A stretch of DNA of 59,697 bases from a virus. The notes beneath the pieces were generated by a model. It was given only the letters and a program-made list of their open reading frames with translations. It was not told where the DNA came from and searched no databases. The first letter of the stretch is position 1. Every line of letters starts with the position of its first letter. This document shows positions 1-59,697 of this stretch, in pieces. A program made the position numbers and the translations under genes. Where the stretch lies: positions 1 through 59,697 of the IMG/VR virus record IMGVR_UViG_3300030233_000116, one strand, 5' to 3'.

Positions 1-27
1 GAGTTCAGACGTGTGCTCTTCCGATCT
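1..27. other. Illumina sequencing adapter remnant
   Basis: These bases match the 3' end of the standard TruSeq read-2 adapter (…GTGCTCTTCCGATCT) as known from library kits. They are not phage DNA. The base after the adapter starts sequence that recurs at the far end of the window, so the adapter marks an untrimmed contig end. It also adds six spurious residues to the conceptual translation of the split tail-fibre gene. Confidence 0.95.
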
Positions 28-58
28 GGACATGGGTTCCCGGCACAAGAGACAACTC
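26..58. repeat. left copy of 33-bp contig-end overlap
   Basis: Identical to 59665-59697. Two of the 33 bases are adapter bases that match by chance, so the true overlap is about 31 bp. It shows that the two contig ends join into a circle, that is, a circular or circularly permuted molecule. The tail-fibre reading frame continues across the join without a shift, which supports the closure. Confidence 0.9.
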
Positions 59-244
59 TGTTTGCCAGGCCGATTCTAGGGAATCGGCAAGCTCGAAAGT
101 TGTGCCGGCCTCGATGGCAAATGTTGAGCCGTCAAGGAACCGAATCTCCTCGCCGGAAGGAACCTCGATACCATCAGGCGTGGAGGTGACTTGCGCTTGG
201 GCGATGCCCGCAAGGAATAATAGGATTATGAGGAGGTTTTTCAT
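28..244 (-). CDS. tail fibre-like protein, N-terminal part (continues at 59666)
   Basis: First 72 or so codons of a gene split by the contig ends; the rest is 57361-59666, for about 840 residues in total. The ATG at 244 overlaps the stop of the upstream gene as ATGA. The first 18 residues form a good Sec signal peptide: a lysine, a hydrophobic core LLIILLFLAG, then AQAQ as a plausible cleavage site. A signal peptide is unusual for a tail fibre. After it the protein reads GIEVPSGEEIRFLDGSTF and runs in frame into the fibre body across the junction. The last six codons of the conceptual frame before base 5 derive from the adapter and should be ignored. Confidence 0.8.
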
Positions 245-645
245 TCAATCTCAGGTTCGGGAAGTAGGGCTTGAAGTTGCTCGGGTGTGAGGATTCCCGC
301 GCCTTCGATCTCGCCGGCAAGCACCGCATCGTATGCCGCCTGGCTCCAGCACATGGTGACGGCGAAGCGGCCATCGGTCAGTTTGACTGGCGAGCATGTT
401 CCAGCGCGTTCCTCTGGCCGAAATCCGGTTATCGCCTCAATGGCATCTGCCACTTCCGCTGTGATCGCCAGCCGTGCGCCGCAGACGTGATCCGGTCGCG
501 AGGCGTCGTTGCGCCAGCCGCCGAGAGCGCGGAATGTTTCGGCACCGTCGTGCGTGTCGACGCCGTAGGTTACGCGAATGGCTTCTGCCTGCGCCAGGAG
601 CGCGGCGGTGAAGGCGATGGTGTGAGGTTCAGAGGTGCAGTTCAT
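241..645 (-). CDS. hypothetical late protein
   Basis: 134 residues from an ATG at 645 that overlaps the stop of the upstream gene (ATGA) and itself ends in an ATGA overlap with the tail-fibre start at 244. A longer frame upstream exists but lies inside the preceding gene. The product has an alanine-rich helical first half and ends in an acidic tail, LLPEPEIE. No family recognised. Its position just before the tail fibre suggests a tail-associated or fibre-assembly role; that is inference from order only. Confidence 0.75.
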   Translation of the reverse strand: MNCTSEPHTIAFTAALLAQAEAIRVTYGVDTHDGAETFRALGGWRNDASRPDHVCGARLAITAEVADAIEAITGFRPEERAGTCSPVKLTDGRFAVTMCWSQAAYDAVLAGEIEGAGILTPEQLQALLPEPEIE

Positions 646-1385
646 GGCAATGTTAAGCCCACACCTAACGTCTGCTTGTACATCAAACGTACGGCTTCGG
701 CTTGGTGATCGGTCAATGACAAGGAGAGCGCCGCCTGAAATGCTACTCTCGCAGTAGCGGACGTCATGGCGGTGGTCATTACCGATGGGCTCATGTCCAG
801 ATTGCTTCCCCCAGAGCGGCAGATAATAACAGATGGCCACGTCGCGGCCACATTGCGAGCGGAGGCCCACACTCCACCATTGACGCTTGTTTCTGGTGTC
901 CAGCCTATCGGCGGCGCATTACTATTAGCATCGCGGCAATTAAGCTGCCATCCAATTCCAGCAGCCCGACGCAACTGAACCACAGTATCGTCCGCAGTGT
1001 TCTGAAGCAGGTACGATTGATTGCTGGATACGGCTTCGCTCACAACCACGGCGGAATATGCTGCGATCGAAATGGCTTCAGCGGTAAACGTCTGAGACGT
1101 CCCTAGCGAAATATAGTCAGCACTCCATGTCGGTCCATTAACCAGCGTCGCATTATCCCCCAGCCCCCCAAACGAGGCCACCGTCGTCGTCCCAGCATTC
1201 CGCCCCTGCTGCGCACTCCGCATCGGCCAGCAGACAAACTGACTCCACGGCACGATCTGCTTGATCCCCCGCGCAAAATCGCTCAACTGCCGCCGAGCCA
1301 CCGGATCGGTCACCCGGTTTTCATCGCAGAATAACCGGGCATCCGGGTCAAGCGAGTTCAGCAGGATGCGCGAGCTTGATCTCAT
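642..1385 (-). CDS. putative virion protein with lectin-like body
   Basis: 247 residues, start ATG at 1385 touching the stop of the upstream gene. The body is serine/threonine/alanine-rich beta sequence with motifs such as FGGLGDNATLVNGPTWS and WASARNVAATWPSVIICRSG. These resemble the jelly-roll (LamG/concanavalin-like) modules of phage tail proteins in style, but I cannot assign a family. It lies among tail genes and is translationally coupled at both ends. Probably an adhesin or tail decoration. Confidence 0.7.
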   Translation of the reverse strand: MRSSSRILLNSLDPDARLFCDENRVTDPVARRQLSDFARGIKQIVPWSQFVCWPMRSAQQGRNAGTTTVASFGGLGDNATLVNGPTWSADYISLGTSQTFTAEAISIAAYSAVVVSEAVSSNQSYLLQNTADDTVVQLRRAAGIGWQLNCRDANSNAPPIGWTPETSVNGGVWASARNVAATWPSVIICRSGGSNLDMSPSVMTTAMTSATARVAFQAALSLSLTDHQAEAVRLMYKQTLGVGLTLP

Positions 1386-1912
1386 CAGAGCAACGATGCG
1401 TTCAAACGGACTTCATAAATCTCCCCGCTGGTCGGCGTGTAAGCCCCCACCGTCTCCAGCACACCAAAGAGCGAGGTTCCAACCAGCTTCAGCGTCCGCG
1501 CCAGATTCGTCGCCTGCGCGTAGAGATGCGCCCCACGCACCGCGATCGAAGGGATCTCGATCGAGCCCAGGTATTTCCCCCGGTCGGCCCAAGCCGTGGT
1601 AAAGGCTGCATTGTCCAAGATCGCCGTTGGCTCCTCCCCATAGAGATGCAAGCGATAGGTGCTCATCCCCGAGATTACCGCCGTCTCATCATTGAAGAGC
1701 AGCACCTCATTGAGCAACAAGGCAGCCGCTTCCGGGAACCCCGTGAACTCGTGGATTGCGCTGCCCGCATTCGCCGGAGTGCCCGAGTCCGCCACCCCGA
1801 TCGCATCGCCAGCCGTATAACCGCTGGTATTGGTGGGCCGGGTGATGGTGACGGCTTGGGAGTAAGACAGCGCCGACACCGGCTGGATAATTCTACTCTG
1901 TTGGATTTTCAT
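1385..1912 (-). CDS. phage structural protein, conserved type
   Basis: 175 residues. ATG at 1912 overlaps the preceding stop as ATGA. The sequence has the look of a small beta-sandwich virion protein: YTAGDAIGVADSG near residue 30 and YRLHLYGEEPTAILDNAAF near residue 85. Similar small proteins recur in podoviral and siphoviral tail clusters without a settled function. Likely a tail or head-completion component. Confidence 0.7.
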   Translation of the reverse strand: MKIQQSRIIQPVSALSYSQAVTITRPTNTSGYTAGDAIGVADSGTPANAGSAIHEFTGFPEAAALLLNEVLLFNDETAVISGMSTYRLHLYGEEPTAILDNAAFTTAWADRGKYLGSIEIPSIAVRGAHLYAQATNLARTLKLVGTSLFGVLETVGAYTPTSGEIYEVRLNASLL

Positions 1913-2316
1913 GCGTCGTCATTCAGGAATTGTTGGACGACATCAAAATTCACGTCGTCAGCATTTTTGATTTCAATAGCGATCCCCCGCTTTCCTCCGC
2001 TTTCGACTTCGGAAATGCGGGCGAAATCGCCGAGCAGTAATGGTAGAGGTTCCGCACCGGTATGATTGGCTCGAGCTTTGGCTGTAGTGTCGGCCGCCGC
2101 CTGAGCAGTCGACACCGGCTTGTCAGCATCGGACGTGTTATCCACGTTGCCGAGGCCGATGGCCGTTGGGGTCAACTCGTCATCCGCCCCGGCCGCATGC
2201 GACGCGGCATGATCGGATGGAGTGAAGGCCGACGGTTTCCCGGTCACATTCGACCAGGCTACCGTCGACGATCCGGCGCCGGCTTCAGCCGCAGGAACTC
2301 GTCCGTTCAGCGACAT
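1909..2316 (-). CDS. tail fibre-related protein
   Basis: 135 residues. The start chosen is the ATG at 2316, which forms TAATG with the upstream stop; the longer frame upstream lies inside the previous gene. The segment AIGLGNVDNTSDADKPVST is a hallmark of phage tail-fibre repeat regions, followed by coiled-coil-like AQAAADTTAKARANHTGAEP. The C-terminus is acidic. Probably a short fibre or fibre connector. Confidence 0.75.
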   Translation of the reverse strand: MSLNGRVPAAEAGAGSSTVAWSNVTGKPSAFTPSDHAASHAAGADDELTPTAIGLGNVDNTSDADKPVSTAQAAADTTAKARANHTGAEPLPLLLGDFARISEVESGGKRGIAIEIKNADDVNFDVVQQFLNDDA

Positions 2317-2804
2317 TAGCTCAGATTGACGGCAGGTTGTGCGGAAGCGCCACCGATACCCACGATGCGCCAACCCGCGGTTGTCCATTCCAGATCGACG
2401 AAATCGCCAGCATCAGCCAGCACGATCGAAGCAAACCCGCTGGCAGTCGCCGGGGTGAGCGTGCCGTCGCCGCCTCCGTCCGTCACCAGATTAATGGAAA
2501 GCCGCTGGCCGAGATAGGCGCCATTCGCCAGGGTCAACGCCTCTCCATCCGCTCCGGTCGTCTTGTTGACGGAGCGATGAGTGATTGGGATGGCGAGGAT
2601 GTCGGCAGCCACCGCCGTGGCCGTATAGGTGATGGGATGCAGAATCGCGAGGATCTGCGCGAGGGTCGCCGGTAGCGTGCCCAGCAGCCCATTCTTGCCA
2701 TAAACATCGACAGAGCCGTCGAGCTGGGCGCGCAAATGGATGTGGCTGGGATGCACCGCTGGAGCGGTGCTCGTATTTTCCTTGAGGATGAGTTCGGATG
2801 TCAT
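2316..2804 (-). CDS. putative tail/appendage structural protein
   Basis: 162 residues, ATG at 2804, about 40 bp after the stop of the preceding gene. Beta-rich; contains HLRAQLDGSVDVYGKNGLLG and a hydrophobic GQRLSINLVTDGGGDGTLT stretch typical of tail-fibre-like trimeric modules. Ends in TAATG with the next gene. No specific family recognised. Confidence 0.65.
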   Translation of the reverse strand: MTSELILKENTSTAPAVHPSHIHLRAQLDGSVDVYGKNGLLGTLPATLAQILAILHPITYTATAVAADILAIPITHRSVNKTTGADGEALTLANGAYLGQRLSINLVTDGGGDGTLTPATASGFASIVLADAGDFVDLEWTTAGWRIVGIGGASAQPAVNLS

Positions 2805-2844
2805 GGCGTTAGCGTATCGTGGTTGTGGGTTTGTCGAAAGAAAA

Positions 2845-3234
2845 TTAGCAAGATCCAGCCGCCAAGCCTCCGGTCAGTTTAATCGTGAACGCAATCTGCA
2901 TTCCGATGTCTTCATACGAGACTTGATTTTGGGCGACGGCCTTTACCGTCGAGGTTCGCGTGTAACCCTGCTGAGTGCGCGTCGTGGTTTGAGTGGAAGG
3001 ATTCTCAACGCTCTCCGTCCGATTTGTAACGGCCGCGCGCACCTGACGATCGGTATGCGCCTTGCGGGTCTGCGTTGTTTTGCCGGAACTTGATCGAGTA
3101 GACGCATTGCCGCGCTGACTGTTGACTTGAGTCTGGCCGGTGGATTCTGATGAGCTTTGTCGCTCAGAACTGACCACCTGGCGGGTGACTGTTGCGCGAT
3201 CCGTTTCGACCCTGGTTTCGGTTTTGTTGGCCAT
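2845..3234 (-). CDS. Ser/Thr/Gln-rich low-complexity late protein
   Basis: 129 residues, dominated by S, T, Q, R and E with almost no hydrophobic residues until the last 30 (GMQIAFTIKLTGGLAAGSC). The composition suggests an extended, disordered linker rather than an enzyme. Its start overlaps the upstream stop as TAATG. It pairs with the next gene upstream, which has a similar polar C-terminus, so the two probably form one appendage substructure. Function unknown. Confidence 0.65.
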   Translation of the reverse strand: MANKTETRVETDRATVTRQVVSSERQSSSESTGQTQVNSQRGNASTRSSSGKTTQTRKAHTDRQVRAAVTNRTESVENPSTQTTTRTQQGYTRTSTVKAVAQNQVSYEDIGMQIAFTIKLTGGLAAGSC

Positions 3235-3719
3235 TATTCGTCAAAAGTGTTGGTAGTGGTCACGACGTCGCCGCCCTCGTTGGCGGTCTCCACATCTTGA
3301 TTCTGGGTTTGCTCTTCTGTCTGATTTTGCTCCTGCGACGTGATGGAGTTTTCGTTGACGTTTGCGTTTTCATTCGCGTTTTGCGACTCCGACGACTCGG
3401 TCACAGCGTCACCGCGATAGTCGTAGGTGGTCGCCTCACCGGCATGCTCTGTGCTGACGCTGGTGCGAGCCCCTTGGGAAACCTGTGATGTGTCGACGAT
3501 GTTTGGCGAAACCTCCACCGTCTCCTGATCGCCATCAGGAGATGAGGTAACCGTGCGCACCACCGCATTTTGACTGCGCACCACGGTGACCTGGAATTGC
3601 ACCTCGGTCGGTAATGCCGCCGCAATCCCCTGCTCGGTGATCGCATCCGATACGCCCTGGCGAATCCTTGCCAGAGTCTCCGTGATGAATGCGTCGAGTT
3701 CGTCGATTGGAACGATCAT
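3234..3719 (-). CDS. hypothetical late protein with polar N/E/Q-rich tail
   Basis: 161 residues. An N-terminal helix (ELDAFITETLARIRQGVSDA) is followed by a beta segment (VQFQVTVVRSQNAVVRTV) and a long disordered C-terminal half rich in N, E, Q and T. The N-terminal block loosely recalls small trypsin-co-occurring domains but the match is not certain. Lies between head-tail adaptor genes and the Ser/Thr-rich protein. Confidence 0.65.
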   Translation of the reverse strand: MIVPIDELDAFITETLARIRQGVSDAITEQGIAAALPTEVQFQVTVVRSQNAVVRTVTSSPDGDQETVEVSPNIVDTSQVSQGARTSVSTEHAGEATTYDYRGDAVTESSESQNANENANVNENSITSQEQNQTEEQTQNQDVETANEGGDVVTTTNTFDE

Positions 3720-3722
3720 ATA

Positions 3723-4598
3723 TTACCATCCTGCAGGGGTATAGATTCGACCTTGGGCCGCATCAGGTTTGCGAGGCATCATTTCCAGCATCATTCGCGC
3801 GGATTGCGCTTTTTGTTGGGTGACCGATCTGGCGCTATCCTCAGACCAGAGTTCAGAATCGAGCATGCGTTGCAGGGCCAGCGGAACGAGTATCGCCGCG
3901 AAATGCCGATCCGGCCCGGGCAGAGATACCGGAGCCAACACTGAAGAGACAGCCAGCGAGACCGGTGCCACAATGGCGTCAAGCCGAATCCGGATGGCCG
4001 TGCTCGGCATTGGGTCGACCCGAAGATACTGCGCGATGGTGGCCCCGGCCGCCATGCCCACATCCTCCGTCCAATACCAAAGCGGGCTTCCGATGGTGCG
4101 AAAATCGGGATGCCGATAGCGATCGTTGTCCCGCCGGTCCCAATACTGCAGCACCTCTTCAGTCTCGATCACGCGAGGCTCAGAGGTGATGCGCTCCAGG
4201 GATAGCCCGATCTGGATGGCATCGGAGTAGATGGTGGCGCTCACCGTGCCGGACGGGCCGGTGTAGACATCGAGGAATTCCGTCACACCCACGATTTCGT
4301 TGTCGGCGGTATCCGTGCCGACCCTCACCGTTCGGCCAATGTCTTCCGTGGTGACAGAGCCGGAGACCACCGAGAACGATTCGGAACCCTCGGTGACAGA
4401 CAGAGAGACAGTCCGCGGTGCTGGCTGGTATCCCGAAAAAGTCGTGTTTTTGAGCCGGCTCGGCAGGAGCGACCAATACTCAGTGATCGCCGCGTTCATG
4501 GCGTCCACCACTTCGAGCAGATCGTTGCCGGCCAGCAATGAAGGATCCTTTACCTTCAGCCGTCGGCAGACACGATGGGCGAGTTGTACGCTATTCAT
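3723..4598 (-). CDS. putative head-tail adaptor / tail tube-associated protein
   Basis: 291 residues, ATG at 4598 overlapping the preceding stop (ATGA). The helical N-terminus (VQLAHRVCRRLKVKDPSLL) and later a beta domain and a helical end (LALQRMLDSELWSEDSARSV) resemble connector/adaptor proteins that dock under the portal. The gene follows another adaptor-like gene, a usual order in podoviruses. Assignment rests on style and position. Confidence 0.6.
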   Translation of the reverse strand: MNSVQLAHRVCRRLKVKDPSLLAGNDLLEVVDAMNAAITEYWSLLPSRLKNTTFSGYQPAPRTVSLSVTEGSESFSVVSGSVTTEDIGRTVRVGTDTADNEIVGVTEFLDVYTGPSGTVSATIYSDAIQIGLSLERITSEPRVIETEEVLQYWDRRDNDRYRHPDFRTIGSPLWYWTEDVGMAAGATIAQYLRVDPMPSTAIRIRLDAIVAPVSLAVSSVLAPVSLPGPDRHFAAILVPLALQRMLDSELWSEDSARSVTQQKAQSARMMLEMMPRKPDAAQGRIYTPAGW

Positions 4599-5728
4599 CG
4601 TTCATCCGCCTCCTTCGGCAGTGGGTCGACAACGCCAAGCTCGGCCAGCGCCTCGGCGTAATCCTGTTTGATGTGTTCGCGCGCCTCAGGTGTGGCGAAA
4701 TACCGGCTTCGCATGGCCTGGTATCGGCAGAGAGGCAGCAAGATCAGCTCGACGTAGCGGTGCGGGATTTGCAATGGCCGATCGGTCTGGACGTCCTCCC
4801 ATTCGTAACGTCGCGGCTCGACCGAGACGTCCAGCAGGACAGACACCCCTGGATCCGGGACCGGCACCAGATACAGCCGGGTCAGCACGTTATCCGGTCG
4901 GCTCTGGTTGGTGCGTTCGATGTAGTAGGCCTCCGGCGTGCCTTGCGCCACTGCATTCGCCGCCTGCCCAAGAAACAGGTAACCGTATTGATCCAGCTGG
5001 GATCGGGAAGATAGCGCAATGAGCGGGATCAACGAACCGTCCAGCCTGGCCGGGCCTAATGCGTTTTGGACATCGCTTTCCAGCTCGACGTAAGCTTCGC
5101 CTGCATCAAATGCATAGGTGCGTGTGACGCGGGAAAAATAGTCATCTTCACGAAATCGAGCCCATACCTTCTGCATGGCCCAATTCAGAATGTTAACCGC
5201 CTGCAGTTTTGCATTCTCCAGCGAGCATGCCCCGCGCTCAAGACCCCAGAGATGAAAGATTTCCTGAATGACATCGTTCGCGCCCAGCCCCTCGCCGAGC
5301 AAGTCGCCCACGGCTGCAGCGGATGCCGAAAACAGCGCGGATCCCTGGCCCGCAAACGTGATGGTTTCTTCTGCATCGACGGATGCCGACACATCGATAG
5401 CCCCGCCGCCCGGATGCACGATGCCACCCAAGGCCGAAACCGCGGCGGATCCCGAGATGCTGGTCAACCCCCGATAAATCAGCGCCCCGGTGCCGCTGAT
5501 GGTGGCAGATGCATTCAAAGCGGCCGATGCCGGCCCTTTGATCCCGCCCACCGCCGCCACCGCGGCCGCAGCACTCAAGGCGCCCGCTCCCTGCATCGAC
5601 ATCGTCGCAGCAGGGGACACCGCGGCATTGGCATTCAAAGCCCCAGCCCCGGCAATGGTTACACTGCCGGCAGCCATTGAGACAGTTGCCGTTGCCTCGA
5701 TGTCTGCGGTGCCTTGGTGCGTCGGCAT
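4595..5728 (-). CDS. Ala/Gly repeat protein fused to head-tail adaptor-like domain
   Basis: 377 residues. Residues 5 to about 145 form an Ala/Gly/Ser-rich repeat: units of roughly 20 residues such as GAGALNANAAVS, GAGALSAAAAVAAVGG and GTGALIYRG recur about six times. The remaining 230 residues look globular and adaptor-like (VNILNWAMQKVWARFREDDY; IPHRYVELILLPLCRYQAM). The fusion of a low-complexity repeat head to a structural domain is odd; the repeats may form a beta-solenoid or surface fibre. Translationally coupled on both sides. Confidence 0.65.
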   Translation of the reverse strand: MPTHQGTADIEATATVSMAAGSVTIAGAGALNANAAVSPAATMSMQGAGALSAAAAVAAVGGIKGPASAALNASATISGTGALIYRGLTSISGSAAVSALGGIVHPGGGAIDVSASVDAEETITFAGQGSALFSASAAAVGDLLGEGLGANDVIQEIFHLWGLERGACSLENAKLQAVNILNWAMQKVWARFREDDYFSRVTRTYAFDAGEAYVELESDVQNALGPARLDGSLIPLIALSSRSQLDQYGYLFLGQAANAVAQGTPEAYYIERTNQSRPDNVLTRLYLVPVPDPGVSVLLDVSVEPRRYEWEDVQTDRPLQIPHRYVELILLPLCRYQAMRSRYFATPEAREHIKQDYAEALAELGVVDPLPKEADER

Positions 5729-6135
5729 TACGCAAACGTGATGGTGAGAGCCCCGATAGCGAACTGGAAGGTATCGCCGTTCAGCACGGTGCGAGAGGCA
5801 GTCAAAGCGCCCCAGTAAAGCATGTTGCCGCCGGATGCCGCGTCGAAGATCGCAAAATGCGTAACGGTCCCCCAGTCCCCCGTGGCGGTTGTGAAGGTAA
5901 TGGCCGTCCCGTTCGACTTGACGCCAGTGCCAGAAGTGGCACCCGGCCAGTTCGTGGAGTTGTTGGTGACCGATGCTCGAGCATATGAGCCGCCCGTTGC
6001 TTCGGTGCCGCCACCGCTATCCGATGGGGCCGCAGTGAAAAGGGCAACATAGACCGTGCCCGGCCGGGTGTAATCACCCCCGCCAAGCACATGATCGTTG
6101 AGCGCCTTTTCGAGATAGTCAGACATTGCAGACAT
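5728..6135 (-). CDS. conserved phage tail-fibre-type small protein
   Basis: 135 residues. The pattern DYLEKALNDHVLGGGDYTRP, TVYVALFTAAPSD and WGTVTHFAIFDAASGGNMLY is a well-known phage family of about 120-140 residues, usually annotated as a tail fibre or virion protein. Complete and typical in length. Starts with ATG at 6135, 6 bp after the stop of the preceding gene. Confidence 0.8.
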   Translation of the reverse strand: MSAMSDYLEKALNDHVLGGGDYTRPGTVYVALFTAAPSDSGGGTEATGGSYARASVTNNSTNWPGATSGTGVKSNGTAITFTTATGDWGTVTHFAIFDAASGGNMLYWGALTASRTVLNGDTFQFAIGALTITFA

Positions 6136-6141
6136 GTGATG

Positions 6142-6525
6142 TTAGCCTTTCAGGTTGGAGAGAAAATTTTGGAGTGGTCCCTCAGACTCGACCGCGCCCA
6201 CCAATGCCGGCTCTTCAGCTTTTTCGAAGACTTCCGGTTTGAGGATTTCGGCCTCTACCTTGGGTTGCTTTGCTTTGGGCTTGGGCTTGGGTTTCGCTGG
6301 GGCTGGAGCGTCGACTTCGAGCAACACCACATGCACCCCAAGGGCTACGTTGGTTTGGCGTCGCTGCCATTCCGATGCCGCATTGACGGCCTCGACCAAC
6401 TGTTTCAGCGAGGTGCAGGTTTCTCCGCGCCAGACATGCGCGCGCAGGCTGTCGACTCGACGCCATTGCTCGATGCAGATCGGAGCATACCGACCGACTC
6501 CAGTGAGGGTGACGATGGCTTTCAT
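6142..6525 (-). CDS. hypothetical late protein with Pro/Lys linker
   Basis: 127 residues. A compact N-terminal domain of about 70 residues (MKAIVTLTGVGRYAPICIEQ) is followed by a PAPAKPKPKPKAKQPK linker and an acidic helical tail ending LQNFLSNLKG. Located directly after the major capsid gene, a place where head decoration or head-tail joining proteins are often found. Family not recognised. Confidence 0.65.
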   Translation of the reverse strand: MKAIVTLTGVGRYAPICIEQWRRVDSLRAHVWRGETCTSLKQLVEAVNAASEWQRRQTNVALGVHVVLLEVDAPAPAKPKPKPKAKQPKVEAEILKPEVFEKAEEPALVGAVESEGPLQNFLSNLKG

Positions 6526-6569
6526 AAAGGATTCGCCCCGGAGCCATGGAAGACTCCGGGGCGAAAAGG

Positions 6570-8048
6570 TTAGCTTACGACGTAGCTCGGGATTTTCAGC
6601 CCGGCATATTCGATTGCGTGACGGAGCCGGATGGCACCAGGCACACGATCCAGACGATCCTTGCGGAGCGCCTGGCCGAAGACGGACGTGATGAAGATGT
6701 CCTTCACGAATCCGCCTTCATGCGACTCTTCCGAGCGACGATTGCGGAATTTGCCGTATCCGCGTCGTGCCGCCATCCGACCCAGCATGACAGAATCGGC
6801 GAAAGGAACGCCGTTCTTCGTGCAGGGGATGATGAGCGACCCGATTGGATGGGTCTTGGTGTGTTTTCCGGACCAGATACCGGTGTTCCAGGTCACCCCG
6901 CCCAGAGTGGTCACGCCGGCACCGGTTTCGGTGTCGTTGAGACGCTGAGTGATGGTGATCTTGTTGCCGTTGTTGCCCGTGGTATAGGCATACATGTTCA
7001 TCTTGCCAGCATCCGCGCCGGTCATGTTGTAGATGAGCAGGTAATGGGTGTCACCATCTTGAGAGAGGGTGTCGCTGGGGCCGAACTTGTAGGCGTAGTT
7101 CGGGAAGTACTTGAAATACTTCTTCTTGGTCTTCGCCGCCGCAGTGGCGTTGCCGCCACCGAGGATGTCGAAGGTGCCAGTGCCGGCCACGATCGCACCG
7201 CCGAGGAACGCTTTCGGATTCCAAGGCGAACCAACCGCACCTTCCCCGTCGTGATCGATAGGGTTGTATTTGACGATGCAGTTGTTGCGCACGTCGGCGA
7301 ACTCATCGGTGAAGATGTAGTTCAGCCCCTCACCGCGCTTGCCGCCTTCAAGCAGGTATTGCTTGTAAGTCGGGTCGCTCTCAAGAGAGAAGAGCGAATC
7401 GGTCACGCCGATGACACAGCGCTTGCGCACTGCCTTGCGACCCATCGCCGCGACGCGGCCGGCCAACATGCCGACACGCTGCCCCTGCACGCCCATGGAC
7501 AGGATTTCATCCCAGTTGAGCACCTCGTGGCTCTGCAGATCATCCAGCCCGGAGGCTTCGCCAGCATAGACGATGTTGTCGGTTGGCAGCCGCTCCTTGA
7601 AAAGCATGAAGAGCCGTTCGGATTTGATCCGGCCCAGCCACTCGCCGAGTTGCATCGGGATCTGTGCGACGAGTTCGCCGCGCATACCCATTTTCTCCTC
7701 GGAACGCTCGGTGAAACGCACTGCGTGACGAAGCCAGTCGACCTCAAGCGAATTGCTGCCGAGAAGAATTTCCTCGAAGTCATCCGACGAATCGAAAAGC
7801 TCCTCACCTTCATGCGGCTCATCATAGAGACCGCTGCCGGTGGTGAAGTTGATTTTCTGCCCGCGACCCTTGGACGTGTCCGTCTTGGTCTGGACGATGG
7901 AATCCATTCCCATGCCCTCGAATGGGGCAAAGAAATCGTTGTTGTGCTCGAAGAGGTCGACCCCCTTCTGCCAAAGCTCGCGCACGGCATTGGGTGCCAA
8001 CGCTGCGAGAGAATCCCCGGTGTTTGGGGAAGTAAGTTCCCAACTCAT
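6570..8048 (-). CDS. major capsid protein, N4-gp56 family
   Basis: 492 residues, somewhat long for the family. Motifs such as ELWQKGVDLFEHNNDFFAPF, GRGQKINFTTGSGL and EVDWLRHAVRFTERSEEKMG match the N4-gp56 type HK97-fold capsid proteins. A strong ribosome site, AGGAGG, lies about 9 bases before the ATG at 8048, as expected for the most abundant virion protein. The gene lies directly after the acidic scaffold-like gene. It forms the icosahedral shell. Confidence 0.9.
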   Translation of the reverse strand: MSWELTSPNTGDSLAALAPNAVRELWQKGVDLFEHNNDFFAPFEGMGMDSIVQTKTDTSKGRGQKINFTTGSGLYDEPHEGEELFDSSDDFEEILLGSNSLEVDWLRHAVRFTERSEEKMGMRGELVAQIPMQLGEWLGRIKSERLFMLFKERLPTDNIVYAGEASGLDDLQSHEVLNWDEILSMGVQGQRVGMLAGRVAAMGRKAVRKRCVIGVTDSLFSLESDPTYKQYLLEGGKRGEGLNYIFTDEFADVRNNCIVKYNPIDHDGEGAVGSPWNPKAFLGGAIVAGTGTFDILGGGNATAAAKTKKKYFKYFPNYAYKFGPSDTLSQDGDTHYLLIYNMTGADAGKMNMYAYTTGNNGNKITITQRLNDTETGAGVTTLGGVTWNTGIWSGKHTKTHPIGSLIIPCTKNGVPFADSVMLGRMAARRGYGKFRNRRSEESHEGGFVKDIFITSVFGQALRKDRLDRVPGAIRLRHAIEYAGLKIPSYVVS

Positions 8049-8093
8049 TTGGTTGTCCTCCTATGGTTGAGGACAGCCGGTAGGGAGAGGTGC

Positions 8094-9158
8094 CTACGAG
8101 ACGAGCGATTCGACTACCGCCAGGTAGTCTTCCTCAGTCTTGATGTCGGCGATCCGCTTTCCACCCAACTGTCCTGATTGCTGTTGGGTTGTGCGAGCTG
8201 CCCCGCTCGCGATTTGCGGTTTTGCAGGAGGACGTTTGGCGGCCGGCGTTGCGGGCTTCGTGGCTTTTGCGGCGGTCCTTGGGGCAATCCCCAATTCCCG
8301 TGCTGCCATTTGAGCCAACTTCAGCGGCTTTTCGGGCGAATAAAAAAGGTCATCGCCGTTCTCTTTTAGAGCGGCATCGATCTCGTGCATCTTTTGCACG
8401 AGGGGAGAATCTTTCTGCGTGACATCGGGATAAAGCTCGACGGTTCGAGCCTTCGCGGATTCGAATTCCTCAAGCCGAGCCTGTTGCGCTTCCGCCTCTT
8501 TTGAGGTGGTAGAAACCTTCAGCTCGGCAATGTGCTCCCGGAGGTCTTCGATCTTGTCGTCGAGTTCAGCCACTTTCTCGAAGTCCATTTCCTTCGAGAG
8601 CGCTTCACGCCGCTCTTCGCGCATCTGCTTGAGCAGAGCCGTTGCATCTTCGACCGTGGAGGGCAATCCGTTTGCGGATCCTTCCTCCTCCGAGGTTTCC
8701 TTCTCGGGATTCAGGATTTGCTCGGCCTGAGCCAGAGCCTCCTTGAGCGGCATCGGCTTGCCGGCCTTGACGGCCCGCTTGCGGATGTCGAACGCGAGTT
8801 CTTCGACCTCGTTTTCCGGTCGGAAGCGATACTGCGGCGGTTTGGACTTGGGTTCATCCTCCTCGCCTTCGGCGGAATCATCGGCCTCGCCTGATTCTTC
8901 CTCCTCCTGCTCGGACTCTTCAGCCTGTTCTTCGGATTCCTCGGAAGCTTCCTCCGAGGCGTCGCCTTCGGATTCTTCTTCGGATTCGTCGCTCAGATCG
9001 GCTTCTGAGGTGTCTTCGTCCGCGATTTGCTGCAGCGCCTCGACTTCAGCCATGAAAGATTCAATGTCGCCATTGCCTCCATGCGTTTGTTCGTCAGCCG
9101 GATTGGGATCCGCTGCCGCCGTTTCCGAGGATTGGGCTTCTGCCTCAAGGTCACTCAT
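8094..9158 (-). CDS. capsid scaffolding protein (acidic)
   Basis: 354 residues from ATG 9158; another ATG at 9170 would add four residues. Residues about 45-115 are almost entirely E, S, D and A. Helical coiled-coil segments follow (ALLKQMREERREALSKEMDF), then a basic Pro/Ala-rich linker (KATKPATPAAKRPPAKPQ). Length, acidity, coiled coils and position between portal and capsid genes fit a scaffolding protein that directs prohead assembly. No protease gene is evident beside it. Confidence 0.8.
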   Translation of the reverse strand: MSDLEAEAQSSETAAADPNPADEQTHGGNGDIESFMAEVEALQQIADEDTSEADLSDESEEESEGDASEEASEESEEQAEESEQEEEESGEADDSAEGEEDEPKSKPPQYRFRPENEVEELAFDIRKRAVKAGKPMPLKEALAQAEQILNPEKETSEEEGSANGLPSTVEDATALLKQMREERREALSKEMDFEKVAELDDKIEDLREHIAELKVSTTSKEAEAQQARLEEFESAKARTVELYPDVTQKDSPLVQKMHEIDAALKENGDDLFYSPEKPLKLAQMAARELGIAPRTAAKATKPATPAAKRPPAKPQIASGAARTTQQQSGQLGGKRIADIKTEEDYLAVVESLVS

Positions 9159-9188
9159 TGATAGCATCAATGCGTTCTCGTTGCGTGG

Positions 9189-9216
9189 TTGTCAACCCTG
9201 AAAGCCGTGGTATCAT
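9189..9216 (+). promoter_or_regulatory. sigma70-type promoter for rightward cassette, leaderless
   Basis: TTGTCA (9189-9194), a 16-bp spacer and TATCAT (9211-9216) form a good promoter. The -10 box ends 7 bases before the ATG at 9224, so transcription would begin at or next to the start codon, and no Shine-Dalgarno lies before it. The -35 region overlaps, in near-palindrome, a TTGACA on the opposite strand (9195-9190) that points at the scaffold gene, whose -10 would be weak. Confidence 0.65.
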
Positions 9217-9223
9217 CGCCGGC

Positions 9224-9904
9224 ATGAGCGGATTGATCCCAGGCGCGGACTTCGATAATCCCTTCCCACCACCCGAAGACCTGACCACCACCCAGGACGC
9301 CATCCGCCGCTCTTCAGCCGATGCCGGCCATCTGGCGAAGCGGTTGCGGGATATGCTCGCCTCATACTCCGAGGAGCAGGTCGTGATCGGGGGAAAGACT
9401 TACACAATCCTCGCTCAGGACGACGGGGGCGCACTGCAATACGATCACCCCTGGCAGGTGCAAATCGTGCCGGTCACCACCGGAGGGTCGACCAAATATG
9501 AAATCCGGGTCAATCCAGATAGTCGATTGTATAAATGGGACGGCACCGAATACACGGTCACAATCAACGATCCAGTAAAGGACGACGCCGAGGATGGGGA
9601 CATTGTGTTCATTAAAGGTCTGTTTGAGGATGGCGTTCTGGATACGTTTAGCGTTTCCGCTGATCCTGACGAACTGGATCTTTCGCAAGCGTTTTGGGCT
9701 GAGAATTCTCGAGCCGAGAAAGAAGGTGCTACTGGTAGTGGGGAGGGGTATGAGCCCGGAGATCAAACGCTATTTCGATTCCCGCTGGCGCGCATCACTG
9801 GATCTTCTGGCGATTTCACCATCGAACATTTTGTCCAAAATGATCTAATGATGCAGGTTTTTCTGTATCAAGGGTTTCCCCTCCAATTTCCAGGCACGTT
9901 CTAA
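9224..9904 (+). CDS. rightward accessory protein, moron candidate
   Basis: 226 residues from ATG 9224; an upstream in-frame ATG at 9158 lies before the promoter and is unlikely. Starts MSGLIPGADFDNPFPPPEDL, then a helical segment and a beta-rich domain (YTILAQDDGGALQYDHPWQV, YEIRVNPDSRLYKWDGTEYT). It resembles small virion or adhesin domains but I recognise no family. It is transcribed against the late operon, has its own promoter, and is more A/T-rich than its neighbours, all signs of late acquisition. Confidence 0.75.
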   Translation: MSGLIPGADFDNPFPPPEDLTTTQDAIRRSSADAGHLAKRLRDMLASYSEEQVVIGGKTYTILAQDDGGALQYDHPWQVQIVPVTTGGSTKYEIRVNPDSRLYKWDGTEYTVTINDPVKDDAEDGDIVFIKGLFEDGVLDTFSVSADPDELDLSQAFWAENSRAEKEGATGSGEGYEPGDQTLFRFPLARITGSSGDFTIEHFVQNDLMMQVFLYQGFPLQFPGTF

Positions 9905-11116
9905 ATGAAGTCCAGTCATCGCGCGATTCAAAAAGCCAATCTAGGTGGTGCCCGAATCTTCCTTGAAGAGGATGATATTTTTTACCGCACCACGACAGGT
10001 CAGCACATCACCGTCGGTCCGGCCTCTTACGATCAAGACCCGGAAGACACAGTGCACGATCCTTATGATGAGGATGAGGACAGAACCTTTGATGACGCAA
10101 CCGACCCTCATGCGTTTGTTCCGGTCAGCACAATATTTTATTGGCTTTATCGAGCTAAAGAAATCCGGCTTCGGATCCGCAAAGAGTTTTCCGAAGAGAC
10201 AGATTCGGCAGAGCTTATTGTGGACGAAGAGGCTGAAGGAAATCCATTTAGCTGGGGCAGCATCAACGATCCCACCCTCGCCCCTCTTGCTGACGTCAAT
10301 GAAGGCCAAGAATCAATCGATAGCGATTGGGTGACTTTGAAGCGCGTTTACACCAACGATGGAACTGCAGATGATTATCCAGACTTGGCATTAAACGGAA
10401 GAAGAAACATGGTCTGGAAAGTGCCGGAATCCGCCTTTCAACATGGCGCCGGTTCATTTATGGTTCATCCGCAACCCGATTGGGATTCCAGCAACGCTGT
10501 TGACGATCCCGATAATTGGAAAAGAGAACTCATCGTTTCTATTAGCACAAGCGGGTCTCTTGTATTTCGCATTTACAACACAAATTACAAAGAAAAAGAC
10601 TCTAATGAGGAAGTGAAGATTGCGGAGTTTGATGATGTTGGGATGAAGCCGCTGGGAACCTTTGCAATCGATTCCTCGGATCTTGACTCTCCCCCTTCTT
10701 TGAATCGCAGGGTTTTGTTTGTCCCAAACAAAGCGGAATACGACGAAGAGGATGCAGCGGTCAGCGATTTGACCGATTTTTGGGGGGCGCAGGTGACGAG
10801 CAGGCCGTCTGGATACACTTACGCAACGGACGAAGCCATCGAGGGGTGGCACACAGCCTCATTTAATAAAAGTTTTTCAAAAGAATACTACCCAAAATTT
10901 GAATGGAATGCCGGGTATTATTGCGCCGGGTTTGCAACCACTGATTTTAACTGCACTGTGAGCGGGCCTGTTGATGGCATTACATCCACGGACACGCTGC
11001 CGTTTGATGGCGGGTTTTTATATAATTACGAACTTGCCGAGGCTTCAGTAAAATCATACTTCAAAGCAACTCGCACTTACACCCAAATCGATATTGAGGT
11101 GCTTGAAGAATTCTAA
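9905..11116 (+). CDS. second protein of rightward accessory cassette
   Basis: 403 residues. Its ATG directly follows the stop of the preceding gene (TAAATG), so the two are co-transcribed. Acidic, beta-rich, with many aromatic residues (FQHGAGSFMVHPQPDWDSSN; FNKSFSKEYYPKFEWNAGYY), like a secreted or virion-surface domain, but with no signal peptide and no recognised family. Distinctly A/T-rich. Its stop overlaps the stop of the convergent gene at 11113, so the cassette is tightly packed. Confidence 0.75.
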   Translation: MKSSHRAIQKANLGGARIFLEEDDIFYRTTTGQHITVGPASYDQDPEDTVHDPYDEDEDRTFDDATDPHAFVPVSTIFYWLYRAKEIRLRIRKEFSEETDSAELIVDEEAEGNPFSWGSINDPTLAPLADVNEGQESIDSDWVTLKRVYTNDGTADDYPDLALNGRRNMVWKVPESAFQHGAGSFMVHPQPDWDSSNAVDDPDNWKRELIVSISTSGSLVFRIYNTNYKEKDSNEEVKIAEFDDVGMKPLGTFAIDSSDLDSPPSLNRRVLFVPNKAEYDEEDAAVSDLTDFWGAQVTSRPSGYTYATDEAIEGWHTASFNKSFSKEYYPKFEWNAGYYCAGFATTDFNCTVSGPVDGITSTDTLPFDGGFLYNYELAEASVKSYFKATRTYTQIDIEVLEEF

Positions 11117-11382
11117 TCCCGGCTCGCCAAAATCCCTTCCAATTCCTGAAGTTTGGTCGGCTTCCCACAATCAATGGCAAACTTCAGCGCTTCGCGCCGA
11201 CAGAGTAACCGCTGATATTCATCGAAAGTAGAAACCCCGCGCAAAATCTCCTCGGCGATCCTGGCTCGCTCTTTCTCCAGTATGTCGAGGTAGCGGCTAA
11301 ACGCCTCGCGCGATTCACCCTGCAGTTCGCGAAGTCCCTTTATGTCTGCGAGAATTTGATCGATGGGAGTGTTTGTCGACAT
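11113..11382 (-). CDS. small helical late protein
   Basis: 89 residues from ATG 11382 (STNTPIDQILADIKGLRELQ). Almost wholly helical and charged, likely a coiled coil (YLDILEKERARIAEEILRGV). It overlaps the preceding small gene by 68 bp in another frame. Lies between portal and scaffold, where small head-assembly helpers occur. Function unknown. Confidence 0.65.
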   Translation of the reverse strand: MSTNTPIDQILADIKGLRELQGESREAFSRYLDILEKERARIAEEILRGVSTFDEYQRLLCRREALKFAIDCGKPTKLQELEGILASRD

Positions 11383-11557
11383 AAGCTTGGAGCGATTCGC
11401 GCGCCTGTTCCGCGAGTTCGAGACTGTCAAAAGTAAATCGGCGGATGGGTAGCGGCTCCCCGCGTTCCAACCGGAAGCCGGCAGGGTTGAAGGATTCATC
11501 CGGAATCCCCTCCTCGCCGACATAAAGCACCCACTGCGGGCGAACGATTATCTTCAT
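11315..11557 (-). CDS. small late protein after portal
   Basis: 80 residues. The ATG at 11557 overlaps the portal stop as ATGA and is preceded by GGAGGTG at good spacing, so expression is well supported. Sequence IIVRPQWVLYVGEEGIPDES then FTFDSLELAEQARESLQAYV. The last 20 residues overlap the start of the next gene. No family recognised. Confidence 0.7.
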   Translation of the reverse strand: MKIIVRPQWVLYVGEEGIPDESFNPAGFRLERGEPLPIRRFTFDSLELAEQARESLQAYVDKHSHRSNSRRHKGTSRTAG

Positions 11558-13800
11558 AACAACACCTCCGATTTACCTGGGGCCAATGGCGCTGCAGCAT
11601 CGGCGGGAGGGGCGCCGCTCGCCCCGGCAGGAGGTGCCTGGATGGGCATCGGCACGACCAATTCATCTGGATTCGGAATGTGCATCGCTTTCAGCTGATT
11701 GCGGTAGAGAGGAGCAACCACTTCCTGAATCTGCGGTAGCAGAGAGTAAAACCGCTCGACCAGATCGACCGCCGCGCTGTTCGACTGAAGCAGTTGCTCA
11801 TTTCGAAAGCGGGTCATGAGCAGTTCGATGTCGAACTCCATGTCAGACACGGAATTCGCATCGATCTCCATCAGGATTTGATTATCCCCTTCGAAAATGG
11901 AGAAGGTCTCGCGCTCCTGAATATTTGCCAACAAGACCATGAGCGCCCGTTTCGCCGCCGATCCAAGCCCGCGCTTCAGATCCGTCAGAAAGAGGGAAAA
12001 CATCTCCTGGCCACTGTTCTCCATGTTGCGGATGCCGGTGGCCAATTCCGACGAATCCAGGCCAGCCGTTTGCGCATCGTTGGTATTTGCGACACCCGAT
12101 TCGTTCATCAAGACCTGCATGAAGAACTCCATCATCTCGCGCACCATCTTGTATTCGACGCTGTAGAGTTCTTTCGTCTGAATGAAATCCTCGATCGTTT
12201 TGCCGGAAACCAACGTGAACGTGCCGCCGGCATTCATCTTCAGGTCACGCATGCGCTCGCCCTCGACCACGGCATCCCATTGCACGGTGGTGACCCGGCC
12301 TGACTCGCCCATCGATCGGTTCCACCGATTTATCATCAAATCGATGATGTCCTGCAGGGTCTCATACATCTCCATGGCGCCCAGACCGTGCCAACGTTTT
12401 TCGACCTTATTGACCCGCACGACGTCGAAAGGCCGTTGCCCGTCGGGCGTCATATTGGCCGCGAAATCGTAGTAAATCGGCAGCCCGGATTTCCGGTCCA
12501 TCACCAACATGATGTTTTCGAGGATTCCATCGCCGTTGGCATCGTATCGCAGCCAGAATTCCGCGATCTCTGCCATCGTGCCGGGCGCGGTGATCTGCGA
12601 GTTCTGCGCTCCTTCGCCTTCGTCCAGCTCGACGCGCGGCTCATGTTGCGCGGTGCTGTATTCATCACCTTGTTCGGACAACGTTCGAAGCAATCGGATG
12701 GCTGCCGCTGTTTGTTCGATGTCTTCTTCGCCGGTCTGCGGATCCTCGCCCATCAAGCCCTGGCGCCGATATTGGTCGACCAGTTGAGCCACCGGCATAT
12801 CCATCAGATGCACGATGCAATCCGCGGATTGGACGTCCTCGGCATTCAGCGGGCAGAGAAAATCGCGATAATAGACGAGAGATTCCTCCGGTCCTTGATA
12901 TTGGACGATGCGCCGCTTCACAATATCGCTCGCCCATTGGCCCGCGTATTCCACCTCATCACGCATGACGACCAATCCGTCTTCCAACGTTTCGGCCAGG
13001 ACGGTCTTGTGATCTTTCTTCAAATGCACGAAAGGCTCATCGTCGGACCCCACGCTTTCCACCCACCGATCGGACTGCAGGATGTAATCGCCCGATGAAT
13101 CAAGGATGGGGTTTCCTTCGCCGTCCTGCAGGAAAGTCGCCATCTCCGAATAGATGTCGTCGCGCGTCACGTAGACCGTTTTGATGATGCCTTCCCCGCG
13201 GACGAACGCAGAGACCACGGCGGATTCTTTCACGCTCAGCACGTCAGCCTCGAGGAACTTCACTTTGGCGTATTTCTCGACCTTGTCGGCTGTCTCACGG
13301 TCGCCTTCGCCGACAGGGAAGGCCGCCATCCAGGGATCCGTGCCGAAAAAGTAGTTGATGGCCCTGGCAATCATCTGTCGCACCACGCGCCGCACGATCG
13401 GCACGACCAGATTCGAAACTTGGAAGATGCCGCCCTTGATCCATTTCCGCCACTCGACCTTGTTGTGATAGACCATCTCGTAGAGATAGCGTTTGCCGAA
13501 GAACGTGCGCTCCGGATTGTCGCCGATGTCGCCGCTATGCTCGGCTTGCTGATACCAGTCGCCGGAGGTGACGGTGCGCCCGAGTTCATCCTCGAGATTC
13601 TGCAGCCGCTTCTTCGCGTGCTCAAGCAACCGGTTTTCCTGATCTCGCGTGAGTTGGTAGGCGGATTTGAAGGGGACCAACGGGGCATCCACATCGGAAT
13701 CGGTGGTGGCCGCATCCTCCATGGCATCGAGGAAGCCCTCGGGATTTGGTAGACGGCCGGCAGCGGCCTCGATGGATTCCTGCAGTGTGTCGTCTTGCAT
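11554..13800 (-). CDS. portal protein
   Basis: 748 residues from ATG 13800. A TTG at 13830 overlapping the previous stop could add ten residues; neither start has a clear ribosome site. Long podoviral-type portal: an N-terminal helical domain (WRKWIKGGIFQVSNLVVPIV), a long central region with the pattern RVNKVEKRWHGLGAMEMYET, DIIDLMINRWNRSMGESG, and a Pro/Ala-rich end. The portal forms the dodecameric DNA gate at one capsid vertex. Neighbours (giant ejection-type protein before, scaffold and capsid after) fit. Confidence 0.85.
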   Translation of the reverse strand: MQDDTLQESIEAAAGRLPNPEGFLDAMEDAATTDSDVDAPLVPFKSAYQLTRDQENRLLEHAKKRLQNLEDELGRTVTSGDWYQQAEHSGDIGDNPERTFFGKRYLYEMVYHNKVEWRKWIKGGIFQVSNLVVPIVRRVVRQMIARAINYFFGTDPWMAAFPVGEGDRETADKVEKYAKVKFLEADVLSVKESAVVSAFVRGEGIIKTVYVTRDDIYSEMATFLQDGEGNPILDSSGDYILQSDRWVESVGSDDEPFVHLKKDHKTVLAETLEDGLVVMRDEVEYAGQWASDIVKRRIVQYQGPEESLVYYRDFLCPLNAEDVQSADCIVHLMDMPVAQLVDQYRRQGLMGEDPQTGEEDIEQTAAAIRLLRTLSEQGDEYSTAQHEPRVELDEGEGAQNSQITAPGTMAEIAEFWLRYDANGDGILENIMLVMDRKSGLPIYYDFAANMTPDGQRPFDVVRVNKVEKRWHGLGAMEMYETLQDIIDLMINRWNRSMGESGRVTTVQWDAVVEGERMRDLKMNAGGTFTLVSGKTIEDFIQTKELYSVEYKMVREMMEFFMQVLMNESGVANTNDAQTAGLDSSELATGIRNMENSGQEMFSLFLTDLKRGLGSAAKRALMVLLANIQERETFSIFEGDNQILMEIDANSVSDMEFDIELLMTRFRNEQLLQSNSAAVDLVERFYSLLPQIQEVVAPLYRNQLKAMHIPNPDELVVPMPIQAPPAGASGAPPADAAAPLAPGKSEVLL

Positions 13801-13826
13801 GGTATGCGGATACGCTACGACAACTT

Positions 13827-16800
13827 TCAACGACGGCGAAGCAACATTTCACGCCGCGCCAATGCGCGACCCTGTTCAAATGCCTTCTTCACGCGCTCGA
13901 AGTCGTCTTCGGTTGGGTTGCGGGTGTTGAGAGAGTTCAGGACCGACCGGAGCCGGATCCCGGCATATTTGGCGGAAAGAGCGACCAATTCCTGGTATTC
14001 ATCGGCGTCGAGTTCGATCTGTTCGCCGTTGCGGCTGATCTTGTTGGATGGCCGGGGCGGAGCCCATGCCAGCGATGGGTTTTCGCGGTTCCAATTGCGC
14101 AACATAACGTCGACCTGTTCGCTTCCTTCCATTTCCCTGGTCCAGGGGATCAGGAGTCGGGAAGCCGCATTGCCATCCTTGCGCACCGGCTCGCCGGTCA
14201 CCTGATCGATGCGCGGGGCCGCAAACTGCGGGATCGGCAGCATGTCGTAATAGACCTGAGCGGTGCGATAATCGCGCTGGAATTCATCCATGTTCCGCAA
14301 GGGTTGCCGGATGATATTCGGCACCAGGCCGGAGAGGAAAGAGGAGCGGAAACGCGATGCCGCAAAGTCCGCGCGGTCCGGATCGCTGAAGTTCTGAATG
14401 GTCTCCATCAGCCCGCCAATGCCGGCCGTGAAGGTCTTATCCTGCGTCTGGCCGACCATGTAAGAGAAAAACTGACTGGTTTTCTCCTGCGAGCCGCCAC
14501 CGCTCTTCGTCATGCGTGCAGCGTCGACGACCGTGCCAAGGATGGTGGCGAACGGTTCCAACCGCCCGTAGGAAACCGTCACGCCGTTGCGCCCGCCGAT
14601 CCGGATCGAGTAGGGGCCGCCCGAGGTGCGCGCCTGCATGTCGGCAAGCGCTGAATTGCTCGGGCGACTGCCCGAAATCAGGATGAGCTTGTTATCATCA
14701 TCCTCATCACCCTCGGCCATCCCGAGCAACATCAAGGTGCCGACCCAGGCGATCGTCTGTTCCGCCATATCTCGCACAAGCTGCGGGTGCGAGGTGAGGA
14801 CCGGTTTGCCATCGCGGAATTTGAAGAACCCGGCCTGCAACAATCGATAGGTCATCGGGATGCTTCCCAGCGGAGTCTTCCGAATGCCGGTGGCGAAGAT
14901 ATTGTATGGGGTGCGCACGAACGGAATGATGAAGGAAAGGATCTTGGCTTTCCTCCTGAGATCCTGAGCGTTGCGAGCCAACTGCTCCATCACGTTTCCG
15001 CCTTCGTCGGCATTTTTCAGTGGCGTCTGGAATGTCATATCGACCGCTTTGTCGACCGCGTATTGCCACGACATCGAGCCCGGCGTGTTCACTTCGTCAG
15101 CGATGAACTCCTCGAGCTTCTTGCCTTCGAGCCCCTTCTGTTTCCCGATCCGGAATGCCATAGCGCCCGTCTCCATGCGTCCGATGGTGAATTTGAACAG
15201 GGAATCCATGAAGAGGAGGAGTCGGCCGGGGATGCGAACAATACGCCCGGTGCGCCCCTTGATGGCCGGCTGCACCCCGCCCGCCTTATCGAAATCTTCG
15301 AACAGCTCGACCTGGCCGCCGAGCACTTCGGACTCGAAGAAATCGGACTCGGCATCCCACGCCTTCACCGCCATCTTCCAACCCTTCGCGAGCCCCGGCC
15401 TCAGTCCGGCCAGCAGGTGCTTGAACTCCCCGAACTGCGCGCCCTTCTGGTCTTTCACCATCAAGTTCATAACGGCTTCCATGCCGCGCTGAACCGTCAT
15501 ATCCCAAGCGGTGTTCGCGAAGTTGCCGGCAATATTCACGATGTGGGTCTGCGGCCCCGAGAGAATCCCGTTGATCCAATACTCGATCGCCATGTCGAAC
15601 GGATTGCCGCTGGCAGCCTGCGCGGTCCGGGCGACCCGAACGACCTGTTGCGCGTCGTCGATCGGAAAGCGGACCATAATTTCGCGGTTCTCGTATTCAA
15701 GCGGGAGCTTCTGCTGAGGGCCGGCTTCGGGCGCCGCCGGAGCGTCAGACCGCGGCATGCGCGTCCGGTTGCGGGCGGCCTGATCTTCGTTGAGTTCGAG
15801 TCGAGTTTGATCCTCGGGATATGCGCCGGGTGTCGGACCGACTGGCGCATCACTGACCGGCGTTTGCGGGACTTGAAGCAATGGACGGCGCTTCGGGACG
15901 CGACGTCGGACGGTTTTCCGTTTGCCTTGCTCTGTCTTCGGGGCAATTCCCATGGCTTCGAGGACTTGCGCCATTGCCGCATCAACATCCGCGTCGGAAA
16001 CCTCCCGGTTGCCCAAGGCTGCCGCCCCCAGCGCAACGCCGGTCTGGTCGATGTATTTGGCAACCTCTCCTGGCGATACTCCGCGCTCAAGGAGCTTGCG
16101 CACGGTGTCGCGATAACGAGTGTTCACAGCATCGGCATATCGATCCCGGACCGCCTCCACCTCCTTCGCTGTGGCCCCCATTTCCTTGCCGATGACCTCG
16201 AATGATTTCGCCCCGCCCTGCAACGCCCGGACGATCTTCGAGTCCTGCGAGGTGAACCCGGACAGAATGTTCTTCACGATGGCGGAGCCCTTGAGGATCA
16301 GTTCGACCTCGCCGCCGAAGATCATATCGAAGGTGATGCCCATGGCGTTGAGCGCCTTCTCGATGGCTTTGATCCGGGCGCTTTCGGCATCGAGGAGCCG
16401 CTGTTTTTCCGCTTGATCGGCTTTCTCGATCTGTTTCCGGACTTTCGATGGCGGGGTGAAGATGGCTTTAGCCAGAAACTCCCGATGTCGTTCCGCCGGG
16501 GACATGAAGGGATCTTTCCTCGAGGCCAGTTGACGACCCGCTTCCGTGCCGGTCTGCCGGTAAGCCCACACGAGGCCGGTCAGGATTCGCCGGCGCTCCG
16601 GGGTGAGCGGTTTACTCATCTCCTCGGCGACTACCACTTGGACGGCCTTCGTCTCCTCCGGGTTGAGCGTGCCGCCAGCCATGCCGCGCTCAAGAGCCAT
16701 TTCGATGACGCCGCCGGGATTCTCAGCAGCCATGCGCCGACCGGCTTCATTCCAGTCGGCTTCTTTCTCGCGAACGAGCTTGCTGCCATAAACCTCATCG

Positions 16801-19800
16801 ACCCCCATCACCTCCGGGCCAAGCGCGGAAAACCCGCGATCCGGGTTACCAACGGTCCGTTGGCCGGATGTTTCGCCCTTGGCCTTTTCGACCATGGCAT
16901 TGACTTCCGGCTCGGAGATGGCCGCCATGATGCGTTCAAGGGCTTTATCGCCTTCAGGCGTGAGGGTGCGGGCGTAGAGAATCGAATCGCTCTGCGGGTT
17001 GAAGCGCTGGCTCAGTGGAATGACGTTGCCTTTGTCGTCGTAGGTTACAGGGTCGGCGGATTTTACCGCATTGGGGTCTGTGATACCGATCTCATGGCCG
17101 ACCTGTTCGGTTCCATAGGCGAGGTTAAACTTAAATGTTTGGTAGTCATCTTGCAAAGAAGCAAAATCCTGACCCAACAACATTTTGAGTAACTGACCAT
17201 CCACGGACCCCGCGTATCGTTCGATAGTCTCTCTGGTAATGGGGAGCCCCATGATCGTGCGGTTAGTCAGCCAACGAATGTCTTCCTCGGTTAAATTGGT
17301 TTGATCAAATACCTTTCCGGGCCGAATCCACGCATCAATGACTTGTGGCGTAGAACCTCTTTCAATTCTGGTCTGCGTCACAGGATCATAGAGCGCCAGC
17401 GTATCGTTAAAATCCTTCGGTTTACCCCGATACCGTTGTAAAAACCGCTCCGCTCCTTCTCTTGTGTCAGCAAACCAAACAACTCCCTTTTCTGCGTCAT
17501 CGGAAAGGAGGTTGAGGTTGAAGCGCTTAAATCCGCCGTTCAAAGTGCCGTGGTAGCCTTTGATTGTGTAACCAGCCGCTCGCGCCGCCTCATCCACCAT
17601 CCGCTGTGCGGTCTCCATGTCGCCACGCTCGACCGCTGCGAGATACTCGGCGTCCTCATCTGTGATGGTGCGGGTGCCAATCCAGTGCTTTTCGATGTAA
17701 TCATCGACAGCATTGTCGATGCTCTTGGGCGTGTATTTCGCACGCATCTCGATCACCTTGTCAATTTCCCTGTTTTGCTGCCTGATGTTATCGATGCTCT
17801 CAAAGTCAGTGTTCGGCTCGTAAAGCTCCTGATCCTCTTTTGAGAGCGCGTTGTATTCATCCAGCTCCTCTTGCATCATCTCGATGTCAGATTCGTTTTC
17901 ACGCTGGATTTTTCGAAGCTCCTTCAAGGAGTAATTATCAGGATGCAGAAGCTCGATGACGTCGTCGCCGGATCCCGTGTCGCCTTCGGCAACAGCCAGA
18001 ATTTCATCCTGAATAGCTTTTGGGCTGGCCTCGATCTTGCGGGTAGCGAGCGGAGTTCGATCATGCTCGATTTCCAACCCCTCTTCAATAGCCGCATCTT
18101 TCAATGCCTTGAGTTGAGTGCGGTTGGGAGCGCCTTGGTAATAAACCGTTTTGCCGTCCTTATAATCTTTCGCAATGCGAACGTATCCCAACGCCCCAGG
18201 ATTGCCCAAAATCAACCCATAACCATCACTGAAAAAGTGATGATGCTCACCCGTATCGACAAACCTTCCATCTGGAGACTGCCAGCCGGCAACCAATTTC
18301 CCTATGCCAACAGTCGGCTTCATTGCCTCAAAGCGTTCCCGAAAAACCTCTTTATTCTTCGCGGCTGTTGCAGCGTCGAAAGCGCCGTATTGCGGGGAGA
18401 TCGACCGGCTCCCAATCGCAAGCGTATCGGCTTCAGAAAAACCGCCATCACGAAGGCCGCGCAAAAATTCACCCTTTAGCCTCTTGTCCTCGGCTTCCAT
18501 TCTTTCTTCCGGTCGTGTCATAACCTCCGCCGCAAGAGCCTGCAGGTTTTTGCGCGCTGACTTCAAATCACCATAGAAAGCCTCATACATCCGCATTACT
18601 TGGGCGCGAACCTCATTCCAGGCTTTCGTCTGGTCTGCATTGAGGTTGCTGTCGGGTTGATTTTCTTCGATCTCAGTAAGACTGAGCCCGCCAACCTCGG
18701 CGAATTCTTTACTATCAAGCGCTTTTTCGACTTGTTTCCAAATGGCGTGCCCTTGAGTGGATTTAGGCCAGTCGTCAGGATCTTGAATGTCAGAATCCAA
18801 AATGCGCTTTATTGAGCGATACCGGCTTTTCTGATCTTTGGAGAGATTGGCGTTTTCAATCAGCGCCGCCATTGCTCCAAACATGGATTTGCCCTCCATC
18901 GCCGCCTCTATCTCCATTTCAATAGAGCGGGCGCCAAGCGCACCGGAGATAGGTGCCACCTCATCCGCCAACGCCCGCAAATCCTCCAAAGCTGACCGCC
19001 GTTTCCCCTCCCATTCCCGTTCCGACGCCCGAATTTCCTCCAAGGCTGCTTCACGCACGCGCTCCCGTTCTTCCCCGCTGAGATCATCAATCGTCGTCTC
19101 GGGATTCGCCCATTCCGGCCAGGCGTCCGGCACGTCGTCGACGTATTGCCGCCAGTCGAGTTCGGGCAGCGGACGGGCATCCATCGATGCCTCATCGCCC
19201 AGTCGATCATTGATAGCAAAAGCGCGGCGCCGGCTGTCGCCCTGCAAATCCTCAATCTCGCCGATTCGCCGCCACAAAACATCTTCGGTTTCCTGCGAAA
19301 GTTCTGGGGAAATCGCTCGAGCACCCAATGCGGCCCGAGCATCAATTCCTTGGCCTTCCAGGCGGGATCGGAGCACGCCCAATGCATTGCTCAGGATCTT
19401 CGAAACGTACTGCGGGGAAACCTCCAGTTCGCGCGCGGTCTCCGCTGCGGTCTTACCGGAAAGCAGATTCTCCACCATGGCGCGCGGTCGGTCCGGAAGT
19501 TTCTGGACAGCAGCCCGGAGAATCCCGCGGATGTCCCCTTGAGCGGCCGTCTCGCGAACGTTCTCATCCTCGCCGATGACTTCCGCCAGGGTTTCGCCGT
19601 CATCAGTGATCGGTTCGTCCAGACTGGCGGACATCCGCGGACGTCGGGATTGCCTGCGGTATTCGGAATTGAGAGCGTTGGAGATGGTCCGATTTGCATA
19701 GGCCGCAAACGGGCCGGACTCGGGGTTGTAACCTTCCGCCGCTTTCACCAACGCCAGGCGAGCGCTTTGAAGAATGTCGTCATATTCACCGAGGTTGCGG

Positions 19801-22800
19801 TAACGGTTCGCCCACCAGCCAGCCAGCCTGAGGTTGTCAGTAACGAGGTTTTGCACCTCTGCCGTACGATCGGAAAGGTCGAGGGTGAGTTGGTCGGGAT
19901 CGATTGTGCGCGCCCCCATCGCTTGCTCTTCTGCCCCCGCTGTTTCCTCCGGCCCCTGAAGATCGCGTTCCAACTGTAAAAACTCTGCCTGCTTGGCCGC
20001 GTATTCCTCTTCCTTCGGCCATTGCTGTTCGGATGCTTGTTGCAGAGGTGTGATTTGCTCTTGCTGCTTCTCAATGCGCGCACGAATCGAATTCACCTTT
20101 GCCTCGCCAGCACGCGCAGAACGCACGACTGAGTTGAGCAACCCTTCAGCCGTTTTAGGGGACCCATTATCCCACATCTCACCCGATGGCGTCTTGATTT
20201 CAGCCTCAAAAGTCACTCGCAACTCCTCAAACGATGCCAAGGCGCCGCGAGCAACCAGGGTGACAGGCACCTCATTTATGCGAAAGCTGATCTCTGCGGT
20301 ATTGTCTGCATTTGCAATCTGGACCGCCTTTTTGCGAAGCTGGTCCATGATATTGCCAAGCGCCTCGACGGCTTCCTTTCGATCCGTGAATACACCGTTT
20401 TCGCCGAAATCGTAAGTAACCGAGTCGCCCTCGAACTGAGCCGACATCTTATCCGAAATGGCTTCATACTGTTTCGCCAGCGCCGTATCCGAGCGGATAG
20501 AGGATTCCAAGTACCATAACCTTTTGCGAGACTCCGCAACCTCATTCAAAAATCCGCGCCGTTCGCCATCCAGCTCGGCGATCTCGCCTTCCAGGTCTGC
20601 CAAGCGCAAAACCCTGGTATCGCCGGAAAGCTGGGCGACCTGCTGGCGCATATTCATCACCACCTCGGACGCCGCATCGTCAAACTCGCGGCCTGAGACG
20701 TTGCCCTTCAATACCTGATGCACGAACGCCTGTTTGGCGGCCATCATATCGTAGATGGCAACGTCCATCGTGCTCTCCACGCCATAACGGATGTTGCGAA
20801 CCGCGAAATCGCTATCGTAATCCGGATTCGCCGAACCATCCTTCAGCTTGGCGCGCGTGAAGATATTCCCCTGCCGGATGATTCGACCATCGCGTTGCTC
20901 AAGCATGGCTGGCGTCATTGAGCGCGGCGGATCAAGATGATGTGCCGCCACCAACCGCTCCTGCATGTTCACTCCGACCCCGAGCTTTTCCGTGGATCCA
21001 AGTATCACCCGGACTTCGCCGCTGTTCACCTTCTCAAACAATGCTTCCCGGCGTTTGTCAGTATTGTGCTCGTGGATGATGGCGATTTGGTTTTCCGGGA
21101 TTCCTCGCTTGATGAGCTTGTCCCGAATGTCGCGATATAGATTGAATCCGCCGCCTGAAAATTCGGCATCCTCATCTGGACCTTCTTTTTCCTGCTTGTC
21201 GGGGTCGGTCTCACCGTCGGCTTCTTCCTCAATCGAAAGCGAGCCGCCAACAAAGGCATCAAGCGTATTAGTGTTGATCGGCCGAAACCGATCCAAGAAC
21301 ACGACCTGCGCGCCCCTCCGATATTCGTTCTCCTGATGAATCTTCGCAATTTCCTCAACCGCGCGATTAACCTTCGACCCTGGTTCATCCAGAGCATCCT
21401 GCCGCACGAGCCGCGGATCTACAGACGCCGCCATCCCAACCTGCATCGTTACGATTGGGACCGCGCGGGCAGCCTCTTTCTCATCGCTGCTACCGCTCTT
21501 CATCACCCGCTCAAACTCCGCGCCAATCTCCATGATCCAATCATTAATGCGGGACACCGCGGGAGTCTGGGGAACGACCTGTAAATCCGGCAGGTTGCGA
21601 CCATCAGAATTTCGCATCTTGGGAACCTTCAGCCCAAGTTCTTCATTCCCCATCTTCACGTCGAATCCTGAGCGGATCATGGCGACCAACTCGGCGCCGT
21701 TGGTGAATCGATTAAAGCGACTCACACGCTTCCATGCGCCCGACCAAGTGCGCTCCAGCTTCGTGTTTAATCGTCCGAAGGTGTGAGCAAATTCATCGAA
21801 AGTGTTAATACCAAAATCTTCCAGCACCGATGGCGTGGCCAGTTTCAACATGATGTATGCTTCGGCCACACTATTGGTAATCGGGGTCCCGGTGGCCAGG
21901 ATCACATTGCGCCCATTGTTGCGGTCCTGAATGTATTTCGTCTTCATCTCCAGACCCATCGCGCGTTGGCTTTCGTCGTTCGGAATGCCCTTGATGCGCT
22001 GCATGTTGGTGATGATCGACGCCTTCTTGTAAGCGTGCGCCTCATCAATGAAAAGGGCGTCTACGCCGGTCGATTCAAAGTCGATCACGTCATCCCCTCG
22101 CTTTTCGAGACCGTCCATCATCCGGCGAAGCTTGCCTTCCATCCGCTTTTTCGCCTTTTGCAACTGCTTGGTGGTCGGCGAATCTTTCCCCTCACTCAAG
22201 CGCATGCGATTGATGGCCTCGCTCAATTCCGCAAGCTTATCGCTGAAAAAGCGCCGAATGGTTTCCTTCGATGGCAAAATCCGATCGAACTGCGGTTGCG
22301 TGACGATCACCATGTCGTAATCGCCCGTGGCAATCTGCGAGATAAACCGAGCGCGACTCTTGGCGTTGAACGTTTTTTCCGTGGCGACCAAAACCTTTGC
22401 TGCCGGGTAAGCCTGCATGACGGATGCCGCAAACTGGCCGATGGTCGCCTTTTGCACCACGATCATTGGCTTTCGCGCCAAGCCGAGCCGCTTCATTTCC
22501 ATCGCTGCGACGATTTGCGAGAATGTTTTGCCAGAACCAACCCCATGCGCCATGACCGCCTTACCCTCCTGCAAAATTCGGGCAATCGCGGATCGGCGAT
22601 GCCCATTCATCCAGACGACATTAGAAAGCCCTGGAATATTGTGGCGCGATTGATCGCCGTCCCTCACCAGATAGTCGCCACTGTAAACAGGGGCGACCAC
22701 GCTGTTCATGACGTCGTTATATTCCTGCTCGACCACTTCTTGCACGGACACCCCCTCGACCTGAACGGCAGTGGTCTTGATCCAACTTTCGAAACGCCGC

Positions 22801-25800
22801 TCCATGTCGGCCATCTTCGCTTTCGCGGCCTGCGTGGCAGGAAAATCCGTCTCTGTCTTCGTTTTGCCGCCGCCAAGACTGACAGTGGTCGTGATTTGTG
22901 GCGAAGTGCCCTTCAACGCATGGGTGAGAAGTTCCGCCCCGCTCAGTTTTCCGCTTTTCCAATCGACGGAATTTCCGCTGGCTAGCGGATTGCTCACAGT
23001 CACAACGTGCGTGTTGGCAGCCGCCACGTAGGAAACCTTAGTTTTGGAGCCGAGGAGATCGGTTGCAAACGCGGAAAGGACGCGCTCAGGAATCCAGCGT
23101 GACGCCAGGGAAAAGTAAATATCCTTTAATGGGACCGTCGGAGGAATCACCCCCTCCAACGCAGCAATATTCGCCCGGTATCGAGAATCTGTTTCCGCCG
23201 CCGCACGAGCGGCCCGAAGACGTTTGCGAACATTTGAACTGAGGTATCGCTCGGCGATTTCCAAACGTCCCGTTGCGGGATCGAGATAGGCGCGCCCGGT
23301 TTCGACAATGCGGTCTTCCGCTTCGCGTTTCGAAATTCCCAGCATATTGGCCACGGAATCAGCATCGACTGATCCCTCAAAGGCCATCAAGATGTTGATG
23401 GCATCGTTGATATTCTCCGCTTTCTCCGGCTTCGAGACCGGTTCCCGGACTCGTTTCGAGAAAATATCCGCCTTGCGCCACGCTTTTTTGACCTTCTTCG
23501 TTCGCTGGTCATAGCGGTCAAACTCTTCTTCGAGCGATTGAAGCAGCGGATATTCCGGATCGTCCTCGAGGAATGCCGCTTTTTCGAGGTGCCGATATTT
23601 CTTTGTAAGGGTGCCGTTGCGCGCGATGAAGCGGTCATAAGCCGCGTTGAGCCGTCGACGCATGGCGTCTAAATCGGCGATGGAAATATCCTGATCGACT
23701 TCACCCGCGATCAGCTCGCGGGCCGCGTCCCGAACCATCATCCAATCATCGGCAATCACCTCCCGATCGCGCCGTTCCTTGTCGGTGATTGGCTCGGTAT
23801 GTTTGTCGCCGTAGTTCTTTTGCGTCAGCCAACTCGCTGGCTCCAATCGACCTTCAACGACTTGAAAAAACTGGCCATCCTTTTGGACGTAACTTCCAGG
23901 CTTGTCGCCGGACGCCGCAACCTGGCTTCGCTGCACCGGCCGGGCGTCGCCTCGCTTAAAAATGTCTTTCGGGAATCGCTCGACGACCGCCGTCAACTCT
24001 GCCCCCGTGTCCTGCCCCGGCTTTGCCACCAAGGCATAATCGCCAGCGGAATACATGGTGCCTTCGAGGGAGTGGCGCCCAAGCGCCATCTCCGGGTTGG
24101 CCGCATAGTATTCGTTGACGAAAATGTCCGCCATCTGCCCTTCGACCTCGGCCTCCCCGACTTTATCCCGGCTGATCCACGAAGCGCCCTCAAACGGTTT
24201 TCCGTCTTTCTTGCGCATCACGATAATGTCCGTGGTGACTTCTGTGCCTGCATTGGCCGCAAATGCGTTGTTTGGCAGCCGGACGGCCCCCACGAGATCG
24301 GCTTTTTCCGCCAGCAACCGACGCACCTTAGCATCGCTCTTGTCCATCGTGCCGTCAGAGGTGATGAAGATCACCAACCCCCCAGGTCGCGTCATGTCCA
24401 GGCCGCGGGCAAAAAAGTAGTCGTGAATGAGCAAGTCGGGGTAATCCTTCGCACCTGGCACCCGGTAGTCACCAAAAGGCACATTTGAAACCACAAGATC
24501 CATGGAAGCCGGAGGGATCGCCGCCCGCTCAAACCCAGTGACTTGAACCTCGGCTTGCGGGTAGAGCTTCGCAAAGATGCGGCCCGAAAGGTTGTCCAGC
24601 TCAACACCAGTCAATGCGCTTTGCTCGGCGATAGACTCAGGCATGCGCCCGAAGAAATGACCGACACCACCGGCCGGTTCAAGCACATCACCCCCACGGA
24701 AGCCCAACCGCTCCGCAATCGACCAGACACCATCAATGACGCGCGGATCGGTGAAGTGCGCGTTGAGTGTGGACGCCGCTGCAGACTCGTATTCTTCCTC
24801 CGAAAGCAATTCGCGAAGCCGAGCGTTCTGCTTTGCGTAGGCAGGTTTTTTCTCGTTGAAATACTCTCCAGCCCACCCCCATCCGGTGTATCTGGCAAGA
24901 ATGTCCTTTTCCGCTGGCCCCGGATTACGATTCTCGGATTCCAAGCGCCGAAGCAATTCGATTGCCTCAATATTGGCGTCGAGCTTGGCCGCATTGCCTC
25001 GAGGTGCAATTTGCACCCCGGCAGGAATCCGGTGATTACGATCGGCTGGCTTTAACTCAGCCGATCGGTCGGGTCTTCCGGTTCCTTGAGGCGGCGCTGA
25101 ATCTCCTCGCTCGCCATCTTTCTCAACTCCTTCTCGCTGGCCGCCGGGAATTGTGTTCGGAAGAACTCTACCAGTTTTTGCATTGGCGTTTTGTCCTTCT
25201 TCATTTGATTTGATATTACTCTCTGCTGTTGCAAAAGTAAACAGATCCTCTTGGACTGCCGCGGGAGCCTTGCGCAACTCCTGCTTGATTTTGGCCCGAA
25301 CCTTTGGCTTCGAAGCCTTTACTGCGGGTGGAAGTGTCTCCACCCAGTCGAACATGTCGGGCGTATTCGGATCTAGCCGCCGGGCGCCAAGGCTCTGAAC
25401 TTGGCCCGTGCCTCGGCTTCGACTTCCGCCGCGCGGGGATTCTGGTTTCCGAACCGCAGTTTCCCGATCGCCCGCTCGACCGCCGCTTCCTCGGCCGGGT
25501 CGATTTTCGGGGGTTCCCAATAATTCCCTTGGCTTTTCTGGTTGTTTGGCTCGCTCATCTACCAGATTATACGTCGCGCGGTCTTTAACATCAACCGATT
25601 CCCCGTCCTTTTGCGCAACCAATTTGGGGCCTTCGGTATTGTCGTAGAGCGCGCCTGTATCAGCCAATGCCAACAGGTTTTTGGCTCCGGCATTAAAGCT
25701 GGAATGCGCGGTGAAAAGCGCCTCATACGGCACCCATCGCCCCTTGCCTTTTGCTCGCAAAACAGCTCGCGTGATGGATTCGGCGGGATCAATCGTGACC

Positions 25801-28800
25801 CCTAGGAACTCAACGGCAAACCCGGCATTCTGCCACTGCTTGATCTTGCTGGCGGACTTTTCAAAGTTCGCCATCGTGCCATCGAAGATGATGTTATATC
25901 GCTCCCGGCGATTCTTATCGACCAATTTCAGTTCGAGCTTTTTCGCAATCCAACTCGATTCTTCATGCACCACGGCGGCCGCCCGGCTGTCTCCGGCTTG
26001 CACGATACGGTCATACTCCGGAATCAACTCCTTGATCTCATCGGCATTGATCTCGACTGGCTGTTGCTTAAATGGAGTCTTGCCCGCTTTGATGCGCGCC
26101 TTGAGCGTAGTGGTTTTCCCAGCGCCACCCCCGCCACCCATGGCCAGAACAACAGGCTTTTGCCCTTCCGGCACCGGCTTCCCACGGCTGATGAAATATT
26201 GGATGACGGCCTCGCGGAATTCATTCCGACTCACTTTTCCCTCGGGAAGCAGACCGGCAGCAACCAAGGGATGCTCGGCATCAACTTCAGCCTCATTGAG
26301 ATCCAAGGTCTCCTGCAACAGGGGGGCGCCGTCCTGCAGCGTGCGCGGCGGAACAGGCAACCCATTTTCAAACTCCCATCCTTCAGACTCGGGAAACGCC
26401 TCGCGGATCCGTGGATCCACAGGACCGGCCAATCGCCGGGTGGCCAGCGTGTGAACAGCCCTCGTGAACAACGCACCAGCATATTGCGAATCTTCCACCA
26501 CCGACCGGAGCAACCCTTCCAGCGCCCTCACCCCATTAACAGACCCCAAAGCCCGTCCGATCCGCTCGACCATCTCAGGCACCTCGCCCTCGAACAAATC
26601 TTGCTGGCCGATGAACTCCTGGAAGGAACCCTTCCCGCCGTCCCGCTTCCATCGCACATATTGCGACACCGCAGGAGCAATCGCCGAATCGATGAAGTCA
26701 GGTTGCGTCTCTCGGATTTGCGCCAGCAGTCCGGATTGGCGAACGAGTCCCTTCGTGAAATTCACCAGCCCGGAATCCTGCGCGTCCTCGATCAGTTGCG
26801 TGAGCGTGATCCCGCGCCCGGCCTGGCGACCTTCCGCGGTATCAGCACCGAGCACATAGGCGAGCATCGCCCGCCGGACATCCTCGTAAAGGTCCGGTGT
26901 GGCCGATCCGTCCCGGGTAAGCCGGTTGCGCAGACCCATGGAGTCAATCACCTCCAGAATCGCTTCCCCGCTCGGACCGTCCTCGAGGAAATTGCCGTCC
27001 TCATCGAACTCGATGGCTGCCAGCACGCCGGGATTCTGCCGGAGCACCCCGGCCCGCTTGATGGCCTCTTCCGGCCGGCTCATCTCATCGGGATTCGCAT
27101 CCCGAACATAGGCCAGCAGTGGATCGGGCTCGGATGCGTAATCGCCGAAATCGACGATTTCAGCGCCCAAAGCCGGCATTTCCATCGCTTCAGCCTGTTG
27201 CGCGGCATCCTCCATGCCGAGGTGTCGGAGGTATCGAGCCACGAACGAGCGCTGCGCGCTCCGGGCCGCAGGCGTGCCGGCCGCACCGTAGATGACGCCC
27301 AACGCCGCCTCGCGACCGTGCCCGGACCGAATGACATCCTTCCCGCCCTCCGAAGTGACCACGATCGGGCCATGCTCGATGCTGGTGGCCGGTATTGATT
27401 TCTCAGGCTTCCACCGCTGGGCGAGATCGAGAATTTGCGCCCGGGATTGCACTCGGTCGCGTTCGCGGGGTTGGTATTTAGTCCCCTTGGAATTTTTGAC
27501 GGTCGCCAGGTCGATCGGCTTCAAGCGAAGCTTCACCTTCTTCGTCCTCGCACTGTTCTCGCTCCAATAGGTGCCGTCCTTTGCCACAGTCCCGAGCGGC
27601 TGGAACGCGGGGGCGGAATCTTCCGCGCCCCGCTGTTCGCTTACTTCCGTTTCCCGCCGCATCCCTTCTTTTTGTGACCTTTGCCTTTCATTGGACTCAC
27701 CTCCTTTCTGAGTGGTGGCAGGATCGGGATTCGAACCCGAGTCTTCAGGGTATGGGCCTGACGTGGTGACCTCTCCACCATCCTGCGTCAAAATTTCTTC
27801 CATCCGGGCGATCATCGCCTGGATCTCCGGCACATCCCCCGCAGCCCGGAGCGATGCAATCACGCTCTCGATCCATCGGTTGATCGCCTCGATGATCCGG
27901 CGGAACCCGGTCTCAGTGATCTCGCCGTCGGCACGCGCCTGCACCAACTGCCGCTTGAACTCGCCCAAAAGGTTCTCAAGCGGCATGCGAACATTGTTCA
28001 CCTGGAGATCGCCCCTGGCCGCCATGTCGAGAAGCGCAAGCGCTTTCTCCTGCATGGTCTCACCGGGAATCGCCTCGATCGCGGCATCAATGTCGGCCTG
28101 CAATCGGTCGCCAGCGAAGTAACTTGCCGCCGAATTGACCAATGCACGTGACACTTTCGCGCCATTGGCACCATTGATGGCCTGCCGGATGCCGCCCGAC
28201 TCTTTTGCACGCTTCCCGGCAACGAAATCCTCAAACGAGCCTTCCCGCCCGCCGCTTTCCCATTCCTCGCGAAAAGCAACCTGTTCGGCCGCATGAGCGA
28301 TCTCCTCGCTCACCACACCCTCGAACCACTGGTCTGCGGCATCCTCACCCAATGCCTGAGCCACAATCCCGCGTTGCCGATCGATTTGCCCCTCATCGAC
28401 ATGAATCCGGGGGCCGTCCTCTCCAAAGGCCACGCCCATGGCATTGCCTGCACCGCCAGGAACGGGCCCCTCGACGACCTGAACGCCCGCGCTCAGTCGA
28501 TTCCGAGAATTGATGTCGGCAACCGCTTCTGTAACGCGCGATAGTCGGCCAGCAGGCGTTCGAATGTCGGCTCCGGATCGCCCTCGGCGAAAGGTCGCGG
28601 TCCCATCGGTAGCCGATCCAGCAGCGACGGATCCCGAATCCGCTCGAGATCCTGGATCCGATTGCGAAGCTCCTGCACCGCTTGCCACCGATCCGGGTGC
28701 GCTCGCAGCTTCTCCGCGCTCATTTGACTGACTTCCATCAGCATCACCATACGCATCTTCCGCCATCCGGTAAACCCCGCGGACCATTCCGATATTCTGC

Positions 28801-31800
28801 CGGGTGACCTGCTGGCGTGCGGTCTCCTCGTCCTTTGCGCGGACCTGCACCGGCTCGCGTCCGTCGACATCGACCTCGAACAGCGCCAGATTTTCCGATC
28901 CTGGCGCTGGGGGAGGGGAATCAACTTCCGTTGATGCTTCTTCAACGAAAGTTGATGGGTCGGGCCGCAAAGGAATCCGAAGCGCCTTCTCGCGCGCTTC
29001 GCTCTCACTCATGCGAATGAGGCGACCGGAAGCTGGAGCGATCTCGCGCAACCGGTCGAGCTGGCCCTCGGTGAGAATCGTCATGCCCTCGACCACTTCC
29101 ATGCGCGGTGTGCCATCGGGTAATGGCGCCGATACCGCCGCGCGCTCCCGGGCATCCAGTCGCTCCAATGGAGTGCCGGCAAGAATCTTCAGTGCCCCCC
29201 TGGCCGCCAATCGATCGGCCTCGGCCTGCGCGGGGTCCATCTCAGGTGGTGGCGCCCATTTTGCCGCTTGGGCGTTGGCAGCCGCCACGAATTCGGGTGG
29301 CGCCGAGGATACCGGACGACCACCCTTTGCTTGAATCTGCTGGTCCAAAGCAACCGCCGCGCCATCCAAGCGAGCCAGTGTTGCATCCTCCATCCCGCGT
29401 TCCGCGGCCTGCTCCTGCATCCGGGAGATTTCCGATCGTTTCGCCATCAAGGCATCGACCGAATCGTCTGGAGCGATTCGCATGGACTCAATTCGACCGC
29501 GAAGGCTTTGATTCTGGTAGCCTTCGACGCCACCCTGCGCCCCTCCGACAACGCCCCCAGCCAAACCACCCAAGGCAGCGGATTGCGCCAACCGCTCCCA
29601 CGCCCCCTCGAACGCCGCCGCCTGATCTCGGAATCCGGCCTCCAGAAGCATGGAAGTTAATTCCTGACCCATTTCCGGCAACGCTTCGCTCCCGGCCCCC
29701 AAGGAAGCACGTCGCACGAACTGCGAAAGCACTCCGCGCCCACCAGGATTGCGCGTCAAAAATTGACCACCCGGAATTTTGTCCATCGCCCCGCCAATGA
29801 CCCCCATCAGCACGCCCTCGGATGTCGCCAAAGCCTTGGCCTCCAATTCCGACGCACCCGCTTCCCGGTGGTATTCCATGGCGTCATTGTATTGGTTGCC
29901 GGCCATCTTCGAGCCGGTCAACGCCATGAAGGTGACCGGAGCGGCCGGGCCGGTCAGTGACGCCAAGCCAAGGTCGATTCCCATCTCGATCATGACCGGA
30001 GCACCCTCAGCCAACAACCAACGAGTCAGGCGACCCGCATCCCAGGAATCGGCATCGGTAAGCTTGAAATTCTGCAATTCCGCGCTGGCTTGATTCCCGG
30101 CCTGCAGGTCGTTCGCCATCTGGCGCACCGCCTGATTCTGCGCCTCCGCTGATGTCCGCCCAAAAATGATGCGTTCGCCGAAATTTTGCGCCCATTGCCC
30201 GGGGTTCAAATTCGACGCCATCTCATTGGCGCCAGCCACACCGCTGGCAATCCGAGGCAGCATCCGGCCAAACACGGAGCGATCCACTTCCTCCCACAGT
30301 CCAATGTTCTCGTTTTTCTCCCGCCATTTCTGAAGCTTGCCATCCTTCCATGCCCGCTCCATCTCAAGGAATGTCTCGCGTTGCGCCTTCGGTAGCTGCC
30401 GCAGCACCTCCCGCCGCTCATCGCCTTTGAGTTCGTAATTCAGGAGTCGTGCCCGGTCCTGCAGCCCCGAGAACTCCTCATTCACCTCCGCCTGGCGTTG
30501 CTCGATCTCTTTCTGCAGCGCCGACTGAGCAGCCATGCGCGCCTCAAGATCCTCGATCGCCTCGATCTCCGCCATGCGCGCCTCAGCATCCGCATCAATC
30601 GCGTCCAGCTTCTCCGCAATCGGTCGGGTCGCCTCATTACCCCGCAACTCCTCCCGAGCCTGCTTCGCCCGCTCTTCGGCCAGGCGTCGACTTTCTTCCG
30701 CTACGGCATTTGCCTGAGCCTGCCCCTGGTCAAACGCCGCCGCGCGTTCCCGTAATGCCTCGACCTCAGCATTGTGGTTCGCCCGCTCCTCCGCGGTCAT
30801 CCCCTGTGTGGCCCGCTCGGCCAATCGCGCGGCCTCGGCCTCGATGGCTTCCACCTCGGCGACCGTCTGTTGCGCGTTCTCGACCTGGCGCTGACTCTGC
30901 TCCTCTGGAGATTCCTCCAATCGAGCCTGAGCCTGCTCCGCGATCCGCCGTCGCATATACCCGCCGGGCCCCTCCTTCTCCAGAGCAAGCAACTCCTGCT
31001 CGAGCCGGTAATCTTCTTCTTCCAACGCCCGTCGCGCTTCATCCCCTGCAAATCGCGCATCGATCTCTTCCAGCCGCGCCTTGCGGATCCTCTCATCCTC
31101 CTGCCATGCAGCCATGGCCGCCGCGTCTTCCTGCGGCTTCGAACCACCGAACAATCCGCGTTTCGGCTCAGGCTTAGGCTTCGGGGTCGCCCAATTTTCC
31201 CGCTCCATGGTCAGCTCTTCGCGTTCCTGGTCAGAAAGCACCTTCGGAGCGTCGGGTGCGCCTTTCGCCACCCTAATCTCCTTACGCCGCATCTCGCGAT
31301 CCCGCTTCTCGCGTGCATGCAGGAACTTCGCGCTCGCAATCCGACGCTGCGGATTGCCGGAGGTCAATGCGACTTCCGGATCAATGACTTCCCATTCCGA
31401 ATTCTTGTTCTGTTTATAAAGATTGCGGTCGTTCGGGTCGTTCGGGTTCGGCCCAATCTTCGCGTTGCGATCGGGATCCACCCGTTTCACATCACCGGTG
31501 GCCGTGCGATCCATCCGGAACGCCCCTTTTTCGTCCCATTTCAGTTCACCCTTGCGCTCTTCGTACAAAGGATTCCCCTCGACATCCCGCTCGATCAGGA
31601 TGTTCCCCAAAGCATCTTTCCGATACCGCACCCCTTGTTCCTGTAGCCCGGCCTCGTGTTGCGCCTTCTCAAGCTTCGCGCGCTCCGCTTCGTATCGCTG
31701 GGATTCCCGCTGAAATTGCTCCTGTTGCCGCTGGACGCCTTCGTTGATGTCCTGCTTGGCCTCCATGAAGCGTCCGGCATCCTGCTGGATGGCCTGCAGC

Positions 31801-32012
31801 CGATCTTTCCGGTTTCGAGCCGTCAGAAGCCCGGATTGCATCATGACAGCCCGATTTGCCTCGGACTGCTGCTGTTCCCGCACCTGATTCCAATCCGGTT
31901 CCGCCGGGCGTTCCGGCATCTCAATGTCGGCAACGAAATCCCGCGGCTCTTCAGGAGCAGGGGAAACCGGCACGCCTTGCGCCGGGCGCACCCCGTGTGC
32001 TTGGCGCTTCAT
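13827..32012 (-). CDS. giant polyvalent protein (6061 aa): coiled coil, ParB-like, zeta-like, methylase, SNF2, sigma70, ART, C-terminal LPD38-like
   Basis: One uninterrupted frame. About residues 1-560: charged coiled coils. About 660-830: Gly/Ala-rich hydrophobic stretches (VMIEMGIDLGLASLTG, GGLAGGVVGGAQGG), as in injected virion proteins. Near 1237: EEIAHAAEQV, perhaps a degenerate zincin. About 1470-1870: DdrB/ParB-like (IRSGHGREAALGVIY). About 1925-2130: zeta-toxin kinase (GGGGGAGKTTT). About 2400-2600: N6-adenine methylase (LEPAGGVGHF, NVPFG). About 3150-3720: SNF2 helicase (GVGSGKT, DEAHAYKK, EQRDGRIIRQG). About 4055-4230: sigma70 regions 2 and 4. About 4780-5015: ADP-ribosyltransferase-like (YHGTLNGGF). 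About 5480-6061: LPD38-like (NGILSGPQTHIVNIAGN). This is the polyvalent-protein architecture described for phages and conjugative elements, thought to be injected with DNA. The gene lies between terminase and portal, fitting a virion protein. GAR-type motifs recur at domain borders. The start at 32012 overlaps the preceding stop (ATGA). A tRNA and micro-ORF lie inside residues 1408-1460. Confidence 0.9.
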   Translation of the reverse strand: MKRQAHGVRPAQGVPVSPAPEEPRDFVADIEMPERPAEPDWNQVREQQQSEANRAVMMQSGLLTARNRKDRLQAIQQDAGRFMEAKQDINEGVQRQQEQFQRESQRYEAERAKLEKAQHEAGLQEQGVRYRKDALGNILIERDVEGNPLYEERKGELKWDEKGAFRMDRTATGDVKRVDPDRNAKIGPNPNDPNDRNLYKQNKNSEWEVIDPEVALTSGNPQRRIASAKFLHAREKRDREMRRKEIRVAKGAPDAPKVLSDQEREELTMERENWATPKPKPEPKRGLFGGSKPQEDAAAMAAWQEDERIRKARLEEIDARFAGDEARRALEEEDYRLEQELLALEKEGPGGYMRRRIAEQAQARLEESPEEQSQRQVENAQQTVAEVEAIEAEAARLAERATQGMTAEERANHNAEVEALRERAAAFDQGQAQANAVAEESRRLAEERAKQAREELRGNEATRPIAEKLDAIDADAEARMAEIEAIEDLEARMAAQSALQKEIEQRQAEVNEEFSGLQDRARLLNYELKGDERREVLRQLPKAQRETFLEMERAWKDGKLQKWREKNENIGLWEEVDRSVFGRMLPRIASGVAGANEMASNLNPGQWAQNFGERIIFGRTSAEAQNQAVRQMANDLQAGNQASAELQNFKLTDADSWDAGRLTRWLLAEGAPVMIEMGIDLGLASLTGPAAPVTFMALTGSKMAGNQYNDAMEYHREAGASELEAKALATSEGVLMGVIGGAMDKIPGGQFLTRNPGGRGVLSQFVRRASLGAGSEALPEMGQELTSMLLEAGFRDQAAAFEGAWERLAQSAALGGLAGGVVGGAQGGVEGYQNQSLRGRIESMRIAPDDSVDALMAKRSEISRMQEQAAERGMEDATLARLDGAAVALDQQIQAKGGRPVSSAPPEFVAAANAQAAKWAPPPEMDPAQAEADRLAARGALKILAGTPLERLDARERAAVSAPLPDGTPRMEVVEGMTILTEGQLDRLREIAPASGRLIRMSESEAREKALRIPLRPDPSTFVEEASTEVDSPPPAPGSENLALFEVDVDGREPVQVRAKDEETARQQVTRQNIGMVRGVYRMAEDAYGDADGSQSNERGEAASAPGSVASGAGASQSDPGSRADSGSVAAGSATDGTATFRRGRSGADIRTPAGRLSRVTEAVADINSRNRLSAGVQVVEGPVPGGAGNAMGVAFGEDGPRIHVDEGQIDRQRGIVAQALGEDAADQWFEGVVSEEIAHAAEQVAFREEWESGGREGSFEDFVAGKRAKESGGIRQAINGANGAKVSRALVNSAASYFAGDRLQADIDAAIEAIPGETMQEKALALLDMAARGDLQVNNVRMPLENLLGEFKRQLVQARADGEITETGFRRIIEAINRWIESVIASLRAAGDVPEIQAMIARMEEILTQDGGEVTTSGPYPEDSGSNPDPATTQKGGESNERQRSQKEGMRRETEVSEQRGAEDSAPAFQPLGTVAKDGTYWSENSARTKKVKLRLKPIDLATVKNSKGTKYQPRERDRVQSRAQILDLAQRWKPEKSIPATSIEHGPIVVTSEGGKDVIRSGHGREAALGVIYGAAGTPAARSAQRSFVARYLRHLGMEDAAQQAEAMEMPALGAEIVDFGDYASEPDPLLAYVRDANPDEMSRPEEAIKRAGVLRQNPGVLAAIEFDEDGNFLEDGPSGEAILEVIDSMGLRNRLTRDGSATPDLYEDVRRAMLAYVLGADTAEGRQAGRGITLTQLIEDAQDSGLVNFTKGLVRQSGLLAQIRETQPDFIDSAIAPAVSQYVRWKRDGGKGSFQEFIGQQDLFEGEVPEMVERIGRALGSVNGVRALEGLLRSVVEDSQYAGALFTRAVHTLATRRLAGPVDPRIREAFPESEGWEFENGLPVPPRTLQDGAPLLQETLDLNEAEVDAEHPLVAAGLLPEGKVSRNEFREAVIQYFISRGKPVPEGQKPVVLAMGGGGGAGKTTTLKARIKAGKTPFKQQPVEINADEIKELIPEYDRIVQAGDSRAAAVVHEESSWIAKKLELKLVDKNRRERYNIIFDGTMANFEKSASKIKQWQNAGFAVEFLGVTIDPAESITRAVLRAKGKGRWVPYEALFTAHSSFNAGAKNLLALADTGALYDNTEGPKLVAQKDGESVDVKDRATYNLVDERAKQPEKPRELLGTPENRPGRGSGGRAGDRETAVRKPESPRGGSRSRGTGQVQSLGARRLDPNTPDMFDWVETLPPAVKASKPKVRAKIKQELRKAPAAVQEDLFTFATAESNIKSNEEGQNANAKTGRVLPNTIPGGQREGVEKDGERGDSAPPQGTGRPDRSAELKPADRNHRIPAGVQIAPRGNAAKLDANIEAIELLRRLESENRNPGPAEKDILARYTGWGWAGEYFNEKKPAYAKQNARLRELLSEEEYESAAASTLNAHFTDPRVIDGVWSIAERLGFRGGDVLEPAGGVGHFFGRMPESIAEQSALTGVELDNLSGRIFAKLYPQAEVQVTGFERAAIPPASMDLVVSNVPFGDYRVPGAKDYPDLLIHDYFFARGLDMTRPGGLVIFITSDGTMDKSDAKVRRLLAEKADLVGAVRLPNNAFAANAGTEVTTDIIVMRKKDGKPFEGASWISRDKVGEAEVEGQMADIFVNEYYAANPEMALGRHSLEGTMYSAGDYALVAKPGQDTGAELTAVVERFPKDIFKRGDARPVQRSQVAASGDKPGSYVQKDGQFFQVVEGRLEPASWLTQKNYGDKHTEPITDKERRDREVIADDWMMVRDAARELIAGEVDQDISIADLDAMRRRLNAAYDRFIARNGTLTKKYRHLEKAAFLEDDPEYPLLQSLEEEFDRYDQRTKKVKKAWRKADIFSKRVREPVSKPEKAENINDAINILMAFEGSVDADSVANMLGISKREAEDRIVETGRAYLDPATGRLEIAERYLSSNVRKRLRAARAAAETDSRYRANIAALEGVIPPTVPLKDIYFSLASRWIPERVLSAFATDLLGSKTKVSYVAAANTHVVTVSNPLASGNSVDWKSGKLSGAELLTHALKGTSPQITTTVSLGGGKTKTETDFPATQAAKAKMADMERRFESWIKTTAVQVEGVSVQEVVEQEYNDVMNSVVAPVYSGDYLVRDGDQSRHNIPGLSNVVWMNGHRRSAIARILQEGKAVMAHGVGSGKTFSQIVAAMEMKRLGLARKPMIVVQKATIGQFAASVMQAYPAAKVLVATEKTFNAKSRARFISQIATGDYDMVIVTQPQFDRILPSKETIRRFFSDKLAELSEAINRMRLSEGKDSPTTKQLQKAKKRMEGKLRRMMDGLEKRGDDVIDFESTGVDALFIDEAHAYKKASIITNMQRIKGIPNDESQRAMGLEMKTKYIQDRNNGRNVILATGTPITNSVAEAYIMLKLATPSVLEDFGINTFDEFAHTFGRLNTKLERTWSGAWKRVSRFNRFTNGAELVAMIRSGFDVKMGNEELGLKVPKMRNSDGRNLPDLQVVPQTPAVSRINDWIMEIGAEFERVMKSGSSDEKEAARAVPIVTMQVGMAASVDPRLVRQDALDEPGSKVNRAVEEIAKIHQENEYRRGAQVVFLDRFRPINTNTLDAFVGGSLSIEEEADGETDPDKQEKEGPDEDAEFSGGGFNLYRDIRDKLIKRGIPENQIAIIHEHNTDKRREALFEKVNSGEVRVILGSTEKLGVGVNMQERLVAAHHLDPPRSMTPAMLEQRDGRIIRQGNIFTRAKLKDGSANPDYDSDFAVRNIRYGVESTMDVAIYDMMAAKQAFVHQVLKGNVSGREFDDAASEVVMNMRQQVAQLSGDTRVLRLADLEGEIAELDGERRGFLNEVAESRKRLWYLESSIRSDTALAKQYEAISDKMSAQFEGDSVTYDFGENGVFTDRKEAVEALGNIMDQLRKKAVQIANADNTAEISFRINEVPVTLVARGALASFEELRVTFEAEIKTPSGEMWDNGSPKTAEGLLNSVVRSARAGEAKVNSIRARIEKQQEQITPLQQASEQQWPKEEEYAAKQAEFLQLERDLQGPEETAGAEEQAMGARTIDPDQLTLDLSDRTAEVQNLVTDNLRLAGWWANRYRNLGEYDDILQSARLALVKAAEGYNPESGPFAAYANRTISNALNSEYRRQSRRPRMSASLDEPITDDGETLAEVIGEDENVRETAAQGDIRGILRAAVQKLPDRPRAMVENLLSGKTAAETARELEVSPQYVSKILSNALGVLRSRLEGQGIDARAALGARAISPELSQETEDVLWRRIGEIEDLQGDSRRRAFAINDRLGDEASMDARPLPELDWRQYVDDVPDAWPEWANPETTIDDLSGEERERVREAALEEIRASEREWEGKRRSALEDLRALADEVAPISGALGARSIEMEIEAAMEGKSMFGAMAALIENANLSKDQKSRYRSIKRILDSDIQDPDDWPKSTQGHAIWKQVEKALDSKEFAEVGGLSLTEIEENQPDSNLNADQTKAWNEVRAQVMRMYEAFYGDLKSARKNLQALAAEVMTRPEERMEAEDKRLKGEFLRGLRDGGFSEADTLAIGSRSISPQYGAFDAATAAKNKEVFRERFEAMKPTVGIGKLVAGWQSPDGRFVDTGEHHHFFSDGYGLILGNPGALGYVRIAKDYKDGKTVYYQGAPNRTQLKALKDAAIEEGLEIEHDRTPLATRKIEASPKAIQDEILAVAEGDTGSGDDVIELLHPDNYSLKELRKIQRENESDIEMMQEELDEYNALSKEDQELYEPNTDFESIDNIRQQNREIDKVIEMRAKYTPKSIDNAVDDYIEKHWIGTRTITDEDAEYLAAVERGDMETAQRMVDEAARAAGYTIKGYHGTLNGGFKRFNLNLLSDDAEKGVVWFADTREGAERFLQRYRGKPKDFNDTLALYDPVTQTRIERGSTPQVIDAWIRPGKVFDQTNLTEEDIRWLTNRTIMGLPITRETIERYAGSVDGQLLKMLLGQDFASLQDDYQTFKFNLAYGTEQVGHEIGITDPNAVKSADPVTYDDKGNVIPLSQRFNPQSDSILYARTLTPEGDKALERIMAAISEPEVNAMVEKAKGETSGQRTVGNPDRGFSALGPEVMGVDEVYGSKLVREKEADWNEAGRRMAAENPGGVIEMALERGMAGGTLNPEETKAVQVVVAEEMSKPLTPERRRILTGLVWAYRQTGTEAGRQLASRKDPFMSPAERHREFLAKAIFTPPSKVRKQIEKADQAEKQRLLDAESARIKAIEKALNAMGITFDMIFGGEVELILKGSAIVKNILSGFTSQDSKIVRALQGGAKSFEVIGKEMGATAKEVEAVRDRYADAVNTRYRDTVRKLLERGVSPGEVAKYIDQTGVALGAAALGNREVSDADVDAAMAQVLEAMGIAPKTEQGKRKTVRRRVPKRRPLLQVPQTPVSDAPVGPTPGAYPEDQTRLELNEDQAARNRTRMPRSDAPAAPEAGPQQKLPLEYENREIMVRFPIDDAQQVVRVARTAQAASGNPFDMAIEYWINGILSGPQTHIVNIAGNFANTAWDMTVQRGMEAVMNLMVKDQKGAQFGEFKHLLAGLRPGLAKGWKMAVKAWDAESDFFESEVLGGQVELFEDFDKAGGVQPAIKGRTGRIVRIPGRLLLFMDSLFKFTIGRMETGAMAFRIGKQKGLEGKKLEEFIADEVNTPGSMSWQYAVDKAVDMTFQTPLKNADEGGNVMEQLARNAQDLRRKAKILSFIIPFVRTPYNIFATGIRKTPLGSIPMTYRLLQAGFFKFRDGKPVLTSHPQLVRDMAEQTIAWVGTLMLLGMAEGDEDDDNKLILISGSRPSNSALADMQARTSGGPYSIRIGGRNGVTVSYGRLEPFATILGTVVDAARMTKSGGGSQEKTSQFFSYMVGQTQDKTFTAGIGGLMETIQNFSDPDRADFAASRFRSSFLSGLVPNIIRQPLRNMDEFQRDYRTAQVYYDMLPIPQFAAPRIDQVTGEPVRKDGNAASRLLIPWTREMEGSEQVDVMLRNWNRENPSLAWAPPRPSNKISRNGEQIELDADEYQELVALSAKYAGIRLRSVLNSLNTRNPTEDDFERVKKAFEQGRALARREMLLRRR
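27607..27633 (-). other. strong hairpin just after nested micro-ORF
   Basis: Minus strand GCGGGG(C)GCGGA-AGAT-TCCGCCCCCGC makes an 11-bp stem with one bulged C, starting 7 bases after the micro-ORF stop. No U-tract follows, so it is not a standard intrinsic terminator; it could be an RNA-processing, pausing or stabilising element. Confidence 0.6.
27641..27691 (-). CDS. 16-residue lysine-rich micro-ORF nested in giant gene
   Basis: ATG 27691 to TAA 27641 encodes MKGKGHKKKGCGGKRK. It is in a different frame from the giant gene. A textbook ribosome site, AAAGGAGGTGA, lies at the right spacing before it and starts only a few bases after the tRNA CCA end. The peptide is strongly basic with one Cys, so it could bind nucleic acid or ribosomes; no family recognised. 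The quality of the ribosome site is the main evidence that it is translated. Confidence 0.55.
   Translation of the reverse strand: MKGKGHKKKGCGGKRK
27697..27709 (-). promoter_or_regulatory. perfect Shine-Dalgarno for nested micro-ORF
   Basis: Minus-strand AGAAAGGAGGTGA is complementary to the 16S 3' end over at least nine bases and sits eight bases from the ATG at 27691. It is among the strongest ribosome sites in the window, surprising inside another gene. It could also pause ribosomes translating the giant protein. Confidence 0.7.
27713..27787 (-). tRNA. tRNA with CAU anticodon, encoded CCA, inside giant gene
   Basis: 75 nt fold fully: acceptor CGCAGGA/TCCTGCC with pairs 2-7 formed and a C1·C72 mismatch, U8, D-stem GTGG/CCAC with GG in the loop, anticodon stem TCAGG/CCTGA with loop CCCATAC, 4-nt variable loop, T-stem TCGGG/CCCGA with loop TTCGAAT, then ACCA. 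An open first pair plus C1 is characteristic of initiator tRNA, so an fMet-like role is possible; tRNA-Ile2 or elongator Met are alternatives. Position 33 is C, not the near-universal U, which is odd and could impair decoding. It lies on the sense strand of the giant gene and is translated as codons 1409-1433. Confidence 0.85.
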
Positions 32013-32662
32013 CCGGTGGGTTTGCGTCGGCGAGGCTTCTTGCCGGCAATCATCTCATCCGGGCGGGTGTCCTGGCCCATGGCAGACATCTTAATCGATT
32101 TTTCCGCAGGTCGACCGTTGATCAACGCGGGTTGCGGCGATCGGAAATTGGTCCCCGCCACCACGCCTTGGCCGGTGCCTCCCCCGTATTTCTCCGGGAT
32201 CGCCATCTGCCGAACCCGCGTGCCGTCATTGCCGGTTCGATCGATCATGCCGGGACCAGGGCCAGCATAAGCAGGAGGAGCAGATGCAGCTTTCGCCGCA
32301 TTCCCCTCAGCCACGATCGAGCGCCGCCTCGCCTCCCGAACCGCCTGATTGTCGGCGAACTGCTGCGCGCTTTGAGCCGCCCGCGTGCTCCGATCCCCAA
32401 ACCGCCGGTCAAACGCAGCGTCGCGTTCCGCCTCGTATTCCTCCCGCGTTTTCGGCCCCTTCGGACGAGTGCTTTGCTTCAGCGCCTCGGCGTAGGCTGT
32501 CTCGAGGTCCGGCCCCTGATAATCCCCACCCCTATTGATGGCCCGCTGCGAACTCGCTTCCGCCGCCTGAGTCACGCTCGCCGCGCGCTCACGCGCCTTG
32601 GCAAAATCATCGTCAAACTCCGAGAAGTCCAACGCCGGCAAAGGAAGTGGAGATCGAGGCAT
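32009..32662 (-). CDS. putative internal virion/ejection protein
   Basis: 217 residues from ATG 32662 (PRSPLPLPALDFSEFDDDFA); a further ATG upstream gives a poor N-terminus. Ala/Arg/Gln-rich and largely helical, ending in basic GKKPRRRKPTG, with a central Pro/Gly linker. Its stop overlaps the giant gene start (ATGA). Composition and coupling to the giant protein suggest a companion internal protein. No recognised family. Confidence 0.65.
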   Translation of the reverse strand: MPRSPLPLPALDFSEFDDDFAKARERAASVTQAAEASSQRAINRGGDYQGPDLETAYAEALKQSTRPKGPKTREEYEAERDAAFDRRFGDRSTRAAQSAQQFADNQAVREARRRSIVAEGNAAKAASAPPAYAGPGPGMIDRTGNDGTRVRQMAIPEKYGGGTGQGVVAGTNFRSPQPALINGRPAEKSIKMSAMGQDTRPDEMIAGKKPRRRKPTG

Positions 32663-32708
32663 GCAACATGCATGCCCGCTTTTCACGGGGTTGTCAACGC
32701 CGCAACGG

Positions 32709-33014
32709 CTACGTCACATGCTCAAAACGCCCATCCTCCATTTCAGAAGCGGGGCGCACCCATGTGGGATGCTTCCCGGATTCAACAGACATGTAGGCGT
32801 AAGCTGGTTTATTGGTCGCCTCAATCCGAAGCTTGTCCCCTAGGTCGCTCACAATCACATAAACGCCCCCGGTTTTCTTGTGGCGCACCAACCGGCCGCG
32901 CAAAAACATTGAGCCAGAAGCGGCAATCTCACATTGCTCACATCTCACATTCCCCACAGACGGCCTACCACAATAAGGGCATCGGTTTGTTCCAAGTCGA
33001 TTCGTCGTATTCAT
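32709..33014 (-). CDS. zinc-ribbon protein
   Basis: 101 residues from ATG 33014, chosen because GAGGAG precedes it at proper spacing; longer starts overlap the upstream gene and lack ribosome sites. CPYC near residue 12 and CEQC near residue 25 form a zinc ribbon, followed by a small beta barrel (GGVYVIVSDLGDKLRIEATN). May bind nucleic acid or protein. Three genes in this stretch carry Cys pairs. Confidence 0.7.
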   Translation of the reverse strand: MNTTNRLGTNRCPYCGRPSVGNVRCEQCEIAASGSMFLRGRLVRHKKTGGVYVIVSDLGDKLRIEATNKPAYAYMSVESGKHPTWVRPASEMEDGRFEHVT

Positions 33015-33036
33015 CTTTCTCCTCGCTCGATCTGTC

Positions 33037-33252
33037 TCACCCGTCTCGCCACTCATCTCCATCGTTATCGTTATCTTCATCGTCGAATGCTCGTATTTGC
33101 CGATCATATACCTCCATCACTTTGAGTTGCAGCACTCCAACGATGGTCGCGGCGCTGACATCATACTCGCATGACCATTGTCGAAGCAGTTCCTCAAGCT
33201 GTTCGTGCATTTGTTGCACATTATCGCTTTCTGGCGGCGTTCGCTCACTCAT
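33037..33252 (-). CDS. small acidic hypothetical protein
   Basis: 71 residues, ATG 33252. Helical (QQMHEQLEELLRQWSCEYDV) with an acidic tail of D, E and N. It follows the preceding gene by only two bases. No family recognised. Confidence 0.65.
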   Translation of the reverse strand: MSERTPPESDNVQQMHEQLEELLRQWSCEYDVSAATIVGVLQLKVMEVYDRQIRAFDDEDNDNDGDEWRDG

Positions 33253-33254
33253 TC

Positions 33255-33470
33255 TTATTCACCAAAAATATTTCCAAACAATGATTTACCTTTAATCTCC
33301 AAATCCCGCGACGCCCGACCATTCCTCACCCCTTGCTCGTGCGCGAGGTCCCATGTCTGTTCAAACAGTTTTCGCAGGCCAGCCCGCGACATTGTTACAC
33401 TTCCCGTTCCCTCAAACTGAGGGTTTCGCTCCGTGTAAATCTTCCAGAGTTCTTCCTTTTTTATATTCAG
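33255..33470 (-). CDS. conserved phage-type small protein with non-ATG start
   Basis: About 70 residues with no ATG at the expected start. The frame reads IKKEELWKIYTERNPQF, then VTMSRAGLRKLFEQTWDLAH, a pattern I recognise as a small phage family (ERNP…LRKLF..TW). Candidate starts are CTG at 33470 or ATA at 33464. Upstream in the same frame is ATG at 33497 followed by four codons and TGA (33480-33482), so either an unusual start is used, the TGA is a mutation or sequencing error, or it is read through. The end lies 2 bp from the next gene. Confidence 0.65.
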   Translation of the reverse strand: MNIKKEELWKIYTERNPQFEGTGSVTMSRAGLRKLFEQTWDLAHEQGVRNGRASRDLEIKGKSLFGNIFGE

Positions 33471-33506
33471 CTTCCACGATCAATCGATGGTTTTCATTCT
33501 TTCAGG

Positions 33507-33767
33507 TTATCTCTGATATTTCTCACACGCATCGAAGCCGTCCTGCATCGAGGCAAAGAAGCCGTGCGCCCAATGGTCAATAAACCCGCAACAGGTGCAT
33601 TTCGTATCGGCTTCATAGATGATATGTTCCTCTTCATCGATCTCTGTTAGTTCATTCAGGCTCCCACAGTTGTTGCACGTTTCTTTTCGATGGTAATCAA
33701 TCACCTTTCGAAAGGGGCTGACAAATCGCTGGACATCAACGCCAGATCCTATTGAGTCTGTATTCAT
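33507..33767 (-). CDS. double CxxC zinc-ribbon protein
   Basis: 86 residues. ETCNNCGSLNELTEIDEEEH and TKCTCCGFIDHWAHGFF supply two Cys pairs that would bind one zinc. Common style of phage accessory protein; function unknown. Precedes the atypically started gene and follows the large terminase at short distance. Confidence 0.75.
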   Translation of the reverse strand: MNTDSIGSGVDVQRFVSPFRKVIDYHRKETCNNCGSLNELTEIDEEEHIIYEADTKCTCCGFIDHWAHGFFASMQDGFDACEKYQR

Positions 33768-33785
33768 TCACACTTCAGTTTTTAT

Positions 33786-35627
33786 TCAGCTAAAAGTCGC
33801 ATCTCTTCCCATGCCCTCCTCCAGCCCTCGCAGATCCCGAGGCAGGTAATTCGGGCGGTTCTCATGCACAAACACCGTCGCATGCTCGATGTTCGCCAAC
33901 CCAATCCCCAGGCTCATCACCTGGTCATCGTGCTTGCCTTGCGCGGCCTCGATCTTCCCGTTCGTATTTACTACCATCGTTCCCAGTTCTTTTCGCAACC
34001 ACGGACAAGGCACGTCAATCCCGCTGCCAATCACATCCCATTCCCGGATCGCCTTCTCAATCGCCGAAATCACAATCGGTCGTGTCGCAACCGAGGTTCG
34101 CCATCCCAACTGATCGGTGAAACGCTCTTCCTTCCGATCGAACACTCTGCGCATCGCCACATTGCCGCCAGCATCCTTCAAGTAATTCACCACCGACAAC
34201 CCGGGCCCGTCCATCTCCACATAGATGATGCATCGCCCATAGTATTCGCTCATCATCAATACCTGCTCAGCCAATACATCATGCTCCCATCGGCATGCAG
34301 GTTCGCCCCGTATCGTTTGAGCCAAACGACACACCACTCGAGGACGCACCCATTCCCCGCGTTCATCAAAGTATCCTGCCCGCAAAACCAAAGGACCGTG
34401 ATGGTCGGGATCTTTCCCGCTGGTCTGGCTCGAACCGGTCATCACGTCCAGCGGAATCAGATACCGGCATCCATGCCTTGGCTTCTCCCACATCCACACG
34501 AACGCCTCTGTCTCAAGCCCAACCTTCACAAACCCCGCTCCATCAGTCGGGCGCGCCTTCGAAAAATTTCCATAGTCCGGTGTCGCGTTATCCCTCGCCA
34601 ATATCTTCAGCCCAGCCCGATTGAATGCCTGCCGACCTGACCGCCGAAACGCCCGCTCCCATGTCGAAGGATAATCCTCCTCGAACACATCCGGATCCCG
34701 CTGGCATTCCTCCGCGATCGCCCATCGCCGCCATGCCAACTGTTCCCACACGTCAAAATCCTCAACCGCCTTGCCCAACCGCAACCCCTGCGGCCCTTCA
34801 TTCCCAAAGTCATCGATCAAATCCTGTTCCCCAAAATACCACGGTTGCGCATCGATCGATTCCTGTATCTCCATCTTCTCGTTGGCCGACAACCGAAATG
34901 CCGAATCCGAAAACTCATACCACGCGCTGAAAAGCCGGACGGCCGGCAACCCCTTTGTTTTCCCAGCCAATACCAACCGCTGAAATTCATCAGCATCAAT
35001 CGCCCCACACCATCTTTCGTAATAGTCACCGGCAGCTCCCCTGGCAGTCGACTCCAGAATAATAATGGATCCCGCAACCGGTGGACACGTCTTCAATGCC
35101 CCCGACAGAATGTCCGCAGCATTCGCAACCCCTTCTTCCGCCCACCTCGCAACCTCTGTCCCGATAATAATCTGATACGTCCCCGCACGCCCAGCTTCCC
35201 CATTCTTCGCCGTTGCCTGATCGACCATCGATCCATTCGGAAACCTCGCGAACTTCATCAGCACTTCCGCGCGCTCGCCCCCAGGCGGCATGCTGTCTTC
35301 CTTCGCGTAAACCTTCATCATCCGCATAAGCTTGTCCCCTTGCGAATGGTCGCCCCCGATAACAAGGCCCACCTTCTCGCCCTGCATGCACTTGTCATAC
35401 GTCAGCCAGACCGAAAAGGTCGAAGATCCCTTCTGCCGAGGCTTCAGGTTCAAGATGAAACACGGAACCCCATGCTCCTCGCAGAATGCCACATGATCCC
35501 GCATTCGCCGTTGCATGATGTTCAGTCGCGGGCGTATCAAATTCCGCTTCTTATCGTAAATCTTAGCCCGCGTCTCAAAAGTGACGCCAGGGTCAGTAAG
35601 AATCTTCTTTATTCTGGATTGGGTCAT
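33786..35627 (-). CDS. terL: terminase large subunit
   Basis: 613 residues. ATPase half: PRQKGSST (residue about 64, Walker-A-like) and IIIGTEVARWAEE (Walker-B-like), with LESTARGAAGDYY as the coupling region. Nuclease half: IPLDVMTGSSQTSG, YVEMDGPGLSVVNYL and GKHDDQVMSLGIGL supply the metal-binding acidic residues. Length and order are normal. The enzyme cuts and pumps DNA into proheads at the portal. The small subunit candidate lies upstream at 37.9 kb, separated by seven tiny genes. Confidence 0.9.
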   Translation of the reverse strand: MTQSRIKKILTDPGVTFETRAKIYDKKRNLIRPRLNIMQRRMRDHVAFCEEHGVPCFILNLKPRQKGSSTFSVWLTYDKCMQGEKVGLVIGGDHSQGDKLMRMMKVYAKEDSMPPGGERAEVLMKFARFPNGSMVDQATAKNGEAGRAGTYQIIIGTEVARWAEEGVANAADILSGALKTCPPVAGSIIILESTARGAAGDYYERWCGAIDADEFQRLVLAGKTKGLPAVRLFSAWYEFSDSAFRLSANEKMEIQESIDAQPWYFGEQDLIDDFGNEGPQGLRLGKAVEDFDVWEQLAWRRWAIAEECQRDPDVFEEDYPSTWERAFRRSGRQAFNRAGLKILARDNATPDYGNFSKARPTDGAGFVKVGLETEAFVWMWEKPRHGCRYLIPLDVMTGSSQTSGKDPDHHGPLVLRAGYFDERGEWVRPRVVCRLAQTIRGEPACRWEHDVLAEQVLMMSEYYGRCIIYVEMDGPGLSVVNYLKDAGGNVAMRRVFDRKEERFTDQLGWRTSVATRPIVISAIEKAIREWDVIGSGIDVPCPWLRKELGTMVVNTNGKIEAAQGKHDDQVMSLGIGLANIEHATVFVHENRPNYLPRDLRGLEEGMGRDATFS

Positions 35628-35662
35628 GGTTTAAGGCGTTCCTCTCCGTCGGTCATCGCTCT

Positions 35663-35899
35663 TTAGGATTCATTTTCGGAATCTTTCCATTGCTCCCTCA
35701 CCTCGGTGATGGTGAATCCGGCTCTGCGTAGAGCGGTGGCGTAGCCGGTGGCGCCGATGTGGTGTGCGGCGAGGGGGCCGCGGGCGCCGGCGTGATGGCG
35801 GGCGACATGGATGGCTCGCTTGGTATCTACTGCGTAGGCGTGGCAGAGGAAGGTGGGGTTGCCTTTGCGTGGGGTGCGGTAGATGGCATAGTATTTCAT
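35663..35899 (-). CDS. small hypothetical protein
   Basis: 78 residues from ATG 35899, which overlaps the preceding stop as ATGA. Sequence KYYAIYRTPRKGNPTFLCHA then ALRRAGFTITEVREQW. Compact alpha/beta, no family recognised. Part of the tight string of small genes before terL. Confidence 0.7.
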   Translation of the reverse strand: MKYYAIYRTPRKGNPTFLCHAYAVDTKRAIHVARHHAGARGPLAAHHIGATGYATALRRAGFTITEVREQWKDSENES

Positions 35900-36102
35900 T
35901 TCGTCTCTCTCAATGCCGACAAGGTGACGAACCGGACCCCGGCCCGCGAACCCAGTTTCTTCAATCGCTTCCATACCGCAATGCGCGACATATCCGCTCT
36001 CTTCGCAATCTCAAGCGCCGGCATGCCGGCGACCGCGTCCTTCAGTATCTGCCGGTCTTTTTCATCCCGGCAGGCTTGTTTCATGGCCTGCAGCTTACTC
36101 AT
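35896..36102 (-). CDS. small helix-turn-helix protein
   Basis: 68 residues. LKDAVAGMPALEIAKRADMS followed by RIAVWKRLKKLG is a clear HTH of the resolvase/terminase-small-subunit style. Could be a DNA-binding helper of packaging or a late regulator. ATGA overlap at both ends. Confidence 0.7.
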   Translation of the reverse strand: MSKLQAMKQACRDEKDRQILKDAVAGMPALEIAKRADMSRIAVWKRLKKLGSRAGVRFVTLSALRETK

Positions 36103-36287
36103 TTCTCGTGCATGCCCTTCATTAACTTCAGCATCTCTTCCTGATTGATCACCGATAATCGCGTCAGGCGGATGTGCTCCTCCAGCGCATTAGCGATGCG
36201 CTCCAGCGCCGGCAGCGCTAGCGTTTCATCCCATTCGTCCGGCAGCCTGAATCGCCGCCCTGTCTTTAGCGCTTCTTCAAGTGTCAT
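36099..36287 (-). CDS. small helical protein
   Basis: 62 residues; starts TLEEALKTGRRFRLPDEWDE, followed by an amphipathic helix ALERIANALEEHIRLTRLSV. Coupled by ATGA to both neighbours. No recognised family. Confidence 0.65.
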   Translation of the reverse strand: MTLEEALKTGRRFRLPDEWDETLALPALERIANALEEHIRLTRLSVINQEEMLKLMKGMHEK

Positions 36288-36406
36288 AAATCCATCTCCT
36301 CAAGCTCATACCAATCCGGCTCCAATACCCGAACACATGGATATACCTGGGCTTCCTCCCCTTCTTCCAGCTCTTCCGGGCATGGCAGTTCATTCGGTTC
36401 CTTCAT
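36284..36406 (-). CDS. 40-residue acidic peptide
   Basis: From ATG 36406 with AAGGA just upstream; ends in ATGA overlap with the next gene at 36287. Sequence is Glu-rich (CPEELEEGEEAQVYPCVRVL) and ends DWYELEEMDL. Real coding is suggested by the overlap and by placement in a row of coupled genes. The longer reading frame upstream is a shadow of the preceding gene. Confidence 0.5.
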   Translation of the reverse strand: MKEPNELPCPEELEEGEEAQVYPCVRVLEPDWYELEEMDL

Positions 36407-36417
36407 TTCCTTCGCTT

Positions 36418-36639
36418 CTAATGCCGCCCCCCAGCTCGAGGACGAGCGGGAAACCCTTTCAACCCTGACGGCCGGGGATCCACGTCGCCGACAAGGAAAT
36501 CTATTCCTTGGGCCCGGTCGTGGTTTATCGCGTCCTGCATCAAGTCCATGCAGGCCGGCAAGATGATTTCCCGGGTGGATTGCCCTTCCATCACGGCGCC
36601 TAGCAGTAGGACGCACCCTGTCGCCGAATATTCGCTCAT
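36418..36639 (-). CDS. small hypothetical protein
   Basis: 73 residues from ATG 36639, with AAGGAGG at about seven bases, a strong ribosome site. SEYSATGCVLLLGAVMEGQS then ACMDLMQDAINHDRAQGIDF. The C-terminus is Pro/Arg-rich. Family not recognised. Confidence 0.65.
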   Translation of the reverse strand: MSEYSATGCVLLLGAVMEGQSTREIILPACMDLMQDAINHDRAQGIDFLVGDVDPRPSGLKGFPARPRAGGRH

Positions 36640-36995
36640 TGTGCCCTCCTTCCCGGACCAATTACGCTTGCCAACGTCCACCAAAGCCGGAACGAAGTCC
36701 GTAGCCAACTCTTCCGGATCTCGCCCAGCTCAGAAATCGCAGCGATCCCGGGGCCGGTAAGCTCGATCATCCTTCCGCCCTGGAACGCCGTCACCGGGAA
36801 CCGGTGCCCAAACTCCCGGATTTGATGCGGGTGCAATTGGACGCGTTCCGCAGACCGGACCTTCGTCAGCCATGCCTGTTCCTGGCTCTCAGGAGCCGCT
36901 GACGCCTTTGGAGGGGCCGGAATAGGACCAAGGAGCGCGGAAAGCCCACGGCCCATCCGTGGAGCCCGAGGAAGTGGTGATCGCATGCGGTTCAT
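36636..36995 (-). CDS. hypothetical protein with ParB-like N-terminal motif
   Basis: 119 residues from ATG 36995 (ATGA with the upstream stop). Near the N-terminus it reads MGRGLSALLG, which is the conserved ParB segment that contacts ParA, followed by a Pro/Ala linker. The rest (VQLHPHQIREFGHRFPVTAF; LRTSFRLWWTLASVIG) is not a ParB DNA-binding domain. Could mimic ParB toward a host ParA, or the match may be chance. Confidence 0.6.
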   Translation of the reverse strand: MNRMRSPLPRAPRMGRGLSALLGPIPAPPKASAAPESQEQAWLTKVRSAERVQLHPHQIREFGHRFPVTAFQGGRMIELTGPGIAAISELGEIRKSWLRTSFRLWWTLASVIGPGRRAQ

Positions 36996-37174
36996 CGGGC
37001 GAAATATTGAGCGTCCGGCATAGTGCGGACTGCGTTGCGCGACCCCGAAGGGGTGATCTCCTTCAGTTCGCCATGCAGGCGAGCAATCCGGACCATAACG
37101 CGATGGCCAAGCCAATCGCGCAGATACCGCTGACCGGGCTGAAGCCGGTCGTGGGGGGTGGGTGTCTCACTCAT
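36992..37174 (-). CDS. small hypothetical protein
   Basis: 60 residues from ATG 37174; no Shine-Dalgarno, and it would be the first gene after the 277-bp control gap, so a leaderless or TTG-extended start is possible. Contains GQRYLRDWLGHRVMVRIARL, a short beta barrel-like segment. Function unknown. Confidence 0.55.
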   Translation of the reverse strand: MSETPTPHDRLQPGQRYLRDWLGHRVMVRIARLHGELKEITPSGSRNAVRTMPDAQYFAR

Positions 37175-37247
37175 CGGCACAACCGTAGGTTGCCGACCCG
37201 GAAACGGCAACCCCAAAAGTTAACATCCAGCCACTTTTTGTTAACCG

Positions 37248-37277
37248 GTCTCAATTTGTCTCATGGCTCGCTGAGAC
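37248..37277. promoter_or_regulatory. three GTCTCA motifs with inverted repeat
   Basis: GTCTCA at 37248-37253 and 37258-37263, and its reverse complement at 37272-37277. The last two form TTTGTCTCA-N8-TGAGACAAA, a 9-bp inverted repeat. They match the nine copies at 38.4-38.6 kb and sit upstream of the short leftward gene at 37174. Two GTTAAC palindromes lie close by (37219-37224, 37240-37245). Likely operator for a shared regulator. Confidence 0.6.
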
Positions 37278-37411
37278 AAAAACCGGTCAAATCCTCTCAA
37301 GATTGCGATTCTCTGAATTGCGAAACTTGCGTTTGAACACATTTTCCGGCATCTCATTTTCGCGAAACAACCTCGATCGGCTTCCGGATTCGCAAATTTG
37401 GAAAGGCGTTC

Positions 37412-37438
37412 AGAGTCACAACCTTACACAATGACTCT
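37412..37438 (-). terminator. hairpin after small-terminase gene
   Basis: AGAGTCA (37412-37418) and TGACTCT (37432-37438) form a 7-bp stem with a 13-nt loop, starting 14 bases after the stop at 37452. No U-tract, so only a weak candidate for a terminator or processing site. Confidence 0.35.
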
Positions 37439-37451
37439 AATGCGGACTTTG

Positions 37452-37952
37452 TTAACTGCCCTCCAGGGCCGGTTTCTCTGCCGCATCGAGCATCCGCCGG
37501 AGTTGTTCCCGCGCCTCAGGCGAGGCCAACATGGTTTCCACAACCTTCTCCGGTGTCGCGTCCGCGTTCTGCGTGATATGCAATGACCGCTCGACAGGTT
37601 TCCCGATTTCGTAATGCGCGGCCATCTCCGCAGCCTTCAACCTGGCTTGCCAGTCCGGCACCTCGATGAAATCTTTCACCTGCGCGCTCCAGACTCGTTT
37701 TGTGGCCTGCAATGCTTTATCGATCACCCGCTTCGCCTCGATAAACTGCTCGGTAAACTGCCCCCTAGTGTCCAAGTCTTCATTGTTTGAATTCTGAACA
37801 CGGGTAAGCGCCGATGAGTGAGAATCGCGCGCACGCGGCTCGGTTTGCATTTTCTTACCCCTCACCCGCCCTTTACCCTGCCCATTTTTGACTCCGGGAG
37901 GTCGTCCTAATCGCTTTTTCTCCGTAGGAGCAGGAGCAAATTCACCATCCAT
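37452..37952 (-). CDS. putative terminase small subunit
   Basis: 166 residues from ATG 37952, with GGGAG at eight bases. N-terminal AT-hook-like KKRLGRPPGVKNGQGKG, a polar linker, then helices with VPDWQARLKAAEMAAHYEIG and KPVERSLHI, the style of phage small-terminase C-termini. It starts the packaging cluster. It would recognise packaging DNA and recruit TerL. Overlaps the upstream gene by 11 bp. Confidence 0.6.
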   Translation of the reverse strand: MDGEFAPAPTEKKRLGRPPGVKNGQGKGRVRGKKMQTEPRARDSHSSALTRVQNSNNEDLDTRGQFTEQFIEAKRVIDKALQATKRVWSAQVKDFIEVPDWQARLKAAEMAAHYEIGKPVERSLHITQNADATPEKVVETMLASPEAREQLRRMLDAAEKPALEGS

Positions 37953-38358
37953 GACGCATCTCCCTACCGGTTTGCACTTTTGTCCTGCCAACCATGGCGG
38001 ACGCGATGACGGTAAGCGCATCGGCAACCTCATCCAGGGTGACAGCGATCGCCTCGAGCCGACCCTCGACAGCATCCATGTGGCAAGCAAGCCTCTCCGG
38101 AATCTCCCCACAACCCCCTTCGTTAACCACCCCTGCACTCTCCATATCCTCCACCCCATTAAAACCCCCGGAACCCACCCCTTCGCTACAGCAACCCGTC
38201 TCACAGCCATGCTCAACATCACCCATGGAGGGTGCATCATCAAACCGGTCGGCGAGATCAGAGAGGAATTTCGAGTTGTCGGTGTCGGCGCCGAGCAAGC
38301 CCCTGTGGTAATGGGCCAGGGCGATCAAATTGGCTTTAATGCGTTGGTTCTCAGTCAT
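37942..38358 (-). CDS. hypothetical protein at head of late operon
   Basis: 138 residues from ATG 38358, no Shine-Dalgarno. Helical ends (TENQRIKANLIALAHYHRGL; DAVEGRLEAIAVTLDEVADA) enclose a Cys/Gly-rich middle. It is the first gene left of the GTCTCA array, so its promoter should lie in that array. Function unknown. Confidence 0.65.
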   Translation of the reverse strand: MTENQRIKANLIALAHYHRGLLGADTDNSKFLSDLADRFDDAPSMGDVEHGCETGCCSEGVGSGGFNGVEDMESAGVVNEGGCGEIPERLACHMDAVEGRLEAIAVTLDEVADALTVIASAMVGRTKVQTGREMRHGW

Positions 38359-38413
38359 CGGCTGTAAACCAACCACACGACGACAACCTGGTCGAGCGGA
38401 AACCTGCCAATTG

Positions 38414-38578
38414 GTCTCATGGCTGAATTTGTCTCATGGGCGGATGAGATCCCCGAAAGATTGTCTACCGAAGGTTGGTCTCACGGCGCGGTATATATGC
38501 GGAGCATATACCGCCGTGAGACCATGAGACAATCGGGTCTCATGGACCGTGAGACAAGCTGAGACAAAGCCGTGAGAC
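38414..38578. repeat. array of nine GTCTCA motifs
   Basis: Exact GTCTCA at 38414, 38431, 38478 and 38537, and exact TGAGAC at 38517, 38525, 38550, 38560 and 38573. The fuller consensus is TTGTCTCATGG. Near-matches occur at about 38443 and 38461. All three copies left of the central dyad point right, and five of the six to its right point left. Such clustering between divergent transcription units suggests iterons of a replication origin or a multi-site operator. Confidence 0.8.
38476..38524. promoter_or_regulatory. large bulged dyad at array centre
   Basis: Arms TGGTCTCACGGC-GC-GGTATAT-AT-GC and GCATATACCGCCGTGAGACCA pair over 21 bp with two 2-nt bulges and a GGA loop. The arms contain two of the GTCTCA motifs and an A/T-rich GGTATAT core. 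It could extrude as a cruciform, serve as an origin dyad, or be an RNA hairpin in a leader. Confidence 0.75.
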
Positions 38579-38605
38579 TTTTTCAAAAAAATCTTTCTCC
38601 ACCCC

Positions 38606-38634
38606 TTGACAGTCTACGCACCAGTGCGTATTGT
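38606..38634 (+). promoter_or_regulatory. rightward promoter with internal operator
   Basis: TTGACA (38606-38611), 17-bp spacer, TATTGT (38629-38634). The predicted start site lies about two bases before ATG 38644, so the message is nearly leaderless. The spacer holds TACGCAC-CA-GTGCGTA (38615-38630), a perfect 7-bp inverted repeat that overlaps the -10 by two bases and would block RNA polymerase when bound. Confidence 0.7.
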
Positions 38635-38643
38635 TATTGCGTC

Positions 38644-38850
38644 ATGGATAACAAATACAGCGAACAAGATTGCGATTACCAGGTCATCTACACGCCTATG
38701 GGCGACAAGGCCTACGACTTGATTGGGAGTAAAGGGGTGTGGCGCGTCTGGGACGAGGACGACGTGCGGCGTTCGCCGTACGCCAACACCTTTACCGCAA
38801 CAGCGGTAATGGAAGCCATGGAAGAGGAAGCCATGGAAGACGAAGAATAA
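38644..38850 (+). CDS. small acidic protein, first rightward gene
   Basis: 68 residues from ATG 38644, placed immediately after a promoter with operator. YQVIYTPMGDKAYDLIGSKG and GVWRVWDEDDVRRSPY suggest a compact fold; the end is Glu/Met-rich. Acidic and expressed first, so it may be a host-takeover or regulatory protein; this is inference. Confidence 0.7.
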   Translation: MDNKYSEQDCDYQVIYTPMGDKAYDLIGSKGVWRVWDEDDVRRSPYANTFTATAVMEAMEEEAMEDEE

Positions 38851-38881
38851 CCCCACCGCCAACCCAACACCACCCACCAAT

Positions 38882-39196
38882 ATGGAAATGCAAAATCTCA
38901 CCCCTCATCCTCTGGCCCTCCACGGGCCGGAGGGGATAACTCAGCTCCCGGTTTCCGGGCCAGCCCCTCGGTTGGTCCCGAGCCGGGAAAACCTTGGGAG
39001 CCTTGCCGGGCTCCCCGTGGTCCGCACGACCCTCGGCGCTCCCGAGGGGCTTCCAGCCCCCCAAGAGGGGGTCATCTTGGTCGTCTCGGCCCTCGTGGCC
39101 GAGCATCCGTCCCTCTCGCCGGTGGCGGACCATCAACACTGTTTCCTGGCGCGCCCGCGCTGCCAGGAACGGCGGGCGCTGCGGATTTCATCCTGA
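38882..39196 (+). CDS. conserved phage protein of the NLTPH family
   Basis: 104 residues. NLTPHPLALHGPEGITQLPV, then VVRTTLGAPEGLPAPQEG and ILVVSALVAEH match a small phage family of unknown function. The last 30 residues look unlike the family and are basic, and a charged frame starts just beyond the stop, so a frameshift or +1 recoding near the end is possible. Confidence 0.7.
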   Translation: MEMQNLTPHPLALHGPEGITQLPVSGPAPRLVPSRENLGSLAGLPVVRTTLGAPEGLPAPQEGVILVVSALVAEHPSLSPVADHQHCFLARPRCQERRALRISS

Positions 39197-39200
39197 CGCG

Positions 39201-39374
39201 CTGGCTCTGCTAGATCGCATCGAGGCCGCGCAGGAGAAGGCTGAGAAACTTCGAGCCTCCCGCGAGGAGAACGAGCGCCGAGCAGCCGCCGAGAAGAAGG
39301 CGGAGGAGGACAATAAATTCTCCGGTCTCGGCAACGCATTTGATCAAAACCAAAAATTGTCTGAGATATTATGA
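39201..39374 (+). CDS. charged helical segment, start unresolved
   Basis: The frame ALLDRIEAAQEKAEKLRAS through to SGLGNAFDQNQKLSEIL is clearly coding-like and ends in an ATGA overlap with the next gene, but has no ATG or GTG in reach; CTG 39201 is the nearest candidate. It is in the +1 frame relative to the preceding gene, which ends TCC TGA C, so a +1 frameshift could fuse the two products. Confidence 0.4.
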   Translation: MALLDRIEAAQEKAEKLRASREENERRAAAEKKAEEDNKFSGLGNAFDQNQKLSEIL

Positions 39375-39964
39375 CTGAACTCAAAGAAGCATACCTGGCC
39401 ATGCATAAAGCGTCAGGAATCAAAGTCGGCGACCGCGTGCGGGTGCTGAGAGGATTCGGGAAAGGCGAAATGGGCTGTGCTATAAGTGATGCAAAGGAGC
39501 AACAAATCAAATCAATCGGGAACACTTATCTGGTTGAAAGCGATCGTTGCGAGTATGGTTTTGGATTGGACAATCATTATAGATACCCTTTCTTCGTCCT
39601 CGAAAAGCTCGCCCCGCAGCACAAAGCCGTGCGCTTCGGCGAATACGAAGCCAAGGTAACGGCGGATACCGTGACAATCCCTCGCGAGCAAGTCGAAGCC
39701 GTGATCTCAGCCATGAATGAGTTGTGTGGCAACACGGAGCCTGAAAAGCCGAAGCGCAAACCGCTGCCGGACCTGCCGCCGCTGCCGTCTGGCGCGGTTT
39801 ATTTAGGGAGATGTGGCGAGTTTCAGACCTCTGGTTTTTTTGAAGGATGGGGTTGCCATTACGGTGAAGAGTGGAAATGGGATAAATGGAGCGGCGACTG
39901 TGAGTTGTTTTTCTACGCCGCACCCGCCGATTCCAAAATTGCAAAACTCAACGGGCTTGCCTGA
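39371..39964 (+). CDS. hypothetical protein
   Basis: 197 residues, ATG overlapping the previous stop. A KOW/SH3-like N-terminal part (GIKVGDRVRVLRGFGKGEMG) is followed by a Pro-rich linker (KPKRKPLPDLPPLPSG) and an aromatic C-terminal domain (FEGWGCHYGEEWKWDKWSGD). No family recognised. Confidence 0.7.
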   Translation: MTELKEAYLAMHKASGIKVGDRVRVLRGFGKGEMGCAISDAKEQQIKSIGNTYLVESDRCEYGFGLDNHYRYPFFVLEKLAPQHKAVRFGEYEAKVTADTVTIPREQVEAVISAMNELCGNTEPEKPKRKPLPDLPPLPSGAVYLGRCGEFQTSGFFEGWGCHYGEEWKWDKWSGDCELFFYAAPADSKIAKLNGLA

Positions 39965-40002
39965 TATGCAAACACGAAACGGCAAAAAGAGGTGCCTGGA
40001 TC

Positions 40003-40257
40003 ATGAAAATCACCATCAATCACCCCTCCAGCTCCTACGGAATGCCGGTCATCCTCGACGATACCGGCCAGCCCATGGACTACGCCGATGGCGTCCGGGA
40101 GATCCGGGCGCGTTACAAGCTGAACACTCAGCAATTCGGGGTCATCTGCGGAGTCTCCGGGCGCACTGTGGAGGGCTGGGAGCAAGGGAGGCCGCCCAGC
40201 GCTCAAGCATTGCTCTCAATAGCGCAGCTTATTAACAAACCCAAACGCAAGTCATGA
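40003..40257 (+). CDS. Xre-like helix-turn-helix regulator
   Basis: 84 residues with AGAGGTG nine bases ahead. REIRARYKLNTQQFGVICGV and SGRTVEGWEQGRPPS form a Cro/C1-type HTH as found in antitoxin-like regulators (HigA/MqsA C-terminal style). It ends the rightward operon, convergent with the primase gene. A candidate to bind the operator at 38615-38630. Confidence 0.8.
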   Translation: MKITINHPSSSYGMPVILDDTGQPMDYADGVREIRARYKLNTQQFGVICGVSGRTVEGWEQGRPPSAQALLSIAQLINKPKRKS

Positions 40258-40285
40258 GCACCAAGAATCCCACGAATCAACCAAC

Positions 40286-42382
40286 TCACTGAATCCACTC
40301 CTTCGATTCCTGTAAAAAGCGAACCTTCCGTTGATCTTTGATCGACGTCCAAAGCCGGTAAAACGTCGCCTTGGATGCGCCCAACTCTTCGTTTGCCTGT
40401 CTCTGGAGGTCTGCCGCCCTCCAGGGACACCCAACCCCCATCAATGTCAGGATGTCCTGCTCTGACACCTGTCGCTTGAACTGCCCCGAGTTCGCCCGAG
40501 GCCGTTTCCGTTCCGATAACGACTCCTCGAACGCCTCCTGATCAAAATCATCCTCGACGCAGTAGGTGCCATCCTGGCCGAGCGTCACCGCCATCGCCGG
40601 GAACTTCTTGCCGTCATTATTCTTCCCGCAGGCCACCAACAGCTCCGAATCATCGTCAGGATTCCTTGGAGCAATGTTGATTTGGCTTCGGCAGAATGCA
40701 TAAAGCGCCTTCGAACCACGCCCGAACGAAGCCGCATCCCACCCGAGCGCCTTTTTCGCCCCTTCCTTGCCGGTGATCGAGTGATGCAGGATGATCGGGA
40801 CTCGAGTCGGCGCCCCCTTGAGAACCACCTCGGCAATATGCGTGCAGAGCGCCCGCATGTCTTGGTCTGAATTTGGGTCGCCGGCGGTGAAAGTGTTTAA
40901 AGGGTCGAACACCACGAACTTCGGATTGAGATCCCCGATGAGCTTTTTGATCTCCGTTTTGTCCTCTGGATTGTCCAGAAACATGAACCGGTCTCGATCA
41001 TCCTCAAGCGTGTGAATCATCAGGCACCGGTTCACCATTTCGATTTCCGAGGCTGTCAGTTTCAAGGCCTTGATCATCGCCATCAGATCCTTCTGCAACC
41101 GCCGATTCGAGTTTTCCGTCTGAATGAAAAGCCACCTTTTCCCGGCCGCCCGGGTCGTCATCTGCAGGAAATCCTTGCCGGTGATTGCGCATAACGCCAA
41201 TTGCATCACCAATCGTGATTTTCCGACGCCACCCGGCCCAAGGAAGCTCACGGGAGCGCCATCTTGAATGACTCGATCACCCCAGATGCAATCATTGTCC
41301 GAAAACTCCATGGACAACAGTTCCTCGACCGTGCGCGTCGAAAGCCTCGAGGTAGACGACGGCCCGGCATGCGACAGCAATTTGTAGAGCGCATCTGCCG
41401 TCATGCCTTCCTTTGCCCAATCGTTCCAATCTTTCAGATGTCTCGGCGGATCGATTCGCCTGATGAGCACCCCGGTCCGAGCGGCCGCATCCCGCGCATC
41501 CTTCTCGAAGACCTCGGCCCCCGTTGGTTTGCCGTCTTTGCGAGGCGGATCGTTTTGTTGCGCCAAGTAAATCTGCGGATCCTCGGAGAGTTGTTTTAAC
41601 CGCCGAAAAATGGGCGCGAACTCCTTCGCGTTATTGGCGCCGCGGGAACAATAGACCGAGCAATGATCGAGCCCTCCTTTATGCAGGCCAAGACCTTCGA
41701 TGAAGGCAAATGCATCCCACTGAGATTCAAAAAATGCATGTAAGGTATGCTGGCTCTGGTTGTCGCCAGCGATCTCGATCGGGGTGTGCGGAGAATCATC
41801 CGTGTAACGCCAGCCTTTATCAGTCTTGAAATGCGCACCGCGAATAAACCCCTCTTCATCTCGAACAGAAATCGCAGGGGAATCCCGATAGACCCCAAGG
41901 TAATCGTTCGCGTGCAGCCATCGAGTGAATTCCAGAGAGTAACCACGCCACTCCGCGATGGCCGTTAGATGTTTTTCGGTGGCGGCTTGCTTACAATCCT
42001 CCCATTCGCTGAATGGATAAATTGGTTTTTTCTCTTCCGTTTCCTTCGGAGTCTTCTGGGGTCTGGTACCGTTCTTCGATTCGCTTTTTGCATCAGAGGG
42101 TTTGCTGATGCCGGCCCATTCGATGAACTGCCGGCATGCTTCAGAGTTGTCGGCGATGTCTTTGGCTTGAGCGAAAAAATCGACCTGGTCACCACCCTCG
42201 CCAGTGGCGTGATCCTTCCACCTCCATTCACCTTCCTTTTCATAAACGCCCCAGGATGGCGAGCGCTCTTCCCGAAATGGAGATTTACAGCACTTCTTGA
42301 AAAAATCGCCATAGCCCAGCTCTTGCATGGTGCGCTCCAGCGAAAATCGGCTTTTTGCGATGGAAAGGAGCGGGTTATTCAT
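40286..42382 (-). CDS. primase/RepA-like replicative ATPase
   Basis: 698 residues. N-terminal primase-type zinc region (CCKSPFREERSPSWGVYEK), a Toprim-like middle (HAFFESQWDAFAFIEGLGLH), then a RecA-fold ATPase with GPGGVGKSRLVMQLAL as Walker A and KFVVFDPLNTF as Walker B, like AAA_25/RepA hexameric helicases. It ends in a winged HTH (WRAADLQRQANEELGASKAT). Probably the replication initiator/helicase. No DNA polymerase gene is present, so host polymerase would be used. Confidence 0.8.
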   Translation of the reverse strand: MNNPLLSIAKSRFSLERTMQELGYGDFFKKCCKSPFREERSPSWGVYEKEGEWRWKDHATGEGGDQVDFFAQAKDIADNSEACRQFIEWAGISKPSDAKSESKNGTRPQKTPKETEEKKPIYPFSEWEDCKQAATEKHLTAIAEWRGYSLEFTRWLHANDYLGVYRDSPAISVRDEEGFIRGAHFKTDKGWRYTDDSPHTPIEIAGDNQSQHTLHAFFESQWDAFAFIEGLGLHKGGLDHCSVYCSRGANNAKEFAPIFRRLKQLSEDPQIYLAQQNDPPRKDGKPTGAEVFEKDARDAAARTGVLIRRIDPPRHLKDWNDWAKEGMTADALYKLLSHAGPSSTSRLSTRTVEELLSMEFSDNDCIWGDRVIQDGAPVSFLGPGGVGKSRLVMQLALCAITGKDFLQMTTRAAGKRWLFIQTENSNRRLQKDLMAMIKALKLTASEIEMVNRCLMIHTLEDDRDRFMFLDNPEDKTEIKKLIGDLNPKFVVFDPLNTFTAGDPNSDQDMRALCTHIAEVVLKGAPTRVPIILHHSITGKEGAKKALGWDAASFGRGSKALYAFCRSQINIAPRNPDDDSELLVACGKNNDGKKFPAMAVTLGQDGTYCVEDDFDQEAFEESLSERKRPRANSGQFKRQVSEQDILTLMGVGCPWRAADLQRQANEELGASKATFYRLWTSIKDQRKVRFLQESKEWIQ

Positions 42383-43509
42383 GTCACCCCCTCCACGACA
42401 GAATATCCCAACCGCCGATAAAGAGCCCGCCGCGCATCGGACTGGCGCTTCAACATCGGATGCGTGAGATCACGAAAATCAACAATGATTCCGCTCTGCT
42501 TGCCTTTGTAAGCCCGCAAAACTCGCCCGGTCCGTTGCTCCAATTTCGCAGGGGATCGACCGGCGTTAATCAAAACCAAGGCGTCCGCGCACGGGACATC
42601 CAGCCCCTCATCTGCCAATGAGGTTGCAAACAGACATTTCAGATCCCCGGCCCGAAACGCCTCGATCATCTCGCGTCGCCGTTTCTTCCCAAGCTTCGCG
42701 TAACAGAGTGCAGCTTCCACACCAGCGACCCCAAGCCGTTCACAAAGCATCTGGCCGTGCTCGATCGTATTGACCAGAGACAGGACATTACGACCCCGCA
42801 ACAGCAACCCCTCGACAGCATTTACCGCCGCCAGATTGCGCGCTCCATTCTCCACGATCCCAAGCTGCACCGAGAACTGCCACCGACACCGAGAAAGCGT
42901 CTCCTTCGGATCCAGCATCATCCGCCATTTCCGCAGACGCTTCGCGCATTCTTCCTGGGCGGCGCCCTCGATGGTTTCGCCAAGCGCCGGGTCCTCGATT
43001 GTGATCCACTCGACCTCAGCCGGAGCCAGATGGCCATCGGCCACCAGTTCGTGACGCCCGATCGTGCAAACCTTGCCGGCAAACAACGCCCGAAGCCGGT
43101 CATCTCGCATTTTGTCGCCGGTCCACGGAGTTGCAGAGAAGCCCCAGCGAGCGCCAGGACATGCCGAGATCAGCTTTGACCACCCTGGCGCTGTTCCATG
43201 GTGGCATTCATCGACCACCAAGACGTCAAATGTGGCCGTTGGCAGGTTGCCGGCCGCGCAACCGATGATGACGTCGGCCTGCTCCCGGATGGGGAACCGC
43301 TCGATGGCCGCTTCTGCTTGCTGGTATTGATCGATTGAGTTCGCCATCCAGCCGATACGAGGTCTGCAATCCCGCGGGAGAGCGAGCACTTTTGTGAGTG
43401 CCGCCGCCGCGATAATGGTCTTCCCGCTGCCGGCCGGAGCCTGCACGATACCCCGCCGCGTCCGTGAAAGCCAGGTCACGGCATCCTGTTGGTAGTGACG
43501 CAGATTCAA
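42379..43509 (-). CDS. SF2 DEAH helicase, UvsW/RadD-like
   Basis: 376 residues from a TTG at 43509, supported by GGAGG seven bases upstream and overlap with the previous stop. RHYQQDAVTWLSRTRRG, QAPAGSGKTIIAAA (Walker A), VVDECHHG (motif II), GFSATPW (III) and LEQRTGRVLRAYKGK (VI). Family members remodel replication forks or recombination intermediates. ATGA overlap with the primase gene suggests joint action. Confidence 0.85.
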   Translation of the reverse strand: MNLRHYQQDAVTWLSRTRRGIVQAPAGSGKTIIAAAALTKVLALPRDCRPRIGWMANSIDQYQQAEAAIERFPIREQADVIIGCAAGNLPTATFDVLVVDECHHGTAPGWSKLISACPGARWGFSATPWTGDKMRDDRLRALFAGKVCTIGRHELVADGHLAPAEVEWITIEDPALGETIEGAAQEECAKRLRKWRMMLDPKETLSRCRWQFSVQLGIVENGARNLAAVNAVEGLLLRGRNVLSLVNTIEHGQMLCERLGVAGVEAALCYAKLGKKRRREMIEAFRAGDLKCLFATSLADEGLDVPCADALVLINAGRSPAKLEQRTGRVLRAYKGKQSGIIVDFRDLTHPMLKRQSDARRALYRRLGYSVVEGVT

Positions 43510-43688
43510 TTCTGTTCCTCCATCGAATGCTCTCTCACCTCGATGACCTCCCATTCGCTTTCACCGATGATGAATCCACACTCGCAGAAGTGCACATACG
43601 ACCAGAAAGGATAGGTGTGTTCAACTTCTGCCTTTTGCGCCTTCTGACACTCAGGACACTTGATCCATTCTTCGTGGGATTCAGCCAT
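43506..43688 (-). CDS. small zinc-ribbon protein
   Basis: 60 residues from ATG 43688 (TAATG with the previous stop). CPECQKAQ near the N-terminus and HFCECGFIIGESEW in the middle supply two Cys pairs. Function unknown. Confidence 0.7.
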   Translation of the reverse strand: MAESHEEWIKCPECQKAQKAEVEHTYPFWSYVHFCECGFIIGESEWEVIEVREHSMEEQN

Positions 43689-44737
43689 TACAACCACCTC
43701 CTCACCATCTGAGCCACATACCCGGGCGCGATCTGTGCGAGCGCCGTGCAATACCCGGACTTGGCGCACGGACCGTGCTCCGGAAACGGCGTTCCTCGAG
43801 GATGATGCGAACACGGAGAGCACTTCCATCGCCCTTGAATAATAGTTCCGCGCTGCCCGACCATGTAAGACTCTCCATGGAAAGGCCCGAACAATCCCAC
43901 CACTGGAATATCCAGAGCCGCGCCGACATGCACAAACACACTGTCGGCCCCAAGTATGACATCGCATTGCGACGCCATCGCGATCGATTGCCGGATTGTG
44001 AATTGCCGCTGAGTGCAATCGAAAACGCCTTCGGGTTGCGCCTCCTTGTTTTGGCGAGCATCGCCCACAATCACAATTTCATGCCCCCATTTATAAAGAA
44101 GCCCCATTACCTTCAGCATCCCTGATTCCACCAATCGACCGCCGACGCGAACCAAATATTCTTTATTTCCGGTTGATGGCGACATTTGCACGCACACACG
44201 CTTTTTCTTTGTCCGCGGAAATTGAGCCTGAGCCCATTCCGTTTCATCCTGTCGCAAATCATAAACTGATTTTTGCGGGAGAGGATCCAACCCGAACCGC
44301 CGAGCAATTCGGTCGCATGGATGCTCAGTCACGCATGGCTCGCCCTCGATGATGTTTTCCAGCCAATGAACCTGCAACCCTTTAGTGTCCAAAATGGACA
44401 GAGGATAATTCAACCTGCTATCAATAAACCCTTCCATGACCGGCAAGTAATGGGCGAACGCGCAGTGATGTATTTTAATGCCGGGGTGCTTTTCTCGTAA
44501 TGCGCGATAGACCGCGTTCAGCCAAAGGAGATCGCCGAACCCGCCTACGCGAACAACGATTATTTCATCGGCAATTTTGCTTGGCTTGGGAAAGCAATCA
44601 TGACGCAGCCTAACATTGCCGAAGCAACCTCCCGCCCAAAGCAGCTGTGCGGCGTTATGGTCTTCGAGATAATATTCACCTGCCTCCATCGTCAGGTGTT
44701 TCCACTGCATTTGGGATCTGATTTGGGCTATGTGCAT
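43688..44737 (-). CDS. GT9 glycosyltransferase (heptosyltransferase-like)
   Basis: 349 residues. IIVVRVGGFGDLLWLNAVYR is the acceptor-side N-terminal loop of GT9 enzymes and GADSVFVHVGAALDIPVVGL the nucleotide-sugar side. The C-terminus has CSPCSHHPRG and CAKSGYCTALAQI, the Cys pattern of bacterial heptosyltransferase-like proteins. It probably adds a sugar to host LPS-type glycan, a common prophage route to block superinfection. Adjacent to a second glycosyltransferase. Confidence 0.85.
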   Translation of the reverse strand: MHIAQIRSQMQWKHLTMEAGEYYLEDHNAAQLLWAGGCFGNVRLRHDCFPKPSKIADEIIVVRVGGFGDLLWLNAVYRALREKHPGIKIHHCAFAHYLPVMEGFIDSRLNYPLSILDTKGLQVHWLENIIEGEPCVTEHPCDRIARRFGLDPLPQKSVYDLRQDETEWAQAQFPRTKKKRVCVQMSPSTGNKEYLVRVGGRLVESGMLKVMGLLYKWGHEIVIVGDARQNKEAQPEGVFDCTQRQFTIRQSIAMASQCDVILGADSVFVHVGAALDIPVVGLFGPFHGESYMVGQRGTIIQGRWKCSPCSHHPRGTPFPEHGPCAKSGYCTALAQIAPGYVAQMVRRWL

Positions 44738-44955
44738 TATTCTAACCGAAAGTTCATTGTTTCTTTTGGAAGGGCAAACAGCCCCGGCTTTACGCGAATT
44801 ATCATCTTACGCTTCACCATGTTAGATAAGACATTGCCGACATGAAACCTGGCATTGGCGTAAACATCCTTTCCGATCAAGTCGACAGCTTGATTCAATG
44901 TAAGTTCATGGTTTTCTCGCAGGAACCTTATGACCGCGTTCTGTTTTGGGCTCAT
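44737..44955 (-). CDS. winged-helix DNA-binding protein
   Basis: 72 residues from ATG 44955 (ATGA overlap). SPKQNAVIRFLRENHELTLN, then GNVLSNMVKRKMIIRVKPGL is a compact winged HTH. May regulate the glycosylation block it sits in. Confidence 0.7.
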   Translation of the reverse strand: MSPKQNAVIRFLRENHELTLNQAVDLIGKDVYANARFHVGNVLSNMVKRKMIIRVKPGLFALPKETMNFRLE

Positions 44956-45215
44956 TCCGCCAAAATCTCTAAGTTGTCGACCCCCACAAGCCGCACCTTC
45001 AGCCCCATCAATTCCATCTCCCCTGCAGCTTCGTTCACCAGTTCTGGCCAAGTCTTTTTCAGTTCGTCGAGCTGCGCTTTCCCACGCTCCCCCATCAGCA
45101 GATGGGTCGGCCTGGCGGTTGCGTGCTCTTTGGTCCACATCGCAAGACCGGTCGCGATAACACGGATCAACGGCCAATGATGCGGCCACTCTTCATCATC
45201 TTGAATGATAATCAT
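44952..45215 (-). CDS. small hypothetical protein
   Basis: 87 residues, ATG 45215. IIIQDDEEWPHHWPLIRVIA and a helical/beta end (KVRLVGVDNLEILAE). Follows the glycosyltransferase-methyltransferase gene by two bases. No family recognised. Confidence 0.65.
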   Translation of the reverse strand: MIIIQDDEEWPHHWPLIRVIATGLAMWTKEHATARPTHLLMGERGKAQLDELKKTWPELVNEAAGEMELMGLKVRLVGVDNLEILAE

Positions 45216-45217
45216 TG

Positions 45218-46483
45218 TCAGTAGCAGTTCAGTTCAAACGCATGTTTGATTGCCGAGATCGCCTCACAATCCTTTGCCGCCATCAGAAGCCCGCGATTGG
45301 TTCGCTCACCCGGTCTGTCGAGGTTATCCACCACGCAACGCCAACCCTCGGCCACAAGTTTTTCGTGCATGTATCGAGGCCCCTCGCATCCCGGATAACC
45401 CACCGCCGTTGAGCAGACGTCGTGCAGGATCACGCACCGCGGATTCTTGGCTAAGACCAGCTCGATTTCCTGCTTGCCGGTCTCCAACGAGTGATCGCCA
45501 TCAAGGAAAATCACATCCCATTGATGCCGTTCATCAGCCAGACACTCGACCGAAGCCTTTTGATGCAAGCAGACCTCCCGATTGCCGATGACGTCGAAAA
45601 ACTGCTTTTGAAGCCCGACGTCGCAAGCGTGATACCGGTCAATTACGCGGTGATCCAGAGCCGCGCAAAACGCCGCCGCAGATGCTCCGGTCCACACCCC
45701 CACCTCAAGAGCCTTGGAGAACAGCCCCGACATCAGCAAATCTCGGATGGCAGCGATATGGCGGATGTCCGCGCACATCGACGGCTCATGCCATTCCGGC
45801 AGGTCAGGCACCAAACTCTTAATGCCGGCCATCACGTATTCGGGCAAAAGTTGCTCGCGCTCATCCATCGAGATGAAAGTGAGATGGGCGAGAAAATCAC
45901 CAGGCTGCCACGGCTCCGGGCCGGACGTCGACGGAAGGGCCGGCACGGCATTGAATGTCCGGCGAGGATGAATCGCAAACAATGAGCGAGCATCCTCATC
46001 CTCGACATAAAGCTCCTGCATGGCCTGCTGTTCCCAAAGGGGCGCGTTCTTCCATTGCGTTTTCTGCTGCGCTTTTCGAAACAGCCCCTCGACGGCCGCA
46101 CGCTTGCCCTTTGTCGACAAATCCAAAATGAAATTGCCAAAACTGAAGTGCTGAATCTTTTCAGGCTCACAATCAGTCCAATCCCGGCTCACATGGATGG
46201 CGGCTTGTCGATGTTTGCAAAAGTCCAGCGACTGATCCGGACGTGTGATCACCACGTCAGCATCGAACCACGCGATACGGTCAGGCATCCCAAGCCGGTC
46301 ATCATTGATTCGGTCGATTACGATCTGCAGTTTGTGCCACGATGGATGGCAGTCACCCGGGTATTCAGAGATGCGCTCGAAGTCATAGCCGTGACGTCTT
46401 GCGTAAGCGTGGATATTCGGCGCCGAAATGTCGCCGACTCGTTTCATGGCCGCATCGCAGCCGGTCAGGATCAGGGTTTTCAT
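45218..46483 (-). CDS. glycosyltransferase-methyltransferase fusion
   Basis: 421 residues. Residues 1-210 look like a GT34/GMA12-type glycosyltransferase: AARRHGYDFER-like helix (NIHAYARRHGYDFER), then IAWFDADVVI with the DxD metal motif. Residues about 240-400 form a class I methyltransferase: LEVGVWTGASAAAFCAALD (SAM loop), VIFLDGDHSLETG and VILHDVCSTAVGYPGCEG. A two-step glycan decorator in one chain is unusual in a phage. With the GT9 gene it suggests seroconversion of the host surface. Confidence 0.8.
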   Translation of the reverse strand: MKTLILTGCDAAMKRVGDISAPNIHAYARRHGYDFERISEYPGDCHPSWHKLQIVIDRINDDRLGMPDRIAWFDADVVITRPDQSLDFCKHRQAAIHVSRDWTDCEPEKIQHFSFGNFILDLSTKGKRAAVEGLFRKAQQKTQWKNAPLWEQQAMQELYVEDEDARSLFAIHPRRTFNAVPALPSTSGPEPWQPGDFLAHLTFISMDEREQLLPEYVMAGIKSLVPDLPEWHEPSMCADIRHIAAIRDLLMSGLFSKALEVGVWTGASAAAFCAALDHRVIDRYHACDVGLQKQFFDVIGNREVCLHQKASVECLADERHQWDVIFLDGDHSLETGKQEIELVLAKNPRCVILHDVCSTAVGYPGCEGPRYMHEKLVAEGWRCVVDNLDRPGERTNRGLLMAAKDCEAISAIKHAFELNCY

Positions 46484-46815
46484 TTTTTCAAATCGCGAAG
46501 CGCCAAAGCGCGCATGTCTTCCAAGTGTTTCTGAGTGGCGGCCAACTGTCCTGCACTGCCAGTTCCTTCAGTGGGCCGAATTCCGCATTGCCAAAGCTCA
46601 TCCATCAAAACCTGAGCTTCTTCCGGCTGCAGCCGCATAAGCGGATCATGCTCAGCCATCAATTCATCAGGCGATTTCTGAGTCAGAACCAACGGGGCCG
46701 CGATTGCGACCGACGTGCTTCCCTCGTTGTTCGTGGAGTAAGCCGCCAAATGAATGGCGATTTGGTCCATGAAGTATGGCTCTCGCCATGCTTTGATTTT
46801 GATTCGGGTTTTCAT
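46480..46815 (-). CDS. hypothetical protein
   Basis: 111 residues from ATG 46815. Ends in an ATGA overlap with the fusion gene. IKIKAWREPYFMDQIAIHLA and helical MRLQPEEAQVLMDELWQCG. It is the first gene of the leftward block beginning at attP, so integration places its promoter next to host DNA. Confidence 0.65.
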   Translation of the reverse strand: MKTRIKIKAWREPYFMDQIAIHLAAYSTNNEGSTSVAIAAPLVLTQKSPDELMAEHDPLMRLQPEEAQVLMDELWQCGIRPTEGTGSAGQLAATQKHLEDMRALALRDLKK

Positions 46816-46819
46816 AAAG

Positions 46820-46847
46820 TGGCACACTTCAGATGGCACACGCCAGA
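46820..46847. repeat. left pair of 14-bp TGGCACA repeats
   Basis: TGGCACACTTCAGA and TGGCACACGCCAGA in tandem. They share the TGGCACA core with a second pair right of the tRNA fragment, in the same orientation. Probable integrase or excisionase arm sites. Confidence 0.7.
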
Positions 46848-46850
46848 TGC

Positions 46851-46902
46851 GAGCGTCTGACTACGGATCAGAAGGTTTGGGGTTCGAGTCCCTACGGGTG
46901 CA
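46851..46902 (+). other. attP: attP core: 3' part of tRNA-Arg(ACG)
   Basis: TCTGA-CTACGGA-TCAGA is an intact anticodon arm with ACG, followed by a T-arm (TGGGG TTCGAGT CCCTA), acceptor half CGGGTGC and discriminator A. The 5' half is not present in recognisable form, so this is not a functional gene. It is the usual phage copy of a tRNA 3' end that restores the host gene on integration. The integrase begins 80 bp downstream. Confidence 0.85.
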
Positions 46903-46952
46903 AGCTTTTTACTCTGGATCGACGTTGATCCGCTCTGATTTGGGATTGAATT

Positions 46953-46980
46953 TGGCACAGTCTGATTGGCACAGTCTGAG
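46953..46980. repeat. right pair of 14-bp TGGCACA repeats
   Basis: Two tandem units TTGGCACAGTCTGA (46952-46965, 46966-46979) are identical over 14 bp. They lie between the attP core and the integrase ATG at 46983, so binding there could also repress integrase transcription. Confidence 0.8.
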
Positions 46981-46982
46981 CC

Positions 46983-47975
46983 ATGAAGATCACAGGGCTT
47001 TGGAAGCGAGGGAACGTCTACTGGTACCGAGTGATGCGCCATGGGGAACGAAGAGTCTTCAATCTTCGCACATCCGATCTCAGTGAAGCGATTCAAAAGG
47101 CGGCCGCCATCAAGAGTTCCGCCCAGGTCGAACCCGCCGATCTGGTTTCCCGGGAACTCTTCAAGGCCCTGCAGGTCAAGGTCGATCGCAAGGTGATCCG
47201 GGAAAAGACGCGCCGGAACATGGCGAGCGTGATCGATCAGTTCGTGGCGTTCGCCGGCCCGGTCTCGCTGGCGACGATCACTCAGGATTGCGCCAATCGG
47301 TTCCTGGCACACCTGCGAGAGAAAAACATGTCCGAGCACTCGGTGCAGGCTTACGCCAGGCAGCTTCGCTCGCTCTGGACGCTGATCGTTCACACCCGGC
47401 CGGAACTTTCGAATCCCTTTGCCGGCCTCTCCTTTCCCCGATTGCCGCGGAGCCCGCGCCGAGATTTTTGCACGGTCGAACAGCGGGACCGATTGATCGA
47501 TGCTGCCGATGGCGATCTTCGGCTGATCTTGATGCTTGGCTTTCTGGCCGGGCTTCGGCGCCGGGAGATTTCCGAGGCCCGCCCCGATTGGATCGATCTC
47601 GGGCAGAAGGTCATTCATGTTTCCCGCACAGCCACCTACGTTCCGAAGGACTCGGACGACCGAACGATTCCGTTGGCCGGCAGGTTGGTGGATCATTTTC
47701 GAGAGCATGGGGTTCGATCTCCGTTTCTGGTGGAGCCAGGGGTGAAGCACAGGAAGAGCGAGTATCGCTACAACTTTCGGATGCCGTTTGAAAAATTGGT
47801 TCGGGGGGAAGGGCTGGCCTGGGTCACACCACACACGATGCGCAGGACGTTCGCTTCATTGTTGGTCCAGCGGGGTGTGTCCATTTTCAAGGTGGCGCGA
47901 TGGTTGGGGGACGATGTTCGAGTGGTGCAAGAATCGTATGGTCACCTCATGGCCTATGATGAGGAGATTGGATGA
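46983..47975 (+). CDS. int: tyrosine integrase
   Basis: 330 residues. N-terminal SAM-like domain (MASVIDQFVAFAGPVSLATI), catalytic LGFLAGLRRREISEARPDW with Arg I, HTMRRTFASLL with the HxxR box, and VVQESYGHLMAYDEE with the nucleophile Tyr near residue 319. Full length. Catalyses attP x attB recombination at a tRNA-Arg gene. The start abuts the right repeat pair with no Shine-Dalgarno. Its 3' end overlaps the opposed excisionase-like gene by 22 bp. Confidence 0.9.
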   Translation: MKITGLWKRGNVYWYRVMRHGERRVFNLRTSDLSEAIQKAAAIKSSAQVEPADLVSRELFKALQVKVDRKVIREKTRRNMASVIDQFVAFAGPVSLATITQDCANRFLAHLREKNMSEHSVQAYARQLRSLWTLIVHTRPELSNPFAGLSFPRLPRSPRRDFCTVEQRDRLIDAADGDLRLILMLGFLAGLRRREISEARPDWIDLGQKVIHVSRTATYVPKDSDDRTIPLAGRLVDHFREHGVRSPFLVEPGVKHRKSEYRYNFRMPFEKLVRGEGLAWVTPHTMRRTFASLLVQRGVSIFKVARWLGDDVRVVQESYGHLMAYDEEIG

Positions 47976-48184
47976 CTTCTCTCCGGCCACCCATCCAGTT
48001 TCACACGATCAATCGCAAGATCGAGATCCCGCACGTCGTATTCCATGCCCTTGGGTTTTCCGCCCAAAGGTTTCACCCAACTGTTTGCAGTGAGCCGGAG
48101 AAGATTATCTTTTCCGCCCACGTAATCAGCCGCGTCTGCAGCCGACAAGACCCGCACTGGCTTGATATTGATTTGCGCAATCAT
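47954..48184 (-). CDS. xis: excisionase-like HTH protein
   Basis: 76 residues from ATG 48184 (ATGA with the upstream stop). PVRVLSAADAADYVGGKDNL and VKPLGGKPKGMEYDVRDLDL resemble the MerR/AlpA-type winged helix of recombination directionality factors and of excisionase-family HTH proteins. Position at the end of the leftward lytic-side operon, antisense to the integrase end, fits induction-time expression. Function inferred. Confidence 0.65.
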   Translation of the reverse strand: MIAQINIKPVRVLSAADAADYVGGKDNLLRLTANSWVKPLGGKPKGMEYDVRDLDLAIDRVKLDGWPERSHPISSS

Positions 48185-48315
48185 CTGAGCCACCAAGCGC
48201 GATTAGGTTTCCGGGAAGGGCGGATCGACGTCCGAAGACCAGCGATAGCCATGTGAAGGAAAAAACCAATGGCGACCGCGGGGCCGATGCTCCAGGCTGG
48301 GATTTGGTCGATCAT
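48181..48315 (-). CDS. 44-residue single-TM protein
   Basis: ATG 48315 overlaps the RusA stop as ATGA and its own stop overlaps the next ATG. IGPAVAIGFFLHMAIAGL is one membrane helix followed by a basic tail (RPSRKPNRAWWLR), giving N-out/C-in topology. Role unknown. Confidence 0.6.
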   Translation of the reverse strand: MIDQIPAWSIGPAVAIGFFLHMAIAGLRTSIRPSRKPNRAWWLR

Positions 48316-48776
48316 AGCTTCTTGATTTCCACCTCGATCCGCGGTGCGCCGTTTTTCTCGTGCCAAACCTTATTGACTACAGATCGGGCAATTTGACTAT
48401 CATCACGCCAGAATCCGCACCGGCTCAGGGCGTCTTGTGAGCCCTTTGCAATATTATCCCAATCCGGCCGAGTCGTTGCCCATACCGTGCCGTCCGGATC
48501 GGATTTGCGCATCCTTGACTTCGGGCGGGGTAGAGCAAATGTGAGGGTCATCTCTAAAGCGCATTCCCATGGTGAGGGCGGGCGGAACTCGACAGCCAGC
48601 AAGGAAATAATGGACTGATACGACTCCTTCTTGGCGTCGTTGAAAAAGACAGGCTTGCCTCCGCGGATCATGACTCGTTTTCCAAACTGAGTCGACTTCG
48701 GGGCGATCGGGAGGATGAAGGCGATTCGGTCATCGGATTTCCATCCCTGGATCCCGTTTTCTGCGGTGTATTTCAT
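48312..48776 (-). CDS. rusA: RusA-family Holliday junction resolvase
   Basis: 154 residues. AFILPIAPKSTQFGKRVMIR and the diagnostic TRPDWDNIAKGSQDAL with FWRDDSQIARSVVNKVW hold the metal-binding Asp residues of RusA. Length is typical. It resolves branched DNA before packaging. Lies at the downstream end of the recombination module. Confidence 0.85.
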   Translation of the reverse strand: MKYTAENGIQGWKSDDRIAFILPIAPKSTQFGKRVMIRGGKPVFFNDAKKESYQSIISLLAVEFRPPSPWECALEMTLTFALPRPKSRMRKSDPDGTVWATTRPDWDNIAKGSQDALSRCGFWRDDSQIARSVVNKVWHEKNGAPRIEVEIKKL

Positions 48777-48780
48777 GATG

Positions 48781-48879
48781 TTAAAAGGGCATGAGCAATA
48801 CCTTCGGCCTGCCGTGGCCTCGACCCGTGGCGCGCGCCCGTTGCTGGCGCTTTAGTCCGTTTTGCTGCACGGCGCTCAT
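48781..48879 (-). CDS. possible 32-residue basic peptide
   Basis: ATG 48879 to TAA 48781, four bases before the RusA ATG. Basic with RGHGRPKV, an AT-hook-like GRP core. No Shine-Dalgarno. It fills the gap between the tRNA-like element and RusA, which is the main support. Confidence 0.35.
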   Translation of the reverse strand: MSAVQQNGLKRQQRARATGRGHGRPKVLLMPF

Positions 48880-48898
48880 GATGTGATTTTCAAAAAGT

Positions 48899-48981
48899 TG
48901 AGGCGGGCCGGAGTCGAACCGGCTATCGTCAGTTTATCGATCGTGCGGCGATACTGGCGCGGGGACCTCTCGGCACTCCCC
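48899..48981 (-). other. tRNA-like element, class II style, degenerate
   Basis: A canonical T-arm (GCCGG TTCGACT CCGGC), acceptor half CCGCCTC and discriminator A are clear. The 5' side (GGGGAGT) pairs with two mismatches. The middle folds as CAGTATCG-9 nt loop-CGAT(AA)ACTG, not a 7-nt anticodon loop, so no anticodon can be assigned. Could be a pseudo-tRNA, a second att relic, or a structured RNA. The flanks from 48777 to 49065 hold only this element and one possible micro-ORF. Confidence 0.5.
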
Positions 48982-49065
48982 AGCTCTTAGGTGATCTCTC
49001 AAACAAGTGCATAGGCCTTCTCGCAAGCTGCGTGTCACCGTCCACGCCGCCGCCTCAAATTCAGA

Positions 49066-49608
49066 TCAAAAAGGAATATTATCCTCCTCTTCGCCACCAT
49101 CCAGATTGGGATCCGCCGGACGCTCCCGGCGTTGTGGAGCGGTCTCACGTTTGCGCCCTCCGCTATCCCGAACCGCCTTGGCCAGTGCCTTACTCTTCCG
49201 CCCCATCGACCGAAGCAGCGTGTTCAGCTTCGCCTCTTCAAGCGCTTTTCCGCCACCGCCAGAAATCGGATTCAGCCATTTCACCCGATACCGGGTCTTG
49301 CCCTCCCACTCCTCCGACTCGACCACGATCCGGCAAAGCAGGTCCACGAACGGCACGTAACCCTGTGACATCTCTTCCAGATCGCCATCCCAATCAAAAG
49401 CCTCAGCCAAGGTTTCCACCGTCCGATCAAAGGCGGCCTCGGTGAGCCAACCTTGCCAGACAATTTCCCTCCCAGCCTGCGGACCTTCCTCGACGATCAG
49501 CGGCACCCGAATGAATGGCGTCCCCTTTTCCCCCGATTCGCCGAACCAGGTATTGCCCGGCGCTTTCACCCGGGCCACAAACGTTCCTGCAGCATCGACG
49601 TATTCCAT
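49066..49608 (-). CDS. SSB-like DNA-binding protein
   Basis: 180 residues. The N-terminal OB-like part (GTFVARVKAPGNTWFGESGE, KGTPFIRVPLIVEEG) resembles phage DUF669-type ssDNA-binding proteins. The C-terminus is an acidic EEEDNIPF, the classic SSB tip that recruits partners. Lies next to recombination genes. Family name uncertain. Confidence 0.7.
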   Translation of the reverse strand: MEYVDAAGTFVARVKAPGNTWFGESGEKGTPFIRVPLIVEEGPQAGREIVWQGWLTEAAFDRTVETLAEAFDWDGDLEEMSQGYVPFVDLLCRIVVESEEWEGKTRYRVKWLNPISGGGGKALEEAKLNTLLRSMGRKSKALAKAVRDSGGRKRETAPQRRERPADPNLDGGEEEDNIPF

Positions 49609-50435
49609 TAGAGATTGCCCTCCAGAATCATGATCTTGGTGCTTTCGGCGACCTTGGCGATCGCGTCACGGGCAGCGGCCTCGATAATTTCGTGTGGTCG
49701 CACGAGTTCATACCGGAAGCTCAGCTTGCCGCTGTGCAGCCGGAATTGAAGACGTGCCTCCACCTTGTAGGCAGGACCACCCAGGAATGGAGCGATGCCG
49801 ATGGTAAATTTCTCGGGAATCGTCAGCTCACCTTTCTTGCCGGCTTTCGCCTCGATGTTTTCAGCGTAACGAAATGACCGCTGGCCGTTGTCGAGCCGCA
49901 CCGCACTGCCGAATTCGGCTGTTGTCGTCGCCTCCATAGTCATCGCCAGTTCCAGCATATCGGCCGCGGTTGGAGTCTGAAATTCCGGAGCGTGCTCCTC
50001 GATGAACAAAGCAAACTCTTCCTGAGTCTGATTATGCCCATTGGAGGCAACCCATTTCGTCCATTCTGGCGTCTGCGGGAAATTGTAGCGAGCGCCAAAC
50101 TGACAGCGACCGATCGCGCCGATTCCGTTTTGCGTCCCGTGCCAATCCAGCAGCCCGAGGAGGCTTGCGGCATGCAGTCCGATCGATGCAAAAATGATCT
50201 TTCGGTTGTGCTGCAAAGGAGGCTTCATTGAGTTCATGTAATCGATGAAGGATGCAATGGTGTTGCAGGTCACGACCTGCTTCATTGTCGCCGGGTAATC
50301 GTCGAATTCGGCGAGCGATTGCAGCCGGTAACCTTCGGGAATTTTGACGAAGGCCGTTCGTCCATCCGAATGAATGGGCTCTCCGGCGGCCTCAAGGATG
50401 TCGCGCAGAGCGATAGTTTCAGAGATTTCTTGCAT
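49608..50435 (-). CDS. DUF2303 family protein
   Basis: 275 residues from ATG 50435; a GTG at 50444 would add three. Pattern FVKIPEGYRLQSLAEFDDYP, CNTIASFIDYMN and the C-terminal KLSFRYELVRPHEIIEAAAR match DUF2303 (YfdQ-like), common in phage recombination clusters and of unknown activity. TAATG-type contact with the SSB-like gene. Confidence 0.8.
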   Translation of the reverse strand: MQEISETIALRDILEAAGEPIHSDGRTAFVKIPEGYRLQSLAEFDDYPATMKQVVTCNTIASFIDYMNSMKPPLQHNRKIIFASIGLHAASLLGLLDWHGTQNGIGAIGRCQFGARYNFPQTPEWTKWVASNGHNQTQEEFALFIEEHAPEFQTPTAADMLELAMTMEATTTAEFGSAVRLDNGQRSFRYAENIEAKAGKKGELTIPEKFTIGIAPFLGGPAYKVEARLQFRLHSGKLSFRYELVRPHEIIEAAARDAIAKVAESTKIMILEGNL

Positions 50436-50461
50436 GGTATTCACGTAGCGTGGTGGTGGCT

Positions 50462-50800
50462 TTATTGTTGCGCGGCTTCCCGCAGGGGTTGAGTGGGTTT
50501 CTCGACCTCACGGAGATCGAGCATTTTCTGATTGGGATCATCACGCTGCAGAAGATTTTCTTCCGTGGTGAAAAGCATGGTGCCCGGTTTGATGCCTTCC
50601 GGCACCTTGGCTTTGATCAAGTCGGATACAACCACTTGGTCGCTGTTGCCGTCGATCGGTTTGACCGTCAGCTTGATGGTGAGTTCGCCGGCTTTATTAT
50701 GCTCGCGCACGGCAGCGACCAGCTTAGCAAGCTCTTCGCTCGCATCGATCAGAGCGTTACCTTTCCGCAGTTCGCGGAATGTGATTTCAAAGGAGTTCAT
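50462..50800 (-). CDS. hypothetical recombination-module protein
   Basis: 112 residues. FEITFRELRKGNALIDASEE, AGELTIKLTVKPIDGNSDQV and a C-terminal TMLFTTEENLLQRDDPNQKM. This gene type often accompanies DUF2303 in phages; function unknown. One base separates it from the next upstream gene. Confidence 0.7.
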   Translation of the reverse strand: MNSFEITFRELRKGNALIDASEELAKLVAAVREHNKAGELTIKLTVKPIDGNSDQVVVSDLIKAKVPEGIKPGTMLFTTEENLLQRDDPNQKMLDLREVEKPTQPLREAAQQ

Positions 50801-50801
50801 T

Positions 50802-50999
50802 TTACCAAATCCCGTCGGGATGTTCTTGTTTCAATGCGTTGATATTTTCGCGGATATAAGCCGCCACGGGGCAACTCTTGTCCGACTGCTTACCATTACT
50901 CCACAACCAGTGCAGATAGCTTGCAGGCACATCCTGCATGGGCTCTCCCTTGTGCTTCCCAAACGGCATGGGACATAGGTCGCTCAATGGCTCAGGCAT
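50802..50999 (-). CDS. DUF3820-like small protein
   Basis: 65 residues from ATG 50999. PMPFGKHKGEPMQDVPASYL and HWLWSNGKQSDKSCPV match the DUF3820 / exodeoxyribonuclease X C-terminal-like pattern. Probably DNA-related. Forms TAATG with the Tad1-like gene before it. Confidence 0.75.
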   Translation of the reverse strand: MPEPLSDLCPMPFGKHKGEPMQDVPASYLHWLWSNGKQSDKSCPVAAYIRENINALKQEHPDGIW

Positions 51000-51403
51000 T
51001 ACTTTGTATGGGTGCCTTCCACCCCGCGAGCCATGCGCTTCAGCGTGCGAAACTGAAGCCAGTGTTGAGCTTCTTTCACAGCCTTTAATGCCCGCCCGTT
51101 TTCCTCGCAGGCAAAAGGGCCGGCTTGAAAACATTCGAGACGATCCTGGACAATGGCGAGCAGGACCTCCTGAGTGAGTCCATTCACCCCCGCTTCAGGG
51201 ATTGGGCCATTCTGGAAATGAATGGTAATGGCCGTGTCGTCAGGGTTGTCGATGGGGTCGCGTGATGGGTTGTCGGGCAAAAAATACCCGGTGACCCGAT
51301 AGCAGTGTGATGCGCCGCCAGCACCAGGATTATCGCGGACTTCGATGTTCAGCCGGTCGTTCGGCGGGTTGACTTTATGAGTGTGGATTTCTCGAGCAAT
51401 CAT
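50999..51403 (-). CDS. candidate Tad1/Acb2-hairpin family anti-defence protein
   Basis: 134 residues from ATG 51403 (ATGA). A beta N-terminal domain (CYRVTGYFLPDNP; TAITIHFQNGPI) precedes GVNGLTQEVLLAIVQDRLEC, FQAGPFACEENGRALKAV and RTLKRMARGVEGTHT. I recall this C-terminal helical-hairpin pattern from phage proteins annotated as Acb2/Tad1 domain, which sequester cyclic-nucleotide and gcADPR immune signals. Whether this copy binds a signal molecule is inference. Confidence 0.6.
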   Translation of the reverse strand: MIAREIHTHKVNPPNDRLNIEVRDNPGAGGASHCYRVTGYFLPDNPSRDPIDNPDDTAITIHFQNGPIPEAGVNGLTQEVLLAIVQDRLECFQAGPFACEENGRALKAVKEAQHWLQFRTLKRMARGVEGTHTK

Positions 51404-52299
51404 TTCTGCAGTTTCTCCAGTTTGTTTATTCCGGCACGCACACGGTGCGCCGGGAGTTTTTCGATGTCGACAGCTTCCCACTTCGCGCGGGCTTCGTCGG
51501 TGAGCTTCGCGGTTTTCAATAGAGCCGCGAACCGTTTGCGGATTTCAGCCGGTCGGTTGCGATCGACTTCATCCGCAAAAATCTTGTATCCGTCTTCTTC
51601 CGGCATCTCTAATTCAGGTGGCAGAGACAGGCGATTTTTTGCATCCCATCCTGGACTCCATTCGGTTTTAATGACCCGCCCGCCATCAACTGCCTTCTTC
51701 TTCCCACTGTCTTTATCTTTGACTTTCAGAACATCGTAGACGGCGAAAAGACAGGCATCGGGCCACTCACGCAGCATCCCAGTGAAGTGTTTTTGGCCCT
51801 TCATTTGATACCGATCCCATGTTTCCCCAGACGGATCGTTGAAGGGTTTGATCTCGACATGAGATGTGATGATGATGCCCATCGAATGCTTTTCGCGCAG
51901 CCGATCGAGTTGCACTAAAAGCGTTTTGAGTTCGATCGGGGCAATCGTTTGAAACCCCTTACCATACCCATACTCCTCGATGTTAGTTTTGCCGTCACGC
52001 GCGCAAACAAAGTCATGGATCAATCGCTCCAACCAATCAGCAGTATCAATGACGAGCGTGTCATAAATGGACTTTTCTTCAGCAATCAATTCCTCGAGCA
52101 GAGCAAGCACGTCTCGGAACGTGTCCGGCTCCAGATGCGGAATTCCATCCAGCCCGGTCAGGCCGTTTTCCGCGCAGATGAATAGCGGATTGGGCGCATT
52201 CGCGGCCCACGTGGTTTTTCCGATCCCTTCCGGGCCGGCAAGAACAATTCGCGGGGGAAGGACCGCGACAGTAGGTTTAATTCGTTGCAAAACAGACAT
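51400..52299 (-). CDS. Sak4-like RecA-fold ATPase
   Basis: 299 residues from ATG 52299. IVLAGPEGIGKTTWAANAP (Walker A, residue about 20), DTLVIDTADWLERLIHDF (Walker B) and GIIITSHVEIKPF match the phage AAA_24/Sak4 family of single-strand annealing or recombination ATPases. Placement with the SSB-like protein and PD-(D/E)XK nuclease gives a complete recombination set. Confidence 0.8.
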   Translation of the reverse strand: MSVLQRIKPTVAVLPPRIVLAGPEGIGKTTWAANAPNPLFICAENGLTGLDGIPHLEPDTFRDVLALLEELIAEEKSIYDTLVIDTADWLERLIHDFVCARDGKTNIEEYGYGKGFQTIAPIELKTLLVQLDRLREKHSMGIIITSHVEIKPFNDPSGETWDRYQMKGQKHFTGMLREWPDACLFAVYDVLKVKDKDSGKKKAVDGGRVIKTEWSPGWDAKNRLSLPPELEMPEEDGYKIFADEVDRNRPAEIRKRFAALLKTAKLTDEARAKWEAVDIEKLPAHRVRAGINKLEKLQK

Positions 52300-52375
52300 G
52301 ATGTAATATGTTTTGCGCGTCATCTCTCTCATCATGGCCCGGTAGCTGACGCGCAGTTGGCTTCCGGGCCAATTT

Positions 52376-53524
52376 TTAGAATAATCCGAGGGCTGGATCT
52401 GGATCGGGAGATGGACGGGGATTGGAGCCGCCTAAATGGCTGGCTTTCTCAGCCACGGCTGTTTCTCTCCACAGACTTCGAAGATACGTCTCGACGCACT
52501 CGTGGAACAAAGATCCGACGCGCAGCGGCTCGCCCTTATCTTCCGTGCTCTCGACGCAATCCTCGTATCGGAGCGCATGGAGCCGAGCACATTTCCGCAG
52601 AGCGCCAAGCCGCGAGTTGGTGAGCAACTGCATCCCGGCCACTTCCTGCGCGCCGTCGATCTCGGAATGACGTTTTTCCTTCGCCCGATACCGGACGCCA
52701 TCGACCGACGCCCGTCCGGTACACAGTTCGAAAAACTCACACGAGCCGAAGGCATGGCATGCCGATGGATTCCGAGGCCAGAGAGCCTGTCGCCGCCAAT
52801 AAAGAATCTGTTGGCTTTGCGCCCAGGCGTCCTGCATGTATTCGAGCAGATCGGTGTCGAGCCGGGGCACTTCCTTGATGGCGAAATAACCACTCAAGTT
52901 TTCCATCAGTTTTTCGTGTAGCCGCTCTCCATGCTCTTCCGGTGTCTCCATACGAGTTTGCAGGACGTAGCCTCGTTCCGCATCGGCCGATTGCCGCCAA
53001 TCCTTCTTTCCGGTCGTGTTGCGAACGCGATTCCCGCTCTGGTCGAGCACGATTTTCTTGCCTCGCTCATCAAGCAGGGGAATCTGCGCGACCCGGATTG
53101 CTGGCTTTTTCGCGACGTCGTAAACGACCGTGTCGACCTGCATCCCCATATTCATGAGCGCGAGAATGTATTTTGAAATCTGCGTGTCCATCTGAAGCCG
53201 TTGCCAGTAGATGGAGCCCGGCTCGATGTCTTCCGAGCTGGTTTTGTGCTCCATCACCTTGATCCGCCCGGTTGCCTTCTCCCGCAAAACCGCATCGATC
53301 TTGCCGGCTTCCACGAAAGACTTGCTGGCCGCTTTGGTTTCCGGATTGAGCAGCGGAAAGGAAAACTCTCGCTCGACATCGATCACATCATGTTGAGCGA
53401 GCACCGGCTCGATCTTGACGCACCACGCACGGAAAAGGGCTTCCGCCTTTGCGGCATCGTAGTCTTCGCCCGAAGGGGCGGACCGACGCGACCGCATCAC
53501 CTGGATGGATTGCTCGGGGGTCAT
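52376..53524 (-). CDS. PD-(D/E)XK nuclease, permuted order
   Basis: 382 residues from ATG 53524 (ATGA). Core nuclease: AGKIDAVLREKATGRIKV with Asp near 77, then MEHKTSSEDIEPGS with Glu 92 and Lys 94. Cys 256, 262 and 268 resemble three Fe-S ligands. The segment LLTNSRLGALRKCARLHALR … RVGSLFHECVETYLRSLW, which normally begins this family and supplies the first Cys and the catalytic His, here sits at residues about 298-354. So the protein reads core first, N-terminal segment last. Probably a recombination exonuclease (Cas4/AddB-like). Confidence 0.75.
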   Translation of the reverse strand: MTPEQSIQVMRSRRSAPSGEDYDAAKAEALFRAWCVKIEPVLAQHDVIDVEREFSFPLLNPETKAASKSFVEAGKIDAVLREKATGRIKVMEHKTSSEDIEPGSIYWQRLQMDTQISKYILALMNMGMQVDTVVYDVAKKPAIRVAQIPLLDERGKKIVLDQSGNRVRNTTGKKDWRQSADAERGYVLQTRMETPEEHGERLHEKLMENLSGYFAIKEVPRLDTDLLEYMQDAWAQSQQILYWRRQALWPRNPSACHAFGSCEFFELCTGRASVDGVRYRAKEKRHSEIDGAQEVAGMQLLTNSRLGALRKCARLHALRYEDCVESTEDKGEPLRVGSLFHECVETYLRSLWRETAVAEKASHLGGSNPRPSPDPDPALGLF

Positions 53525-53709
53525 TTCAGCTCCCTTTCGTAAAGATGGGCAGTGCCCCTCTTGAGGCTGATCTCCTTGACCAACAGGCGCTGAATCATCT
53601 CGCTCAGAGACATCCCGCGCTCCTTTGCGACGCGCATTGCCTCCAATTTCACTTTGGTTGAGAGATAGATGGTCGCCGGGCCACCGTCTCGTAAAGTCTT
53701 CTCGCTCAT
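53521..53709 (-). CDS. ribbon-helix-helix regulator (leftward)
   Basis: 62 residues from ATG 53709; further ATGs upstream overlap the operator. PATIYLSTKVKLEAMRVAKE and GMSLSEMIQRLLVKEI form an Arc/MetJ-type RHH. First gene of the leftward recombination operon, so likely autoregulates it. Homologous to the divergent gene at 53796. Confidence 0.75.
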   Translation of the reverse strand: MSEKTLRDGGPATIYLSTKVKLEAMRVAKERGMSLSEMIQRLLVKEISLKRGTAHLYERELK

Positions 53710-53724
53710 GCTTGGACGTATATT

Positions 53725-53783
53725 TATGCGCATATTTGGGCGTATCAATAAGAAAGTTGATGATGCGCCCCGTTATACGTATA
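53725..53783. promoter_or_regulatory. divergent RHH operator region
   Basis: Two perfect 10-bp palindromes, TATGCGCATA (53725-53734) and TATACGTATA (53774-53783), plus extra CGTAT half-sites at about 53717-53722 and 53741-53745, within the 86 bp between two divergent RHH genes. Typical layout for RHH dimers binding related half-sites. Confidence 0.65.
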
Positions 53784-53795
53784 GATAAAAGAGAA

Positions 53796-53996
53796 ATGGG
53801 GCGGGAAAAAACAAACATTACTCTTCATCCGGTAGTGAAATCGGGAGCTATTGAGCTTGCGAAATCGCAGGGCCGCAGTCTGTCGGAGTTGATCGAGCGC
53901 TTGCTTGAGGACGAAATCCGAGAATCTGAACCAAGGGTTGCGGAACCCGCACCGAGTTACGATGCGGCAAAGCCAAATCGGAAGAAAGATAAGTAG
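53796..53996 (+). CDS. ribbon-helix-helix regulator (rightward)
   Basis: 66 residues from ATG 53796; ATG 53760 would extend through the operator. TNITLHPVVKSGAIELAKSQ and GRSLSELIERLLEDEI parallel the leftward gene. C-terminal tail is Pro/Lys-rich. Heads the rightward immunity-like module. Likely competes with its paralog for the shared sites. Confidence 0.75.
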   Translation: MGREKTNITLHPVVKSGAIELAKSQGRSLSELIERLLEDEIRESEPRVAEPAPSYDAAKPNRKKDK

Positions 53997-54069
53997 TGGT
54001 TTCATCGCCAAAAATCATGCAATGCGTTCGCCTGATCGTAAACCGTGCGCAGAGGTGCCCAAAGGTGCA

Positions 54070-54081
54070 GGCTGCGCAGCC
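54070..54081. promoter_or_regulatory. 12-bp palindrome before rightward gene
   Basis: GGCTGCGCAGCC is a perfect palindrome 19 bp before ATG 54101, in a 104-bp gap that also holds two AGGTGC repeats (54056-54067 region). A possible operator. Confidence 0.4.
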
Positions 54082-54100
54082 CCCCTTGTGAATAAGAATT

Positions 54101-54460
54101 ATGCCCAGAGTATATGCCACCATGTCGGAGCCTCTGTTTGAGGCTTTCCGCCTCCTTCGTCGGGATCTCCACTACCGGACTGATTCCGAAATGATCTGCG
54201 GGTTCACCCGCTACCAGGGAATAAGCCAGCAGCCCCACAAGCTGACTGAAGATTGGGCCAATATGACCGGGTATGAGCGTGATCAGCTCGATGCCGGCAT
54301 CCTGGAATTGGTTCAGACCAAGGCCGCAACCAAAGGTTCGTGGTTAAAAGCACTGATCTACGAGTGTATTATGGAAGTGAATGGGGAAGGAGCAAAATCA
54401 CCACGAGTCAACGAGGTGATGGACATGCTTCCCAAAAAAATCTCGGAGAAACTAAAATGA
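54101..54460 (+). CDS. hypothetical rightward protein
   Basis: 119 residues. PLFEAFRLLRRDLHYRTDSE and MICGFTRYQGISQQP; helical C-terminus (NEVMDMLPKKISEKLK). Lies between the RHH regulator and a membrane protein. No family recognised. Confidence 0.65.
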   Translation: MPRVYATMSEPLFEAFRLLRRDLHYRTDSEMICGFTRYQGISQQPHKLTEDWANMTGYERDQLDAGILELVQTKAATKGSWLKALIYECIMEVNGEGAKSPRVNEVMDMLPKKISEKLK

Positions 54461-54720
54461 AATATCTGGCGATTACATGTTTTGCCATTCTGCATGTTTA
54501 TTCCACTATGCTGGCATGGCTTGCCAATAGCGAATCGGGATTACTTACTCAGATTCTTGTTACCTTTTTCACCTTCACCCTGCCGTTTATCGCTGAAGTC
54601 TTCTGGTTTGTTTATGCGATGGCGTCAGGCATTTGGCTTTACGTGGGGTTCGCTTGTGTGACCGGTCTTTTTGTCATGTTTTCCGGTCTCTCTATTGGAG
54701 AGAAAGCCGCCAAACCATGA
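54457..54720 (+). CDS. small membrane protein
   Basis: 87 residues from ATG 54457 (ATGA). Three membrane helices: YLAITCFAILHVYSTMLAWL, ILVTFFTFTLPFIAEVFWFV and IWLYVGFACVTGLFVMFSGL. In a prophage-side operon such proteins are often superinfection-exclusion factors; that is inference. Confidence 0.7.
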   Translation: MKYLAITCFAILHVYSTMLAWLANSESGLLTQILVTFFTFTLPFIAEVFWFVYAMASGIWLYVGFACVTGLFVMFSGLSIGEKAAKP

Positions 54721-55157
54721 CCCCCTCACCCCTCAGCCTCAGGCTAAAAGAAGAGCGCATGAAGCGCGGTCTCACGTTCGAGGCCGTGGCCGATCGAGCG
54801 AGGGAATCCGGATTTCCGCAAATCGTGAAAGCCGTGCCGTGGAATGTCGAGCATGGCAAACGATTTCCCGAGCCTGCATCCCTGCGCGCATTGCTGGCCG
54901 GTATCGGCATCCCGCCGAACTCTCGCGATTATCGCGAAATCCTGGATCTCTACGTGCGCGAGATCGTTCGTGACGCTCTGCCGGTGAAACCCTTGCCGGA
55001 CGACCTCGAGGATTACGTTCACAGCCCATCGCAACAGCAGTTGATCCAGAAGATCGTGGAACTCGAGCCGGACCAACAACAGGAGATCCTGTTGGCAATC
55101 CAACGCCCGGAGGTGCTGGACGCCTTAGCGACCCTCAACAGGCTTTACGAAGCCTGA
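54717..55157 (+). CDS. Xre-like repressor candidate
   Basis: 146 residues from ATG 54717 (ATGA). SLRLKEERMKRGLTFEAVAD followed by VPWNVEHGKRFPEPASLRAL is an Xre-type HTH; the C-terminal half (LIQKIVELEPDQQQEILLAI) is helical, perhaps for dimers. Last gene of the module, ending 1 bp from the convergent endolysin. A candidate lysogeny regulator; there is no C-terminal LexA-type peptidase domain. Confidence 0.7.
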   Translation: MTPSPLSLRLKEERMKRGLTFEAVADRARESGFPQIVKAVPWNVEHGKRFPEPASLRALLAGIGIPPNSRDYREILDLYVREIVRDALPVKPLPDDLEDYVHSPSQQQLIQKIVELEPDQQQEILLAIQRPEVLDALATLNRLYEA

Positions 55158-55158
55158 A

Positions 55159-55830
55159 CTACAAATCGGCGAACTGCCAATGCATCCAGTCGTAGTCGCG
55201 TGCGCGCCCCAGGCTGGTGGCTCCGTAGCTTTCGATGATGCGCCACATCGGCAGATACTCGGGCCGTGCGAAACGGGCCGTGCGGTGAGTCTCATGCAGT
55301 CGGTTGCGGTCGCCATCGAGATCGACCGCGATGCCCCAGGCATGCATTGACCATGAGGAGCCGCCGCGCATTTTGCGGACGTTGAGGCAGCCGGAAAACT
55401 CGTTGATCCCAAGTTCAACGATTCGATCCTCCCCGTATTCGCTCAGGATCTCACCAAAGATTTTTTCGAGCGTTGCCGCAACCTTTTCGTGGCAGGTAAA
55501 CCATGACAGCCGCTTGGATTTATCCCAGTCGAGGACCAATTCGAACGGCATGTTGCAGCGCCCTTGGTTGCTACCTACGGCGCCATATACCTTGACCAAC
55601 TCATCGTATTTCTGTGCGGGCCAGTCTGGAACCGTAAACCCCGGCAACGGTTGCTCGATCGTGTCGGCAGGCCGCACTGATGGATCATCGAGAGGCAAAG
55701 CTTTTACCCACGCAGTCAGAGCAGCAGAAGTTAGAGGGCCGATGTCCCCGTCGATTTTGCCATGGTAAAGGCCAGCATCACGCAGGCGACGCTGCAGTTC
55801 ATATCGGTCGTCAGGTAGAGATTCAGTCAT
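55159..55830 (-). CDS. endolysin: peptidoglycan-binding + peptidase M15
   Basis: 223 residues from ATG 55830 (ATGA with the esterase stop). Residues 8-45 (LQRRLRDAGLYHGKIDGDIG) form a PG_binding_1 repeat. The C-terminal part has SSWSMHAWGIAVDLDGDRN and DYDWMHWQF, the zinc-binding SxHxxGxAxD and WxH motifs of M15/VanY D-Ala peptidases. No signal peptide, so release depends on the holin. Terminal gene of the late operon. Confidence 0.9.
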   Translation of the reverse strand: MTESLPDDRYELQRRLRDAGLYHGKIDGDIGPLTSAALTAWVKALPLDDPSVRPADTIEQPLPGFTVPDWPAQKYDELVKVYGAVGSNQGRCNMPFELVLDWDKSKRLSWFTCHEKVAATLEKIFGEILSEYGEDRIVELGINEFSGCLNVRKMRGGSSWSMHAWGIAVDLDGDRNRLHETHRTARFARPEYLPMWRIIESYGATSLGRARDYDWMHWQFADL

Positions 55831-56480
55831 TGTTTGTAGGTGTGTTTGTAGGTGTGTTTGTAGGTGTGTTTGCAGATCATGTCGAAAGTAAGATAGTAAT
55901 CTCCGTTTTGAAACCATCCGCCATGCCCGAGATCGTTTCGCGTCACATAGTGAATGTGGGAAGCAAACCGGTCGGGAACTCCGATAAAGCCCGCGCGGCC
56001 CAAGATGCCGTAACCAAGATGCCCCATGCCAACCCACCGAGAAGCACGAGCCACCCGATGCAGCACCATATCGCTCGCGCTGCGGTAGACGTAAATGCGT
56101 TCGACGCGGCCCGCCTCAATATGCGCCTGCCATTGTGCCCGATCCCAGCGCTCTTCACTTGCTGCGGCAATGAGGTGGACTTCCGTGACGCCCTCTCCCA
56201 TCGCGAGCGCTTGCTCGATGATTGCGCAACCGTTTGAATGCCCGACCAGGATGATGTCTTCGCGTCCATAGTAGCTGGCGGTTTTGATCTCGTTGGCAAC
56301 ACGCTTGGCGTGCCTCGTTCGGCGGAAAAGAGCGGCAACCGGCGAATCGAGGTAGCGGTATTCCACGCCCCCCATATGATGTTTGAGCTGCACGTCGCGC
56401 GCCATCTTGACCGGCCACGAGCGCCAGTCATCAGTGCTGGAGAGAATGCCAGGAACGAAAATGTAATATGGCGTGGTCAT
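55827..56480 (-). CDS. alpha/beta-hydrolase esterase in lysis cassette
   Basis: 217 residues from ATG 56480. YYIFVPGILSSTDDWRSWP, then DIILVGHSNGCAIIEQALAM with the GHSNG nucleophile elbow; a late His (LGHGGWF) may complete the triad. The C-terminus carries KHTY repeats. Lies between holin-like and endolysin genes, as LysB esterases do in mycobacteriophages, suggesting attack on an outer envelope ester. No signal peptide. Confidence 0.75.
   Translation of the reverse strand: MTTPYYIFVPGILSSTDDWRSWPVKMARDVQLKHHMGGVEYRYLDSPVAALFRRTRHAKRVANEIKTASYYGREDIILVGHSNGCAIIEQALAMGEGVTEVHLIAAASEERWDRAQWQAHIEAGRVERIYVYRSASDMVLHRVARASRWVGMGHLGYGILGRAGFIGVPDRFASHIHYVTRNDLGHGGWFQNGDYYLTFDMICKHTYKHTYKHTYKQ
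55831..55866. repeat. three tandem 12-bp units in esterase 3' end
   Basis: TGTTTGTAGGTG repeats three times plus half a unit. In the esterase frame it encodes KHTY units ending in KQ. The repeat lies exactly over the coupling point with the endolysin start, so copy-number slippage could change spacing or expression. Confidence 0.85.
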
Positions 56481-56481
56481 T

Positions 56482-56784
56482 TTATGGATTGCGCTCGGAT
56501 TCGATTTTGAGAATTTCCCAAAACTCCGGCCAATGTCCGTTAGATTGATAATATTCCAACCCGATCTTGTAGTGATGAGCGGTGAAGCGATCGCGCTTGG
56601 AGATGACAACCAGCTCCAGCGTGGCGATTGTTGCCTCTAACTTGGTTACTCGGCTAAGCAAGTTCGTCACCCACACACCTGCAGCAAATGCCACAAGCGC
56701 AATGCTTGCAATGATTCCCACACCCCACCGGAAAAGAAGGGCTTGGATATCGCGGATGACGTTTTGTGCCTCTGTATCACTCAT
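56482..56784 (-). CDS. holin-like membrane protein
   Basis: 100 residues. One strong membrane helix, WGVGIIASIALVAFAAGVWV (residues about 20-39), preceded by an acidic N-terminus and followed by a coiled coil (VTKLEATIATLELVV). Size and place just ahead of the esterase and endolysin fit a class III holin or spanin-like lysis factor. Confidence 0.65.
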   Translation of the reverse strand: MSDTEAQNVIRDIQALLFRWGVGIIASIALVAFAAGVWVTNLLSRVTKLEATIATLELVVISKRDRFTAHHYKIGLEYYQSNGHWPEFWEILKIESERNP

Positions 56785-56855
56785 GCGGTCTTGCTGCGGC
56801 TACCGGGTTGGCACGTGCCGCGTTTGGGTTTGGGCTTTGGTGCTGGTTTGTTCAT
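56781..56855 (-). CDS. 24-residue Pro/Lys-rich micro-ORF
   Basis: ATG 56855 to TGA 56781. It overlaps the stop of the preceding gene as ATGA and its own stop overlaps the holin-like ATG as ATGA. Starts MNKPAPKPKPKRGTC; basic and probably unstructured. Perfect coupling on both sides is strong evidence for translation despite its size. Confidence 0.65.
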   Translation of the reverse strand: MNKPAPKPKPKRGTCQPGSRSKTA

Positions 56856-57364
56856 TCGGGTGTGGACGTTGGCGTTGCAGTTGGTTCGGGCGTGGGAGTC
56901 GGGGTCGGGATCGGAGTTGGCGTCGGAGTTGGCTCAACAAGCTGCCCGTCTTCGTAGGTCCAGCCCGGAGGAATCAGGGTGACTGAGCCGTTCTCGTGCT
57001 TGACGTAAGACCACCGAATCGCAGCAATCTCAGCCAATCGAGCAAGTCCATCCGCATCACCGAACCTCGTAAACTCAGCCGCGAGGTAGGCTGCTTTGCG
57101 CTCCGAGAGTTCCAGCAAGGCCACGCCCTGGTCACCATACAAATTGATCGTCCCTTGCGGGTCGGCGCTCAGGTAGAGGATTTCCGCAGCCGTCGCTAGC
57201 GAGCGCAGCTCTCGGTCGCGGGTTTCGCGGAGGTGATCGTCGAGGCGTTCCTTGACTCGCTGGGTTTCCGACAGCGCGGGCGGAGCAAATAGGTTGGTTT
57301 GTTGTGCGTCAGCGATGACGGCAATTACTGCAATGGTGATGAGTAGGGATGCTAGGGTTTTCAT
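56852..57364 (-). CDS. secreted protein with Pro-Thr tail
   Basis: 170 residues, ATG 57364 (ATGA with the tail-fibre stop). Clear signal peptide: LASLLITIAVIAVIADAQQ. A helical body follows, then a C-terminal run of PT repeats (EPTPTPTPIPTPTPTP), like a wall- or envelope-spanning linker. It follows another signal-peptide protein. Perhaps exported to the periplasm or envelope for lysis or receptor masking. Confidence 0.7.
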   Translation of the reverse strand: MKTLASLLITIAVIAVIADAQQTNLFAPPALSETQRVKERLDDHLRETRDRELRSLATAAEILYLSADPQGTINLYGDQGVALLELSERKAAYLAAEFTRFGDADGLARLAEIAAIRWSYVKHENGSVTLIPPGWTYEDGQLVEPTPTPTPIPTPTPTPEPTATPTSTPE

Positions 57365-59697
57365 GGTTTGAGGTATTCGATGGTTATGAGGCCAGAAAAT
57401 GCGCTGTAATCTGCCGCTGTTGTAATCTCGATGTTTGTCTCTTTGACCTGCACCTGCACAATGTTAGACGCTGTTGTATCAGCATAAGGCAGCGGGATTG
57501 CGACTGGGGTGCTTGATGTTCGCGATGCTGACCCATACACCATCCTCACGTCAGTCACATCCAGATCGACGCCATCGGTCACAATGCCATGGGCATCAGT
57601 GGTGGTTGTTGCGTTTGGCAACGCCCCCACGTTGATCGTTTTGCGGTAGCGCGGCACCCCCCCGTCCTCCCCAATCAACGTCTCGGTCGTGCTCCATTCA
57701 CTCGCAGCAATCGGGGCAAAACGATCATCGAGCGTCCCGACGTTGGCGATGTCGTTGGAGCTGGTGCCTGTGGCGTTGGCTGCTGTGACCGTGCCAGCTT
57801 TAATCGTGAGAGAGTCGCCGGATGCGTCGCCGAGGGTGGTGTTGGCGTTGACGTCGAGATCAGTCAGCAGATCAAACTTATTTACCGCGGTTCCGGTGCG
57901 ATAGACTTGAAAAACAGATGCGCCTGATGAGTTGGCATCGTTGCGAGTCGTGAGCCGCAGTTGATCGAGTCCGCCGAATTCCGTAACGATAAAACGCCAC
58001 GTCTTTTCATTAGAGCCTGCTCCTGTATCCGACAGGTAAAGATTTGCACCAACTGAGTCTTCAACATAAAAATCAGCATTTGAAACTGTTGCATCAGCAT
58101 TGAAGGTCGATGTAGCGTCTACGGTCAAGGAATCCCCAGAGGCGTCGCCGAGGGTGACGTCGCCATTTGCCGTCAAGTCACCATCAATATCTGTATCAAC
58201 ATCTAGGTCGATGCCAGATGTATCAAACTCCGCAATTTGCGTTGCGCCTATTCCTGCTGCCGTTGCATTCGTGGCGACAATCACCTTTTGCGCTGATCTG
58301 CCAGAGCCACCAACGCGACCTCCCAAATATAACAGGCCGCTATTGTCGATAGTCTGCGAGTCCCACGAAAGAGCCTCGGTGTGCGCATGAGCAGACGCAT
58401 AACGCGGGAATAACACTGCGGCGAGCTTGCGATTGTTGGTGGATAGCGTGGTCACTCCAACATCTGCCCCTAGCACAATGGCCCCGGACGTAAGGCCACT
58501 TTGGAATCTATTTACGGAGGTATAAGCGTTATCGGCATCCAACAGCGGCACATTACTGCTCAACATCGAATCCGGCACCTCGGCCAGTTCCTCCACCGCC
58601 CCCGTGCTGGCAGTAGTTCGCCCGAGCAGGCGATCCGTGGACATCGTGAGACCGGAAGCTGTGATGTCGCCGTTGCTCGCTGCGTCAGTGATGCCGTAGC
58701 CGCTCAGCGTCGTCGGTGTGCTGCCGATCTGGCTCCAGGTCAGGCCGGTCACCTGGTCCCCGTCCGCTGCACCTAAATCCCACGACCCTGATAAAACCCG
58801 CGCATCCACATCAATCGCCAGAGTGTCAGTCGAGTCATAGAGCAGTCGGTCGACAAAATCGAACGCGAAGTTTCCATCCGTGCCACCCAGCATTCCGCCT
58901 CCAAGATCCAGGTAGGCGCTGCCACTATTGCTGAGCCACACAGCCGCGCCATCCATGGTCTGGTTTGCGCTCCAGGTATTTGCACCATTCAGCAGCGGGA
59001 CAGCGGTCCCGCTTGTGCCGGTGTTCGCCGTCGCCGCAGTGCCCAGCCCCAGCGAGACCCGCGCAGTGCTGCCCGATTCACCCACCAGCCCGCTTCCATT
59101 CCCCACGATGAAGACCCCGTCATCCGGCGTGATCCCCGTCACATCCTGGAGCCGGTCCGAATATCCCTGCGTCCAGGTTCCCGGCTCCAATTGCAATGTC
59201 TGCTGGACCGTTGCTAGATCCACATCATCCAAGATTGTTCGAGCAAAAGACGTTAGCGTTGTCGTCCCTAATGCGTCTGTGCCAGTCCAATAAAATAGCA
59301 CGTCGGCCCCGGTCGATCCGCCTGCGAGTGCCGTCAATGTTGCATCAAGCGGCTGCCCCTCGGAATCAGTCAAGATTGTCTCGTCTAAATACACCGCATC
59401 GATCGCCGTCCCCTGCCACACCCCCGTCCCGATCGTGCCGAGAGTCGTGATGTTGGCAGACCCGGCCCACGTCGAAAGCGCGGTGTTTTCGACGTTGGCA
59501 AAGCCAAGGGTCGCCATCACCGCATCACCATCAGCATCGTCAAGGATTGTGCGAGCAAACGCCGATAGCGAGAATGTTGCGTAGGTGTCCGAGCCGGTCG
59601 TGTAAATCCCTTGATTGGCCGATGTGGATAACCCCGCAATCGATGCAAGCCCCGCGTCGTAAGCCTGGACATGGGTTCCCGGCACAAGAGACAACTC
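57361..59697 (-). CDS. tail fibre-like protein, main part (continues at 28-244)
   Basis: About 770 residues of an 840-residue protein whose N-terminus lies at 28-244; the apparent TTG start at 59694 is internal. Repetitive fibre sequence: the segment TLGDASGDSLT recurs at least twice, LDDADGDAVMATLGFA and LDDVDLATVQQTLQL are related units, and VPLLNGANTWSANQT is a typical fibre phrase. The end (IVQVQVKETNIEITTAADYS) looks like a receptor-binding or trimerisation cap. With the signal peptide on the other part, export during synthesis is implied, which is unusual. Confidence 0.8.
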   Translation of the reverse strand, partial: ELSLVPGTHVQAYDAGLASIAGLSTSANQGIYTTGSDTYATFSLSAFARTILDDADGDAVMATLGFANVENTALSTWAGSANITTLGTIGTGVWQGTAIDAVYLDETILTDSEGQPLDATLTALAGGSTGADVLFYWTGTDALGTTTLTSFARTILDDVDLATVQQTLQLEPGTWTQGYSDRLQDVTGITPDDGVFIVGNGSGLVGESGSTARVSLGLGTAATANTGTSGTAVPLLNGANTWSANQTMDGAAVWLSNSGSAYLDLGGGMLGGTDGNFAFDFVDRLLYDSTDTLAIDVDARVLSGSWDLGAADGDQVTGLTWSQIGSTPTTLSGYGITDAASNGDITASGLTMSTDRLLGRTTASTGAVEELAEVPDSMLSSNVPLLDADNAYTSVNRFQSGLTSGAIVLGADVGVTTLSTNNRKLAAVLFPRYASAHAHTEALSWDSQTIDNSGLLYLGGRVGGSGRSAQKVIVATNATAAGIGATQIAEFDTSGIDLDVDTDIDGDLTANGDVTLGDASGDSLTVDATSTFNADATVSNADFYVEDSVGANLYLSDTGAGSNEKTWRFIVTEFGGLDQLRLTTRNDANSSGASVFQVYRTGTAVNKFDLLTDLDVNANTTLGDASGDSLTIKAGTVTAANATGTSSNDIANVGTLDDRFAPIAASEWSTTETLIGEDGGVPRYRKTINVGALPNATTTTDAHGIVTDGVDLDVTDVRMVYGSASRTSSTPVAIPLPYADTTASNIVQVQVKETNIEITTAADYSAFSGLITIEYLKP
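59665..59697. repeat. right copy of 33-bp contig-end overlap
   Basis: Identical to 26-58; see the left copy. It is an assembly overlap, not evidence for a biological direct terminal repeat. Confidence 0.9.

Follow-up and report, generated by a model that had tools for sequence, protein, structure and literature searches.

A tRNA(CAU) gene of mixed initiator type nested in a probable interdomain linker of a giant phage polyvalent gene

INTRODUCTION

How does a tRNA gene come to lie, in the sense orientation, inside the reading frame of a giant phage gene, and what might it do there? This question is raised by a virus record of 59,697 bases (hereafter "the window," i.e., the whole stretch of DNA that was analyzed), in which a tRNA, a Shine-Dalgarno site, a micro-ORF, and a hairpin form a cassette within a single ORF (Table 1). 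Our searches of open-access papers turned up neither a phage coding sequence with a tRNA gene embedded in its reading frame nor an initiator-type tRNA of a phage whose loop is altered where VapC cleaves. Here, we ask whether the cassette marks a former gene border or occupies a linker between protein domains, which kind of tRNA it encodes, and how its parts might act together.

Table 1. Positions of the cassette components and of the surrounding giant gene in the window
Feature	Position	Strand	Description
Giant DarB-like polyvalent gene	13827..32012	-	Peptidase-like, ddrB-ParB, Zeta toxin, N6-MTase, SNF2 helicase, sigma70 region 2
Peptidase-like (EExxH) and helical segment	27788..28475	-	5' of the tRNA; aligned to G001_A as far as the tRNA edge
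Interdomain linker of giant protein	27549..27784	-	Residues about 1410-1488; holds tRNA, Shine-Dalgarno, micro-ORF, and hairpin
Initiator-type tRNA(CAU)	27713..27787	-	75 nt; CCA encoded; C1:C72 mismatch; anticodon loop CCCATAC
Extended Shine-Dalgarno AGAAAGGAGGTGA	27697..27709	-	Strongest start context in the window
Micro-ORF MKGKGHKKKGCGGKRK	ATG 27691 to TAA 27641	-	16 codons; frame differs from that of the giant gene
Hairpin	27603..27638	-	15 bp, small bulges; directly after the micro-ORF stop
ddrB-like ParB domain (PF18763)	27174..27548	-	E 5.1e-9; downstream of the cassette

RESULTS

A tRNA gene lies in frame within a polyvalent-protein gene

The ORF at 32012..13827 (minus strand) encodes 6061 aa without a stop, in agreement with a preliminary description of this DNA that had reported an uninterrupted 18-kb frame. 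Its product is kin to DarB-like antirestriction proteins from many phages. Matches to ddrB-like ParB, Zeta toxin, SNF2, Helicase_C, and sigma70 region 2 exceed the Pfam cut-offs, and the match to N6 methylase is weak. A phage late-gene protein thus combines a ddrB-like ParB domain with further effector domains, as is characteristic of polyvalent proteins. With the DarB-like and DdrB polyvalent proteins (Iyer et al. 2017, PMC5512222), the window protein shares the giant multidomain late-gene product, the ddrB-ParB domain, the helicase and methylase domains, and the adjoining structural genes, here terminase and portal on either side; it differs from them in having a sense-strand tRNA gene within an interdomain linker. 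The Zeta toxin kinase domain (window 26180-25677, minus strand; E 5.1e-32) is located between ParB and the methylase, and a relative of this region is present in an IMG/VR contig (L003). The sigma70 region 2 embedded in the same protein (19847-19641, minus strand; E 8.2e-10) may bring along its own promoter specificity.

The tRNA is the only one in the window. ARAGORN calls it as tRNA-Met(CAU) at 27787-27713 on the minus strand, and Rfam RF00005 matches it at 57.3 bits against a gathering score of 29 (E 8.9e-10 over the window), so that a chance match can be set aside and the foldable, CCA-bearing tRNA first noticed on the sense strand of the giant gene is borne out by both programs. All of the usual loop contacts are present, every stem is paired except at 1:72, and pair 4:69 is A-U in place of G-C, a compensating change. 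Read in the frame of the giant gene, the tRNA covers residues about 1409-1434.

That this frame stays open is only mildly unlikely and therefore no proof of selection, since 11% of shuffles of the 188-nt cassette stretch remain open in the giant frame and, of 24 tRNA genes sampled, 14 contain no stop when read in the corresponding frame. Across the cassette, the giant frame has a stronger codon signal than the other two frames, albeit a weak one that lies near the lower 5% of windows.

CAU tRNAs recur in a sparse clade of related phages

Searches with the portal and terminase led to a sparse clade whose members share 32-54% identity in terminase, portal, and capsid. It includes a 63-kb contig of Luteolibacter pohnpeiensis (Verrucomicrobiota; L019, G002:C172), two further contigs of 63 kb (G001) and 57 kb (G005), and a more distant contig (G108). 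All four carry giant genes, and the closest relatives found for the window's giant gene are at 36-39% identity. No tRNA was detected by ARAGORN or Rfam inside the giant genes of these four relatives, and, among the records compared, placement inside the giant gene appears to be peculiar to the window. Two relatives have CAU tRNAs elsewhere, upstream of the terminase in the Luteolibacter phage (G002) and between the terminase and the giant gene in G005, each with a GCAGG acceptor and a mismatched 1:72; a late-strand CAU tRNA is hence recurrent in the clade. From the kinship to the Luteolibacter phage, the window's host is presumably a member of Verrucomicrobiota.

Beyond this clade, terminase matches in phage records are distant only, the portal and the N-terminal part of the giant protein have no match in phage records, and the ParB region has none in phage, plasmid, and viral collections. 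The Luteolibacter contig G002:C172 also carries a tmRNA (L038:5444-5810, minus strand; 101 bits), the second tmRNA of that genome lying on contig C166, and has tRNA-Pro, Glu, and Gln directly 5' of the terminase, with a tRNA-Met upstream of the tmRNA.

The same comparison bears on the integrity of the record. Repeated RNA genes can produce assembly misjoins, and the window is a single metagenomic contig, so that two phages might have been joined wrongly at the tRNA. We consider this hardly credible, given that the frame is identical on both sides of the tRNA, that the order of peptidase-like segment and ddrB-ParB domain is as in G001, and that the order of terminase, giant gene, portal, and capsid is common to the window, G002, and G005.

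The cassette probably occupies a linker between two domains

The tRNA, ribosome site, ORF, and hairpin together resemble an intergenic gene start, and the preliminary description had proposed that they are a fossil intergenic region left by the fusion of two genes. We regard this origin as very unlikely, because both flanking domains are already joined in one ORF of G001 where no tRNA is present, and the break in the G001 giant gene is elsewhere. Specifically, in that ORF, the peptidase-like segment and the ddrB-ParB domain (PF18763, E 1.5e-21) are separated by a plain low-complexity linker of ~70 aa. The peptidase-like segment of the window aligns to that of G001 up to residue 1401 (E 0.001), with a core at 965-1096 (E 2e-8), and stops at the tRNA edge. 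The linker that follows in the window has about 80 residues, similar in length to that of G001, and most of them are what the tRNA, ribosome site, micro-ORF, and hairpin encode in the giant frame. A structure model of the junction shows helical structure as far as the tRNA edge and then coil, beginning at about residue 1410, although a mean pLDDT of 41 gives this picture weak support.

The break in the G001 giant gene falls downstream of the place equivalent to the cassette, between ParB and the methylase/helicase. Looking for the cassette between two genes in relatives, as had been suggested, gave the opposite result in G001, namely domains joined by a plain linker. The G001 gene (L029, L030; 25874-3712, minus strand) is split into a 2687-aa part, which ends after ParB, and a 3482-aa helicase part, and three ORFs lie between the two, two of which are paralogues (36% identity). 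Around the cassette itself, we found no convincing target-site repeats. Altogether, the comparison suggests that the cassette is probably the occupant of an interdomain linker rather than a fossil intergenic region.

An initiator-type tRNA with an altered anticodon loop

We compared CAU tRNAs in a structural alignment of 60 positions, using as reference the initiator from Luteolibacter, a bacterium that hosts one of the related phages. The window tRNA agrees with this initiator at 44 of 60 positions and with the two other CAU tRNAs of that genome at 25 and 29. Agreement with the initiator extends to 6/7 positions of the acceptor 5' strand and 10/10 of the anticodon stem, and the 1:72 mismatch is kept. 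The initiator features C1:C72 (mismatched), G2:C71, and C3:G70 are all present, whereas the D stem has U11:A24, which is elongator-like, in place of the purine 11 and pyrimidine 24 of initiators. Because of this pair, we term the tRNA initiator-type and not a proven initiator; as read from its sequence, its initiator identity is mixed.

A further likeness was found to the tRNA-Met of Streptomyces phage Manuel (MG518519; L002:3992-4062, plus strand), which matches the window tRNA at 46/60 positions, hardly differs from it in the D arm, the anticodon stem, and the T loop, and has the 1:72 mismatch, suggesting a wider family of phage CAU tRNAs. The Manuel tRNA differs in that its loop is the normal CTCATAA and in that it is part of an intergenic cluster of 19 tRNAs.

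The anticodon loop of the window tRNA departs from the usual CTCATAA at two positions, U33 being replaced by C and A38 by C. Among genomes of the phylum Verrucomicrobiota, the host-type arm TCRGGCTCATAACCYGA is present in 319/388, while the phage arm TCRGGCCCATACCCYGA is present in 0/388. The tRNA of the Luteolibacter phage has the normal CTCATAA loop, and the change is consequently not shared throughout the clade. In bacterial tRNAs, C33 is uncommon, and it could indicate a loss of function. However, it is the state found in vertebrate initiator tRNAs, and C33 need not abolish initiation. Neither the initiator kinship nor the loop changes had been recognized in the preliminary description.

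These loop changes are also what a passive passenger might show, in which illegitimate recombination brought a tRNA and a downstream gene start into a linker tolerant of them, both being by now dispensable or decaying. The weaker-than-usual codon signal of the giant frame and the absence of a tRNA from the relatives G001 and G108 fit such an account. It is nevertheless unlikely in our view, as stems paired everywhere except 1:72, an intact CCA, and a compensated 4:69 pair speak against decay, and CAU tRNAs recur in the clade.

The strongest ribosome site of the window follows the tRNA

Most genes of the window phage have weak Shine-Dalgarno sites. The extended site AGAAAGGAGGTGA pairs with the 16S tail at -22.2 kcal/mol, ranking first among 5765 start-codon contexts on both strands (next, -19.5), and it begins 3 nt past the tRNA CCA. 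Earlier descriptions of this site as the best in the region, of the 16-codon ORF in another frame, and of a hairpin thus hold for the window; only the stem needs correction, from 11 bp to 15 bp with small bulges. The hairpin (-26.8 kcal/mol, z -5.0 versus shuffles) has no T run on its 3' side that would make it a U-tract terminator. Frameshifting at C AAA AAG, out of the micro-ORF and into the frame of the giant gene, was considered and dropped, the hairpin being too far downstream. Scanning the back-translated peptide in IMG/VR gave no homologue of the micro-ORF, and no Lys-rich micro-ORF with a ribosome site in the relatives resembles the window peptide; comparison thus lends no backing to a function for this peptide. 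A pattern combining the T-arm and the Shine-Dalgarno was found at four IMG/VR loci, the downstream ORFs of which are unrelated.

This arrangement could act as an mRNA switch. RNase P would split the giant mRNA into a stop-less upstream part (rescued and degraded), the tRNA, and a downstream message regulated via the micro-ORF. The sense orientation of the tRNA, the proximity of the window's strongest site to the CCA, and the hairpin after the micro-ORF stop are as such a switch would have it. Against it, the site serves no ORF other than the micro-ORF, for whose peptide no homologue was found; the next start in the giant frame (GTG 27587) is ~54 nt past the micro-ORF stop and behind the hairpin; and the giant genes of four relatives are without a tRNA. 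On this balance, we think a switch improbable.

DISCUSSION

The reading that we prefer, and to which we give roughly an even chance, is that the cassette contains a phage initiator-type tRNA housed in a linker, that RNase P excises this tRNA from the giant mRNA, and that its anticodon loop evades nucleases. According to this model, a tRNA(CAU) gene would have come to sit in the sense direction in the giant-gene linker, a place that should tolerate any stop-free hydrophilic sequence. The tRNA would be transcribed within the long late mRNA and freed by host RNase P and 3' trimming. No sigma70-type promoter was found near the tRNA, and its release is for this reason probably from the late mRNA.

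Such release would destroy the giant mRNA, and each transcript molecule would therefore serve either as message for the giant protein or as a source of tRNA. Since a cut by RNase P leaves the upstream half without a stop codon, the outcome would not simply be a shorter protein, as the preliminary description had it. The downstream message would start close to the strongest ribosome site. Bacterial mRNA-tRNA mixed transcripts, which are processed by RNase P and RNase E, offer a parallel in that a tRNA is cut from a protein-coding transcript, but there the tRNA lies between genes and in the window it lies inside one reading frame.

The proposed benefit concerns the loop. According to a passage in PMC4105405, citing Winther and Gerdes 2011, VapC cleaves tRNAfMet between A38 and C39. 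Compared with the tRNA of the host, itself presumed, the window loop is changed at this cleavage position, and seven PIN-domain matches were found in the Luteolibacter genome. The C33 and C38 loop might thereby sustain initiation while VapC-like nucleases cleave the host initiator after position 38. Anticodon-loop changes at nuclease sites are frequent in phage tRNAs and have been proposed as a means of nuclease escape (van den Berg et al. 2023 hypothesis, PMC10264068). The window tRNA shares with these tRNAs the loop changes at a known nuclease cleavage position and is unlike them in being initiator-type (a VapC target), single, and nested in a coding sequence, with evasion as its putative role.

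A bolder and quite speculative extension, which we hold to be doubtful, would tie these elements together. In it, excision of a nested, VapC-resistant initiator tRNA by RNase P would trade the giant message for initiation capacity and load ribosomes on the strong site at the new 5' end, so that host attack on initiation would be coupled to a late-gene switch.

Judged from sequence comparison, the cassette is real and unusual, and the placement of an RNA gene in a linker explains it better than a fusion fossil, all of the functional steps given above being inferred. If the preferred reading is true, the tRNA would directly counteract an activity of VapC that is well described, and it would follow that RNA genes can be accommodated in the interdomain linkers of giant proteins.
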